49,712 nucleotides of DNA from Clostridiaceae bacterium (GTDB taxonomy: Bacteria > Bacillota > Clostridia > Oscillospirales > Acutalibacteraceae), in NCBI GenBank assembly GCA_016290665.1, contig JAEEUW010000003.1, positions 1 to 49,712 on the forward strand, in the 5' to 3' direction. The first letter of the stretch is position 1, and each line of letters begins with the position of its first letter. Shown here one piece after another: positions 1 through 49,712 of the stretch. Made by a program: the position numbers and the translations under genes. The notes under the pieces were generated by a model. It ran no database searches, was not told where the DNA came from, and saw only the letters and a program-made list of their open reading frames with translations.

Positions 1-1
1 T

Positions 2-1501
2 CTGGTCGAGCGGGCAGCGGAACTCAGAGAGATCGACGTTTCCGGCTGCCGGTCCATTGGGGTAACAGCAGGTGCGTCCACGCCTGCAGGTATTATAAAG
101 GAGGTACTTTTTACCATGTCCGAAATCATCAACGAAAACGAAACCAAAACCGAAGAAATCAATTGGGAGGATGCGCTGGAAGAGAATCTCAAATCGATGA
201 GCTCTGACCAGGAAGTGACTGGCGTTGTTGTAGGTATTGCACCGAATGAAATACAGGTAGATATCGGCAGAAAATATGCTGGCTTCGTTCCTATCGAGGA
301 ATACAGCAACGATCCGTCTGCCGACCCGAAAGAAGAGCTGAAGATCGGCGACGAGCTGAAGCTCATCATCATGAAGACCAACGATTCCGAAGGCACCATG
401 ATGCTCTCCAAGCGCCGCTATGACGCGAAAGCGGCCTGGGATCAGATCGCCGAAGCGAAGGACAACGAAGAGGTGATCGAAGGCGTGATCGCGGACGCTG
501 TCAAGGGCGGCGTTCTGGTCTACACCAAAGGCGTGCGCGTGTTCATTCCCGGCTCGCTCACCGGTCTGCCGCGTGACGCAGAGCTCAGCGAGCTTGTTAA
601 GAAGCCCGTGAAGTTCCGCATCATCGACGTGGACAAGCAGAAGAAGCGCGCGGTCGGTTCCATCCGCTCCGTCCTGCGTGAAGAAAGAAAAGCCGCGAAC
701 GAAGCCTTCTGGAACGAGATCGAAGAAGGCAAGGAATACACCGGCACGGTGAAATCGCTCACCTCCTACGGCGCATTTGTGGACCTCGGCGGCGTAGACG
801 GCATGATCCATATCTCCGAGCTTTCCTGGAAGCGCATCAAGCACCCCAGCGAAGTGGTCAAGGAGGGCGACGAAGTCAAGGTCTACGTCAAGGCGCTTGA
901 CAAAGAGAATCACCGCATCTCGCTCGGCTACAAGCGCGTGGAAGACAATCCCTGGGAGATCCTCAAGCGCGACTTCCCGGTGGGCACCGTCTGCGAAGCG
1001 ACCGTGGTCGGCCTGACCTCGTTCGGCGCGTTCGCCAACATCACCGACGGCATCGACGGCCTGATTCACATTTCGCAGATCGCGGACCGCCGCATCGCTT
1101 CCCCGGCGGAAGTGCTGCACGTGGGCGACGTGGTCACCGTGAAGATCACCGACATCGACTTTGAAAAGAAGCGCGTGAGCCTTTCCATCCGTGCGCTGCT
1201 TGAGCCGACCAACGGCATCGACTTCAGCGACGAAGCCGACGCGGAAGACGAGCAGGACATTGCGGACGCGGAAGAAGCGGTTGCCGAAGCGATCGTTGAC
1301 GCCGCCGAAGCAGCGCCCGCCGAGCCGGCAGAAGAAGCTGCCGCCGTCATCGCGGACGCCGAAGTGGTGGAGGAAGCCGAAGAGGCCGTTGCCGAAGCCA
1401 TTGTGGAAGCCGCCGAAGCAGTGCCCGCAGAGCCGGCCGAAGCAGCCGCCGAAGTGCTGGAAGCAGCCGCTGAAGAAGCAGCCCCGGCCGACGCTGAATA
1501 A
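2..1501 (+). CDS. IspH-ribosomal protein S1 fusion (3' part; 5' end outside window)
   Basis: The frame is open from the first bases of the window through the ATG at 116 to the stop at 1499-1501. Before that ATG the translation includes [16 protein letters not shown], the C-terminus of IspH (HMBPP reductase, last step of the MEP isoprenoid pathway). The following 461 residues carry four S1 OB-fold domains at roughly 31-101, 118-187, 205-275 and 290-362, as in mRNA-binding ribosomal protein S1, then an Ala/Glu-rich repetitive acidic tail of about 90 residues. IspH-S1 fusions are known in Clostridia. AAAGGAGG lies 11 bases before the ATG at 116, so free S1 might also be made from an internal start; however, these bases encode the conserved Lys-Glu-Val and may be coincidental. 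The IspH catalytic part is not visible here. Confidence is high for S1 and good for the fusion. Confidence 0.93.
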
Positions 1502-1512
1502 TCAATGCAGAG

Positions 1513-1545
1513 AAAACGCCATCGCGAAAGCGGTGGCGTTTTTAT
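1513..1545 (+). terminator. Rho-independent terminator after ispH-rpsA
   Basis: A 13-bp stem (AAAACGCCATCGC with GCGGTGGCGTTTT, one G-U pair) closes a GAAA tetraloop and runs into a T tract. It begins 11 bases after the S1 stop codon. Confidence 0.9.
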
Positions 1546-1584
1546 ATGACCAAGGTTGTGCCGGAAAACGTGGTGGCTGCAGAC

Positions 1585-1680
1585 GGGTTCAAACCTCTTC
1601 AGTCACGCGCATTGCACAGAATCGCCGAACCGCAAAACGAGTTGGCGCGTGACAGCTTCCCCGCCTTCGGGGAAGCCAAG
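1585..1680 (+). repeat. Dispersed palindromic repeat, copy A
   Basis: A 28-bp block starting GGGTTCAAACCTCTTCAGTC (1585-1612) and a 36-bp block (1645-1680) are both identical to the inverted copy at 2249-2344; the roughly 32 bp between them differ. Inside are GTCACGCGC/GCGCGTGAC, a perfect 9-bp inverted pair, and the hairpin CTTCCCC-GCCTTC-GGGGAAG, so the unit can fold as nested stems. It resembles a REP/MITE-like non-coding repeat. Confidence 0.85.
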
Positions 1681-1704
1681 CTAGGTTGCACCTTGCCGCC
1701 GGTC

Positions 1705-1733
1705 TTGATTCTTACTGAAATCTTTGTTATACT
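1705..1733 (+). promoter_or_regulatory. Sigma-A promoter for the DUF559 gene
   Basis: TTGATT (1705-1710), a 17-bp spacer and TATACT (1728-1733). Transcription would begin near 1740, only a few bases before the candidate ATGs at 1747/1750, so the mRNA would be nearly leaderless. Confidence 0.75.
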
Positions 1734-1746
1734 TTGTTTGGTGATT

Positions 1747-2124
1747 ATGATGAAGGGTATCAGAAACGGCTATTTAACAGAGCGGGCACAGGAGCTTCGC
1801 AAAAACGCAACTGAACAGGAAAGACATTTGTGGTATGCTTTTTTGCACGCGTATCCGGTGCGGTTCAGACGGCAGGTGCCGATCGATCGGTTTATTGTGG
1901 ATTTTGTCTGCTCCAGGGCGAAGATGGTTTTGGAGTTGGACGGTTCGCAGCATTTCGTTGAAAACGGACCGGCCTACGACAAGGAGCGAGATGCCATTCT
2001 GGAATCTCGCGGTTACAAAGTTTTCCGGATTACAAACAGTGAACTTGACGATAATTTCGACGGCGTCTGTGAATGGATCGACAGAACAGTCCGGGAACGC
2101 ATGAAAAGCAGAACGAAGAAATAA
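1747..2124 (+). CDS. DUF559 (endonuclease-fold) protein
   Basis: About 125 residues match the DUF559 family, which has a restriction-endonuclease/Vsr-like fold. Visible family marks are NATEQERHLWYAFL, the RRQVPIDRFIVDFVC strand with the Asp of the putative active site, LELDGSQH, the Tyr-Asp-x-Glu-Arg helix, and the FRITNSEL strand. The cellular role of stand-alone members is not established. I start at 1747 (or 1750): upstream codons run into the repeat and a promoter lies at 1705-1733. No Shine-Dalgarno site is evident, consistent with a leaderless message. The gene sits alone between inverted copies of the same repeat (1585-1680 and 2249-2344), which suggests it belongs to a small mobile or repeat-associated unit. 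Confidence 0.85.
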   Translation: MMKGIRNGYLTERAQELRKNATEQERHLWYAFLHAYPVRFRRQVPIDRFIVDFVCSRAKMVLELDGSQHFVENGPAYDKERDAILESRGYKVFRITNSELDDNFDGVCEWIDRTVRERMKSRTKK

Positions 2125-2248
2125 AGGCGCCAACGCCCTCGATTTCCCCGACGAGAAAAGCAGAGGCCAAGCTAACAGCCGAGACTGGTGCATGTGTCGG
2201 GAAAGACAGATAAGCGCGTTGCTTTTTTACGTTTGCAGCGCCAACGCC

Positions 2249-2344
2249 CTTGGCTTCCCCGAAGGCGGGGAAGCTGTCACGCGCTACGAAGCTTTGCGGG
2301 TGATTCGAAGTGCCATATGCGCGTGACTGAAGAGGTTTGAACCC
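2249..2344 (-). repeat. Dispersed palindromic repeat, copy B (inverted relative to copy A)
   Basis: This is the reverse complement of copy A: identical 36-bp (2249-2284) and 28-bp (2317-2344) blocks around a diverged centre. A further degenerate piece of the outer part (GCGCCAACGCCCT plus TTCCCCGA) lies near 2128-2152. Together with promoter 2374-2402 this accounts for most of the gene-free stretch 2125-2444. Confidence 0.85.
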
Positions 2345-2373
2345 GGCGGAAACGTTTTTGTTTATTTCAGGGC

Positions 2374-2402
2374 TTGCATTTTCCCTCAAAATATGTTACA
2401 TT
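2374..2402 (+). promoter_or_regulatory. Promoter for the LRR surface protein gene
   Basis: TTGCAT (2374-2379), a 17-bp spacer and TACATT (2397-2402). A strong AGGAGG Shine-Dalgarno site precedes the ATG at 2445. Confidence 0.6.
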
Positions 2403-2444
2403 TTGAACGTAATATAAAACACATTTGCGATAGGAGGACTACAC

Positions 2445-4739
2445 ATGAAAACAATGAAACGCGCGCTTGCCGTGCTGCTGGCAGTGGCGCTGCTTTGCAT
2501 CGGTGTGCCGCTGGCGGCTGCAGCGGACGTTGTTGACAGCGGCACCTGCGGCGATAATTTGACATGGACGCTGGACAGTGAAGGATTGTTGGCAATTAGC
2601 GGAACAGGGGCAATGAGTAATTACACTGAGGCCGACTCGCCATTTTATGCAAATCGATTGAACATCAAATCGGTTTCAATTGAAAGTGGCGTTACGAGCA
2701 TCGGCGAATTTGCGTTTTACGGTTGCTCAGCGCTGCAAAGCGTGATGATGATTCCGGACGGCGTTACGAGCATCGGAGATGGTGCGTTTCGCGCTTGCAG
2801 TGGTCTGACAAGTGTGACGATTCCGGACAGCGTGACGAGCATCGGCGAGAAGGCGTTTTCCGGTTGCATAAGTCTGACAAGCGTGACAATTGGAAACAGC
2901 GTGACGAGTGTTGGCGGTGGTGCGTTTGCAGGCTGCAGTAGGCTGACGAGTTTGAGAATTCCAAACAGTGTGTTATCAATTGGAAACAGCGCATTTGAAG
3001 GATGCACGGGATTAAATAGTGTAATACTTGGAGAAAACTTGCTGACAATTGGTGGACGTGCTTTTTATCGCTGTTCAAAACTAAATAGTGTGATCATTCA
3101 AAATAGTGTCACAATTATAGACGGCGGTGCTTTTTGGGGATGTAGCAATTTGACAAGCATAACAATTCCCAATAGTGTGAAAAGCATTGGAAATCACGCT
3201 TTTTATTCTTGCTCCAAGCTTACACGTATTACGCTACCAGATAGTATTATGAGTATTGGTGATGATGCGTTTGATTATTGTGACGCTTTGAAGGATGTGT
3301 ATTATGCAGGAAATGAAGATGATTGGTCGGGAATCTCAATTGGGTATAACAACTATCACTTGATATCGTATCCAAGTATTCATTTTTTGAATTATAGGCA
3401 TGACCATTATTATAGTGCCCCAATCCGTGAAAACGAATGTGTAGCGACTTGTACTACTGCTGCAAGCTACGAAGCTACAACACATTGTACTATCTGTAGT
3501 GAGGAACTTTCCCGCGAGACGGTCTACGAGGGCGAACCGGATCCTAACAATCATGCTTCCAAAACCTACACCACGGCCTCCACCTGTGCCGAAAACGGCT
3601 TTTCCGTCACCTACTGTACCCGCTGCGGCGAAACACTCAGCCACGAGATCCTGCCTCGCCTCGAACACACTTGGAACGACGGCGAAGTGACCGCGGAACC
3701 GACCTGCACCGCGCAGGGCGTGAAGACCTTCACCTGCGGCGGCTGCGGCGCAACCTACACCGAGCCGGTGGATCTGCTCGCGCACCAGTGGAACGACGGC
3801 GAAGTGACCAAAGAGCCCTCCTGCACCGAAGCAGGCGAGATAACCTACACCTGCGCGACCGGCGGCGAAACGAGAACCGAACCGATCGACAAGCTCGACC
3901 ATAAGATCGTGCTTGTGCCGGGCGTCGCGCCGACCTGCGAAGAACCCGGCCTGACCGACGGCTGGCAGTGCAAAACCTGCCAAAAGTGGTTCGCCGAACA
4001 GCAGACCATTGAAGCTCTCGATCACGACCCGCAAATCGGAAAAGTTGTGGAACCCACCTGCACGGAACCCGGCTATACGCCGTTCATCTGCACCCGCTGC
4101 GGTGAAACGGTCAGCAAAACCGACCCGACCGACGCCCTCGGCCATAACCCGCAGCCCGTCTACACCTGGGCGAAAGATGACAGCACCGTGACAGCAGAGA
4201 TGACCTGCACCCGCTGCGGCGAAGTGTCGTTGAAAGAAACGGCAGATGTCACAACCGAAGTGACCGTCAAACCCACCTGCAGCACCGAAGGCGAACTAAC
4301 CCTGACCGCCGCGTTCAACAACAAGGCGTTTTATGCGCAGACGAAGACCAAGGTTCTGCCGATGGATCCCGACGCCCACGTGTTCAGAGTCACCGTGACG
4401 CCGCCGACCTGCCTGGATGACGGCTACACGACCCACGCCTGCACGCTTTGCCGCTACGGTTACAGCGACGAGATCGTTGCCGCCCTCGGCCACGATTATG
4501 TCAACGCCAAGGCGACCGGCAATGGCGACGGTACCCACACGCTGACCTGTAACCGCTGCAAGCAGCCGGGCGAAGCGATTGCCTGCGCGGACGAAGGCAA
4601 CGACGGCAAGTGCGACTTTTGCGGCGATCAGATGCAGGGCGGCGACCACTGCAAATACTGCGGCAAGGTCCACAACGGCAATTTCTTCGATAAGCTGACG
4701 GGGTTCTTCCATAAGATCTTCGCCGTCTTTAAACGATAA
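2445..4739 (+). CDS. Secreted BspA-type leucine-rich-repeat protein with CxxC repeat region
   Basis: 764 residues. The first ~27 form a signal peptide (Lys/Arg start, Ala/Leu core, AAA cleavage region). Residues ~77-300 are about ten BspA-like LRR_5 repeats of ~23 residues with the pattern SVTSIGxxAFxGCxxLTSV. From ~320 to ~740 are irregular repeats built around paired CTxCGE/CxxC motifs, probably small metal-binding or disulfide units. The C-terminus is Cys-x-x-Cys-Gly-Lys-x-His then an aromatic/basic tail (FFDKLTGFFHKIFAVFKR), a type of ending I recall from other clostridial surface proteins. The likely role is surface adhesion or ligand binding; the ligand is unknown. The LRR part from about 2950 to 3500 is clearly more AT-rich than the rest, suggesting recombination of the repeat region. 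AGGAGG fixes the start; it has its own promoter and terminator. Confidence 0.85.
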   Translation: MKTMKRALAVLLAVALLCIGVPLAAAADVVDSGTCGDNLTWTLDSEGLLAISGTGAMSNYTEADSPFYANRLNIKSVSIESGVTSIGEFAFYGCSALQSVMMIPDGVTSIGDGAFRACSGLTSVTIPDSVTSIGEKAFSGCISLTSVTIGNSVTSVGGGAFAGCSRLTSLRIPNSVLSIGNSAFEGCTGLNSVILGENLLTIGGRAFYRCSKLNSVIIQNSVTIIDGGAFWGCSNLTSITIPNSVKSIGNHAFYSCSKLTRITLPDSIMSIGDDAFDYCDALKDVYYAGNEDDWSGISIGYNNYHLISYPSIHFLNYRHDHYYSAPIRENECVATCTTAASYEATTHCTICSEELSRETVYEGEPDPNNHASKTYTTASTCAENGFSVTYCTRCGETLSHEILPRLEHTWNDGEVTAEPTCTAQGVKTFTCGGCGATYTEPVDLLAHQWNDGEVTKEPSCTEAGEITYTCATGGETRTEPIDKLDHKIVLVPGVAPTCEEPGLTDGWQCKTCQKWFAEQQTIEALDHDPQIGKVVEPTCTEPGYTPFICTRCGETVSKTDPTDALGHNPQPVYTWAKDDSTVTAEMTCTRCGEVSLKETADVTTEVTVKPTCSTEGELTLTAAFNNKAFYAQTKTKVLPMDPDAHVFRVTVTPPTCLDDGYTTHACTLCRYGYSDEIVAALGHDYVNAKATGNGDGTHTLTCNRCKQPGEAIACADEGNDGKCDFCGDQMQGGDHCKYCGKVHNGNFFDKLTGFFHKIFAVFKR

Positions 4740-4751
4740 CGTTGAGAAAAC

Positions 4752-4784
4752 AACACCCGCTCTCTTTGAGGGCGGGTGTTTGCT
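4752..4784 (+). terminator. Terminator after the LRR gene
   Basis: A perfect 9-bp stem AACACCCGC/GCGGGTGTT around a TCTCTTTGAGG loop is followed by a short T-rich run, 12 bases after the stop codon. Confidence 0.75.
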
Positions 4785-4809
4785 TGTATGCAACAGAATT
4801 GCAGTGGCG

Positions 4810-4932
4810 GGGTTCAAACCTCTTCAGTCTTCGTGCGTCACCCAGCCGCGGAGGCAATGGCGACGTGGCCTCACCCACCACGCGCCTGCGGCACGCGGTC
4901 CCCCCTCCCCAAAGGGGAGGGCAAGGGCGTTG
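4810..4932 (+). repeat. Diverged copy C of the dispersed repeat
   Basis: It begins with the same GGGTTCAAACCTCTTCAGTC block (4810-4829) as copies A and B. It ends with a variant hairpin CCCTCCCC-AAA-GGGGAGGG (4903-4921) followed by CAAGGGCGTTG, which also follows the hairpin of copy B. The middle is unrelated. This shows a modular repeat family with exchangeable hairpins. Confidence 0.7.
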
Positions 4933-5058
4933 TACTTTTGCCGTCAAGTTTCATCCTCGCTGAATTCTCAATTGTTCATTGCTTTGCATTATTCTGGTAC
5001 AACAAAGCAGAAAGGTTGCATCTCCTGCAGCTAACTATTTAAATAAACCACAACCTAA

Positions 5059-5120
5059 CTTGCCCTCCCCTCTGGGGAGGGTGGCAGTGCGCGTAGCGCA
5101 CTGACGGGTGAGGCCACCTT
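5059..5120. repeat. Second palindromic repeat unit (two hairpins)
   Basis: CCCTCCCC-TCT-GGGGAGGG (5063-5081) is followed directly by CAGTGCGC-GTA-GCGCACTG (5085-5103) and ACGGGTGAGG. The same hairpin type occurs in inverted sense at 4903-4921, so the gene-free stretch 4740-5153 is mostly palindromic repeats plus the LRR terminator. I see no gene there. Confidence 0.7.
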
Positions 5121-5153
5121 GCCGCTGGCACCAAGGCCGAGTGAAGCGCACCG

Positions 5154-6887
5154 TCAGCCTATAATATACACCTTCACCCCGTGCGGCGCGGTTTCCGCGG
5201 TCAGTTTGCCGTCGCAGTCTGTCACCGTGCCTTCCCAGACGTCGCGGACAGTGTAGCCCGCCTTTGCGGGCAGATTGACGAAGCCCTCGTTGGCGAGCTT
5301 GCGGCAGTCGAGCGGCGTGCTTGCGGGGCGGCTCGACTTGTTGAACACGCAGACGGCCGCGCGCGCCTCGGAAAGAGGCTTCAGCAGCACGTCGACCGTG
5401 CCGGCCTTGATCCGGCGGCAGGGGACGCCCAGCGGGTCCTGATTGACGGCGATCATGTCCTTGTTTGTCAGGATCTGCAGGATTTTGTTGTCGGCGTCAA
5501 CGGAGCCGTCTTCCTTCACGAAGGCGCGCACGTCGTTGCCGAGGATCAGCGGCGCGTTCATCATGCACCAGAGCGAAAAGTGGCTGCGGTTCTCGTCGTG
5601 CGTCAGCTTGCCGTTGCCGACCTCCAGCATGTCGGGGTCGTTCCAGCCGCCCTTGCCGGCGTGCTTCCACAGCCGGACCGTCCATTCATACAGCGCGAGG
5701 ATCGAGACCCACGTCGGCTTGATGTCGCCCGTGGTGCGCCAGAGGTTGCCCGCCTCGGCGCCCCATTTCCACGGCCGGTTGAAGCCCCATTCGCAAATGG
5801 AATAGACAATCGGCTTTTCGGGCACGCCGTTCTTTTCGGCATATTCTTTCGTGGCGCGCTTGAGCTCGCGGCCCATCAGCTTGTATTGCACCGCCGCGCT
5901 GTCGAAGCGCGAGCCGACGGGGTTGTCGAACACCAGCGTGTTCACGCCCTGCTGCAGCCGGACCGTGGTCTGAATGCGGCGCTCGCCGTGCAGCGGCATG
6001 CGGCCCTTGGTGCAGTAGACGTGGTATTCGTCCCTGCCGTTGACCGTGATGCGCACGAAGCGTTCGGCGTCGTCGGCCTTGGCGGCGAGGAAGGTCAGCA
6101 CGTAGTCGCCCGCTTCTTCCGCTTCGGTGTTGAGCGCAAACGACCCCGCGCGGGAGCAAAGGCCCGTGATGAAGCGGTGGCCGATGGCCTCGTCTTTGAC
6201 GATGCGGGCCCTGCCGCTCAACGTGACGTCGTCCACCGAAAAGACCCGGCAGGCGCCTTCGCCCGGTCTGGAAAGCTCAATCTGCCGGATGCGCGGCGCC
6301 TTTTCGCTGATCGGCACGTTGTGGCAGAAATCATATTTGAAGTATTCGATGCCCCAGCTTGCGAACGTGTCGGCGTCGATCGCCTCGTGCCGCAGCGAGC
6401 CGGGATAATCCTCGCACGTCCAGGTGCCGTTGGAGGAATAGATGCCGAGCTTCAGTCCGCGGGCGTTCACATAATCCGCCAGCGCCTTGATCCCGCCGGG
6501 GAAGGTGGCCTTGTCGCACTGCAGGCGGCCGTTCCCGTCGCGCGCCGAGCTTTGCCAGCAGTCGTCGATATTGACGTATTGATAGCCCGCCTCCCGAAGG
6601 CCGCTTTTGTCCATCGCGTCGGCGATCTGCTTGATGAGATCTTCGTTGATGTGCGTGGCAAACAGGTTCCAGCTGGACCAGCCCATCGGGGGCGTGAGCG
6701 CCGCGCCGTTGTTATAGCGGTTGGCGGCGGTCTGGTTCAGCCAAAGCTTGTGCACGACTCTTTTCGCGGTGCAGACCGGGCAGAATTCCTGCTTTTTCAT
6801 CTTGACGCCGAGCACGGCTGCCGCCGCAGCGGCTGTACCGGCGCCTGCCGCGGCGGCAACGCCTTTCAGCAGCTTTTTCTCTTCCAT
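5154..6887 (-). CDS. GH27 alpha-galactosidase with an inserted jelly-roll-like module
   Basis: 577 residues. GH27 marks in order: TPPMGWSSWN (~64-73), NIDDCWQ (~107-112), nucleophile Asp186 in FKYDFCHN, CEWG (~365), acid/base Asp388 in RTTGDI, and WNDPDMLEVGNG followed by NAPLILGND. The enzyme would release terminal alpha-galactose from raffinose-type sugars or galactomannan. Unusually, about 145 residues (~192-338) are inserted between the nucleophile strand and CEWG; their GDYVLTF...RITVNG...LQQGVNTLVFDN pattern resembles a CBM35/CBM6-like beta-jelly roll. The N-terminus is a hydrophobic Ala/Gly-rich helix (residues 7-28), then CPVC, so it may be membrane-anchored rather than freely secreted. 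AGGAG precedes the ATG. It is the second gene after the AEC transporter, 24 bases downstream. Family confidence is high; the insert is inferred. Confidence 0.92.
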   Translation of the reverse strand: MEEKKLLKGVAAAAGAGTAAAAAAVLGVKMKKQEFCPVCTAKRVVHKLWLNQTAANRYNNGAALTPPMGWSSWNLFATHINEDLIKQIADAMDKSGLREAGYQYVNIDDCWQSSARDGNGRLQCDKATFPGGIKALADYVNARGLKLGIYSSNGTWTCEDYPGSLRHEAIDADTFASWGIEYFKYDFCHNVPISEKAPRIRQIELSRPGEGACRVFSVDDVTLSGRARIVKDEAIGHRFITGLCSRAGSFALNTEAEEAGDYVLTFLAAKADDAERFVRITVNGRDEYHVYCTKGRMPLHGERRIQTTVRLQQGVNTLVFDNPVGSRFDSAAVQYKLMGRELKRATKEYAEKNGVPEKPIVYSICEWGFNRPWKWGAEAGNLWRTTGDIKPTWVSILALYEWTVRLWKHAGKGGWNDPDMLEVGNGKLTHDENRSHFSLWCMMNAPLILGNDVRAFVKEDGSVDADNKILQILTNKDMIAVNQDPLGVPCRRIKAGTVDVLLKPLSEARAAVCVFNKSSRPASTPLDCRKLANEGFVNLPAKAGYTVRDVWEGTVTDCDGKLTAETAPHGVKVYIIG

Positions 6888-6911
6888 AGTGATCTCCTTT
6901 TTGTCGGTTTA

Positions 6912-7919
6912 TTATAGGATGGCGAATGATCGCATCAGAAATACCGTGAGGAAGACGGTGAACACCGAAAGCACCGAGGTCCACACCACGAGCTGCGCGC
7001 CGTACTGATCGTCGCCGCCGATCTCGCTGACCATGACGGAACTGGAGACCGCAATGGGCGAGGCGAAGATCGCCACCAGCGCCGGGTATTCCACCTCGGA
7101 AAACGGCAGAACGCCGAAGTGCGAAAGCAGCACGGCGCCGCCGATGGCAAGCGCGGGCGCAAAAATCAGCCGCATGAACACGGCAATCGAAATCTGCTTT
7201 CGCAGCGCGCGCACCGCCGAAAAATCAAACCTTGCGCCGAGCACGACAAGCGCCAGCGGTGTGGCCGCCTTTGCCGCCGTTGTCAGCGCCGAGAACAGGA
7301 ACGGGCAGTCGCGCGAAAGCAAAAAGACCGCCTCGCCCGCGTCGTTCTTCGGCAGCAGCATCCGCACGCCGACGGTGACGATGCCGAGGGCGACGCCGAT
7401 GATCAGCGGGTTTTTGACCGTGCGCAGCAGCGTCTGCCGGATCGGCGGCTTCTCCGTGTCCGCGTAATGCGACAGACAGAGGACCGCCAGCGTGTTGAAC
7501 AGCGGGATCGTGACCGCGGTGGCCACGGCGGTGAACGCCACGGCCTGCGCGCCGCCGAGCGCTTCGGCCAGCGGAATGCCCACGATAGCGCAGTTGGAGC
7601 GGTAGACGCACTGGATGAACGGCCCCTTCTGCAGCCGCTCGGGAATCAGCAGCTTTGCGAGCAAAACGCCGATCGCATAGAGCAGCAGCACCACGGCCGC
7701 GCTGTAGCCGACTGCCGCCCAGTTGACCTGCCGGAGCGAATCGATCTCATAAATATTGCAATAGAGCAGAATCGGCAAGAACACCCGGAACACGAGCCGG
7801 TTGGCCGTTTTGAAGAAGTCGTCGTCCGCAAAGCGCAGCTTTTGCAGCACCCAGCCGAGCAGCGCCAGCAGCAGAATGGGCACGACCGCGTTGCAGGAAA
7901 ACCAAAAGACCTGTCCCAA
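6912..7919 (-). CDS. AEC family membrane transporter
   Basis: 335 residues, about ten hydrophobic segments in the two five-helix halves typical of the auxin efflux carrier (AEC) family (PF03547): an N-terminal PILLLALLGWVLQKL segment, the central SNCAIVGIPLAEAL motif (Asn-containing crossover helix) and LALVVLGARFD in the second half. Bacterial AEC proteins move organic anions or small acids; the substrate cannot be told from sequence. The start is a TTG (7917-7919) with AAGGTGAG upstream. The first gene of a two-gene unit with the GH27 alpha-galactosidase, so a role in exporting or importing a fermentation product of galactoside use is possible but unproven. Confidence 0.85.
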   Translation of the reverse strand: MGQVFWFSCNAVVPILLLALLGWVLQKLRFADDDFFKTANRLVFRVFLPILLYCNIYEIDSLRQVNWAAVGYSAAVVLLLYAIGVLLAKLLIPERLQKGPFIQCVYRSNCAIVGIPLAEALGGAQAVAFTAVATAVTIPLFNTLAVLCLSHYADTEKPPIRQTLLRTVKNPLIIGVALGIVTVGVRMLLPKNDAGEAVFLLSRDCPFLFSALTTAAKAATPLALVVLGARFDFSAVRALRKQISIAVFMRLIFAPALAIGGAVLLSHFGVLPFSEVEYPALVAIFASPIAVSSSVMVSEIGGDDQYGAQLVVWTSVLSVFTVFLTVFLMRSFAIL

Positions 7920-7943
7920 GCGTTCTCACCTTCTTTCTTTTTG

Positions 7944-7972
7944 AGTATAACATACTGCGGGCATGAAATCAA
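7944..7972 (-). promoter_or_regulatory. Promoter of the AEC-galactosidase operon, overlapping the trmO stop
   Basis: On the minus strand TTGATT (7967-7972), a 17-bp spacer and TATACT (7944-7949). The -35 box lies across the 3' end of trmO (stop codon 7969-7971), so the two units are packed without any gap. Confidence 0.8.
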
Positions 7973-8664
7973 CCCGCGGTCTGCGGCGCTTCGCGGAGCT
8001 CCGTCACGCGCAGCGTTTCGCCTTCCACGCGGAAGCCGACGTCAAACCCGGCGTAGCGCATATAATAGACGCGCTGCGGATCATCCTGATAGCCGGGCCG
8101 CGGATCGAGCGAAAGCGTCTGCAGCAGCGCGGCCCGCTTTTCCGGCGCAAGGCGGCAAAGCAGGGCGGGCTCGATTCTGACGTCCAGCGTGCCCTCGGTT
8201 TTGGCAAAGCCGCTTTCGGCCTGCGGAACCGCATCGGCATAGGGGAGGTAGGGCTTGACGTCGAGAATCGGCGTGCCGCTTGCAAGATCGGCGCCCGCCA
8301 CGTACAGGCACGGCGCGCCGTCCTCCGTTTTGCCGACGCCTTCCAGACGCACGCACGACAAGCCGATCGGGTTCGGCCGCACCGGGGAGCGCGACGCGAA
8401 CACGCCCACGCGGGTGTTGCCGCCCAGCTTCGGCGGGCGCACGGTGGGCGATTCCGCCTTCGGCGACAGCGAGCAGTGCCACAGCAGCCAGAGGTGGGAA
8501 TACCCCTCGATACCGCGCAGGTAGTCGGGGTTGCGGAACGCGGGCAAAAACACGACCTGCCCCCGTAGGTCGGCAGCCAGTCCGCTTTGGCGGGGCAGTC
8601 CGAACTTCAGGGGAAAATCGCAGGTATAGACGGCAACGGGCCGCAGCTCGATCGTTTCATCCAT
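7969..8664 (-). CDS. trmO: tRNA (N6-threonylcarbamoyladenosine37-N6)-methyltransferase TrmO
   Basis: 231 residues of the TrmO/TsaA (UPF0066, YaeB) family, which uses S-adenosylmethionine to methylate t6A37 in some tRNAs. Family signatures are FPLKFGLPRQSGLA near the start, the IEGYSHLWLLWHCS segment, and FASRSPVRPNPIGLSCVRL, the most conserved stretch. A C-terminal part (~130-231) with VKPYLPYADAV is the usual substrate-recognition extension. GGAGG lies just upstream of the ATG and a good promoter is at 8695-8723. It is a housekeeping gene on its own, unrelated to the neighbouring sugar genes. Confidence 0.9.
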   Translation of the reverse strand: MDETIELRPVAVYTCDFPLKFGLPRQSGLAADLRGQVVFLPAFRNPDYLRGIEGYSHLWLLWHCSLSPKAESPTVRPPKLGGNTRVGVFASRSPVRPNPIGLSCVRLEGVGKTEDGAPCLYVAGADLASGTPILDVKPYLPYADAVPQAESGFAKTEGTLDVRIEPALLCRLAPEKRAALLQTLSLDPRPGYQDDPQRVYYMRYAGFDVGFRVEGETLRVTELREAPQTAG

Positions 8665-8694
8665 GGCAAGGCCTCCAACGAATGCTCTGCAAGC

Positions 8695-8723
8695 ATTATA
8701 GCAGATTCCGCATGGGTTTGCAA
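8695..8723 (-). promoter_or_regulatory. trmO promoter
   Basis: Minus strand: TTGCAA (8718-8723), a 17-bp spacer, TATAAT (8695-8700). Its -35 box directly abuts the -35 box of the divergent GH31 promoter. Confidence 0.8.
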
Positions 8724-8752
8724 TTGACTTTTCGTTTCTTCTCTATTATAAT
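8724..8752 (+). promoter_or_regulatory. Promoter of the GH31-DUF4867-isomerase operon
   Basis: TTGACT (8724-8729), a 17-bp spacer, TATAAT (8747-8752): close to sigma-A consensus. It is back to back with the trmO promoter with no base between the two -35 boxes, so polymerase binding at one should interfere with the other. Confidence 0.85.
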
Positions 8753-8785
8753 AAAAAAGACAGCTTCTGTATGGAGGAAGATACG

Positions 8786-10813
8786 ATGATTACGTTTAAG
8801 CTCAAAGAAAAACGCTTTTCCGTCCGGCGAAACGGCAAAAAAATCTTTGCCGTCACCGAGGGCACCGCGATCGCGGAGGTCGCCAACATTGAGGCGAACT
8901 ATACCATGAGCCGCGGCAGCTTCGTTCTGAAGGAAAAAGTCATCGGCCGCCGGCCGCTGTTCGTGGTCGACATGCAGCTTTGCGACGGCGGCGCGCTGCT
9001 GGTGCTGGACGAGGGCAAGCTGAAGCTGGAGACGGAGCGCGACGGCACCCGGCTGAAGGTGACGCCGCTGGGCCTTTCCATGTATGACCGCCTCTGGCTG
9101 CGCGTGCCGGCCGAACGGGACGAAGCCGTCTACGGTACGGGCGAAACCTTCAGCGAGTTCAACCTGCGCGGCCACAAGAGCGACGTCTGGGTCAGCGAGC
9201 ATATCAACGCCGGGCAGATCGTGCGCAAGGTGGCGCAGATCGCGCTGCGCATCAAGCGCGACGATAAAAAGAAAAAGTTCGAATCCTATGCGTCCTACTA
9301 CGTGCAGCCGATGTTTCTGTCTTCGCGCAAATACTTCTTCCATTCCGAAGCGACCACGATTTCCCGCTTCGATTTTACGGCGGAAACCGAACACCGTCTG
9401 CAGGTCGACCCCTCCGCCGCGTTTTATTTCGGCTTCGGCGACACGTTTGAGGACGTGCTTTCCAACCTGACCGACCTGACCGGCCGCCAGCTTCCGCTGC
9501 CCGAATGGGTTCACAACGGCGAAATCCTCGGCGTGCAGGGCGGCACCGGGATCATGGATCAAAAGCTGCAGACCGCGCTGGACCACGACATGAAGGTGGC
9601 CGGCGTCTGGATCCAGGACTGGGAGGGCCGCCGCGTGACGGCGGTGGGCAAGCAGCTTTGCTGGAACTGGGTGTGGGACCGGGAGCTTTACCCGGACCTT
9701 GACAAGCGCATTGCTTCCTACGGCGAACAGGGCGTGAAGATTCTCGGCTACTGCAACACCTTCCTGGCGGTGGAAAAGCCGCTTTATCAGATCGCGGCCG
9801 AAAAGGGCTACTGCGTCAAGGACAAGAACGGCAACGACTATCTGGTCAAGATCACGACCTTCCCGGCCGCCATGGTCGACCTGACCAACCCCGACGCCTA
9901 CAACTGGATCAAGGAAGTCATCAAGGAAAACATGATCGGCTTCGGCCTGGCCGGCTGGATGGCCGACTTCGGCGAATATCTGCCCACCGACTGCGTGCTC
10001 CACAGCGGCGAGGACCCGTTTGTGGTCCACAACACCTGGCCCGCCCTTTGGGCAAAGGTGAACCGCGAAGCGATCCGCGAGACCGGCAACGAGGGCAAGA
10101 TCATGTTCTTCACCCGCGCGGGCTATACCGGCACGGGCAAGTATTCCACCATGATGTGGAACGGCGACAACCACGTCGACTTCTCCGTGGACCTCGGTCT
10201 GCCGTCGGTCATTCCCGCCATGCTGTCGCTGACCTGCTGCGGCTTCGGCCTGAGCCATTCCGACATCGGCGGCTATACGACCTTCTATAACCTCAAGCGC
10301 TCGGAACAGCTGTTCATGCGCTGGTGCGAAATGAACGCCTTTTCGCCGCTCCTGCGCGGCCACGAGGGGCTGAACCCCGACCTCAACGCCCAGTTCGACG
10401 CGAGCGAGACCGTTTTGCGTCACGGCAAATACATGAGCGCCATCCACGCGCAGCTCAAGGATTATCTGATGGCCGCGGAACGCTATAACAGCGAAACCGG
10501 CGTCGGTGTGGTGCGTCCGCTGTTCTTCTATTACGACGAGCCGCGCGCCTACAGCGAGATGCACGAATACCTGCTCGGCCGCGACATTCTGGTGGCTCCG
10601 GTAATCAAGCAGGACAGCTACAGCCGCGAGGTCTATCTGCCGGAGGACAGCTGGATCCACGCGCCCTCGGGCAAGGAATACCGCGGCGGCGTCTACACCG
10701 TGGAAGCCCCCATCGGGCAGATCCCCGTGTTCTACCGCAAGGACGCGGACGAGAGCGTCAAGGCCATGATGCGCTCGCTCGTGTTCCCGAAGCAGGAGGC
10801 GCTCTATGCTTGA
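8786..10813 (+). CDS. GH31 alpha-glycosidase, sulfoquinovosidase (YihQ)-like
   Basis: 675 residues. The first in-frame ATG (8771) overlaps the GGAGGAA ribosome site, so I start at 8786. Catalytic parts are nucleophile Asp394 (GWMADFGEYLP) and acid/base Asp461 (MMWNGD), spaced 67 residues. Long stretches (DLTNPDAYNWIKEVIKENM, HSDIGGYTT, KRSEQL) are those of the YihQ branch of GH31, which hydrolyses sulfoquinovosides. Using my recollection of the YihQ substrate residues Q262, Q288, R301, W304 and Y508, a constant offset of 11 gives Q251, Q277, Q290, W293 and Y497: all kept except the sulfonate-binding Arg, which is Gln. The substrate may therefore be sulfoquinovoside or a related 6-modified or neutral alpha-glucoside. 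No signal peptide, so cytoplasmic. It overlaps the DUF4867 gene by 8 bases. Confidence 0.9.
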   Translation: MITFKLKEKRFSVRRNGKKIFAVTEGTAIAEVANIEANYTMSRGSFVLKEKVIGRRPLFVVDMQLCDGGALLVLDEGKLKLETERDGTRLKVTPLGLSMYDRLWLRVPAERDEAVYGTGETFSEFNLRGHKSDVWVSEHINAGQIVRKVAQIALRIKRDDKKKKFESYASYYVQPMFLSSRKYFFHSEATTISRFDFTAETEHRLQVDPSAAFYFGFGDTFEDVLSNLTDLTGRQLPLPEWVHNGEILGVQGGTGIMDQKLQTALDHDMKVAGVWIQDWEGRRVTAVGKQLCWNWVWDRELYPDLDKRIASYGEQGVKILGYCNTFLAVEKPLYQIAAEKGYCVKDKNGNDYLVKITTFPAAMVDLTNPDAYNWIKEVIKENMIGFGLAGWMADFGEYLPTDCVLHSGEDPFVVHNTWPALWAKVNREAIRETGNEGKIMFFTRAGYTGTGKYSTMMWNGDNHVDFSVDLGLPSVIPAMLSLTCCGFGLSHSDIGGYTTFYNLKRSEQLFMRWCEMNAFSPLLRGHEGLNPDLNAQFDASETVLRHGKYMSAIHAQLKDYLMAAERYNSETGVGVVRPLFFYYDEPRAYSEMHEYLLGRDILVAPVIKQDSYSREVYLPEDSWIHAPSGKEYRGGVYTVEAPIGQIPVFYRKDADESVKAMMRSLVFPKQEALYA

Positions 10814-11471
10814 ACGACTGAACCGCGTCAACGACGTGACGATTCACAGCGTCTTTGACGCAGCATTCCGCACCTTCGGGAACGTGCTGACCGGCTTTGA
10901 TTTTTCGCCGCTGTGCCGCTATCTGGAAACCGAAACGCCGATTCCGGCGCAGGGGAATGTCTACGTTGCGTCCGATCCGGCCATGGAAGCGCTTCCGATC
11001 TGCAGCGAAGTGCAGACCGCCGTCTATGGCAATATGCCGATCCAGATCGGCTACTGCAACGGCAGGAACACGACTTACAACGGCTTCGAATACCACAAGG
11101 GCTCCGAGATCAACGTGGCCGCAACCGATCTGATGCTGGTGCTCGGCCACACGTGGCAGATCAAAGACAACTGCTTCACCGTCGGCGACGAGACCGTGTT
11201 CTTCGTGCCGAAGGGCACGGCGATCGAGCTGTATGGGACCACGCTGCACCTGTCGCCCTGCCGGGTGACGGACGACGGCTTCCGCGCCGTGGTGATTCTG
11301 CCGCGCGGAACCAACACCCCGCTGGAAACAAGGCCAGCGAACCCGACCGGCGAAGCGCGGCTGCTGCTGCAAAAAAACAAGTGGGTGCTTTCGCACCCCG
11401 AACGCGAACCGCTGATGAAGCAGGGGGCCTTCCCCGGCCTAATCGGCGAAAACAAAGAATTGCACTATTAA
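10806..11471 (+). CDS. DUF4867 family protein
   Basis: 221 residues that I recognise as DUF4867, a Firmicutes family without an assigned reaction. Characteristic stretches are QIGYCNGRNTTYNGFEYHKGSE, here shortened to IGYCNGRN and FEYHKGSEINVAATD, then LMLVLG and FVPKGTAIELY; the strand pattern suggests a cupin-like beta-barrel, with His/Glu residues that could hold a metal. It starts 8 bases inside the end of the GH31 gene and is followed 15 bases later by the isomerase-like gene, so the three are translationally coupled and probably act on the same sugar. I recall DUF4867 genes occurring in sulfoquinovose clusters of gut Firmicutes, but I cannot verify that here. A sugar mutarotase/isomerase-type role is a guess. 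Confidence 0.75.
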   Translation: MLERLNRVNDVTIHSVFDAAFRTFGNVLTGFDFSPLCRYLETETPIPAQGNVYVASDPAMEALPICSEVQTAVYGNMPIQIGYCNGRNTTYNGFEYHKGSEINVAATDLMLVLGHTWQIKDNCFTVGDETVFFVPKGTAIELYGTTLHLSPCRVTDDGFRAVVILPRGTNTPLETRPANPTGEARLLLQKNKWVLSHPEREPLMKQGAFPGLIGENKELHY

Positions 11472-11486
11472 AGGAGAAGGAACAAC

Positions 11487-12821
11487 ATGTCTTTCCAATT
11501 TGCCTATATCCCCATCGGCGTGCCGACCTTCCATCTGGAATCGGCGCAAAAAGCCTTTGACGATTCCGTGTCTCTGCTGCAAAAGATCGACCCGTCGGTC
11601 AAAGTGCCCGACGAAATGCTGCTTTCGCTGCCGAAGCTCGGCGCGTTTCTCGACACGCTTTCGCCCGATTTCGTGATCGTGCAGAACGTCACGTTCGCCA
11701 ACGCCGCCTATATGAGCGAGGTGCTGCGCCGCTTCTCCTGCCCCGTGCTGCTTTGGACGCTGCGCGAGCCCGTGATCGACGGCGGCCGTCTGCGTCTCAA
11801 TTCGCTGACCGGCGCCTATTCCGCCGCCAACGTCATGCGCGCCTGCGGCAGACGCTTTGCCTATGTGTTCGGCGCGCCCGCGGAAGAGAGCGTGCAGCGC
11901 AGAATCGCCGCCGCCGTTGCCGCGGCCAGACTCAAAAAGCAGCTGCGGTCGCTCAATTTGCTGCAGATCGGCCACACGCCCGAGGGCTTCGGCTTCGGCC
12001 GCGGGCTGGACGCGGAGCTGCTTTCGCTGTTCGGCGTGAACCTCAAATCGATCGAAGCGCGCGAGCTGATCGGCAGGGCGAAGACCTACGGCGACGACGA
12101 GATCCAGAGCTATCTTGACAACGCCCGTGCGCGCATCGTCGGGCTGGACAAGACCCCGGAAAAGAACAAGCTTGACTTCGCGCGGCTCTATAAGGCCTAT
12201 GACAGCTATGTGAAGGAAAACGGCATCGGCGCGGTCTCCAGCCGCTGCTGGCCCGATTTCTTCGTGGATTTCGGCACCCCGGTCTGCGCGGTGCTCGCCA
12301 TGCTCGGCGACAACGGCGTGCCCGCCTCGTGCGAAGCGGACGCCTACGGCGCACTGTCGATGTATATCGGCCAGATGCTGACCGGCAAGCCGACCTTCTT
12401 CGGCGATCCCGTGTCGCTGGACGAGGGCGAAAACACCGTTACGTTCTGGCACTGCGGCACGGCGGCCTGCTCGCTGGCGCGCGAGGACACCGGCGCGGTC
12501 TGCGACGTCCACTGCAACCGCAGAATCGGCCCCACGCTCGACTTCGGCTGCAAGGCCGCCCCGGCGGTCACGGTGTTCCGCATCGGCCGCGAGCCCGACG
12601 GCAGCTGCCGCTTCTTCGTCTGCGGGGGCGAAGCGCTCGACAAGCCCAAGCAGTTCAACGGCACGTCCATCGTGGTGAAAACCGAGGGCAGCAGCCGGGC
12701 GGTCGTGGAGCGCTCGGTCAAAAACGGCTGGGAGCCGCATTTTGTCGTGGCCATGGCCGACATCCGGGAAGAACTGCTCGCGCTGGCGAATATGCTTGAT
12801 ATTCCGGTTGAAGCTTACTGA
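11487..12821 (+). CDS. L-fucose/L-arabinose isomerase-like protein
   Basis: 444 residues of the FucI/AraA-like superfamily of metal-dependent aldose-ketose isomerases. The N-terminal half is alpha/beta (PDFVIVQNVTFANAAYM, LLWTLREP). The C-terminal half holds the metal-site pattern: SSRCWPDFF, then GVPASCEADAYGALSM with the Glu/Asp ligands, and FWHCGTAACSLA with the His ligand. It is shorter than true FucI (about 590) or AraA (about 500), matching the shorter 'fucose isomerase-like' group of unassigned specificity. AGGAGAAGG precedes the ATG. As third gene after GH31 and DUF4867 it most likely converts the aldose released by the GH31 enzyme to a ketose; which sugar is not known. A terminator follows at 12844. 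Confidence 0.85.
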   Translation: MSFQFAYIPIGVPTFHLESAQKAFDDSVSLLQKIDPSVKVPDEMLLSLPKLGAFLDTLSPDFVIVQNVTFANAAYMSEVLRRFSCPVLLWTLREPVIDGGRLRLNSLTGAYSAANVMRACGRRFAYVFGAPAEESVQRRIAAAVAAARLKKQLRSLNLLQIGHTPEGFGFGRGLDAELLSLFGVNLKSIEARELIGRAKTYGDDEIQSYLDNARARIVGLDKTPEKNKLDFARLYKAYDSYVKENGIGAVSSRCWPDFFVDFGTPVCAVLAMLGDNGVPASCEADAYGALSMYIGQMLTGKPTFFGDPVSLDEGENTVTFWHCGTAACSLAREDTGAVCDVHCNRRIGPTLDFGCKAAPAVTVFRIGREPDGSCRFFVCGGEALDKPKQFNGTSIVVKTEGSSRAVVERSVKNGWEPHFVVAMADIREELLALANMLDIPVEAY

Positions 12822-12843
12822 TAATGGAATCAGGATAAGAGGA

Positions 12844-12880
12844 AAAGGCACCCGCAGCGGGTGCCTTTCATTTTGTTTTT
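12844..12880. terminator. Terminator between the convergent isomerase-like and GH3 genes
   Basis: AAAGGCACCC/GGGTGCCTTT (10 bp) around a GCAGC loop, with a T-rich run downstream on the plus strand and a shorter T run on the minus strand. It probably serves both genes. Confidence 0.85.
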
Positions 12881-12891
12881 TGCGGATTGGT

Positions 12892-15333
12892 TCAGATTGC
12901 CTTGAGCAGCGCGGGCAGCTTGGCGATGGCCGACGGGATGCCCTTGAGCAGCTTGCCCAGGCCCTTGGCCGAGGATCTGTCGTCGTTGAGGATATCCAGC
13001 AGGCCTTGCGCCATCTCTTCCGAGAAGACGCCCATCGACATCGCGATGAAGTTGCGGATCGGAATCTGCAGCGCCATGGCGGCGATCATTTTGCCGTCGC
13101 CGTTTTCGGCGGAGCCGAACTTGCTCATCGCGCCCGAGATCAGCTTGCAGATGCGGCCGCCCCACTTGGTGTCCATCGCGTCGTGCAGGCAGCAGTAGAT
13201 ATCGATCGGCTTGCCCGGCTCGCGTTCGTTGGCGGGCAGGGGGCCGTAGAGCGCGGCGAAATCGGCGCGGCTGATGTTGGCCACGTCGTTGTAATACGCC
13301 GGGGCGCTCTCGCGGTAGTCGGGAATCTCAACCGGCTCGGCCTTGACGGTGACCGTGCCCTGCAGCTTGACGTCGCGGGACGACGCGCCGACGCGGATGT
13401 CGAACTTGCCGCTTTCCACGCACCAGTCGTTGGTGTTGACGTTGAAGAACGCGAACGCGCGCTTGTCGAGCGTGAGGGTGATTTCCTTGCTTTCGCCCGG
13501 CTCCAGCCAGACCTTCCGGAAGCCCTTGAGCTCCTGCGCCGGGCGGAAGATGGTGCTTTCCAGATCGGCAACATAGAGCTGCGCGACCTCGGCGCCGGCG
13601 CGGTCGCCGGTGTTGGTCACCTTGAAGCTGACCGTCAGCGTGTCGGTGTCCTTCAGCGTCTTTTTGGAAAGCTTCAGATCGCTGTATTCGAACGTCGTAT
13701 AGGAAAGGCCGAAGCCGAACGGGAAGAGGACGTCCTTCTTTGCGGCGTCGTAATAGCGGTAGCCGAGATAGACCGATTCTCTGTGTTCGCTCGTGACCGG
13801 GCCGCCGGGATAGTTGCCGTAGGTCGGGTTCTCCTTGAACGACAGGGGATAGGTCTCGGTCGTTTTGCCGCTGGGGTTCACTTCGCCCAGCAAAATGCGC
13901 GCCACGGCCGCGCCGCCCGCCTCGCCGCCGAGGGCCGAATTGAGCAGACCTTTGACTTCGCCGATCCACGGCATCTCGACCACGCTGCCGCCCGCGAGCA
14001 CCACCACGGTGTTCGGGTTGGCCTTGGCCACTTCCAGAATCAGCGTGTTGTGGCAGTTCGGCATACGGATGTCCTCGCGGTCATAGCCTTCGCCCTCGAA
14101 TTCTTCGGTGAGGCCGGCGAATACCACGGCGACGTCCGCGGCCTTCGCCTGGCGCACCGCCTCGGCCAGCAGCGCGTCGTCCACAACGTCCTTGCCCTTG
14201 TCGTAGCCCTTGGCATAGGTGAAGTCGGCGCCGCGTTTGCCGAGCTCCCAATAGGCGTTGTCAATCTTGAACGGGTTGACGACAGAGGAGCCGGCGCCCT
14301 GATAGCGCGGGAACTTGGCCATCTCGCCGATCACGGCGATCTTCTGGCCCTTTTTGAGCGGCAGGATGTTGTCGTCGTTCTTGAGCAGCTGCATCGACTG
14401 CTCGGCCACCTCCTGCGCCAGCGCGTGGTGCGCGGCCTGGTCGAAGCTGTGCTCCTGTTCCAGCTGCGGTTTGCTCTTCATGATCAGCGCGACCACGTTG
14501 TCCACCGCGGCATCCAGCACGTCCATCGGCAGCTCGCCGCTCTCCACGGCGGCCAGAATCTTCTTTTCGTTATAGGCGCCGCTGGAGGGCATTTCCAGAT
14601 CAGTGCCGGCCTTGAGACCGGGCACGCGATCCACCGAGGCACCCCAGTCGGTGACGAACAGGCCGTCGAAGCCCCATTCGCCGCGGGCGATTTCCTGCTG
14701 CAGATGGACCTGCTCGGAGCCGTAAAGGCCGTTGACCCGGTTGTAGCAGTTCATGATCGTCCAGGGCTTGCTCTCCTTCACGGCGATCTCGAACGCGGTC
14801 AGATAGAGCTCGCGCAGCGCGCGCTCGTCCACGATCTCATCCACGACCATGCGGAACGCCTCCTGGCTGTTGCAGGCAAAGTGCTTGAGCGAAGCGCCCA
14901 CGCCCATGCTCTGCACGCCGTTGATCCAGGCGGCGGCGCATTTGCCGGACAGATAGGGGTCTTCCGAAAAATACTCGAAGTTTCTGCCGCAGGTGGGGGC
15001 GCGCTTGATGTTGGTGCCCGGGCCGAGGAGGACGGAGACCTTCTCTTTGAGACATTCTTCGCCCAGCGCCTTGCCCTCGCGCACGATCAGGTCGGGATCC
15101 CACGAGCAGCCGAGGGTGGCGGAGTTGGGGAACGCGGTTGCGGGATAGGAGTTGCCGAGCCCCACGCCGTCGGCGTTGGGGTTTTGTTTGCGCAGACCGT
15201 TGGGGCCGTCGGTGACCATGATCTGCGGCAGGCCGAGCGCTTCGTCCGCTTCCAGATGCCAATAGTCGGCGCCGGAAACGAATCTGGCTTTCTGGGCGAG
15301 TGTCAGCTTCTCAACGATTTCGGGATATTTCAT
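12892..15333 (-). CDS. GH3 beta-glucosidase
   Basis: 813 residues. Order: GH3 N-terminal barrel (TDGPNGLRKQ ~41-50, GPGTNIKRAP ~104-113, GRNFEYFSEDP ~116-125, KHFACN ~150-155), nucleophile Asp229 in FVTDWG, the C-terminal alpha/beta sandwich (~300-550; GEGYDRE region with the acid/base Glu likely here), an FnIII-like domain (GFGLSYTTFEYSDL, VTNTGDRAGAEVAQLY, PGESKEITL), and a ~130-residue C-terminal extension typical of clostridial cytoplasmic GH3 enzymes. No signal peptide. I start at 15333 because AAAAAGGAG is 9 bases upstream of it. It would cleave terminal beta-glucosides after cello- or gentio-oligosaccharide uptake. The divergent AraC gene is the likely regulator. Confidence 0.92.
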   Translation of the reverse strand: MKYPEIVEKLTLAQKARFVSGADYWHLEADEALGLPQIMVTDGPNGLRKQNPNADGVGLGNSYPATAFPNSATLGCSWDPDLIVREGKALGEECLKEKVSVLLGPGTNIKRAPTCGRNFEYFSEDPYLSGKCAAAWINGVQSMGVGASLKHFACNSQEAFRMVVDEIVDERALRELYLTAFEIAVKESKPWTIMNCYNRVNGLYGSEQVHLQQEIARGEWGFDGLFVTDWGASVDRVPGLKAGTDLEMPSSGAYNEKKILAAVESGELPMDVLDAAVDNVVALIMKSKPQLEQEHSFDQAAHHALAQEVAEQSMQLLKNDDNILPLKKGQKIAVIGEMAKFPRYQGAGSSVVNPFKIDNAYWELGKRGADFTYAKGYDKGKDVVDDALLAEAVRQAKAADVAVVFAGLTEEFEGEGYDREDIRMPNCHNTLILEVAKANPNTVVVLAGGSVVEMPWIGEVKGLLNSALGGEAGGAAVARILLGEVNPSGKTTETYPLSFKENPTYGNYPGGPVTSEHRESVYLGYRYYDAAKKDVLFPFGFGLSYTTFEYSDLKLSKKTLKDTDTLTVSFKVTNTGDRAGAEVAQLYVADLESTIFRPAQELKGFRKVWLEPGESKEITLTLDKRAFAFFNVNTNDWCVESGKFDIRVGASSRDVKLQGTVTVKAEPVEIPDYRESAPAYYNDVANISRADFAALYGPLPANEREPGKPIDIYCCLHDAMDTKWGGRICKLISGAMSKFGSAENGDGKMIAAMALQIPIRNFIAMSMGVFSEEMAQGLLDILNDDRSSAKGLGKLLKGIPSAIAKLPALLKAI

Positions 15334-15424
15334 GTGCATTCTCCTTTTTATCGGCACAAGATCAGCCGTTTCTTTCTATTCTCTATTTTAGCCGCTGAAC
15401 CGAAAATATTATATAATAATTCCG

Positions 15425-15438
15425 TGATAAATGATAAA
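15425..15438. promoter_or_regulatory. Possible AraC operator: tandem TGATAAA
   Basis: Two immediately adjacent copies of TGATAAA, six bases before the -35 box of the AraC promoter and inside the AT-rich GH3/AraC intergenic stretch. The site fits a half-site array for the divergent pair but binding is only inferred. Confidence 0.35.
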
Positions 15439-15444
15439 ATAAAG

Positions 15445-15473
15445 TTGTATTTTTATGAAAAACGTGCTATACT
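15445..15473 (+). promoter_or_regulatory. Promoter of the AraC-family gene
   Basis: TTGTAT (15445-15450), a 17-bp spacer, TATACT (15468-15473), 21 bases before the ATG. Confidence 0.75.
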
Positions 15474-15494
15474 GCGCATAATGGGGGTGCAGCC

Positions 15495-16262
15495 ATGAAA
15501 AAGGAAGAACCGGCCGCAATTGCGGTGCTGGAAGACAGCGACCTGTTTTTGCAGCGCGAGAGCGGGCAGACCCACACGCCCTATGAGACCGAGCAGCTGT
15601 TTTACAGCTGCATCCGCGCCGGGGACGTGGAACGGGTCGGCGTGCTGATGCGCACGCTTTTGCAGCAGACCGTTGTGGCGGGCAGACTATCGAACGACCC
15701 GCTGCGGCAGATGCAGTATTGGGCGGTCTGCTGCGTCACGCTGGCCACGCGCTGCGCCATTCAGGGCGGGCTGGACGAAACGACCGCCTTCAACCGTTCG
15801 GACGAAAGCATTCTGCAGATCGACCGGATGCGCGACCCGCAGGAGATTCTGCGGTTTTTGCAGTCGCTTTGTCTGCAGATCACGGCGCTGGTGCGCGACA
15901 GCAGAATCGGCCGCGACGCGCCGCAGGCAGTGCGCAAATGTCTGCATCGGATCCAGACCGACCTGCACGGCCGCCTGACCGCCGAAACGCTGGCCGCGGA
16001 CTGCGCGCTGTCGCCCGATTATCTTTGCGCGCTGTTCAAAAAGCACGTCGGCGTGCCGCTGAGCATCTACATCCGCTCGCAGCGCCTGCAGGCTGCCCGC
16101 GACCTGCTGCGGACCGGCAAGAGCCTTTCCGAGATTGCCTATGACCTCGGCTTCTGCTCCGAAAGCTATTTCATCCGCTGCTTCCGCGAAGCGTTCGGCG
16201 AAACGCCGCGCCGCTTCCGCGAGCGGCCGGAGCCGCTGTTTGAAAGCGAAAAAACGCCCTGA
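15495..16262 (+). CDS. AraC family transcriptional regulator
   Basis: 255 residues. Residues ~150-250 form the AraC double helix-turn-helix: LTAETLAADCALSPDYLCALFKK (first HTH), SIYIRSQRLQAARDLL linker helix, and LSEIAYDLGFCSESYFIRCFREAFG with TPRRFR (second HTH). The N-terminal ~140 residues are helical and lack an obvious cupin; they resemble the sensor region of YesN-like regulators (YETEQLFYSCIRAGDVERV). It is divergent from the GH3 gene across 161 bases, so autoregulation and control of beta-glucosidase expression in response to a sugar is likely. The ribosome site (GGGGGTG) is mediocre. Ligand unknown. Confidence 0.88.
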   Translation: MKKEEPAAIAVLEDSDLFLQRESGQTHTPYETEQLFYSCIRAGDVERVGVLMRTLLQQTVVAGRLSNDPLRQMQYWAVCCVTLATRCAIQGGLDETTAFNRSDESILQIDRMRDPQEILRFLQSLCLQITALVRDSRIGRDAPQAVRKCLHRIQTDLHGRLTAETLAADCALSPDYLCALFKKHVGVPLSIYIRSQRLQAARDLLRTGKSLSEIAYDLGFCSESYFIRCFREAFGETPRRFRERPEPLFESEKTP

Positions 16263-16288
16263 ATTTTACACGTTCGTGCAGAGAGTGC

Positions 16289-16317
16289 TTGACAAGCGCT
16301 TTTCCTTGTGATATAAT
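16289..16317 (+). promoter_or_regulatory. Promoter of the Crp/Fnr-ABC operon
   Basis: Consensus TTGACA (16289-16294), a 17-bp spacer, and TATAAT (16312-16317): one of the strongest predicted promoters in the window. Confidence 0.9.
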
Positions 16318-16355
16318 CTGTTTGTTCCAAATGAGACAAAAAGAAGGGAGCTCCT

Positions 16356-17033
16356 ATGGTAGTCAACGGCAGATTCCTGAATGCCCTGCAGCAAAACGAG
16401 ATGTTTTCCGGCGTCAGGCGCGAACAGCTTTCCGCGCTGCTGACGGATGCGCAGGTGGACTTCGTTTCCTATGCGCGCGACGACGTCATCTGTTCGGCGG
16501 AAACCTATCGCAACGCCATCGGCTTTCTGCTCAGGGGCGAAGCCAAGGTGCAGCGGCGCAGCGGCGCGCTGATGATTTCGCGTCTGCATGCGGGCGACGT
16601 GTTCGGCTGCGCTTTCCTGTTTTCCGGAGAAAGCTTTCCGGGCGAGATCGTCGCCTGCAGACAGTCGGTCGTGGCCTATATTTCCAAAACGGCCGTGGTG
16701 CGCCTGATGGAGCTGGACGGCGGCTTCACCATCAGCTTTATCCGCTATCTCTCACAGCGCATCTTCTTTTTGAGCCAGCGCATCGATTCGTTCACCGGCG
16801 GTTCGGCGGAAAGCCGGCTGGCGAACTATCTGCTGCTTTGCTTCGGCGATTACAAGACCTATGAGCTGGACCGCTCCATGAGCCAGCTCGCCGTGTCGCT
16901 GGACATCGGCCGCGCCTCGCTTTACCGCGCGTTCGACGCGCTGGAGGAGGCCGGCGCCGTGCGGCGCGACGGCAAAAACGTGCGGCTCGCCGACCGCGAG
17001 GCCCTTGCTTCTTTTGCTAATTCTATTTCCTGA
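16356..17033 (+). CDS. Crp/Fnr family transcriptional regulator
   Basis: 225 residues. A cyclic-nucleotide-binding-type beta-roll (~30-115: GFLLRGEAKVQRRSG, LHAGDVFGCAFLF, a phosphate-loop-like GESFPGEIVAC), a dimer helix (FISFIRYLSQRIFFLSQRI region), and a C-terminal winged helix (SMSQLAVSLDIGRASLYRAFDALEEAG ~175-200). There is no Cys cluster for an Fnr-type iron-sulfur centre, and the canonical cAMP-contact Arg-Ser-Ala is absent, so the effector is unknown. It is the first gene of an apparent operon with the ABC importer (next gene starts 19 bases later), so it probably controls that importer in response to its substrate or a product. Confidence 0.88.
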   Translation: MVVNGRFLNALQQNEMFSGVRREQLSALLTDAQVDFVSYARDDVICSAETYRNAIGFLLRGEAKVQRRSGALMISRLHAGDVFGCAFLFSGESFPGEIVACRQSVVAYISKTAVVRLMELDGGFTISFIRYLSQRIFFLSQRIDSFTGGSAESRLANYLLLCFGDYKTYELDRSMSQLAVSLDIGRASLYRAFDALEEAGAVRRDGKNVRLADREALASFANSIS

Positions 17034-17052
17034 AAGAAAGGACGGAATCATA

Positions 17053-18096
17053 ATGAAACTCACCAAAAAACTGCTTGCCCTGACCCTTGCGCTTGTGCTT
17101 GTGCTTGCGCTTGCCGCCTGCGGCAAAACCGACACGCCCGATCCCGCCGTGACGACCGAGCCTCCCGTGGAATACACGGGCGAAACGATCAAGGTTGCCG
17201 CAATCAAAGGCCCCACGGGCATGGGCATGGTTCACATGATGGACAACGACAACTATGCGTTCACGCTGACGAGCGACCCCACCGAGGTGGCAACGCTGCT
17301 TGCCACGGGCAAGGTGGATATTGCCGCCTGCCCGCTGAATCTGGCCGCAAACCTGTTTAAGAAAACGGGCGGCGGCGTGCAGATGCTGGGAATCAACACC
17401 CTCGGCGTGCTCTATCTGCTCACCAACGGCGAAACGATCAGCACCGTGGCCGACCTCAAGGGCAAAACGATCTATGCGACCGGCCAGGGCGCCACGCCCG
17501 AATATATCCTTGCCGATCTGCTGGCTGCGAACGGTATCACCGACGCGAAGGTGGAATACCTCAGCGAGCACAGCGAGCTTGCGGCGAAGATTGCGTCCGG
17601 CGACTGCAAGATCGCCGTGCTGCCCGAGCCGTTCGTCACGGTTGCAACGAGCAAGAACAGCGCCGTGACCGTGGCGCTGAGCCTCACCGATCTTTGGAAC
17701 GACGCGCACCCCGACAGCCGGCTGGCCATGGGCTGCGTGATCGCGCGCAAAGCGTTTATCGACGGTAATCCCGACGGCGTGAAGGCCTTCCTGCAGGATG
17801 CGCGCAGCTCGGTGGAACAGGTGAACACCGACGCGCTTGCCGCGAGCGCCAAGATGGTGGAAAAAGAGATCGTGGCGGACACGCTGTTTGCAATTCCGGC
17901 CGACACCGCCGAAAAGAAGCAGGAAGCCGCCAAGGCCCAGAAGGCCAGCGACGTGATCGGCCGCTGCAACATTGTCTTCATCGAAGGCGCGCAGATGCAG
18001 CAGATTGCGGATGAAAACTTCCAGGTGTACTTTGCCGCGGATCCGACGTCCGTCGGCGGTGAGCTGCCCCCGGCCGCGCTGTATTATGGCGCGTAA
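17053..18096 (+). CDS. ABC transporter substrate-binding lipoprotein, NitT/TauT type
   Basis: 347 residues. A lipoprotein signal with LALAAC lipobox (Cys ~20) anchors it outside the membrane. The mature part is an NMT1/THI5- or SsuA/TauA-like periplasmic-binding fold: KVAAIKGPTGMGMVHMM at the start, LLATGKVDIAACPLNLAANL, and LKGKTIYATGQGATPEYILADLLAANG. Such proteins bind nitrate, sulfonates, bicarbonate, or thiamine precursors; the ligand here cannot be fixed. The start at 17053 follows AAAGGACGG; an upstream in-frame ATG lies inside the regulator gene. The permease ATG overlaps its 3' end by 11 bases. Confidence 0.88.
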   Translation: MKLTKKLLALTLALVLVLALAACGKTDTPDPAVTTEPPVEYTGETIKVAAIKGPTGMGMVHMMDNDNYAFTLTSDPTEVATLLATGKVDIAACPLNLAANLFKKTGGGVQMLGINTLGVLYLLTNGETISTVADLKGKTIYATGQGATPEYILADLLAANGITDAKVEYLSEHSELAAKIASGDCKIAVLPEPFVTVATSKNSAVTVALSLTDLWNDAHPDSRLAMGCVIARKAFIDGNPDGVKAFLQDARSSVEQVNTDALAASAKMVEKEIVADTLFAIPADTAEKKQEAAKAQKASDVIGRCNIVFIEGAQMQQIADENFQVYFAADPTSVGGELPPAALYYGA

Positions 18097-18859
18097 CGAC
18101 CGGCTGAAAAACAGCCTGAAAACCCTTGCCGCTGCCGTATTCTGGCTCTTGGTCTGGCAAGGGCTTTCGCTTTTGGTCCGGCAGCCGCTGTTGCTGCCGT
18201 CGCCGCTGGAAGCGGCAAGGCGGCTGGGCGCGCTGTGCGTCACGCTGCCGTTCTGGCAAAGCATCGGTCTGACGCTGCTGCGCGTTTCCGCCGGCTTTTG
18301 CTGCGGCGTGATCTGCGGCGTGCTGCTCGGCGCCGCCACGGCAAAATCAAAGCTGCTGGAGCGCTTGTTTCAGCCGCTTCTGGCCGTGGTCAAGGCCACG
18401 CCCGTGGCGTCGTTCATCATTCTGGCGCTCGTGTGGCTGCAAAAGGACCTGGTGCCGGTGTTCATCACGTTTCTGATCGTGCTGCCGGTGATCTGGGCCA
18501 ACGTGCTCGAAGGCATCCGCCGGACCGACCGCGGCCTTCTGGAGATGGCGCAGGTGTTCCGTCTGCCGCGCCGCAAGGTGCTTTCCAAAGTGTACGCGCC
18601 GTCGGTGCTTCCCTATTTTGCGGCGGGCGCCGCCACGGCCATGGGCCTTTCGTGGAAGGCCGGCGTCGCGGCCGAGGTCATCGCCATGTCCAACAGCTCG
18701 GTGGGCTATCATCTCTACCGCGCCAAGATCAACCTGGAAACGCCCGATCTGTTTGCCTGGACGGCGGTCGTCGTGCTGCTGTCGGTGCTGCTGGAACGGG
18801 TGCTGCGCGGCGCAATCCGCCGTATGGAGGGGAGGCGTCACGATGCTGCAGATCACTGA
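18086..18859 (+). CDS. ABC transporter permease, NitT/TauT type
   Basis: 257 residues with about six membrane segments and the BPD_transp_1 fold of the SsuC/TauC group. The LPSPLEAARRLGAL segment near the N-terminus is typical, as is the cytoplasmic EAA-like loop LLEMAQVFRLPRRKVLSKVYAPSVLPYF that docks on the ATPase. The start (18086) is chosen because it overlaps the lipoprotein gene by 11 bases and gives a full first helix; there is no clear ribosome site, so translation is probably coupled. It overlaps the ATPase gene by 17 bases. Confidence 0.88.
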   Translation: MARNDRLKNSLKTLAAAVFWLLVWQGLSLLVRQPLLLPSPLEAARRLGALCVTLPFWQSIGLTLLRVSAGFCCGVICGVLLGAATAKSKLLERLFQPLLAVVKATPVASFIILALVWLQKDLVPVFITFLIVLPVIWANVLEGIRRTDRGLLEMAQVFRLPRRKVLSKVYAPSVLPYFAAGAATAMGLSWKAGVAAEVIAMSNSSVGYHLYRAKINLETPDLFAWTAVVVLLSVLLERVLRGAIRRMEGRRHDAADH

Positions 18860-19403
18860 TCTCTCGTTTTCCTACGTTCCCGGCCAACCGATTCTGGAAC
18901 GGTTCTCCTTTTCGGCCCGGGCGGGGGAGCGCGTCTGCATCAAGGGCGTTTCGGGCAAGGGCAAAACCACGCTGTTTCGTCTGATCGCCGGGCTGGAAAC
19001 GCCCGCGGCCGGCACGATCACGCTGCCGCCCGGCTGCAAAACGACACTGGTATTTCAGGAGGACCGCCTGCTGCCCTGGCTCACGGCGAAGGGCAACGTT
19101 GCCCTTTGCGCCGGCGAAGAAGAAGCCGAACGCTGGCTGTCTGCGTTCGGGCTCCGGGAGGAGCTGGACGCTTATCCCGCCGCGCTTTCCGGCGGGATGT
19201 GCCGCCGCGTGGCGCTGGCGCGCGCCGTGGCCGCCGCACCCGATCTGCTGCTGCTGGACGAAGCCTTCAAGGGGATTGATCCGGCGCGCAAGGACGAAAT
19301 CATGACGCTGCTCAAAGAGACGTTCCGGGACAAGCTGATCCTCTTCACCAGCCACGACGACGCGGAGGTCGCCGCGTTTGCCACGAGGATCATGGAATTA
19401 TAA
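18843..19403 (+). CDS. ABC transporter ATP-binding protein, NitT/TauT type (short)
   Basis: 186 residues, short for this family (usually 240-260). Walker A is GVSGKGKTT, the Q-loop is TLVFQEDRLLPWLT (the form common in SsuB/TauB), signature LSGGMCRRVALARA, Walker B LLLLDEAFKGID, switch His in FTSHDDAE. All catalytic parts are present; what is missing is the usual C-terminal extension. The start at 18843 follows GGAGGGGAGG. It completes the importer with the two preceding genes and energises uptake from the cytoplasmic face. A terminator follows 12 bases later. Confidence 0.9.
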   Translation: MLQITDLSFSYVPGQPILERFSFSARAGERVCIKGVSGKGKTTLFRLIAGLETPAAGTITLPPGCKTTLVFQEDRLLPWLTAKGNVALCAGEEEAERWLSAFGLREELDAYPAALSGGMCRRVALARAVAAAPDLLLLDEAFKGIDPARKDEIMTLLKETFRDKLILFTSHDDAEVAAFATRIMEL

Positions 19404-19415
19404 CGCATAAAAAAC

Positions 19416-19457
19416 GAAGCTGCCAAGGGGTCGGCCCCCATGAGCAGCTTCCTTTTT
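19416..19457. terminator. Bidirectional terminator between the ABC operon and kdgK
   Basis: GAAGCTGC (19416-19423) pairs with GCAGCTTC (19444-19451), with an inner GGGG/CCCC stem. T runs on both strands (CTTTTT on plus, GTTTTTT on minus) suit the convergent genes. Confidence 0.85.
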
Positions 19458-19473
19458 GCTGTCGAAAAACGAT

Positions 19474-20571
19474 TTATCGTTGTACCCGCGCGCCCGCGCC
19501 GCCCATCAGGGCCTCCACCTCGCTCTTGCGGGCCATGGTGGTGTCGCCGGGCGTGGTCATGGCCAGCGCGCCGTGCGCCGCGCCGTATTCCACGGCCCGG
19601 GCCGCGTCGCCGGTGGTCATCAGACCGTAGATCAGGCCGCTGGCGAACGAATCGCCGCCGCCCACGCGGTCGAGAATCTCCAGACCGTTATAGTCCTTCG
19701 CCTTATAGATCTCGCCGTCCGCCCAGCAGATGGCGCTCCAGTCGTTGACCGTGGCCGTTTTAACGGTGCGCAGGGTCGTGGCAACCGCCTTGAAGTTCGG
19801 GTAGGCCGCGGCGGCTCTGTTGATCATCTTTTTGTAGCCGTCGAGGTTGAGCGTCTTGAGGTTTTCGTCGTTGCCCTCGATCTCGAAGCCAAGGCAGGCG
19901 GTGAAGTCCTCTTCGTTGCCGATCATGACGTCCACGTACTTTGCAATCTCCCTGTTGACCTGCTGCGCCTTCTCCTTGCCGCCGATGGCGCTCCACATGG
20001 AGGGGCGGTAGTTGAGGTCATAGGACACCACGGTGCCGTATTTTTTTGCGGTTTTGATCGCGGCCAGCACGGTTTCGCACGACTGCTCGCTGAGCGCGGC
20101 ATAGATGCCGCCGGTGTGCAGCCACCGCACGCCGAGGGTGCCGAAGATATAATCGAAATCAAAATCCTCCGGCGTGGCCTTGCTGATTGCCGTGTTGGCC
20201 CGGTCGGAGCAGCCCACCGCGCCGCGGACGCCGAAGCCGCGCTCGGTGAAGTTGAGCCCGTTGCGGCAGATGCGGCCGATGCCGTCGGTTTTCATCCATT
20301 TGATCAGGGAGGTGTCCACGCCGCCCTGCAGGATGAAGTCTTCCATCAGATAGCCGATTTCGTTTTCGGCAAAGGCGGTGATGACCGCGGTCTTGAGGCC
20401 GAAGCAGCGCCGCAGACCGCGCACGACGTTGTATTCGCCGCCGCCTTCCCAGGCGCGGAAGGCGCGGGCGGTGCGGATGCGGCCCTCGCCGGGATCGAGG
20501 CGCAGCATGACTTCGCCCAGCGATACGGCGTCGAACGTGCAGGACTCTTTCGGTTTCAGGTTCAGATTCAT
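19474..20571 (-). CDS. kdgK: 2-keto-3-deoxygluconate kinase (PfkB family)
   Basis: 365 residues of the ribokinase/PfkB family. SLGEVMLRLDPGEG at the start and EGGGEYNVVRGLRRCFG are the KDG kinase form of the sugar-binding region; GGIYAALSE, SYDLNYRPSMW and the C-terminal DRVGGGDSFASGLIYGL (anion hole plus catalytic Asp) complete it. It phosphorylates 2-keto-3-deoxygluconate to KDPG with ATP in the cytoplasm. It follows the KDPG aldolase gene by 37 bases in the same direction, giving the last two steps of hexuronate (pectin/glucuronan) breakdown; upstream isomerase and dehydratase genes are not in the window. Confidence 0.92.
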   Translation of the reverse strand: MNLNLKPKESCTFDAVSLGEVMLRLDPGEGRIRTARAFRAWEGGGEYNVVRGLRRCFGLKTAVITAFAENEIGYLMEDFILQGGVDTSLIKWMKTDGIGRICRNGLNFTERGFGVRGAVGCSDRANTAISKATPEDFDFDYIFGTLGVRWLHTGGIYAALSEQSCETVLAAIKTAKKYGTVVSYDLNYRPSMWSAIGGKEKAQQVNREIAKYVDVMIGNEEDFTACLGFEIEGNDENLKTLNLDGYKKMINRAAAAYPNFKAVATTLRTVKTATVNDWSAICWADGEIYKAKDYNGLEILDRVGGGDSFASGLIYGLMTTGDAARAVEYGAAHGALAMTTPGDTTMARKSEVEALMGGAGARVQR

Positions 20572-20599
20572 GAGAAAACCTCCGGTGTTTTTAATTCGG

Positions 20600-20624
20600 A
20601 ATTCGGAATTATGAATTCCGAATT
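20600..20624 (-). repeat. Hairpin overlapping the aldolase stop, between eda and kdgK
   Basis: A perfect 11-bp inverted pair, AATTCGGAATT / AATTCCGAATT, around ATG, preceded by a further tandem AATTCGG unit at 20593. The aldolase stop codon (20609-20611) is inside it. A degenerate relative lies near 35791-35812. It may tune read-through to or stability of the kinase message. Confidence 0.7.
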
Positions 20625-21250
20625 GCTTTCACGATCTCCACGGCTTCCCTTGCCAGCCGCTCGATCTCGTCAAAGCGCCCGGCCCGGATCAGGTCGCCCT
20701 TCACCATCCAGCTGCCGCCGCAGCAAAGAATCTTGTCGCAGGCAAGGTAGCTTTCCAGATTCTGCGGGCCGATGCCGCCCGTGGGCATGAAGCGGACGCC
20801 GGTGTAGGCAGCGCAAAGGGCTTTGATCGTGGCCACGCCGCCGCACTGCTCGGCGGGGAAGAACTTGAGATTCCTGAGGCCGCGCTTGACGCCCCAGGCC
20901 ACCTCCGACGCGGTGGTGCAGCCGGGAAAGATCGGAATATCCTTTGCAATGCAATAGTCCACGATCTCGGGGTCGAAGCCGGGGCAGACGATGAACTGCG
21001 CGCCCGCGGCAACGGCGCGGTCGACCTGCCCGGTCGTGAGCACGGTGCCGGCGCCGACCAGCAGATCGGGACAGTGCGCGGTGATGCGGCGGATGGCTTC
21101 TTCGGCCGCGTCGGTGCGGAAGGTGATCTCCGCCACGGGCAGACCGCCGCGTTGCAGGGCGTCCGCCACCGGCAGCGCTTCGTCCGGGTCGTTGAGCACG
21201 ACCACGGGCACAACGCCGAAGGCCGCAAGGGTTGCACTGATCTCTTTCAT
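20609..21250 (-). CDS. eda: KDPG / KHG aldolase
   Basis: 213 residues, the normal length for class I KDPG aldolases. Visible parts: VVPVVVLNDPDEALPVADAL at the start, the catalytic Glu in AEITFRT, LLVGAGTVLTTGQ, the Schiff-base Lys in NLKFFPAE, and the phosphate site MPTGGIGPQNL. It splits KDPG to pyruvate and glyceraldehyde-3-phosphate. I start at MKEIS (21250) because GGAAG is upstream and earlier codons run through the promoter. First gene of the eda-kdgK operon with a consensus-like promoter at 21285-21313. Confidence 0.92.
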   Translation of the reverse strand: MKEISATLAAFGVVPVVVLNDPDEALPVADALQRGGLPVAEITFRTDAAEEAIRRITAHCPDLLVGAGTVLTTGQVDRAVAAGAQFIVCPGFDPEIVDYCIAKDIPIFPGCTTASEVAWGVKRGLRNLKFFPAEQCGGVATIKALCAAYTGVRFMPTGGIGPQNLESYLACDKILCCGGSWMVKGDLIRAGRFDEIERLAREAVEIVKAIRNS

Positions 21251-21284
21251 AAAAACGCTTCCTTTTCCGTTCGTAATCATTCTA

Positions 21285-21313
21285 TTTATAATACAAATTA
21301 AAAAAATAGTCAA
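21285..21313 (-). promoter_or_regulatory. Promoter of the eda-kdgK operon
   Basis: Minus strand: TTGACT (21308-21313), a 17-bp AT-rich spacer, TATAAA (21285-21290). Confidence 0.8.
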
Positions 21314-21317
21314 GCTC

Positions 21318-21346
21318 TTTTCAAAACGCGGAATCTGTGATAAAAT
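21318..21346 (+). promoter_or_regulatory. Possible promoter of the beta-mannosidase gene
   Basis: TTTTCA (21318-21323), a 17-bp spacer, TAAAAT (21341-21346). The -35 box is weak, so activation by a regulator is possible. Confidence 0.5.
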
Positions 21347-21370
21347 GAAAAAAACTCTGAAAAGTGTGGG

Positions 21371-23767
21371 ATGACGATGAAAACGCTCAGTCTTTCGGGC
21401 TCCTGGACCCTGCGCCGCGACGACGGCGCCGCGTTTCCCGCCGTGCTGCCCGGCACGGATTTCGGCGCGCTGATTGCCGCCGGCGAGATCAAGAACCCGC
21501 TTGTCAGCGGCCTGGAGGCGGAGGCGCTGGAAACGGCGGCGCACGATTATACCTTTTTGCGCACTTTCACGCTGGACGCCGACGCGCTGCAATGCGAGCA
21601 TGTCCACCTTTGCTGCGACGTGTTCGACACGCTGTGCACCGTGGTGATCAACGGGCGGACCGCGTTTGAAACAAACAGCGCCTTTCTTCCCGTGGACCGG
21701 GATGTCAAGGCGTTTTTGCGCGCGGGCGAAAACACGATCGAGCTGCAGTTTCATTCCGCCTACCGCTATATTGAAAAGCGGCACAGGGAGGAGCCGCTGC
21801 TGATGAACCCGAACGGCGTCAACGGCATCTGCCATATCCGCAAGCCCGGCTGCCATTTCGGCTGGGACTGGGGTCCGTGCGTGCCCTATTGCGGCGCGCT
21901 GGCCGATCTCACGCTGCAATGCTTTGACCGGCGGATCGAGGACGTCCGCATCCGGCAGGAAACGTCGCGCAGGCACGCCACGGTCAAGGCCGAAGCGAAG
22001 AACGCCGACCGCATCCGCCTGTTTTCGCCCGAGGGCGTGGAGCTGGAAGGGGAAAACGGCCTCTTCTTTGTGGAGCACCCCGCGCTGTGGTATACCTATG
22101 AGATGAACGGACTGGAGACCCAGCCGCTTTATACCGTGGTGTTTGAGTGCGAGGACGAGCGCGTTGAAAAAAAGATCGGTCTGCGCTCTCTGGTGCTGGA
22201 CCGCGGCAAGGACGCATACGGCGAACAGTTCCGCTTTTTACTCAACGGAGAGCCCGTGTTCTGCAAGGGCGGCAACCTGATTCCGTTCTCTGCGCTGTTT
22301 GAAGACAGCAACGACGAAACGATCGACCGCTACCTGGCGCTGGCGCGGCGAAGCAATTTCAATATGCTGCGCGTGTGGGGCGGCGGCAGCTACGCGAGCG
22401 AGGCGCTGCTGTCGCGCTGCGACGAAATGGGCATTCTGATCTGGCAGGACTTCTGCTTTGCCTGCCAGCTCTATCCGTTTTATGACGATGCGTTCACCGA
22501 CCTCGTGATGGCGGAGGTGCGCGCACAGGTGCCGCGGATGGAGACCCACCCGTCGCTGGCCCTCTGGTGCGGCAACAACGAAGCGGAAATCATGTACGGC
22601 TATCTGCCGAAAACGCACAAGCTGATCAAATGCTATACCGCGTTCTTCTACGGCACGCTGCGCGACTATATGCAGGAAAACGCCGCCGTGCCCTATATCC
22701 CGTCTTCGCCCTGCGGCAGCGAGCCGTTCAAGGGCGCCGCGGACGACAACACGGGCGACACCCACCTCTGGAGCGTGTGGCACGGCCTGAAAAAGCTCGA
22801 CTACTACGCGACGCGCAACACCCGCTTCCTTTCGGAATTCGGGCTGGAGTCGCTGCCGTCGATGGCCGCCATCCGCACGTTCGCTTCGCCGCAGGACTTT
22901 TCGCTCAGTTCCAAACCGTTCATGCAGCACCAGAAGTGCGTGGGCGGCAACCGCAAGATGCTGTTTTATCTCTCCGAGCTGTTTGACGACCCCGCGCGGT
23001 TCGAAGACCTGCCCGCGCTGACGGGGCTGGTGCAGGACGAATGCATCAAGAACGCCGCGGTGCATTTCCGCCAGCAGAAGGGCCGCAGCAACGGCTGCCT
23101 CGTGTGGCAGTTCAACGACGTGTGGAACTGCCCGAGCTGGTCGATGGTCGATTTCACCGGCATGCCGAAGGCCGCGCAGTACCACGCGCGCGATTACTTT
23201 GCGCCCGTGGCAGTTACCTGCCGCAAAGAGAAGGGGCAGGCGACGCTGGTGGCGCACAACGACACGCTGCAGACGCAGACGTTCGACGTTTCGGTGCGCC
23301 GGTTCAGCGTGGACGGGCAGTGCCTCGGCGAAGAGCTGATTCCCGTCACGCTGGAAAAGAACAGCCAGAAAACGATCTGCACCGTGCCGCTGACGAAGAA
23401 GACCGTGCTGGAAATCCGCTGGCTGGATCATATCGTGACCGAGCTTTGCGCCGCGCCGCGCAAGCTGCGGCTGCCGCCCGCGGGGCTGCAGGTGGATCAG
23501 GACGGGAATACCGTCACGATCCGCAGCGACGCCTTTGCCTACGGCGTGCATCTGGAAGCCGACACCGTGCCGCTGGACAACGATTTTTCCATCATGCCCG
23601 GCGAAAGCCGCACCGTCAGATTTGAATCGGCGCCCGCCACCCTGCACGTGACCTGCGTCAACAACATGGGGTTCTCGCGCCGTCCGCTGCGGCGGCTCTG
23701 GTTCCGCCTGCGCTACCGGCTGGAGCCGCGCAACCTGGCAAACGAAATCTATTATTCGACAAAATAA
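21371..23767 (+). CDS. GH2 beta-mannosidase
   Basis: 798 residues. Sugar-binding jelly roll (~1-170), immunoglobulin-like domain, then the TIM barrel. RKPGCHFGWDWGPC is the beta-mannosidase signature that separates it from beta-galactosidases. Acid/base Glu404 is in LALWCGNNEAE and nucleophile Glu489 in FLSEFGLES; LRVWGGGSY and IWQDFCFACQLYP are also typical. No signal peptide, so it acts in the cytoplasm on manno-oligosaccharides or N-glycan cores. The ATG at 21377 is an alternative start with better spacing from GTGGG. It is divergent from the eda-kdgK operon and upstream of the arabinofuranosidase gene. Confidence 0.92.
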   Translation: MTMKTLSLSGSWTLRRDDGAAFPAVLPGTDFGALIAAGEIKNPLVSGLEAEALETAAHDYTFLRTFTLDADALQCEHVHLCCDVFDTLCTVVINGRTAFETNSAFLPVDRDVKAFLRAGENTIELQFHSAYRYIEKRHREEPLLMNPNGVNGICHIRKPGCHFGWDWGPCVPYCGALADLTLQCFDRRIEDVRIRQETSRRHATVKAEAKNADRIRLFSPEGVELEGENGLFFVEHPALWYTYEMNGLETQPLYTVVFECEDERVEKKIGLRSLVLDRGKDAYGEQFRFLLNGEPVFCKGGNLIPFSALFEDSNDETIDRYLALARRSNFNMLRVWGGGSYASEALLSRCDEMGILIWQDFCFACQLYPFYDDAFTDLVMAEVRAQVPRMETHPSLALWCGNNEAEIMYGYLPKTHKLIKCYTAFFYGTLRDYMQENAAVPYIPSSPCGSEPFKGAADDNTGDTHLWSVWHGLKKLDYYATRNTRFLSEFGLESLPSMAAIRTFASPQDFSLSSKPFMQHQKCVGGNRKMLFYLSELFDDPARFEDLPALTGLVQDECIKNAAVHFRQQKGRSNGCLVWQFNDVWNCPSWSMVDFTGMPKAAQYHARDYFAPVAVTCRKEKGQATLVAHNDTLQTQTFDVSVRRFSVDGQCLGEELIPVTLEKNSQKTICTVPLTKKTVLEIRWLDHIVTELCAAPRKLRLPPAGLQVDQDGNTVTIRSDAFAYGVHLEADTVPLDNDFSIMPGESRTVRFESAPATLHVTCVNNMGFSRRPLRRLWFRLRYRLEPRNLANEIYYSTK

Positions 23768-23774
23768 AAAAGGA

Positions 23775-23804
23775 TTGCTTTTTGCATCCATTGTATGATA
23801 GAAT
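23775..23804 (+). promoter_or_regulatory. Promoter of the GH51 gene
   Basis: TTGCTT (23775-23780), an 18-bp spacer, TAGAAT (23799-23804). Confidence 0.55.
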
Positions 23805-23814
23805 AAACCCATAA

Positions 23815-25338
<1,524 letters not shown>

Positions 25339-25393
25339 AACACAGAACGGAAAAGGCTAATATGCGAATCCCGTTTTGGAAAGGATAATCAAC

Positions 25394-26596
25394 ATGTCAA
25401 AACAACATCGAAATGTCGGCACCGTCTCCAGAGGCATCCGCTGCCCGATCATCCGCGAGGGCGACGACCTTGCCGCCATCGTTTCCGACAGCGTGCTGGC
25501 GGCGGCGGAAAGCGAGGGCTTCTCTTTGCGGGACCGCGACGTGGTTGCCGTAACCGAATCCGTGGTCGCCCGCGCGCAGGGCAACTACGCCACGGTTGAC
25601 CAGATCGCTTCCGACGTCAGGGCAAAGCTCGGCGGCGAAACGGTCGGCGTGCTGTTCCCGATCCTCTCGCGCAACCGCTTTGCCATCTGCCTGCGCGGCA
25701 TCGCCCGCGGCAGCCGCAAGGTCGTGATTCAGCTCAGCTATCCCTCGGACGAAGTCGGCAACGCGCTGATCAGCCCGGACAAGCTGGACGAGAGCGGCGT
25801 CAATCCCTATTCGGACGTTCTCGATCTGAACCGCTACAGGGAACTGTTCGGCTATGAAAAGCACGAATTCACCGGCGTGGACTACGTGGAGTACTACGGC
25901 GATCTCGTCCGCGAGGAGGGCGCCGAGGTCGAATTCCTGTTCGCCAACCAGCCCAGAGCGATTCTTGCCAAGACCGACTGCGTGCTGAACTGCGACATCC
26001 ACACGCGCAAACGCACCAAGCGCATTCTGAAGGAAGCCGGCGCGACGATCGTCTGCAGTCTGGACGATATCCTCAACAGTCCCGTGGACGGCAGCGGCTG
26101 CAACGAGCTGTACGGCCTGCTGGGCTCCAACAAGTCCACCGAAGAAAAGGTCAAGCTCTTCCCGCGCGCCGCCATGCCGCTCGTGCTGGACATCCAGAAG
26201 AAGCTGTTTGACGCCACCGGCAGACACGTGGAAGTCATGGTCTACGGCGACGGCGCGTTCAAGGATCCGCAGGGCAAGATCTGGGAGCTGGCGGACCCCG
26301 TGGTCTCTCCGTTCTTCACCGACGGCCTGCGCGGCACGCCGAACGAGCTGAAGCTGAAGTACCTTGCCGACAACGATTACAAGCATCTGGAGGGCGAGGC
26401 GCTGAAAGAAGCGATCTCGGCGTCGATCCGCGCCAAGGACAGGGACCTGAAGGGCAGCATGGCCTCGCAGGGCACGACGCCGCGCCAGCTGACCGACCTG
26501 ATCGGTTCGCTGTGCGATCTGACGAGCGGGTCCGGCGACAAGGGCACTCCCGTGGTTCTGGTGCAGGGCTATTTCGACAACTATACCAACGATTGA
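25394..26596 (+). CDS. CofE-like (coenzyme F420-0:L-glutamate ligase domain) protein
   Basis: 400 residues with the F420_ligase domain (PF01996): GIRCPIIREGDDLAAIV, RDRDVVAVTESVVARAQG, and ESGVNPYSDVLD. True CofE adds glutamate to F420-0 in methanogens and actinobacteria. Clostridia generally lack F420, and no other cofactor-F420 gene is in the window, so the reaction is probably amino-acid ligation to a different acceptor. The protein is longer than archaeal CofE (about 250), with extra residues such as NCDIHTRKRTKRILKEAGA and the VEVMVYGDGAFKDP segment. I start at 25394 because AAAGGAT precedes it. A terminator is at 26656. Confidence 0.8.
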   Translation: MSKQHRNVGTVSRGIRCPIIREGDDLAAIVSDSVLAAAESEGFSLRDRDVVAVTESVVARAQGNYATVDQIASDVRAKLGGETVGVLFPILSRNRFAICLRGIARGSRKVVIQLSYPSDEVGNALISPDKLDESGVNPYSDVLDLNRYRELFGYEKHEFTGVDYVEYYGDLVREEGAEVEFLFANQPRAILAKTDCVLNCDIHTRKRTKRILKEAGATIVCSLDDILNSPVDGSGCNELYGLLGSNKSTEEKVKLFPRAAMPLVLDIQKKLFDATGRHVEVMVYGDGAFKDPQGKIWELADPVVSPFFTDGLRGTPNELKLKYLADNDYKHLEGEALKEAISASIRAKDRDLKGSMASQGTTPRQLTDLIGSLCDLTSGSGDKGTPVVLVQGYFDNYTND

Positions 26597-26655
26597 TTGC
26601 AAGAGACTGTTGCATTTCGCGAAGAGCAAAAGAAAAACAATCTCATAACAAAAAG

Positions 26656-26689
26656 CAGAGCATAGTGGAAAACTGTGCTCTGTTTTTTT
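26656..26689. terminator. Terminator after the CofE-like gene
   Basis: CAGAGCATAGT/ACTGTGCTCTG (11 bp, one G-U pair) around GGAAA, followed by seven Ts; the opposite strand also ends in a T run. The convergent sigG stop is 170 bases away. The gap 26690-26859 holds no gene that I can support. Confidence 0.88.
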
Positions 26690-26859
26690 ATGCATTTTGG
26701 ATGGGCTTCGCCCATACCCATTCTTGTTTTTCTTTTTCGACGTTTTTTCGCCCTCGGCGTGCAACAGCACAGCCTTCGGGCGAAGAAAACGCCGTCTTCA
26801 TCGAAATCCAACAGCCCCATCCTCTGTTCTCTGGCTTCTGGCTTCTGTCTTTTGGCCAT

Positions 26860-27636
26860 CTAACTATTCTGATACGCCTTCACCTTCTGCAGCGCGCCTT
26901 TTTCCAGCCGCGAAACCTGCGCCTGCGAAATGCCGATCTCCTTTGCCACCTCGGTCTGGGTCAGGCCGTGCATATAGCGCAGCGAAAGGATGCGCTTTTC
27001 GCGCTCCGGCAGATCGCGGATGGCGGACTTGAGCATGATCTCGTCGATCCACTGCATGTCGGTGTGGCCGTCGCCGATCTGATCCATCACGTAGATCGTG
27101 TCGCCCGCGTCGGAATAGACCGGCTCATAGAGCGAAACGGGGTCGACGATCGCTTCCAGCGCCAGCACGACCTGCTGCTTTTTGAGCCCCAGCGCGGCGG
27201 CAATCTCTTCCACCTTCGGTTCGCGCCCGGTTTCGTTCTGCAGCTTCTCCTTGGTCTGCATAGCATGATAGGCCGTGTCGCGGATCGACCGGCTGACCCG
27301 CACGGGGTTATAGTCGCGCAGATAGCGGCGCAGCTCGCCGATGATCATCGGCACGGCATAGGTGGAAAAGCGCACGCTCAGGCTCGTGTCAAAGTGATCG
27401 ATCGCCTTGATCAGGCCGATGCAGCCCACCTGGAACAGGTCGTCGGGGTTTTCGCCCCGCGCCGAAAACCGCCCCACCACGCTGAGCACCAGCCGCAGAT
27501 TGCCCGTAATCAGCTTGTCGCGCGCCGCTTTGTCGCCGTTCCGCGCCCGCTGCAGCAGCTCCAGCTTTTCCTGCTCGCTCAGCACCGCCAGCCTGGACGT
27601 GTCGATGCCGATGATCTCCACCTTGCCCGTGTGCAT
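26860..27636 (-). CDS. sigG: RNA polymerase sporulation sigma factor SigG
   Basis: 258 residues, matching SigG of Bacillus (260). The N-terminal KVEIIGIDTSRLAVLS is the sigma-G signature. Region 2 is NLRLVLSVVGRFSARGENPDDLFQVG with IDHFDTSLSVRFSTYAVPMI (-10 binding); region 4 is LTQTEVAKEIGISQAQVSRLEKGAL (-35 binding). It directs forespore genes late in sporulation. I start at MHTGKVEI (27636), which has GGGAG upstream. In Bacillus it lies next to spoIIGA-sigE; here it stands alone between glycosidase genes. Confidence 0.93.
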   Translation of the reverse strand: MHTGKVEIIGIDTSRLAVLSEQEKLELLQRARNGDKAARDKLITGNLRLVLSVVGRFSARGENPDDLFQVGCIGLIKAIDHFDTSLSVRFSTYAVPMIIGELRRYLRDYNPVRVSRSIRDTAYHAMQTKEKLQNETGREPKVEEIAAALGLKKQQVVLALEAIVDPVSLYEPVYSDAGDTIYVMDQIGDGHTDMQWIDEIMLKSAIRDLPEREKRILSLRYMHGLTQTEVAKEIGISQAQVSRLEKGALQKVKAYQNS

Positions 27637-27695
27637 CCCATCATCTCCCGGTTTCAGTATGGACGGCGCGCGGCGCCTTAAACCGAAACAGCAGG

Positions 27696-27724
27696 TTGAA
27701 ATCTTTGGAAATGTGTGATAGAAT
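27696..27724 (+). promoter_or_regulatory. Promoter of the beta-galactosidase gene
   Basis: TTGAAA (27696-27701), a 17-bp spacer, TAGAAT (27719-27724). Confidence 0.75.
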
Positions 27725-27789
27725 AATAACATCAATGACAGAAACGGGTTTCGCTCTTTTCATTCTCAGCCTGCATTGGGGGTTCCGGT

Positions 27790-30789
27790 ATGAAGTATCA
27801 GATCAAGAAGCTGGAAGCGAACAATTTCGATCTCTTCGAGCAAAACAAGCTGCCCGGCCGTGCCTACGCGATTCCATATCGCGACCGGGATCTGCTGCTG
27901 CGCCAAAGCGTGCTGACCGAGCGCTATGAGAGCGATATGGTCACGGTGCTGTCGGGCGACTGGCAGTTCCGCTATTACGAAAAGATCTCGCGGCTGCCGA
28001 CCCATATCGACACCGAAAAGGTGTCGTTCGACACGATTGCCGTGCCCTCCACCTGGCAGCGGACGGGCTATGAAAAGCCGGTCTATATCAACGCGGGTTA
28101 TGAGTTCCCGGTCACGCCGCCGAAGGTGCCCGAAGAAATGAGCGCCGGCGTCTATGTCAAACGGTTCACGCTGCGCGAAGAGACGAAGCACGCCGTTCTC
28201 AGCTTTCTGGGCGTCTGCTCGTCGCTGACGCTCTATGTCAACGGCCGCTACATCGGCTACAGCGAAGGGTCGCACAACACGGCGGAATTCCTGCTGGACG
28301 GCGCGGTGCAGCCGGGCGAAAACGAGCTGCTCGCCATTGTGACCAAGTGGAGCAACGGGACCTATCTGGAATGTCAGGACATGTTCCGCGAAAACGGCAT
28401 CTTCCGTGACGTGCTGCTGTATGAGCTGCCGGAAAGCTATCTGCTGGATCATCGGGTGCAGACCGCCCGCGACGGGGAAAGCTGGGATCTTTCCGTGGAA
28501 GGAAAGCTCGGCGGCGACGCCGGCACGGGCCTGCAGATCACGGCGCAGCTGCTGGACGGCGCAGCCATGCTGCGGTCCCAGACGGTCAGCGTCAACAAGG
28601 AATACAGCTTCTATTTCTCCGTGCCGCAGCCCGGGCTCTGGACGGCGGAAACGCCGCGGCTCTATACGCTGCTGCTCACGCTGGCCGACGGGACGGGCGA
28701 GCTGGAGACCGTGCGCACCCGCGTCGGCTTCCGGCAGGTGAAGATCAGCGGCGAACGCTTTTTGTTCAACGACACGCTCATCAAGTTCAAGGGCGTCAAC
28801 CACCACGACACCCACGAAAAGACCGGCTACGCGATGACGGCGCAGGATCTGCACAAGGACGTCACGCTGATGAAGCAGTTCAACGTCAACGCCGTGCGCA
28901 CGTCGCACTATCCGCCCGACCCGATCTTCCTCGATCTTTGCGACGAATACGGCCTTTACGTCATTGACGAAGCGGATATCGAGACCCACGGCATGTGGGA
29001 AGACCACATGAGAATCAACGCGCTGTCCAACGACAAGGCGTGGTTGCCGCGCTATCTGGACCGCGTGAGCCGGATGTTCGAGCGCGACAAGAACCACCCG
29101 GCCGTGACCATGTGGAGCCTCGGCAACGAATCGGGCGGCTGGAAGAACCAGGACGCCTGCTGTGCCTGGCTCAAAAAGCGCAGCGAGCTGCCGGTGCACT
29201 ATGAGGGCGTGATCCGCACGCCGCGCGGCTCCTATGACGTGATCTCCGAAATGTATCCGCGGTTCCCGTTCTTCAACCGGATTGCCGAACACGGGCTCGG
29301 CTCGCGCTATAAGGGCAAGCCCTATTTCATGTGTGAATACTGCCACGCCATGGGCTTCGGCCCCGGCTCGCTGGAGGATTACTGGCAGCAGATTTATGCC
29401 CACGAGCATCTGTGCGGCGGCTGCATCTGGGAATGGGCCGACCACAGCGTCTATAACAAGAACGCAAAGTATACCTACACCTACGGCGGCGACCACGGTG
29501 AAGTCAGGCACGACGGCAACTTCTGCGTGGACGGCCTGTTCTTCCCGAACCGCAGGCCGCACACCGGCGCCTGGGCCATGCGGGCGACCTACCGGCCCAT
29601 CCGCGCCGTGCGGGTCAGCGAAAACCTTTATCGTTTCACCAACACCAACAGCTTTCTTTCCGCCGACGTCTATGACGTGAGCTATGAGCTGCTGCGCGAC
29701 GGCGCCGTGATGGAAACCGGCAAGGTGGCGCTTGCGCTTGCGCCGCGCCAGTCGCAGACGGTCGTCATCGGCCACGCGATGGCGGAGGCCGGGCACGACT
29801 ACTGCATCAACTTCCTCTATCGCGACAGGGCGGGGGAGCCGGTGGCGGAAGAACAGCTCCTGCTGCAGGAGGCGCTGCCCGCGCCGCAGCCCGGCCGCAA
29901 GACCGCCGTGGCCTTCCTCAAAAAGCACGACTCCATTCTGGTTGCGTTTGAAAACGGCCGCGCCGTGTTCGACAAGAGCACCGGCGTTCTGGTCAGCTAC
30001 GTCGTGGACGGCAAGGAGATGCTGGCCGACGATTTCGGCTTTTTGCCCAACGTCTATCGCGCCCCGCTGGACAACGACCGCAACAAGGTCGGCGGCTGGG
30101 AAAAGAAGGGCCTTGACAAGCTGCGTCCCGCCTCGCGCAAGCTGACGGAATGCAAAAACGACAAGGACGGCTTCGTGCGGATCCGGACGACCGGCGCGCT
30201 GGAATACACCGACAAAAAGCTGTTCTCGTTCGAGCTGGTCTATCAGATCTATCCCGACGGCACGCTGCTGGCGGAGTCAAAGCTGCAGCAGCCGGGGCTT
30301 CTGAAGATGCCGATGGAGCTTTCGCGCTTCGGCGTCACGGTGCATCTGGATCCCTCGCTCAAGAACGTGCGCTATTACGGCAGGGGAGACAAAGAGAACC
30401 TGCCCGATATCAAGCACCACGCGCCGCTGGGCATCTATGAGAGCATGGTGCTCGATCTGTGCGAAGACTATATCAAGCCGCAGGAAAACGGCACCCACAC
30501 CGATACGCGCTTTGTGCAGCTGCGCGACAGCGCCGGCTGCGGCGTGGAGATCGTCTGCGACCGGCAGCCGTTCACGTTCAGCGCGCGGCCCTATAAGAAC
30601 AGCACGCTTTGCAAGGCGCGGCACCTGGAGGACCTGCACGACGACAAGCTGGTCTGCCTCAATATCGACGGCTTCATGCGCGGCACGGGGTCCAACTCCT
30701 GCGGCCCCGACGTGCTGCCGAAATACGATCTGAAGATCCGCGACAGCCTTTCGTTCTCGTTCGGGCTGCGTCCGCTGCGCGAGGGCTGA
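27790..30789 (+). CDS. lacZ: GH2 beta-galactosidase (LacZ type)
   Basis: 999 residues, near the usual 1020. Order: sugar-binding jelly roll (~50-215, VPSTWQRTGYEKPVYINAGYEFP), Ig-like domain, TIM barrel with GVNHHDTHEKTGYAM, RTSHYPPDP, acid/base Glu447 in SLGNESGGW, nucleophile Glu516 in MCEYCHAMGFGPG, then a second Ig-like domain and the C-terminal beta-sandwich (bgal_small_N) with DNDRNKVGGWEKKG. It hydrolyses terminal beta-galactosides in the cytoplasm. Its own promoter and terminator make it monocistronic; it is divergent from sigG. The ribosome site is GGGGG, 8 bases upstream. Confidence 0.95.
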   Translation: MKYQIKKLEANNFDLFEQNKLPGRAYAIPYRDRDLLLRQSVLTERYESDMVTVLSGDWQFRYYEKISRLPTHIDTEKVSFDTIAVPSTWQRTGYEKPVYINAGYEFPVTPPKVPEEMSAGVYVKRFTLREETKHAVLSFLGVCSSLTLYVNGRYIGYSEGSHNTAEFLLDGAVQPGENELLAIVTKWSNGTYLECQDMFRENGIFRDVLLYELPESYLLDHRVQTARDGESWDLSVEGKLGGDAGTGLQITAQLLDGAAMLRSQTVSVNKEYSFYFSVPQPGLWTAETPRLYTLLLTLADGTGELETVRTRVGFRQVKISGERFLFNDTLIKFKGVNHHDTHEKTGYAMTAQDLHKDVTLMKQFNVNAVRTSHYPPDPIFLDLCDEYGLYVIDEADIETHGMWEDHMRINALSNDKAWLPRYLDRVSRMFERDKNHPAVTMWSLGNESGGWKNQDACCAWLKKRSELPVHYEGVIRTPRGSYDVISEMYPRFPFFNRIAEHGLGSRYKGKPYFMCEYCHAMGFGPGSLEDYWQQIYAHEHLCGGCIWEWADHSVYNKNAKYTYTYGGDHGEVRHDGNFCVDGLFFPNRRPHTGAWAMRATYRPIRAVRVSENLYRFTNTNSFLSADVYDVSYELLRDGAVMETGKVALALAPRQSQTVVIGHAMAEAGHDYCINFLYRDRAGEPVAEEQLLLQEALPAPQPGRKTAVAFLKKHDSILVAFENGRAVFDKSTGVLVSYVVDGKEMLADDFGFLPNVYRAPLDNDRNKVGGWEKKGLDKLRPASRKLTECKNDKDGFVRIRTTGALEYTDKKLFSFELVYQIYPDGTLLAESKLQQPGLLKMPMELSRFGVTVHLDPSLKNVRYYGRGDKENLPDIKHHAPLGIYESMVLDLCEDYIKPQENGTHTDTRFVQLRDSAGCGVEIVCDRQPFTFSARPYKNSTLCKARHLEDLHDDKLVCLNIDGFMRGTGSNSCGPDVLPKYDLKIRDSLSFSFGLRPLREG

Positions 30790-30816
30790 TTCTTCGCAAA
30801 AATTCATCATAAAACT

Positions 30817-30849
30817 GCGCGTTGCATCTTGCAACGCGCGCCTTTTTTT
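30817..30849 (+). terminator. Terminator after lacZ, overlapping the iolG promoter
   Basis: GCGCGTTGCA/TGCAACGCGC (10 bp) with a TCT loop, then seven Ts. The 3' arm contains the -35 box of the next promoter. Confidence 0.9.
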
Positions 30850-30857
30850 GTTATACT
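30829..30857 (+). promoter_or_regulatory. Promoter of the iol cluster
   Basis: TTGCAA (30829-30834) is part of the lacZ terminator stem; a 17-bp spacer contains the terminator's T tract; TATACT is at 30852-30857. The leader to iolG is about 50 bases. Confidence 0.7.
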
Positions 30858-30914
30858 TTAATTTGTATGAGCAGGTGCACGCGCACCGCAGAATGACAGA
30901 ACGGAGGCAATCTC

Positions 30915-31931
30915 ATGAAACAGCTCAACATCGGCATCATCGGTGCCGGCCGGATCGGCAAAGTCCACATGAAATCCATCACCTACAGCGTGCCCGGCGC
31001 AAGAGTGCTCGGCATCACCGACGTGTTCCCCGACGCGCTGCCCGCGCTGGCCGCGGAATACGGCATTGAAAAGATCTATCCCGATTACAAGGCCATGCTC
31101 GCCGACCCCGAGATCGACGCGGTGCTCGTCTGCTCGTCCACCGATACCCACGCCGATATCTCGATTGAGGCAGCCAAAGCCGGCAAGCATATCTTCTGCG
31201 AAAAGCCGGTGGATCTGACGCCGGAAAAAGTGCTGGCCGTCATCGCCGCCGTGAAGGAAGCGGGCGTGAAGCTGCAGGTCGGCTTCAACCGCCGCTTCGA
31301 CCACAACTTTGCCCACATTCGCGAACTGATCAACGAAGGCAAGATCGGCAAGCTGGAGCTGATCAAGATCACCTCCCGCGACCCCGAGCCCCCGCCGGCC
31401 GAGTATGCGGCTGTTTCGGGCGGCATTTTCCTCGACATGACGATCCATGATTTCGATATGGCCTGCTTCATCGCCGGCTCCGAAGTGGAGGAAGTCTACG
31501 TCAACGCCGCCTGCCTGGTCGATCCCGCCATCGGCGCAGCCGGCGACGTGGACACCGCCATTATTTCGCTCAAGTTCAGGAACGGCGCCATCGGCGTGAT
31601 CGACAATTCCCGCCGCGCCGCCTACGGCTATGACCAGCGTGTGGAAGCGTTCGGCTCTCTGGGCGCCGCCGTTGCCGCCAACGACACGCCGACCAACGTG
31701 ACCCTTATGACCGCCGACGGCGTTGTGACCGACAAGCCGCTCTATTTCTTCCTTGAACGCTATATGCAGTCCTTCCGCGATGAAATGCTGCAGTTTGTGG
31801 ATGCCGTGCAGAACGACAAGCCGACCCCGACCACCGGTGAAGACGGCCTTGCCGCGATCCTGATCGCCCTTGCCGCCAAGAAGAGTGTGAAGGAAGGCAG
31901 ACCCGTCAAGGTCGCCGAAATTCTCGGCTGA
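30915..31931 (+). CDS. iolG: Inositol 2-dehydrogenase
   Basis: 338 residues of the Gfo/Idh/MocA family. NAD site GIIGAGRIGKVHM at residues ~6-18, catalytic Lys in CEKPVDLTP, QVGFNRRFD typical of IolG, and catalytic Asp/His in DMTIHDFDM. It oxidises myo-inositol to 2-keto-myo-inositol (scyllo-inosose), step one of inositol breakdown. GGAGG precedes the ATG. First gene of iolG-iolB-iolD-iolE; the order and missing genes (iolC, iolA, iolJ, transporter) indicate that the rest of the pathway lies elsewhere. Confidence 0.93.
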   Translation: MKQLNIGIIGAGRIGKVHMKSITYSVPGARVLGITDVFPDALPALAAEYGIEKIYPDYKAMLADPEIDAVLVCSSTDTHADISIEAAKAGKHIFCEKPVDLTPEKVLAVIAAVKEAGVKLQVGFNRRFDHNFAHIRELINEGKIGKLELIKITSRDPEPPPAEYAAVSGGIFLDMTIHDFDMACFIAGSEVEEVYVNAACLVDPAIGAAGDVDTAIISLKFRNGAIGVIDNSRRAAYGYDQRVEAFGSLGAAVAANDTPTNVTLMTADGVVTDKPLYFFLERYMQSFRDEMLQFVDAVQNDKPTPTTGEDGLAAILIALAAKKSVKEGRPVKVAEILG

Positions 31932-31944
31932 GGAGGCATGGACC

Positions 31945-32748
31945 ATGGATAAACGTCTGATCCCCGGCCCGAAAGACTGGGACTACGGCTACACCGCCGT
32001 AACAAAGTTTGAAGACAAAGAGCCGAACACCATGATGGATTTCGGCATCCTGCGCCAGAAGGCGGGCGACGTCTTCACCGACGAGCAGCACATGGAGCGC
32101 GCCTATCTGCTGGTTTACGGCAAGGCGAAGGTCGAATTCGACGGCCAATGCTTTGAAATCGCGCGCGAAAACTGCTTCGATTATGAGCCTTGGGTGCTCT
32201 CCGTGCCGAACGACGTCAGGGTGACGATCACTGCAGAAGCCGAAAGCGAATGGACCGTGCACCGCACCGACAACGAAAAGACCTTCCCGTGCAAGCTCTA
32301 CACGCCCGAGGAATGCGCCAGCGAGCACCGCGGTCAGGGCACCATGCGCGAAGCCTCCACCCGCATCGTGCGCACCGTGTTCGATTACAGCAACGCGCCG
32401 TGGTCGAATCTGGTCGTCGGCGAGGTGATCGGCTTCCCCGGCAAATGGTCGAGTTACCCGCCGCACACCCATCCGCAGCCGGAGATTTACTACTATAAGT
32501 TCAACCCCGAACAGGGCTACGGCTTTGCGGAGCTGAGCGAGGACGTGGTCAAGACCCACAACAACTCCACCGTGCTGATTCTGGAGGAGGAGACCCATCC
32601 GCAGACGACGGCCCCCGGCTACGCTATGTGGTACCTCTGGGTCATCCGTCATCTGGACGGCAACCCCTATATTACCCCGTACTTCCTGCCCGAACACCGC
32701 TGGGTGACCGATCCGGCCAGCGAAGCGCTGATGTGGCCGAAAGAATAA
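31945..32748 (+). CDS. iolB: 5-deoxy-glucuronate isomerase
   Basis: 267 residues, the usual IolB length. A bicupin fold with the metal site PPHTHPQPEIYYYKFNPEQG and a second YAMWYLWVIRHLDGNPY region. It converts 5-deoxy-D-glucuronate to 2-deoxy-5-keto-D-gluconate, the step after IolD. It starts 13 bases after iolG with GAGGAGG upstream, so the two are cotranscribed. Confidence 0.94.
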   Translation: MDKRLIPGPKDWDYGYTAVTKFEDKEPNTMMDFGILRQKAGDVFTDEQHMERAYLLVYGKAKVEFDGQCFEIARENCFDYEPWVLSVPNDVRVTITAEAESEWTVHRTDNEKTFPCKLYTPEECASEHRGQGTMREASTRIVRTVFDYSNAPWSNLVVGEVIGFPGKWSSYPPHTHPQPEIYYYKFNPEQGYGFAELSEDVVKTHNNSTVLILEEETHPQTTAPGYAMWYLWVIRHLDGNPYITPYFLPEHRWVTDPASEALMWPKE

Positions 32749-32770
32749 TGCTCCGCATGATTCTTTCGGC

Positions 32771-32866
32771 AGCAGTTAGCGGTTAGCAGTTAGCGCTTTG
32801 TTTTTCGGTGCATCGCCGCAGGCGGCGTCCCTTTCCTAACGGCTAACAGCTAACAGCTAACGGCTT
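32771..32866. repeat. Inverted arrays of the heptamer NGTTAGC between iolB and iolD
   Basis: Left arm: three tandem GTTAGC units (32771-32794). Right arm, inverted: four units (32836-32863). The centre contains GCCGC-AGGC-GGCG. The whole can fold as a long imperfect stem in the 153-base iolB-iolD gap. No protein is encoded. It looks like a miniature palindromic element and could affect iolD expression. Confidence 0.75.
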
Positions 32867-32901
32867 TTCCCAATCTTTTATAAGAAAGAGTGTGATAAAA
32901 A

Positions 32902-34746
32902 ATGAAACTCACCATGGCGCAGGCCTTAGTCAAATTCCTCGACAACCAGTACGTCAGCTTTGACGGCAAAGAGACCAAGTTCGTCAAAGGCATTTTCGGC
33001 ATCTTCGGCCACGGCTGCGTGGTCGGCATCGGCCAGGCGCTCGAGCAGGGCGGCCACAGCCTGACCTACTATCAGGGACATAACGAGCAGGGCATGGCGC
33101 ACGCCGCCATCGCCTTTGCCAAGCAGAACCACCGCCGCCAGATCATTGCCTGCACGTCCTCCATCGGCCCGGGCGCGCTGAACATGGTCACCGCCTGCGG
33201 CACCGCTACGGCGAACCGCATCCCGCTGCTCGTGCTCCCCGGCGACACCTTTGCCTGCCGCCAGCCCGACCCGGTGCTGCAGCAGATCGAGCAGTTCAAC
33301 GCCGTTTCCACCACGGCGAACGACGCGTTCCGCGCCGTGTGCAAATACTGGGACCGCATTGAGCGCCCCGAACAGCTCATGACCGCCTGCATCAATGCGA
33401 TGCGCGTGCTCACCAGCCCCGCCGACACCGGCGCGGTCTGCATCGCCATGCCGCAGGACGTGGAGGCCGAAGCGTTCGATTATCCCGATTACTTTTTGCA
33501 AAAGCGCGTGTGGTACATCGACCGTCAGCTGCCTTCCGACCGTGAGGCGCAGGCGGCGGCCGACCTGATCAAAGCGGCAAAGAAACCGATGATGATCGGC
33601 GGCGGCGGCGTGACCTATTCCGAAAGCTGGAAAGCGGCGCTCTCCTTTGCCGAAAAGTTCAATATTCCCATCGGTGAGACCCAGGCCGGCAAGGGACAGA
33701 TCCCCTATGACCATCCGCTCAACATGGGCGGCGTGGGCGTCACCGGCGGCGCGGCGGCCAACGCGATTGCCAAGCAGACCGACCTTGTGATCGCCGTCGG
33801 CACCCGTCTGACCGACTTTACCACCTGCTCCAAATGGGGCTTCCAGAATCCGGACGTGAAGATGCTTTCCGTCAACGTCTGCGCGTTTGACGCGTTCAAG
33901 ATGGACGCCACCGCCGTGCTGGCCGACGCGAAAGCCGGCCTCGACGCGATTGCCGCAAAGCTCGGCGATTACAAGAGCGGCTGGACGACCGAGTATGCCG
34001 AAGCGCAGAAAGCCTTCCATGCCGAGATCGACCGCATGTACAGCATCCAGCTCAAAGACGGCTTTTCGCAGACCCGCGCGCTGGGCATCATCAACGACTT
34101 CGTTGCGAACGACGCGATCGCCATCGGCTCCTCCGGCTCGCTGCCCGGCTGCATGCAGAGGTTGTGGAAATCGAAGGGCGAAAACACCTATCACATGGAA
34201 TACGGCTTCTCCTGCATGGGCTATGAGATCTGCGGCGCGCTGGGCGCGAAGCTGGCGGCCCCCGACAAGGACGTCTACACCATGGTCGGCGACGGCAGCT
34301 TTTTGATGCTGCACAGTGAGTTGTATACGGCGGTGCAGGAAAAGGCAAAGATCAACGTCATGCTCTTTGACAACGAGGGCTGGGGCTGCATCGAAAACCT
34401 GCAGAACAACCAGGGCACCGATACCTTCGGCACCCGCTTCACCCGCCGCACCGACAGCGGCTTCCTCGACGGCGAAGTGATCATGACCGATTACGCGAAG
34501 ATCGCCGAGGGCTACGGCTGCAAGGGCTACCGCGTGACGAACGAGGAAGAGCTCAAAGCGGCGTTGGAGGATTCCAAGAACTATGATATCCCCGTGCTCT
34601 TCGACATCAAGGTGGCGCATAAGTCCATGTCCGACGGTTACGATTCCTGGTGGCGCGTGGGCGTTGCCGAGGTTTCCACCAGCGAAACGGTGCAAAAGGC
34701 ATATGAAGAGATGAGCGCCGAGATCAGGAAGGCCAGATTGTATTAA
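32902..34746 (+). CDS. iolD: 3D-(3,5/4)-trihydroxycyclohexane-1,2-dione hydrolase
   Basis: 614 residues, a thiamine-diphosphate enzyme of the acetolactate-synthase fold. The catalytic Glu that activates ThDP is in YQGHNEQGMAHAA (~53-65). The ThDP/Mg motif runs GDGSFLMLHSELYTA to NNQG. FGIFGHGCVVGIGQAL is the IolD form of the N-terminus. It opens the cyclic dione to 5-deoxyglucuronate. It lies between IolB and IolE; its ribosome site is weak, and a palindromic element occupies the preceding gap. Confidence 0.94.
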   Translation: MKLTMAQALVKFLDNQYVSFDGKETKFVKGIFGIFGHGCVVGIGQALEQGGHSLTYYQGHNEQGMAHAAIAFAKQNHRRQIIACTSSIGPGALNMVTACGTATANRIPLLVLPGDTFACRQPDPVLQQIEQFNAVSTTANDAFRAVCKYWDRIERPEQLMTACINAMRVLTSPADTGAVCIAMPQDVEAEAFDYPDYFLQKRVWYIDRQLPSDREAQAAADLIKAAKKPMMIGGGGVTYSESWKAALSFAEKFNIPIGETQAGKGQIPYDHPLNMGGVGVTGGAAANAIAKQTDLVIAVGTRLTDFTTCSKWGFQNPDVKMLSVNVCAFDAFKMDATAVLADAKAGLDAIAAKLGDYKSGWTTEYAEAQKAFHAEIDRMYSIQLKDGFSQTRALGIINDFVANDAIAIGSSGSLPGCMQRLWKSKGENTYHMEYGFSCMGYEICGALGAKLAAPDKDVYTMVGDGSFLMLHSELYTAVQEKAKINVMLFDNEGWGCIENLQNNQGTDTFGTRFTRRTDSGFLDGEVIMTDYAKIAEGYGCKGYRVTNEEELKAALEDSKNYDIPVLFDIKVAHKSMSDGYDSWWRVGVAEVSTSETVQKAYEEMSAEIRKARLY

Positions 34747-34772
34747 AGAAAAAGCACCAACGCTTTCTTTTG

Positions 34773-34802
34773 CTTCTTTTCTTTCTCGCGAAAGAAAAGA
34801 AG
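34773..34802. repeat. Purine/pyrimidine hairpin between iolD and iolE
   Basis: CTTCTTTTCTTTC pairs perfectly over 13 bp with GAAAGAAAAGAAG around TCGC. No T tract follows, so it is not a simple terminator. GC-rich GCGCGG repeats lie next to it. Confidence 0.75.
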
Positions 34803-34872
34803 GCCGCGCGGCGCGCACTGAACGCAAAGAAGCGCGGCGTATGATAAAATGCAGAATAAAGGAGCAAATCCC

Positions 34873-35766
34873 ATGTTAAACAAAGACAAAGTTCAGCTTG
34901 CCATCGCGCCGATCGCGTGGACGAATGACGACCTGCCCGACCTCGGCGCGGAGAACACCTTTGAACAGTGCATCAGCGAAATGGCGCTGGCGGGCTTCAC
35001 CGGCAGCGAGATCGGCAACAAGTATCCGAAGGACGTTGCCACGCTGAAGCACAAGCTCGACGTGCGCGGCATGCGCATCTGCAACGCGTGGTTCTCTTCG
35101 CTGCTTTTGAGCGAGGGCTACGACGCCACGATCGAAGCGTTCATCAAGCACCGCGATTTCCTGCACGCGCTCGGCGCGAAGGTCATCGGCGCCTCGGAGC
35201 AGGGCAACTCCATTCAGGGCAAGCCCGTCTCCATCTTCGGCGAAAAGCCGGTCTATACCGACGCGCAGTGGGATCTGATCGTGAAGGGCTTCAACGAAAT
35301 GGGCCGCCTTGCCAAAGAAAAGGGCATGTACTTCACGATCCATCACCACATGGGCACCGGCGTGCAGACCGCGGAAGAGATCGACAAGCTCATGGAGCTG
35401 ACCGATCCCGACCTCGTCTATCTGCTGTATGATACCGGCCACCTGGCCTTCAGCGGCGAAGACGCCATCGGTGTGCTGAAAAAGTACGTGAACCGCGTGA
35501 AGCATGTTCACCTCAAGAGCATCCGTCAGTCCGTCATTGACGACGCCAAAGCCAAGGGCTACAGCTTCCTCGACGCGGTGCGCGCCGGTTCGTTCACCGT
35601 GCCCGGCGACGGCGACTTCGATTTCACGCCGGTGTTCGACATTCTGGCCGAAGCCGACTACGAAGGCTGGGTCGTGGTCGAGGCCGAGCAGGATCCCGCC
35701 AAGGCGAACCCGTTTGAATACGCGGTGCTTGCCCGCAGCTATATCCGCGAAAAGACCGGCCTGTAA
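34873..35766 (+). CDS. iolE: Inosose dehydratase
   Basis: 297 residues of the xylose-isomerase-like TIM-barrel group. [19 protein letters not shown] is the IolE opening; [23 protein letters not shown] and KHVHLKSIR carry the metal ligands and base. It dehydrates scyllo-inosose to the dione used by IolD. I start at MLNKDK (34873), eight bases after AAAGGAG; an ATG 24 bases earlier lies ahead of that site. Confidence 0.94.
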
Positions 35767-35790
35767 GAGACTGCGCCGGAGGGCACATCT

Positions 35791-35812
35791 CAATCGGAAT
35801 GCGGAATCATTT
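35791..35812. repeat. Degenerate relative of the AATTCGG palindromic element
   Basis: CAATCGGAATGCGGAATCAT matches, with a few changes, the AATTCGGAATTCGGAATTAT arm of the element at 20593-20624; the opposite arm is missing. It lies in the iolE-phosphoesterase gap. Confidence 0.4.
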
Positions 35813-35839
35813 GCTTCAGAAAAAAGAGAGGCGAAGAAC

Positions 35840-37210
35840 ATGAAAAAACCGACCTTCTATCAAATCACCGACCTGCATCTGTATGCGGCCGACGAGATCG
35901 GCTCCTACGGGAAGTATTACGACCTGCGGGCGCAGACGGACCAGAAGTGCATGCAGGAATCCGTTGCCATTGTGGACGCTGCGTTCGCCGCGATTGCGGC
36001 CGACAAAGAGACGGACGTTGTGATTATCTCCGGCGACGTGACCTGCGACGGCGAAAAGGCAAGCCACGATCTGCTGCTCAAAAAGCTGCAGACGCTCAAG
36101 GAAGCGGGCAAGCGCATCTTTCTCATGACTGCCACCCACGACTATGACAACAACGCCCGCGGCTACACCGAACAGGGCGCGTTCAAGGTGGAGGAATATC
36201 CGCGTGAAAAGCTGCGCGAGCTCTATGCGGACTTTGGTTGGAACGAAGCGATCGCGGAGCACAAGCCCTCGTTTTCCTACGCGGTGCAGCTGTTTCCCGG
36301 CTGGCGTCTTCTGATGATGAACGACGACGGCGACGGCCGCGCCTTCTGCGGCTACGACGACGATCTGCTCGCCTGGGTCAAAAATCAGGTCCGCGAAGCG
36401 GACGCTGCGGGGGAAAAGGTGATTGCCGTGACGCACCACCCGATGCTGCCGCCGTCAAAGATCTATCCGATCTTTTCGCACCGCGACATGCTGGGCGGCT
36501 ATGAGACCACGGCGCCGATGTTTGCCGACCTCGGCATCCGGTACGTTTTTACGGGCCATACGCACATGCAGTCGATCAAGAAGCTCGACACGGTGCGCGG
36601 CAACCGGCTCTATCACGTCAACACCGGCTCGGTCGTCGGCTATCCTTTGCCGTACCGCAGGGTGACGATTGAGCCCGACGGCCTCAACGTGGAAACCAGA
36701 CACGTGCAGTCGTTCGACTGGGACCTCGGCGGCAAAACCGCGCAGCAGTATGCGAAGGATCACTTCCTGTTCCTGCTGAGCGACATCTTCGATTCCATGG
36801 AAAACGATCTGGATCGGTTCAAGGAGCTTGCCAAGGGCTTTTCGATGGAGCCGAAGCGCGTGGATCAGCTGCGTCCGCTGCTGAAGCTGCTGGGCAGGCT
36901 GGTCAACGGCGTCACGATGAAGGGCGTTGCAAAGCTGTTCTTTGTGCAAAAGCAGGTCGACCCCGCCATGGCGAACGTCAAGGTCAAGGACTTCATGCTG
37001 GAGCTGATTGCCGACATGTATGCCGGCGACCGCCGCTTCCCGCCGGAATCGAAGGAGTACCGCTCCTTTATGCCGATCATTGCCCGCCTGGGCAAGGTGC
37101 TGCGCCTGACCGACTACTACGGCGTCAAGGTGGAGCTGACCGATCTGTTTGACGATCTGATGTATAACGTCGGTTCCTTCGATAATAATGACGCGTTTTT
37201 ACCGTTTTGA
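35840..37210 (+). CDS. Calcineurin-like metallophosphoesterase
   Basis: 456 residues. Metal-site blocks in order: TDLHL (~8-12), GDVTCDG (~62-68), TATHDYDNN in the position of the usual GNH[DE], THHPML, and GHTHMQS. The Asn of GNH is Thr here, a change at a metal-contact position; the blocks are otherwise intact. No signal peptide. The ~180-residue C-terminal part (DHFLFLLSDIFDSMENDLDRF onwards) is helical and unassigned. It follows iolE by 73 bases, in a direction consistent with the iol cluster, so removing phosphate from an inositol or glycerol phosphate is possible. The ATG at 35840 has AGAGAGG upstream. Confidence 0.85.
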   Translation: MKKPTFYQITDLHLYAADEIGSYGKYYDLRAQTDQKCMQESVAIVDAAFAAIAADKETDVVIISGDVTCDGEKASHDLLLKKLQTLKEAGKRIFLMTATHDYDNNARGYTEQGAFKVEEYPREKLRELYADFGWNEAIAEHKPSFSYAVQLFPGWRLLMMNDDGDGRAFCGYDDDLLAWVKNQVREADAAGEKVIAVTHHPMLPPSKIYPIFSHRDMLGGYETTAPMFADLGIRYVFTGHTHMQSIKKLDTVRGNRLYHVNTGSVVGYPLPYRRVTIEPDGLNVETRHVQSFDWDLGGKTAQQYAKDHFLFLLSDIFDSMENDLDRFKELAKGFSMEPKRVDQLRPLLKLLGRLVNGVTMKGVAKLFFVQKQVDPAMANVKVKDFMLELIADMYAGDRRFPPESKEYRSFMPIIARLGKVLRLTDYYGVKVELTDLFDDLMYNVGSFDNNDAFLPF

Positions 37211-37264
37211 TCAAGCCTGCAGCTGCCCCGCCCGGGCGGCTGCTTTTCCCGGGAGGAGTTCCGT

Positions 37265-38227
37265 ATGCTGAAGAATCAGATTCCCAAGCGGCGTCTGGCC
37301 TCGCTGACCGCGATCGGCCCCGCGCTGCTCATGGCGCTGCGCGCGCTGTTCGCGCTGCAGGGCAAACGTTTTCTGGCGCTGCTGGTCGCGGTGTTCCAGC
37401 TTTGGGGCGCGGCGCTGTTCGACACGCCGGTGAAGCCCTACAAGGACGAGATCGACATGTCGCGGTTCGTGCTGACGTTTGAAGATAACTTCGACCATGG
37501 CTTCGATGATACTGTTTGGCAGGGACACTACGTTTACGGCGACGATGACACCCAGCCCCGCGATACAGCCTACTGGAACCGCGGGCAGGTCGGCTTCACG
37601 GATGACGGCTGCCTGAAGATCACCGTGGAATACAAAGAAGACGGCCCCGCCGGCGCGCACTATTATTCCTACGGGATGGAGACCAATCCCAACAAGAACT
37701 ACAACGGCCGCCACACGGGCTTCGAACAGCTGTACGGCTATTTTGAGGTGCGCTGCATTCTGCCGAAGGGCGCGGGCCTGAACCCGGCGTTCTGGCTGCT
37801 GACCGACGGCATGTGGGACGACGACACCGACGGCGGCCTTTCCGGCGCCGAGGTCGACGTGCTGGAGACCGGCACCGATTTTAACCGAAAGAGTCCCGAC
37901 TTCGGCTCGATCTATCAGACGATCCATGTGGATGCCTACGGCGACGCCCACAGGCAGGAGATTCAGGGCTCGTTCTATGCCGACGATCCCTACAACAAGT
38001 TCAACACCTACGGCGTGGCGTGGAACGAAGACGAATACATCTTCTATGTCAACGGCGTGGAGACCGCCCGCACCGACTTCGGCGGCGTATGCCGCGTGCC
38101 GCTGTATCTGATTCTTTCGGTCGGCGTGAATGAGAAGGTGGCGGGAAATGAACACTTGCCCGTCGACTTCGTTGTGGATTATGTGCGGGCCTATCAGTAC
38201 CGCGATCTGATGCCCGGCAAGGATTGA
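37265..38227 (+). CDS. GH16 beta-glucanase-type glycosidase, membrane-anchored
   Basis: 320 residues. Residues ~14-50 contain one or two hydrophobic helices without a clear cleavage site, probably a signal anchor. The GH16 jelly roll (~65-312) has catalytic motif ExDxxE with nucleophile Glu196, Asp198 and acid/base Glu201 in GAEVDVLETG; the extra residue between Asp and the second Glu is the beta-bulge form seen in laminarinases. GYFEVRCILPKGAGLNPAFWLL and FNTYGVAWNEDEYIFYVNG are further marks. It should cut beta-1,3 or mixed-linkage glucans outside the membrane. GGGAGGAG precedes the ATG, 54 bases after the phosphoesterase gene. Confidence 0.9.
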   Translation: MLKNQIPKRRLASLTAIGPALLMALRALFALQGKRFLALLVAVFQLWGAALFDTPVKPYKDEIDMSRFVLTFEDNFDHGFDDTVWQGHYVYGDDDTQPRDTAYWNRGQVGFTDDGCLKITVEYKEDGPAGAHYYSYGMETNPNKNYNGRHTGFEQLYGYFEVRCILPKGAGLNPAFWLLTDGMWDDDTDGGLSGAEVDVLETGTDFNRKSPDFGSIYQTIHVDAYGDAHRQEIQGSFYADDPYNKFNTYGVAWNEDEYIFYVNGVETARTDFGGVCRVPLYLILSVGVNEKVAGNEHLPVDFVVDYVRAYQYRDLMPGKD

Positions 38228-38252
38228 CAAACGCCGCGCTTTGAGGTATACT
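38224..38252 (+). promoter_or_regulatory. Promoter of the glycerophosphodiesterase gene
   Basis: Consensus TTGACA (38224-38229), a 17-bp spacer, TATACT (38247-38252). The -35 box starts inside the GH16 stop codon. Confidence 0.88.
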
Positions 38253-38285
38253 GATTGCAGTTTTTTGGGGGAGAAGGAAAGACAA

Positions 38286-39053
38286 ATGTCCTATATCAAT
38301 GTCATTTCTCACAGAGGCGCCAACGTTTATGCGCCGCAGAACACGCTGCCGGCTTTTCAGCGCGCGCTGAAAATCGGCGTGGACGGCTTTGAAACCGATG
38401 TTCACCTGTCGCAGGACGGCACGCTGGTGCTCTGTCACAACTATACCATCGACAAGACCTCCAACGGCAAGGGCAGCATTTCGCAGATGACGATCGGTCA
38501 GCTCAAGGCCCACGATTTCGGCACCTATTTTTCGCCGAAGTTTGCCGGCACGCAGATTCCGACGCTGCGGGAGTTTCTGGAACTGATCAAACAGAACGGC
38601 GGGCTGCGCGTGCTCAATATCGAGCTCAAAAGCCCGCGTGCCAACGAGACGTCAATCGTCCGCGACACGATCGACATGGTGAAGGAGTTCGACCTGTTTG
38701 ACAGCCTGATTCTCTCGTCGTTTGACCCGAAGCTGCTGGTGGAGGCCAAGCGGATCGACCCGTCGGTCAAGACCGGCTTCCTTTACAGCCCGAACAGCAA
38801 GGTGATCTTCCGCGTCTACCGCAACCCGCTGGAGGTGGCAAAGGAACTGAAGGCCGACGCGCTGCACCCGTTTTCGATGTACGTCAACGCCGAGCTGGTG
38901 CGCAAGACCCACGAGGCGGGCATGATGATGAACGTCTGGACGATCAACAGTCCGCGCGCGATCAAACGCTTTGCGTCGTTCGGCGTGGACGGCATCATTA
39001 CCGATTATCCCGACGTGGTCAAGGGCGTGCTGGAAGCGCACGATTACAGATAA
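38286..39053 (+). CDS. Glycerophosphodiester phosphodiesterase
   Basis: 255 residues, single GDPD barrel. ISHRGANVYAPQNTLPAF (catalytic His and Glu), GFETDVHLSQDGTLVLCHN (metal Glu-x-Asp and catalytic His), NIELKSP (metal Glu) and GVDGIITDYPD at the end. It releases glycerol-3-phosphate and an alcohol (choline, ethanolamine, inositol) from deacylated phospholipids. No signal peptide, so cytoplasmic. The ribosome site is GGAGAAGGAAAG. It follows the iol-linked genes but has a strong promoter of its own. Confidence 0.93.
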   Translation: MSYINVISHRGANVYAPQNTLPAFQRALKIGVDGFETDVHLSQDGTLVLCHNYTIDKTSNGKGSISQMTIGQLKAHDFGTYFSPKFAGTQIPTLREFLELIKQNGGLRVLNIELKSPRANETSIVRDTIDMVKEFDLFDSLILSSFDPKLLVEAKRIDPSVKTGFLYSPNSKVIFRVYRNPLEVAKELKADALHPFSMYVNAELVRKTHEAGMMMNVWTINSPRAIKRFASFGVDGIITDYPDVVKGVLEAHDYR

Positions 39054-39060
39054 TAAACAG

Positions 39061-39095
39061 AAGTGAAGAGGCGGCAAAGTCTCTTCACTTTTTTT
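39061..39095 (+). terminator. Terminator after the GDPD gene
   Basis: AAGTGAAGAG/CTCTTCACTT (10 bp) with a 10-base loop and a run of Ts. Confidence 0.9.
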
Positions 39096-39105
39096 ATTTC
39101 AGCTA

Positions 39106-39134
39106 TTGACATTTCGGGAAAAATAGTGTAGAAT
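39106..39134 (+). promoter_or_regulatory. tRNA-Val promoter
   Basis: TTGACA (39106-39111), a 17-bp spacer, TAGAAT (39129-39134), 19 bases before the tRNA. Confidence 0.88.
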
Positions 39135-39153
39135 ACCTTTCGCAACAGCAAAC

Positions 39154-39230
<77 letters not shown>

Positions 39231-39262
39231 AAAAAGCACTTCTTTTGAAGTGCTTTTTCTTT
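39231..39262. terminator. Bidirectional terminator after tRNA-Val
   Basis: AAAAAGCACTTC/GAAGTGCTTTTT, 12 bp, with TTTT loop. T runs on both strands serve the tRNA and the convergent DUF3737 gene. Confidence 0.9.
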
Positions 39263-40111
39263 TTACGTTTCCCGCACCGTAACTACCCCTTCGCAGGGCA
39301 TGACCGCGTCTTCCCGAATGATCTCACCCACGGAATCGGCTGTGATGACGCCGCTTTTGGGGTTCTTCACGGAATCGATGTGCCCGCGGATTGTTGCGTT
39401 GACGTCGGAATACTCGAACGAAAGGTCGCATTGTTCCATGGTGCAGTCGATCAGCGTGAGGTTTTTGCAGTAGCACAGCGGCTGCGTGCCGATGATGCGG
39501 CAGCGCTCCAGCGTCAGGTTCTCGGCGTACCAGCCGAGATATTCGCCTTTGACCACGCTGTCGCGGACGGTGACGTTCCTGCCGTGCCAGAAGGCGTCCT
39601 TGGTGTCCAACTCGCAGTGTTCGATCACAACGTCTTCGGCGTATTGAAACGAGTATTTCCCGTGCAGTTCCACGTTTTGAAGCTGCAGATTCCGGCTGTC
39701 GAGAAACGGGTATTCCGCGGTGAGAACGCTGCCTTCCAGCGTCAGACCGTCGCACTTCCAACCGAATTCCGGCGAGACGATGCTGCAGCCGGACAGGCGA
39801 ACGTTTCGGCATTCGCGCACGGCTTTGATTCCGTGCAGGACGCTTTGTGCAACCGTGCCGTCCGCCGCGTACCAGAGGGCGGCGCGGGCGGTCTGGTCCA
39901 TTGTGCAGTCTTCCAGCCTGAACTGCGTCGTGTGCCAAAGGGGATAGCGCAGCGAGAACGCGCAGCTTTGCAGCGTCACGTCGTGCGCCTCCTTGAGCGC
40001 CGATTCGCCGTCGGCCGGGCCTGCGAAACAGACGTTCTTTAAATCGGCATGCTGCAGGTGATAGAGCGCGCGCTCTTCATCCAGAATCAGATCGGTAATC
40101 CGTGTTCTCAT
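39263..40111 (-). CDS. DUF3737 family protein
   Basis: 282 residues that I recognise as DUF3737. The repeated pattern of short strands with Cys, Trp and Asp at turns (CRNVRLSGCSIVSPEFGWKCDGLTLEGS; SRNLQLQNVELHGKYSFQYAEDVVIEHCELDTKDAFW) indicates a right-handed parallel beta-helix. No signal peptide, membrane helix or known active site is visible. Family function is not known to me. GAGGTTG precedes the ATG, and a promoter with TATAAT lies at 40136-40164. It is a single gene between tRNA-Val and the MATE exporter. Confidence 0.85.
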   Translation of the reverse strand: MRTRITDLILDEERALYHLQHADLKNVCFAGPADGESALKEAHDVTLQSCAFSLRYPLWHTTQFRLEDCTMDQTARAALWYAADGTVAQSVLHGIKAVRECRNVRLSGCSIVSPEFGWKCDGLTLEGSVLTAEYPFLDSRNLQLQNVELHGKYSFQYAEDVVIEHCELDTKDAFWHGRNVTVRDSVVKGEYLGWYAENLTLERCRIIGTQPLCYCKNLTLIDCTMEQCDLSFEYSDVNATIRGHIDSVKNPKSGVITADSVGEIIREDAVMPCEGVVTVRET

Positions 40112-40135
40112 AAAACAACCTCATTTCCGCGCTGT

Positions 40136-40164
40136 ATTATATCAGAAAGGCGGCGGAAAGTAAA
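40136..40164 (-). promoter_or_regulatory. Promoter of the DUF3737 gene
   Basis: Minus strand: TTTACT (40159-40164), a 17-bp spacer, TATAAT (40136-40141). Confidence 0.75.
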
Positions 40165-40215
40165 GCGGCGCTTACACTTTTTCATCGAAATCTAATGAAA
40201 CATCAGAATAGGGGT

Positions 40216-40244
40216 TTGCTAAATCACGCCGCTTCTGCTATAAT
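40216..40244 (+). promoter_or_regulatory. Promoter of the MATE-DUF1643 genes
   Basis: TTGCTA (40216-40221), a 17-bp spacer, TATAAT (40239-40244). Confidence 0.78.
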
Positions 40245-40279
40245 AAGAACAATTCCAACGAAAGGGCAGGGCGCTTCGA

Positions 40280-41731
40280 TTGAAACACAACGGCAATTCC
40301 ACACTGCTGGAACAGATGCGCGCCGGCGCGGCACTCACCACTGCGCAGCAGCTGCAGCTGATCGTGCGGCTGAGCATCCCTGCAATTCTGGCGCAGATTT
40401 CAAGCATCGTCATGCAGTATATCGACGCGTCCATGATCGGGCGGCTGAGCCCGGACGACGGCGCCGCGATCGGGCTGGTCGCTTCCAGCACGTGGCTGCT
40501 GGGCGGCCTGTGTATGGCGGCCGCGACGGGCTTCACCGTGCAGATCGCCCACCGCACCGGCGCGGGCGACCACGAAAAGGCGCGCAGTCTGGTCAAGCTC
40601 GGCCTGTGCTGCGCCGTGGGGTTCAGCGTGCTGCTGCTGGTTGCGGGCGCGCTCATCAGTCCGGCGCTGCCGCGGTGGCTCGGCGGCGACGTTTCCATTC
40701 AGAAAAAGGCGGCGCAGTACTTTCTCGTCTACGTCCTTTCGCTGCCGTTTGTGCAGCTCAACTATACCGCGGCGGGCATGCTGCAGTGCAGCGGCAACAT
40801 GAAGGTGCCCGGTGCGCTGGAGATCCTGATGTGTCTGTTGGATGTGGTGTTCAACGCGCTGCTGATCTTTCCGGCCCGGACGCATACGCCGTTCGGCCTC
40901 CAGCTGCGTGTGCCCGGCGCGGGACTCGGCGTGCTCGGCGCGGCGCTCGGCACGGCGTTTTCGGAAGCGGTGGTCTCGTTGATCATGCTGGTCTATCTGT
41001 TGACCCGTTCCAAAACGCTGCGGCTGCGCCGGGGCGAGCGCTTCGGGGCGCAAAAGGGCGATCTGCGCCGCGCGGTGAAGCTGGCGCTGCCCGTGGCGGC
41101 GGAGCAGATCATCACCTGCTCGGCCTATGTGGCGTTCACGCGCATCGTGGCGCCGCTGGGCACCATCGCGATAGCCGCCCACTCGTTTTCGGTCACCGCC
41201 GAAAGTCTGTGCTATATGCCGGGCTACGGCATCGGGGCGGCGGCAACGACGATTATCGGCCAGACGATCGGCGCGCAGCGCTATGCGCTCAGCAAGCATC
41301 TGGGCCGTCTGACCACGCTGTTCGGCGTGCTGGTGATGACGTGCGGCGGATGCCTGCTGTATCTGTTCGCGCCGCAGGTGATCGGTCTGCTTTCCACCGA
41401 CCCGTCCATCCGGGCGCTCGGCACGCAGATCCTGCGGATCGAGGCCTTTGCCGAGCCGATGTATGCGCTGTCGATCGTTGCCACGGGCGTGTTCCGCGGG
41501 GCGGGCGACACGCTGGTGCCCAGCGTGCTGAACCTGATCAGCATGTGGGTCGTGCGCATTCCGCTGGCTGCGGCGCTGGCCGGCTCCTTCGGTCTGCCCG
41601 GCGTCTGGTGCGCCATGTGCGTGGAACTGTTTGTGCGCGGTCTGCTGTTCTGGGTGCTGCTGGAGCGCCGCTTTTGCCGCCGTGCCGACCGCGGCAGCTT
41701 TCCGCTGAAAGCTCAAACTGAAGAAGGGTAG
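40280..41731 (+). CDS. MATE family efflux transporter
   Basis: 483 residues with about 12 membrane segments in two MatE halves. Conserved sites include LSIPAILAQISSIVMQYIDASMIG in helix 1, LNYTAAGMLQCSGNMKVPG, and the second-half GTIAIAAHSFSVTAESLCYMPGYGIG with RGAGDTLVPS. MATE proteins export drugs or metabolites by Na+ or H+ antiport; substrate unknown. The start is TTG at 40280 after AAAGGGCAGGG, as no ATG upstream gives a full first helix. The DUF1643 gene starts 9 bases after the stop. Confidence 0.92.
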   Translation: MKHNGNSTLLEQMRAGAALTTAQQLQLIVRLSIPAILAQISSIVMQYIDASMIGRLSPDDGAAIGLVASSTWLLGGLCMAAATGFTVQIAHRTGAGDHEKARSLVKLGLCCAVGFSVLLLVAGALISPALPRWLGGDVSIQKKAAQYFLVYVLSLPFVQLNYTAAGMLQCSGNMKVPGALEILMCLLDVVFNALLIFPARTHTPFGLQLRVPGAGLGVLGAALGTAFSEAVVSLIMLVYLLTRSKTLRLRRGERFGAQKGDLRRAVKLALPVAAEQIITCSAYVAFTRIVAPLGTIAIAAHSFSVTAESLCYMPGYGIGAAATTIIGQTIGAQRYALSKHLGRLTTLFGVLVMTCGGCLLYLFAPQVIGLLSTDPSIRALGTQILRIEAFAEPMYALSIVATGVFRGAGDTLVPSVLNLISMWVVRIPLAAALAGSFGLPGVWCAMCVELFVRGLLFWVLLERRFCRRADRGSFPLKAQTEEG

Positions 41732-41740
41732 GGGAACGCC

Positions 41741-42364
41741 ATGCATATTCCGACCGCCGACAGTCTGACTGTCGCCATCGAGCCGTTTGAAGACGCGCTG
41801 CGCGCCGCGAAGCTCCAGTCCCACATCGCCTATGACGTGCGCGACTGGCTCTACGTGCCGAACCATTACGACGAATACCGGTACATCCTCGGTACCGTGG
41901 GCAGCCGTCCGCTGATCTGTATCGGCATCAATCCCTCCACCGCCGCGCCGAACGATCTGGACAACACGCTCAAATCCGTGGAGCGCATTGCGCACGCCAA
42001 CGGCTTCGACAGCTTCATCATGTTCAACGTCTATGCCCAGCGGGCGACCCGTCCGACCGACATGGACAAAACCTGCAACGAGCGACTGCACCGCGAAAAC
42101 ATGAAGGCGTTCGACTATGTTCTGTCGCTCTATGCGGGCGAGCATCCCGCCGTGTGGGCGGCGTGGGGCAACATCATCGAGCTGCGGCCCTATCTCAAGG
42201 ACTGTCTGCGCGACATGACACAGATCGGTCTTCGCCGCGGCGCGAGGTGGTACACCAGCGGCAGTATCAGCAAGAAGGGGCACCCGCACCATCCGCTGTA
42301 TCTCAGAAAAGACAGCCCGCTCGATCCGTTCGACGTGGCGGCCTACATCAACGACTGCCTGTAA
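41741..42364 (+). CDS. DUF1643 domain-containing protein
   Basis: 207 residues of DUF1643 (PF07799). Family stretches: YRYILGTVGSRPLICIGINPSTAAPNDLDNT, then GFDSFIMFNVYAQRAT, and VWAAWGNIIE. The Asn-Pro-Ser and Asp residues could be an active site but no reaction has been assigned that I know of; such genes often sit in mobile or nucleic-acid-modification settings. GAAGGGTAGGGG precedes the ATG. Cotranscribed with the MATE gene. Confidence 0.88.
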   Translation: MHIPTADSLTVAIEPFEDALRAAKLQSHIAYDVRDWLYVPNHYDEYRYILGTVGSRPLICIGINPSTAAPNDLDNTLKSVERIAHANGFDSFIMFNVYAQRATRPTDMDKTCNERLHRENMKAFDYVLSLYAGEHPAVWAAWGNIIELRPYLKDCLRDMTQIGLRRGARWYTSGSISKKGHPHHPLYLRKDSPLDPFDVAAYINDCL

Positions 42365-42415
42365 ACGGCATAACCCACCGCGATCTCTCATAGACTGCAA
42401 TGAGGAGAGATGGCG

Positions 42416-42694
42416 ATGGGTTTTTCAGTGCAGGAACGGGCAAAGCTGCTGGGCGGCTATATTGCGGAAACGGGGGCCACGGTGCGCCAAACGGCGCAGG
42501 TCTTTGCCGTGAGCAAATCCACCGTGCACGCCGACGTGACGCAGCGGCTGCGGCGCGCCGACCGCGACCTTTACGACCGGGTGCGCGCTGTGCTGGACGA
42601 GAACAAGCGCGAGCGCCACATCCGCGGCGGCAACGCGACCAAAGCCAAGTTTGCCCGCGCGCCGGACGCGCCCGACGATGGCGAAGAGCGATAA
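42416..42694 (+). CDS. spoIIID: Sporulation transcriptional regulator SpoIIID
   Basis: 92 residues. The helix-turn-helix ETGATVRQTAQVFAVSKSTVH followed by ADVTQRL, then VLDENKRERHIRGGNATKAKF, are the SpoIIID signature; the basic C-terminal helix contacts DNA. It controls mother-cell genes of sporulation under sigma-E. I start at 42416 rather than the ATG at 42410 because AGGAG is 8 bases from the former and only 2 from the latter. Together with sigG it shows a spore-forming lineage. Confidence 0.93.
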   Translation: MGFSVQERAKLLGGYIAETGATVRQTAQVFAVSKSTVHADVTQRLRRADRDLYDRVRAVLDENKRERHIRGGNATKAKFARAPDAPDDGEER

Positions 42695-42806
42695 CAATGG
42701 GGCGGTTACATTGAATAGCTCAAAAGAAGCACAAAGCAACAGGGTGATTCCCAAAGGAGCGCCCGGTTGTGAAAAAGGCCAGTAAAAACGGACAATAGAA
42801 ACAGAA

Positions 42807-42850
42807 GCCTCCTATGATACCTAAAGGAAAGCATCATAGGAGGCGTTTTT
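42807..42850 (+). terminator. Hairpin terminator downstream of spoIIID
   Basis: GCCTCCTATGAT/ATCATAGGAGGC (12 bp, perfect) with a 14-base loop, then GTTTTTG. It is 112 bases after the spoIIID stop, at the edge of the AT-rich island. Confidence 0.8.
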
Positions 42851-42899
42851 GTGGAAAAAAGCAATTGACTTTTCAGCAAACACGAAGAAGGGATAAACG

Positions 42900-43161
42900 T
42901 TGCGAGAAATATGGAAGATAGTCGGCTTCAGCTATGAACTAGTGCATAGCTTCATTTCAAGATACAACGAAAAAGAGAAAGACAGCAATTGACAATGGAA
43001 TGGAAGATGAGAGAATCTGCCCAAGGATTACCGAGTCGGCGAAAAAGAAAAGGTCGCACAGCCTCTGCACATTATTAACAAGAAAGACGCCAAGAGCAAA
43101 TCGCCGGAAATGGTAAATGGATTGATGCGGGTTCATCTTTGGTTTACAGAAAGAAAGTGAG
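42900..43161 (+). pseudogene. Decayed IS3-family transposase orfA remnant
   Basis: Fragments in different frames match IS3-family OrfA in order: LREIWKIVGFSYELVHSFIS with RYNEK (helix-turn-helix, 42900-42992), then LPSRRKRKGRT (the basic Gly/Arg linker), then EMVNGLMRVHLWFTERK ending at a stop (43158-43160), the counterpart of the usual MENELLRDFL...ER leucine-zipper end. Stops and frameshifts separate them. The orfB (DDE catalytic) part is absent. GAGGACAAGTG (43159-43169) has an inverted partner CACCTGTCCTC (43226-43236), a possible terminal-repeat relic. The rest of the gene-free stretch 42695-43254 holds only the hairpin at 42807-42850. Confidence 0.75.
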
Positions 43162-43254
43162 GACAAGTGTATAATACTTGGTATCGTTGGATTTTTGGAC
43201 CGCCTTCAAAGGATATGCTTTTGAGCACCTGTCCTCTATTATGCTGTCATGCGT

Positions 43255-44358
43255 TCATCGCATTTGATATCCATAGTGTTCGAAATAGAAACCGAGTCGC
43301 TCATTCACCTTTTGGATTAACTGTTCGGAATAATCAAACTCATTCTTTTGATAATCTATCCGATCATACCAGTATTTAGCGATTGCATCTCTGGCTTGAT
43401 CATACCCGCCAAGTTCAAGTGCTTGATACAGATCTTCCATAACTGGCAAAGGATTTTTTTCAAAGCTTTCAAAGCAGATTTCATAAAGGGTATCCGGCCC
43501 ACAGGTTTGCATCTCTTCAAAGTATGTCAGATACATATTGCGAAAAGTTTCAATCACCCAATCCTCCATGGTGTCACGTGAAGGAAGCGGTTCTAGCGTC
43601 CAGTTTGCCATAATCTTCTCATATAAGTGAATGGTTGACCGAACCACAGTGTAGGGGTTCCGATAGATGCTGACGAATCTTGCATCAGGATACATGCGCT
43701 TCAGCACAGCAAGGCGCGCCGTGTTATCTGGGCTTTTCAAAAGCAAAGGCTTGTTATCGTTAAGATACGTAATCTTTTTGAGCAATCGGTCATAGTTTTC
43801 GCACCACTTTTCTCTTTGACCGGCGGGCATCCGATCAACATAAGCATTTTCATTATATTTCAAAAAAGCTTGCGGAAAAAAGTTTAGCGGATAGACGCTG
43901 TTTGGTTCAATCGTGCTGAATACGATATACTCTTCCAGCGGAAGATTCATGGCATATTCCATATTGTCCATCGGGCGCCCGTCGACCAGATGGTCGGCAA
44001 TCACTTGTTCAAATGCCCAGCCAAGCAGGTGATAGAAATTCATTGTGAAGTTCATCAGCGGATTGATGAAACCGAACTGTGAATCCTGTGCCAACATCTG
44101 TTGCAGAAGAGTGGTTCCACTCCGCCAATGACCGAGGATAAACAGCGGTCGCTTGACTGAACAGCGGGCTTCTTTTTTTGAATAAAGTATTTTTTCCAAG
44201 ATTCGGAAAGGAGAAACGGCCAAAGAGACCGCTCCGGAAAGCATAATCTGCGGATAAAAGGCGGGGTCGATATCTGCGCGATTCTCTTTGATATATCGCG
44301 CAAGAACATGAAAATTGGTCACAGTAAGCGGGTGCGCAAAATTAACTTTCGTCTTCAT
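43255..44358 (-). CDS. PAPS-dependent sulfotransferase
   Basis: 367 residues, Sulfotransfer_3-like. The 5'-phosphosulfate loop is FILGHWRSGTTLLQQML (~72-88) and the 3'-phosphate site is RFVSIYRNPYTVVRST (~225-240), so PAPS binding is well supported. An acceptor-side helix with EEYIVFSTIEPNS and the C-terminal YEICFESFEKNPLPVMEDLY segment are typical. No cleavable signal is seen; hydrophobic stretches near 40-60 may associate with the membrane. The acceptor (glycan, lipid, sterol or other) is unknown. It is divergent from cysD-cysNC, which make PAPS, and more AT-rich than genes before 42.7 kb. AGGATGG precedes the ATG. Confidence 0.9.
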   Translation of the reverse strand: MKTKVNFAHPLTVTNFHVLARYIKENRADIDPAFYPQIMLSGAVSLAVSPFRILEKILYSKKEARCSVKRPLFILGHWRSGTTLLQQMLAQDSQFGFINPLMNFTMNFYHLLGWAFEQVIADHLVDGRPMDNMEYAMNLPLEEYIVFSTIEPNSVYPLNFFPQAFLKYNENAYVDRMPAGQREKWCENYDRLLKKITYLNDNKPLLLKSPDNTARLAVLKRMYPDARFVSIYRNPYTVVRSTIHLYEKIMANWTLEPLPSRDTMEDWVIETFRNMYLTYFEEMQTCGPDTLYEICFESFEKNPLPVMEDLYQALELGGYDQARDAIAKYWYDRIDYQKNEFDYSEQLIQKVNERLGFYFEHYGYQMR

Positions 44359-44381
44359 CGTATTCTACCATCCTAAACCTT

Positions 44382-44411
44382 ATTCTATATCTTGATATAT
44401 TATATTTTCAA
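44382..44411 (-). promoter_or_regulatory. Promoter of the sulfotransferase gene
   Basis: Minus strand: TTGAAA (44406-44411), an 18-bp spacer, TAGAAT (44382-44387). Confidence 0.55.
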
Positions 44412-44500
44412 AGTGTGATAAAAATGTGAAGAGACTGTAAGGACTTATTAAATGAAGCTATGAAAAGGAAATGCAATACAGCAATTTTAGATAAACCATA

Positions 44501-44529
44501 TTGACTTTGCCGACATGCTATGCTATCTT
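44501..44529 (+). promoter_or_regulatory. Promoter of the cysD-cysNC-TSUP operon
   Basis: TTGACT (44501-44506), a 17-bp spacer, TATCTT (44524-44529). It is divergent from the sulfotransferase promoter within a 211-bp gap. Confidence 0.7.
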
Positions 44530-44569
44530 TTTATGGAAAGAATCGCAGATGAGAAAAGAGGCTTAACAC

Positions 44570-45463
44570 ATGAACCATTTGGATAAGCTGGAAGCGGAAT
44601 CCATTTATATTTTTCGGGAAGTGGCGGCAGAGTGTGAAGCTCCTGTTATGCTATACTCGATCGGCAAGGATTCCTCTGTCATGCTGCATCTTGCCTTAAA
44701 AGCCTTTTACCCGGAAAAGCCGCCGTTTCCTCTTTTACATATCAATACTACTTGGAAATTTAAAGAAATGATCTCTTTCCGTGATCGACGTGCAAAAGAG
44801 TTGGGAATAAAAGTAATCGAGTATATCAACGAAGATGGCCTGCGGCAGGGCATCAATCCGTTTGATCATGGTGCTGCTTACACCGATATCATGAAAACGC
44901 AGGCACTCAAGCAGGCAATTGAGAAATACGGTTTTACCGCTGCTTTCGGAGGTGCACGCCGAGACGAAGAAAAGAGCCGGGCGAAAGAACGCATTTTCTC
45001 TTTTCGAAACGCTGCTCAGGCATGGGATCCCAAACATCAGCGGCCGGAGTTTTGGAAATTATATAATACCGAGATCTATAAAGGTGAAAGCATCCGTGTA
45101 TTCCCTCTTTCAAACTGGACAGAGTTGGATATCTGGCAATACATCAAAAGGGAAAACATCCCGGTCGTGCCGCTATATTTTGCCAAGCCGCGGCCGGTTG
45201 TAGAACGTGACGGCCATCTGATACTGGTAGATGATGACAGGCTGCCGCTGCGTCCGGGGGAAACGCCGACGATCAAGAACGTTCGCTTTCGTACGCTTGG
45301 TTGTTATCCGTTGACCGGCGGAGAAGAATCAACCGCCGATACCGTAGATGCCATTATTGCCGAAACGGCATCTGCAGCAAACAGCGAAAGGACCAGCCGC
45401 GTGATTGATAAGGACGGTGGTTCCGCAAGCATGGAAAAGCGCAAACGGGAAGGTTATTTTTAA
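44570..45463 (+). CDS. cysD: Sulfate adenylyltransferase subunit 2
   Basis: 297 residues, the standard CysD length. PP-loop [19 protein letters not shown] (~33-52), [37 protein letters not shown] and the C-terminal RKREGYF end are all CysD hallmarks. With CysN it makes adenosine-5'-phosphosulfate from sulfate and ATP. AAGAGG lies upstream. The stop overlaps the cysNC start (TAATG), so translation is coupled. Confidence 0.95.
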
Positions 45464-47301
45464 TGAAAGAATTACTCAAATTCCTGACCTGCGGCAGTGT
45501 GGATGATGGAAAATCCACCCTTATCGGCCGCATACTATATGATGCCAAACTGATCTTTGCCGATCAAGAGAATGCGTTGATTATGGACTCCAGAGTGAGA
45601 ACCCAAACCGGCGAGCTCGACTATTCCCTTCTGCTTGACGGCCTGATGGCCGAGCGGGAGCAGGGCATTACTATCGATATTGCCTATCGTTTCTTTTCAA
45701 CTGAAAAAAGATCCTTTATTGTTGCGGATGCGCCGGGACATGAAGAATACACACGGAACATGGCGGTCGGCGCCTCTTTCGCGGACCTTGCCGTGATCCT
45801 GCTGGACGCTGCACATGGAATCATGCCGCAAACCAGACGCCACTTTCACATCTGTGCCATGATGGGAATCCGGCACTTTGTGTTCGCAGTCAACAAAATG
45901 GATCTGGTAGACTATGACGCCGATATTTTCAATGAGCTGTCATCCGAGATCCGGGAACTGACCAGGGACTATCCCTCAGAGGCAGTCATTATTCCGACCA
46001 GTGCAAAAAAAGGCGACAATGTCACTGTCCCTTCCGCCAGCATGCCCTGGTATCATGGCCCTGCATTGCTGCAGTATCTGGAAACTGTTCCGACTATACA
46101 GCAACCGAAAGCCGAGTCCTTTACCATGCCGGTGCAGCGCGTCTGCCGTTCAGACGGCACGTTCCGCGGATTTCAGGGTGAGGTCTTTGCCGGAAGTATT
46201 TGTGTAGGCGAACGAATCCGGGTTCTTCCCAGCAAGGAGGAGGCAACTGTTACGCGCATTCTCTGCGGTGCTGCTGACATGCAGACGGCGGAGCGGGGGA
46301 GTCCCGTCACGATTTTTCTGGACCGGGAGATCGATATTTCAAGAGGCTGCGTACTGACGCAGAACGACCGGCTGATCTGCAGTGCGGTGCTGCAGGCAGA
46401 ACTGCTCTGGTTGGATGATGAGCCGTTGGAGATCGGCAGAAGCTATTTGCTGAAAGCGGCAGCGCAAAAGATTCCTGCCGTGATCACAAAGATCAAATAT
46501 AAACTTGACATTGAATCCAACACAAAAACAAGCGGTGACAGCGTTCATAAAAACGAAATCGCCTGCTGCGAAATCTATACCGACACAGCGCTTGTGTTTG
46601 ATCTGTTTCAGAACAACCGCAATCTGGGCGGTTTGATCCTGATAGACCGGGTGCGTCATACGACATGCGCATGCGGTATGATCCGCAGCCATACAAGCGT
46701 CAGCCAAAACCTTTCCTTCCATAAAACTGATTTGAACCGCTCTTTCCGGGAACAGAACCTTTCACAGAAAGCGCAGACGATCTGGTTTACCGGGCTTTCC
46801 GGTTCCGGTAAATCCACGCTTGCTAACGCTTTGGAAAAGCGACTGTTTCTAAGCGGAAAGGCAACCATGCTTCTGGATGCCGACAATGTGCGCATGGGAC
46901 TGAACCGCGATCTCGGCTTTACAAAGGAAGACCGCAGCGAAAATATCCGACGTTTGGCCGAAACCGCCAAACTGATGAATGACGCCGGTTTGATTGTGTT
47001 GGTTTCCGCCATTTCTCCGCGCCGCGTTGATCGCAGAATGGCGCGCAGTATCATCGGAAGTGCTTTTCACGAGGTCTATATAAATACGCCGCTGGAAACC
47101 TGTATCAGCCGCGACGTCAAGGGACTTTATCAAAAAGCGCTGCGTGGTGAGATCCGGCAGTTTTCCGGCATCGACATGGCCTATGAGCCGCCGGAGCATC
47201 CGGACCTTATCATCGACACAACAGAAGTTGATGTCGATAAGTGCGTGCAGCAACTCCTGCGGGCGTTCTTTGACGATGATGCAAAAACAGTCAGGACTTA
47301 A
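45463..47301 (+). CDS. cysNC: Fused sulfate adenylyltransferase subunit 1 / APS kinase
   Basis: 612 residues. CysN GTPase part: G1 GSVDDGKST (~11-19), DAPGHEEYTRNM (G3, ~86-97), NKMD (G4), then EF-Tu-like beta-barrels (~230-425). The APS kinase part (~435-612) has Walker A TGLSGSGKSTLA and VSAISPRR with the conserved Ser. The fusion delivers APS straight to PAPS, the sulfo donor. No sulfite-forming reductase (CysH/aprAB) gene is nearby, which points to sulfation rather than cysteine synthesis or sulfate respiration. Confidence 0.95.
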   Translation: MKELLKFLTCGSVDDGKSTLIGRILYDAKLIFADQENALIMDSRVRTQTGELDYSLLLDGLMAEREQGITIDIAYRFFSTEKRSFIVADAPGHEEYTRNMAVGASFADLAVILLDAAHGIMPQTRRHFHICAMMGIRHFVFAVNKMDLVDYDADIFNELSSEIRELTRDYPSEAVIIPTSAKKGDNVTVPSASMPWYHGPALLQYLETVPTIQQPKAESFTMPVQRVCRSDGTFRGFQGEVFAGSICVGERIRVLPSKEEATVTRILCGAADMQTAERGSPVTIFLDREIDISRGCVLTQNDRLICSAVLQAELLWLDDEPLEIGRSYLLKAAAQKIPAVITKIKYKLDIESNTKTSGDSVHKNEIACCEIYTDTALVFDLFQNNRNLGGLILIDRVRHTTCACGMIRSHTSVSQNLSFHKTDLNRSFREQNLSQKAQTIWFTGLSGSGKSTLANALEKRLFLSGKATMLLDADNVRMGLNRDLGFTKEDRSENIRRLAETAKLMNDAGLIVLVSAISPRRVDRRMARSIIGSAFHEVYINTPLETCISRDVKGLYQKALRGEIRQFSGIDMAYEPPEHPDLIIDTTEVDVDKCVQQLLRAFFDDDAKTVRT

Positions 47302-47321
47302 CGAAGAAGAGGAAAGATATT

Positions 47322-48083
47322 ATGATTGTACTGTGTTTCCTGATCGGATTTGTTGCCCAGATTATTGACGGAACACTCGGAATGGCTTATGGTGTGAGCT
47401 GTAACACTTTTTTACAGTTGTTCTTCCACATGACTCCACTCATGTCATCTTCTCTGGTGCATTTTTCCGAGATTCTGACATCCGGTGTGTCAGCCCTTTC
47501 CTATTACAAGATGAAGAATATTGACAAACAATTGTTTGTCAGATTGCTTTTGCCTGGCATTGCAGGTGGTGTGATCGGCGCGTTGCTGCTTTCAGACCTA
47601 GGATCCTACATGGAGATCCCTGTGGCGGTATATCTGGTGATCATGGGCCTTGTCCTGGTTGTCAAGGCAATCCGGAACAGACCGGCAAAACCCAGAAAAA
47701 TGATTGGGGGTTTTATCTATCCTGTCGCTGCACTAGGCGGTTTGCTTGATGCTGCCGGTGGGGGTGGCTGGGGCCCAGTTGTCAACACGACCATGCTGAG
47801 CAGAAGCGAGAACGTTTCTCAAACGATCGGTTCGGTCAATACCGCGGAGTTTTTTGTAACACTCGCGGAATCCATTGTGTTTTCTTTGACGATTTCTTCT
47901 GTTACGGATCATCTCGTCGAACTCGTGTTTTTAATTCTGGGCGGAGTCTGTGCAGCACCGATTGCAGCCTGGCTGTGCAAAAAAGCAAATAAGCGGTTGC
48001 TGTTGCTTTTGGTTGGAATACTGGTTACAGGACTGAACTTGTTCAAGTTGTACAGCAAAATAGCACCATTGTTTTCACGGTGA
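47322..48083 (+). CDS. TSUP (TauE/SafE) family transporter
   Basis: 253 residues, about seven to eight membrane helices. IGFVAQIIDGTLGMAYGVSCNTFL and the second-half LLDAAGGGGWGPVVNTTML are the paired TSUP motifs. Family members move sulfite, sulfate, sulfonates or organic anions. It starts 20 bases after cysNC with AGAGGAAAG upstream, so supplying sulfate to the PAPS pathway is the simplest role; exporting a sulfur compound is the alternative. Confidence 0.9.
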   Translation: MIVLCFLIGFVAQIIDGTLGMAYGVSCNTFLQLFFHMTPLMSSSLVHFSEILTSGVSALSYYKMKNIDKQLFVRLLLPGIAGGVIGALLLSDLGSYMEIPVAVYLVIMGLVLVVKAIRNRPAKPRKMIGGFIYPVAALGGLLDAAGGGGWGPVVNTTMLSRSENVSQTIGSVNTAEFFVTLAESIVFSLTISSVTDHLVELVFLILGGVCAAPIAAWLCKKANKRLLLLLVGILVTGLNLFKLYSKIAPLFSR

Positions 48084-48153
48084 GCTGCAACGGCCTGCTT
48101 TAAACCCAGCCATTCAATGAATCAAAATACCAAGATTAGCTTTTAATAACAGA

Positions 48154-48205
48154 ACAACGTCTGGAACCCTGGTGATATACCTGTGTTCCGGGCGTTGTAG
48201 TTTTT
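48154..48205 (+). terminator. Terminator of the cysD-cysNC-TSUP operon
   Basis: ACAACGTCTGGAAC/GTTCCGGGCGTTGT (14 bp with two G-U pairs and one mismatch), then AGTTTTT. In the rest of the gene-free stretch 48084-48477 I see a second inverted pair GTCAAGTA/TACTTGAC (about 48246-48276) and the minus-strand terminator below, but no gene. Confidence 0.75.
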
Positions 48206-48309
48206 ACTGTCGGATTCACTGGAGTTTCCAAAAGCAACAATCTGGTCAAGTACGATTGGCACAGTCATACTTGACTGCTTGAAACGCCAATGGATATGAA
48301 TGGCTATGC

Positions 48310-48349
48310 ATGAAAAAACAAAGGATCGACCCGGCTGGATCGACCCTTT
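48310..48349 (-). terminator. Terminator of the Lgt-like operon
   Basis: Read on the minus strand: AAAGGGTCGATCC-AGCC-GGGTCGATCCTTT (13 bp, two G-U pairs) followed by TGTTTTTT. Confidence 0.8.
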
Positions 48350-48477
48350 AGCTAGTTACCTGAACTAAAACATAAAACTATGAAGCACTGCATACAAGAA
48401 CCAAAAGTGCAGTGCAATGGAAGCTTCTGAAGCGTTTGTCCTCCATCTGCTATGTTCCCTTCAAAACGGAGTAAGTA

Positions 48478-49263
48478 TTATTTCTCAGCAGACTTTTTGC
48501 CGAACAGAAGCTTCAGACGCGTGACCTCGTCGATATCCTCCCGGAACAACAGCGGGTGCTTTTCTGTCAGTGCCTTGTTCTTCAGCGTGAAATGGATCAC
48601 GAGGAGAACGATCAAACCAAGCGCGAATTCCGCTATACAATAGTATTGGAACTGGGAAAGCTGCCAGCGAACCGGTGTATCATCACGGAAGAACTCATAA
48701 ATAAACCGTGTTGCGCCGAACAAGAGGAGATGCTGGGCATAGGCCATGCCGTGGGTGTTGTAGTTGTGCTTTTTGGCATACAGCACAATAAACGCACAGA
48801 TCAGCAAAATCGAAGCGGCTTCTACCAGTTGGATCGGAAACAGCATGGCTTGTTGCTCCTGATTCCAAATGGCAATCTTGCCTGCATAGGGATAGCCGTA
48901 GCAGCAGCCCTGGAAAATGCAGAAAATATGTGAAACGCCGTGGTTGATGCAGGCGGTGGGGGTCAGAAAGTCAAACGTCTTTGCGTAGTTGGTCCGCAGC
49001 AGCAGGCAGATCAGATAGACGGCGGCGGGAATAAACAGAACCGCACGCACCCAGTTGATGCCGCCCTTGTGTACCAACGACAGCAAAATGATCAGCCCGT
49101 AGCCGAACGGGATCACCAGCGTGGTTGCAAGGAACGCCTTGAGCATTTTGAAGCCGAACTTTTTGCGGTACCAGAGAAGATTGAACAAAAAGTCAGCGGC
49201 AAACGCAAGAATGTAGCCCCAATAGTAGAGCGTGATGCCTAAAATCTTATAATCTGGTAACAT
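48478..49263 (-). CDS. Lgt-like membrane protein (divergent prolipoprotein diacylglyceryl transferase family)
   Basis: 261 residues, about seven membrane helices. Lgt-like parts are HIFCIFQGCCYGYP, FPIQLVEAAS and FGATRFIYEFFRDDTP in the C-terminal half. True Lgt has GRIGNF where this protein has SHIFCIF, so the essential Arg and the Asn of that motif are replaced; HGGL is also not evident. It belongs to the GCCYG-containing paralogs. Lgt moves diacylglycerol to lipoprotein Cys; this one may modify another substrate. AGGAG precedes the ATG, and a small membrane-protein gene ends 6 bases upstream. Confidence 0.75.
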   Translation of the reverse strand: MLPDYKILGITLYYWGYILAFAADFLFNLLWYRKKFGFKMLKAFLATTLVIPFGYGLIILLSLVHKGGINWVRAVLFIPAAVYLICLLLRTNYAKTFDFLTPTACINHGVSHIFCIFQGCCYGYPYAGKIAIWNQEQQAMLFPIQLVEAASILLICAFIVLYAKKHNYNTHGMAYAQHLLLFGATRFIYEFFRDDTPVRWQLSQFQYYCIAEFALGLIVLLVIHFTLKNKALTEKHPLLFREDIDEVTRLKLLFGKKSAEK

Positions 49264-49269
49264 GATTTT

Positions 49270-49659
49270 TCATCTCCTGTTCAGTTTACTACCTTCTTTA
49301 TAGATGGCTTTATAATGACTCAGCGGGTGCAGCTCCTTGCGAAGCGGAACATCGCTGATAACATCCCTGTAAATGCTTGCATACTGCTCTTCCTTGGAAG
49401 AATCAAAGCTGGAAGGTGACACTTCTTTACATCTTAAAAAAAACGAAATCGCCTGTTTTTTTGTAAAGTATCCGTTCCGGTAAAACCATTCATAGCCGAA
49501 ACGGAGCAGGAAAACTGCCACAGCCAGCATTACAGTAGCAATAAGAGTAGCAGGAATGCCGCGCGAAATCAAATTGTAGATCCAGTTGAAAACGGTGGCA
49601 ACCAAAAAGCATAAAGAAGCGACTAGAAATATTGAAAAATGAAGTCGACGATCTTTCAT
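49270..49659 (-). CDS. Hypothetical membrane protein with two helices
   Basis: 129 residues, family not recognised. Two hydrophobic helices (~8-28 and ~35-55) near the N-terminus are followed by a soluble charged tail with FYRNGYFTKKQAISFFLRCKE and a Ser/Glu-rich segment. I start at the ATG at 49659, 9 bases after GGAG; a TTG further up is possible. It ends 6 bases before the Lgt-like gene in the same direction, so the two are probably one operon, possibly with more genes beyond the window. Confidence 0.6.
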   Translation of the reverse strand: MKDRRLHFSIFLVASLCFLVATVFNWIYNLISRGIPATLIATVMLAVAVFLLRFGYEWFYRNGYFTKKQAISFFLRCKEVSPSSFDSSKEEQYASIYRDVISDVPLRKELHPLSHYKAIYKEGSKLNRR

Positions 49660-49712
49660 CAAAACCACTCCAAGTGTCAAATTTGTACCGTACGCATCAG
49701 ATGCGGCGGCTG

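Follow-up and report, generated by a model that had tools for sequence, protein, structure and literature searches.

A predicted clostridial counterpart of the Bacteroides cholesterol/steroid sulfation cluster, with its own sulfotransferase lineage

A sulfotransferase gene beside a set of PAPS genes

The right end of the window, a 49,712-nucleotide stretch that constitutes an entire contig (C49) of a MAG, carries four genes that, judged by their sequences, probably form a PAPS-fed sulfation unit; as predicted from these genes, the cassette is the clostridial counterpart of the Bacteroides cholesterol/steroid sulfation cluster, with a sulfotransferase lineage and partner genes of its own. From left to right, the locus consists of a sulfotransferase gene (SULT, - strand), cysD, cysNC and a TSUP transporter gene (all + strand), an Lgt-like gene and a gene for a small membrane protein (both - strand). 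The first four genes are intact and lie where the initial annotation had placed them, at 43255-48083, while its right boundary for the unit is improbable because the Lgt-like gene and the small membrane-protein gene come next. Both of these fell outside its coordinates and were overlooked, the Lgt-like neighbor being the most unusual part of the locus. Completeness of the MAG is 85% and contamination 4%, so that gene absences count as soft evidence throughout.

The PAPS-dependent sulfotransferase (43255-44358, - strand, 367 aa) belongs to the Sulfotransfer_3 family by profile, site residues and fold alike: it scored 109.5 bits against the Pfam model (E 3.7e-31, curated cut-off 27), and both PAPS motifs that had been proposed for it were found, the 5'-PSB as GHWRSGTT (residues 76-83) and the 3' site as R233...S241. 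Residues R79, T82, T83, K208, R233 and S241 are identical in all 87 aligned SULT rows, which sets the protein apart from non-catalytic homologs, the placement that would have counted against the original reading. Its AlphaFold2 model is confident (pLDDT 93.9), and the top matches among solved structures are sulfotransferases, the nearest being mycobacterial Stf1 and Stf9 (2zq5 and 2z6v; TM to query 0.68 and 0.70), which share just 14-18% identity with it. On family function and the conserved site, the protein is predicted to move the sulfuryl group from PAPS to an acceptor.

The adjacent genes would supply the donor. CysD and CysN make APS and CysC makes PAPS, an established function of these families. 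The ATP sulfurylase small subunit encoded by cysD (44570-45463, + strand, 297 aa) scored 513 bits against its NCBIfam equivalog (cut-off 413) and contains the SIGKDS loop. The product of cysNC (45463-47301, + strand, 612 aa), a fusion of the ATP sulfurylase GTPase subunit with APS kinase recognized by Pfam and NCBIfam, scored 777 bits against the bifunctional CysN/CysC model (cut-off 715) and has both P-loops. As described at the outset, the two genes overlap, sharing one base (TAATG), and cysD diverges from the SULT gene across 211 bases (44359-44569). The TSUP (TauE/SafE) transporter (47322-48083, + strand, 253 aa; PF01925, 105 bits) is probably a sulfate importer.

Recurrence of the gene plan in other genomes

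The same plan had been proposed for a search in other Clostridia, and it recurs there. Among named SULT relatives, which come from an alignment-based scan of named genomes, CysD and CysNC are found on the retrieved DNA of 7 of the 22 clostridial loci and at 5 of the 58 other loci, all five of them Bacteroidales; when one SULT alone served as query for named genomes, no relative was confirmed. The window CysD is 78% identical to that of loci L069 and L131 and only ~37% identical to that of L058/L060-type loci, and PAPS genes of two kinds have thus joined the clostridial SULT lineage. At L060, SULT, cysD and cysNC are followed by a gene 46% identical to the window TSUP gene. The transporter family next to the PAPS genes varies, being TSUP in the window and L060, chromate-type PF02417 at L069 (L131 has a member of this family too) and SLC13 in Parabacteroides. 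In L058, L060 and L069, SULT or cysD adjoins a PF00198-family (acyltransferase) gene, assigned by a Pfam run on the L060 copy; we record this as a hint.

Within a sample of the class, APS kinase (E<=1e-30) was detected in 11 of 12 SULT-bearing genomes and in 18 of 379 without SULT (Fisher 6e-13, a value that overstates the association because the compared genomes are related); only nine first-look candidates were scored in each genome. Three of the 11 co-occurring genomes belong to one family (f43), in which the kinase adjoins sugar-nucleotide genes in the one annotated member, and four to another (f11), with a kinase and no CysD or CysN in the retrieved stretches; a kinase of the CysNC type could be seen in 4 of the 12 SULT-bearing genomes. 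The clostridial SULT clade includes a named strain, Eubacterium oxidoreducens DSM 3217 (locus L059), which makes a direct test possible; within 10 kb on either side of its SULT gene no PAPS genes were seen.

Comparison with the Bacteroides sulfation cluster

The closest described arrangement is the cholesterol/steroid sulfation cluster BT_0411-BT_0416 of Bacteroides thetaiotaomicron, in which a sulfate carrier, PAPS genes and SULT are adjacent (PMC9417993). As this cluster already displays the plan of carrier, PAPS genes and SULT, the suggestion that the window holds an undescribed system was too strong. Among the papers listed by a literature search, which covered few subscription papers, no title or abstract opening describes a clostridial PAPS-SULT cassette. 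In the window, too, SULT adjoins a full set of PAPS genes and a putative sulfate carrier. It differs in its fused CysN and CysC, its TSUP in place of an SLC13 carrier, a SULT gene divergent from the PAPS genes, the added Lgt-like neighbor and the lack of cysQ among the genes annotated in the window.

Given these shared features, the cassette might sulfate the same steroid or cholesterol substrate as BT_0416, and the common plan and protein family speak for this; we nevertheless consider it rather unlikely, from sequence and neighborhood features that do not reveal substrate specificity. An annotated Parabacteroides locus has the BT_0411-BT_0416 plan and a SULT of 367 aa, with which the window SULT shares 28-31% identity. 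In a tree of 87 SULT rows, in which orthologous-looking loci represent BT_0416, the comparison originally called for places the clostridial SULTs in a clade apart from the Bacteroidales clade of this arrangement, the two being separate starred clades. The 58 non-clostridial SULTs showed no Lgt-like neighbor. The N-terminal helix is also more hydrophobic in clostridial SULTs (median 1.88, 26 rows) than in BtSULT-like proteins (0.54, 7 rows), with other rows between them (1.38, 40 rows). The window's own value of 1.22 is the lowest of the 26 clostridial rows and the motif pattern left out 14 of the 87 rows, so that the idea of a lipid-anchor helix in SULT, which we considered, gains little from the comparison.

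The Lgt-like neighbor and the sulfate acceptor

The Lgt-like gene (48478-49263, - strand) encodes an integral membrane protein of 261 aa that passes the PF01790 cut-off of Pfam but falls far below that of the NCBIfam lgt equivalog (60 against 334). Compared with Lgt, it retains the second Arg motif (R186), has His at the first active-site Arg position (H112), and carries a GCCYG stretch where true lgt has GNFANQE; a true lgt is encoded elsewhere in the same MAG. Its model (pLDDT 74.8) ranked 5azb first among fold matches with probability 1.00 and TM 0.56, but at an E-value of 6.4e-3, no match being under 0.001. The neighboring small membrane protein (about 49270-49659, - strand) has ~129 aa, with two hydrophobic stretches followed by a polar tail, and may start further upstream because its frame runs on to the end of the contig. 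The small proteins that adjoin SULT in f13 genomes (L018 and L019) were examined as counterparts and proved just 12-14% identical in alignment, and an ORF at 100-543 of L066 looks unlike it.

An Lgt-like gene lies on the DNA beside SULT in the window, L056, L057 and L066, and these four SULTs form one clade (support 100/98), a hint of a lipid-linked acceptor. The hint is weakened by the occurrence of Lgt-like genes in genomes without SULT: they are present in 97 of 398 genomes of the family, against 2 of 398 for SULT, and two SULT-free genomes (G448 and G558) carry an Lgt-like gene 82% identical to that of the window together with a similar small gene.

In the proposed pathway, TSUP would import sulfate, CysD and the CysN half of CysNC would convert ATP and sulfate to APS, the CysC half would phosphorylate APS to PAPS, and SULT would transfer the sulfuryl group to an acceptor, with PAP presumably removed by an enzyme encoded elsewhere in the genome, for which we take NrnA to be a candidate. 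The likeliest acceptor, in our reading, is a hydrophobic alcohol located at the membrane; that it is of lipid type has somewhat less than an even chance, and the Lgt-like protein and its small partner might then synthesize or present that lipid. A specific sulfolipid pathway is doubtful. In it, the Lgt-like protein would either present a lipid or transfer a diacylglyceryl or comparable group from phosphatidylglycerol to some acceptor that is not a lipoprotein cysteine, and SULT would sulfate the product with PAPS from the cassette; if true, this would give gut and rumen Clostridia a sulfated membrane lipid not described before.

Sugars can also be substrates of PAPS sulfotransferases, and a surface glycan or exopolysaccharide is an unlikely though conceivable acceptor. 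The five closest annotated genes left of the cassette (including DUF3737, MATE, DUF1643 and spoIIID-like genes) contain no glycosyltransferase, an argument that is weak because it covers just these five neighbors and a minority of the genes at the other loci.

Sulfation with self-made PAPS has been demonstrated in gut Bacteroides and alters host cholesterol sulfate (PMC9417993). A distinct lineage in the Clostridia, equipped with PAPS genes and adjoined by a membrane-protein gene, would enlarge the range of gut bacteria making sulfated metabolites and suggest a sulfated lipid as a product to test for.

Acquired island or assembly chimera

With its low GC and the absence of SULT from the 33 other genomes of the genus, the cassette looks acquired. 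The same two features, a drop in GC at 42.7 kb (about 0.6 to 0.43) and 0 of 33 congeners with SULT, would also be expected if the final low-GC 7 kb of the contig came from another organism through a chimeric assembly, as would the 4% contamination and the two radical-SAM genes and hydF that follow spoIIID in place of the cassette in two congeners. We regard a chimera as quite improbable, however, since the Lgt-like gene at the far end shares 82% identity with genes from two further members of this family (GC 0.56-0.58), and two congeners have, a few kb beyond spoIIID, a small-protein gene paired with an Lgt-like gene, at only ~30% identity. Both ends thus fit this family, and the GC dip fits an acquired island.

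Sulfation or sulfate assimilation

The least probable alternative, assimilatory sulfate reduction, in which CysDNC would make APS and PAPS for reduction to sulfide with SULT as a chance neighbor, can appeal to the incompleteness of the MAG and to other bacteria in which CysDNC and TSUP also serve assimilation, but is very unlikely given that PF01507 matched just two proteins of the MAG, CysD and the tRNA enzyme TilS, that the sulfite/nitrite reductase family PF01077 had no match in this 85%-complete genome, and that CysD and CysNC recur at clostridial SULT loci. The second PF01507 match, which passes the cut-off, was checked as a possible CysH (PAPS/APS reductase) and is TilS, leaving CysH absent from the matches. 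Together with the co-occurrence of SULT and APS kinase in the class sample, these results favor sulfation, the purpose first proposed for the cassette.

Non-coding elements

An Rfam scan of 42000-49712 returned no family at cut-off, the 42700-43260 gap matched no plasmid record, and a search of phage records gave no match. Ahead of cysD, within the divergent intergenic region, lies a promoter-like TTGACT-17-TATCTT (44501-44529); with 14 observed and 9.4 expected (sd 3.6), sites of this kind do not clearly exceed chance across 42600-49712. Two terminator-like stems lie on the - strand, one of 16 pairs separating the cassette from the spoIIID-like gene (42807-42844) and one of 14 pairs behind the Lgt-like gene (48319-48350).

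An intact sulfate-activation and sulfotransfer cassette

The four genes that the initial annotation had placed in this cassette are all intact at the positions claimed: a PAPS-dependent sulfotransferase (SULT; 43255-44358, minus strand, 367 aa), followed on the plus strand by cysD (44570-45463), whose product has the SIGKDS motif, cysNC (45463-47301), encoding both P-loops and the GTPase motifs, and a TSUP transporter gene (47322-48083). The PAPS site of the SULT is kept, with R79, T82, T83, K208, R233 and S241 identical in all 87 aligned rows; R128, D131 and E142 are equally invariant, the last being our guess for the catalytic base. Stf1 and Stf9 of mycobacteria are the closest solved folds to its AlphaFold2 model (pLDDT 93.9). 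Given these family functions and the intact site, sulfate imported by TSUP would be converted by CysD and CysNC to APS and then PAPS, from which the SULT would transfer the sulfuryl group to a putative acceptor.

PAPS-fed sulfation is a quite probable role for the cassette, and the earlier proposal that it serves sulfation rather than reduction, with no sulfite-forming reductase, was supported by searches of the source genome (a 2.34-Mb MAG with 85% completeness and 4% contamination, in which the window makes up the whole of contig C49). No match to PF01077 was found in this 85% complete MAG, PF13469 detected one SULT, and PF01507 matched CysD and one second gene, which passed the cut-off only together with its neighbours; we rejected the latter as CysH because it is TilS, a tRNA enzyme. 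Across the class sample, an APS kinase (E<=1e-30, nine first-look candidates scored per genome) was present in 29 of 391 genomes, comprising 11/12 with the SULT versus 18/379 without it (Fisher 6e-13; the genomes are related). A CysNC-type kinase was in view in four of the 12 SULT genomes (G000, G102, G046 and, in part, G008), and the four genomes of family f11 have an APS kinase without CysD or CysN within the stretches fetched. In one annotated f43 genome (L049:8423-14538), an APS-kinase homolog adjoins a GHMP kinase, a nucleotidyltransferase and a phosphomutase, and may serve a pathway other than PAPS synthesis.

Comparison with the Bacteroides cluster and related loci

For Bacteroides thetaiotaomicron, PMC9417993 gives cholesterol sulfate as the BT_0416 product and describes adjoining putative PAPS genes and a carrier. 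A 2024 paper reports BT_0416-like enzymes across gut genera (PMC10932419); in its main text "Firmicutes" is absent and "clostridi" occurs in a reference title only. Our 87-row SULT tree was built without BT_0416, which is represented on gene-order grounds by an annotated Parabacteroides locus. Checked in this tree against the Bacteroides type, the clostridial rows are separate: 20 named Bacillota rows form one group (1 change, 100/98), and the Bacteroidales rows, the majority with a BT_0411-BT_0416-like arrangement, lie outside it. The cassette shares the plan of the Bacteroides cluster but differs in SULT clade, transporter, fused CysNC and Lgt-like neighbour; the plan itself is already known. 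Two Lgt-like blastp queries detected no such gene in the 58 non-clostridial loci among the best 80 of 568 confirmed stretches. SULT relatives also occur in Thermoplasmatota and Lokiarchaeota MAGs (L077, L079, L083, L086, L089), and one planctomycete row is nested within the Thermoplasmatota rows of the 87-row tree.

Those best 80 of 568 stretches, from a scan of named genomes, comprise 22 clostridial and 58 other loci. The suggested search for the same gene order in other Clostridia found SULT, CysD and CysNC together on the fetched DNA of at least 7 of the 22 (L058, L060, L061, L069, L073, L075, L131) and at least 5 of the 58, all five Bacteroidales, counts that are lower bounds because many contigs end early. 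The three genes are consecutive and in one direction in L058, L060, L061, L073 and L075. Transporters vary: TSUP recurs in L060, at 46% identity to that of the window; L069 has a PF02417 chromate-type gene 3′ of cysNC; L131 has a gene of this family between cysNC and SULT; and an SLC13 permease is encoded, along with cysQ, at the Parabacteroides locus. Two gene families lie ahead of SULT in L058, L060, L061 and L069, in L060 a response regulator and a histidine kinase. Judged by sequence identity, two kinds of PAPS genes have joined this SULT lineage, since the window CysD is 78% identical to those of L069 and L131 but only 37-39% to those of L058, L060, L061, L073 and L075 (64-66% to Bacteroidales CysD).

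Other surroundings were also seen. In three f13 genomes (L018:2427-4416, L074:7196-9191, L017:13092-14607), two paralogous 234-269 aa proteins come after SULT, with no Pfam family over cut-off in those scanned, and L018 and L074 have a 158-162 aa protein there as well. SULT adjoins holA in all four f11 loci (L020, L021, L022, L024), where the fetched stretches gave no CysD or CysNC match; a SpoU-type methylase, GAPDH and a PGK/TIM gene come next in L020. The f11 SULT is perhaps a stable core gene.

Genomic setting and origin

The cassette looks acquired, given a drop in GC, the rarity of the SULT and different genes after the spoIIID-like gene in two congeners. Near 42.7 kb, GC falls from ~0.6 to 0.43; third-position values are 0.77-0.85 for eight genes checked to the left, 0.48-0.59 for SULT, cysD, cysNC and TSUP, 0.68 for the Lgt-like gene and 0.43 for the small membrane-protein gene (~49270-49659, minus strand). 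The SULT was found in none of 33 further genomes of the genus searched and, with its own genome counted, in 2/398 of the family sample and 12/391 of the class sample. In the two congeners, the spoIIID-like gene is followed by a pair of radical-SAM genes and by hydF (hydE, hydG and hydF on the basis of size and order), then by small-protein and Lgt-like genes. Misassembly could also have joined a foreign, cassette-bearing piece to this contig, but such a chimera is less likely because the Lgt-like gene at the far contig end has 82% identical counterparts in two other family genomes. Between the spoIIID-like end and SULT lies a low-GC tract of ~550 b (42700-43254) in which no gene reaches 100 aa, possibly a remnant of insertion; this segment had no match among plasmid records.

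The Lgt-like neighbour and the acceptor

The Lgt-like gene (48478-49263, minus strand) matches PF01790 at 59.9 bits; its score for the NCBIfam lgt model is far below the cut-off, and a true lgt is located elsewhere in the genome. Aligned to the latter, the protein has His for the first active-site Arg (R143 in E. coli) and a GCCYG stretch for GNFANQE, with the second Arg kept. Its model (pLDDT 74.8, four sequences) best matches E. coli Lgt 5azb with probability 1.00 and TM 0.56, but with E 6.4e-3. Lgt-like genes adjoin SULT in the window, where the PAPS genes lie between them, and in L056, L057 and L066 (SULT identities 58%, 41% and 38%), and these four SULTs form one clade (100/98 in the 87-row tree); a small protein accompanies them in L056 and L057 (25% and 20% identical to that of the window). 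The acceptor is tentatively lipid-type, and our preferred candidate is a membrane-located hydrophobic alcohol because the studied gut family member acts on cholesterol and an Lgt-like membrane protein recurs beside this SULT clade.

The Lgt-like/small-protein pair is nonetheless a separate module that accompanies the window's SULT branch, since Lgt-like genes (E<=1e-8) occur in 97/398 family genomes and the His type is also found in G448, G558, G702 and G679, in which the family-sample search detected no SULT. The His type was seen in 2/2 SULT-bearing versus at least 4/396 remaining genomes of this sample (Fisher 2e-4, a rough value because only best-scoring Lgt-like loci were read). Two congeners (L150:8182-10293 and L151:11301-13411) have a small membrane protein together with two Lgt-like genes, the second of them convergent, placed behind two radical-SAM genes and hydF. 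In G558 (L186:1266-8906), the 82% identical Lgt-like gene adjoins one for a 2546-aa protein that by eye is secreted and repetitive.
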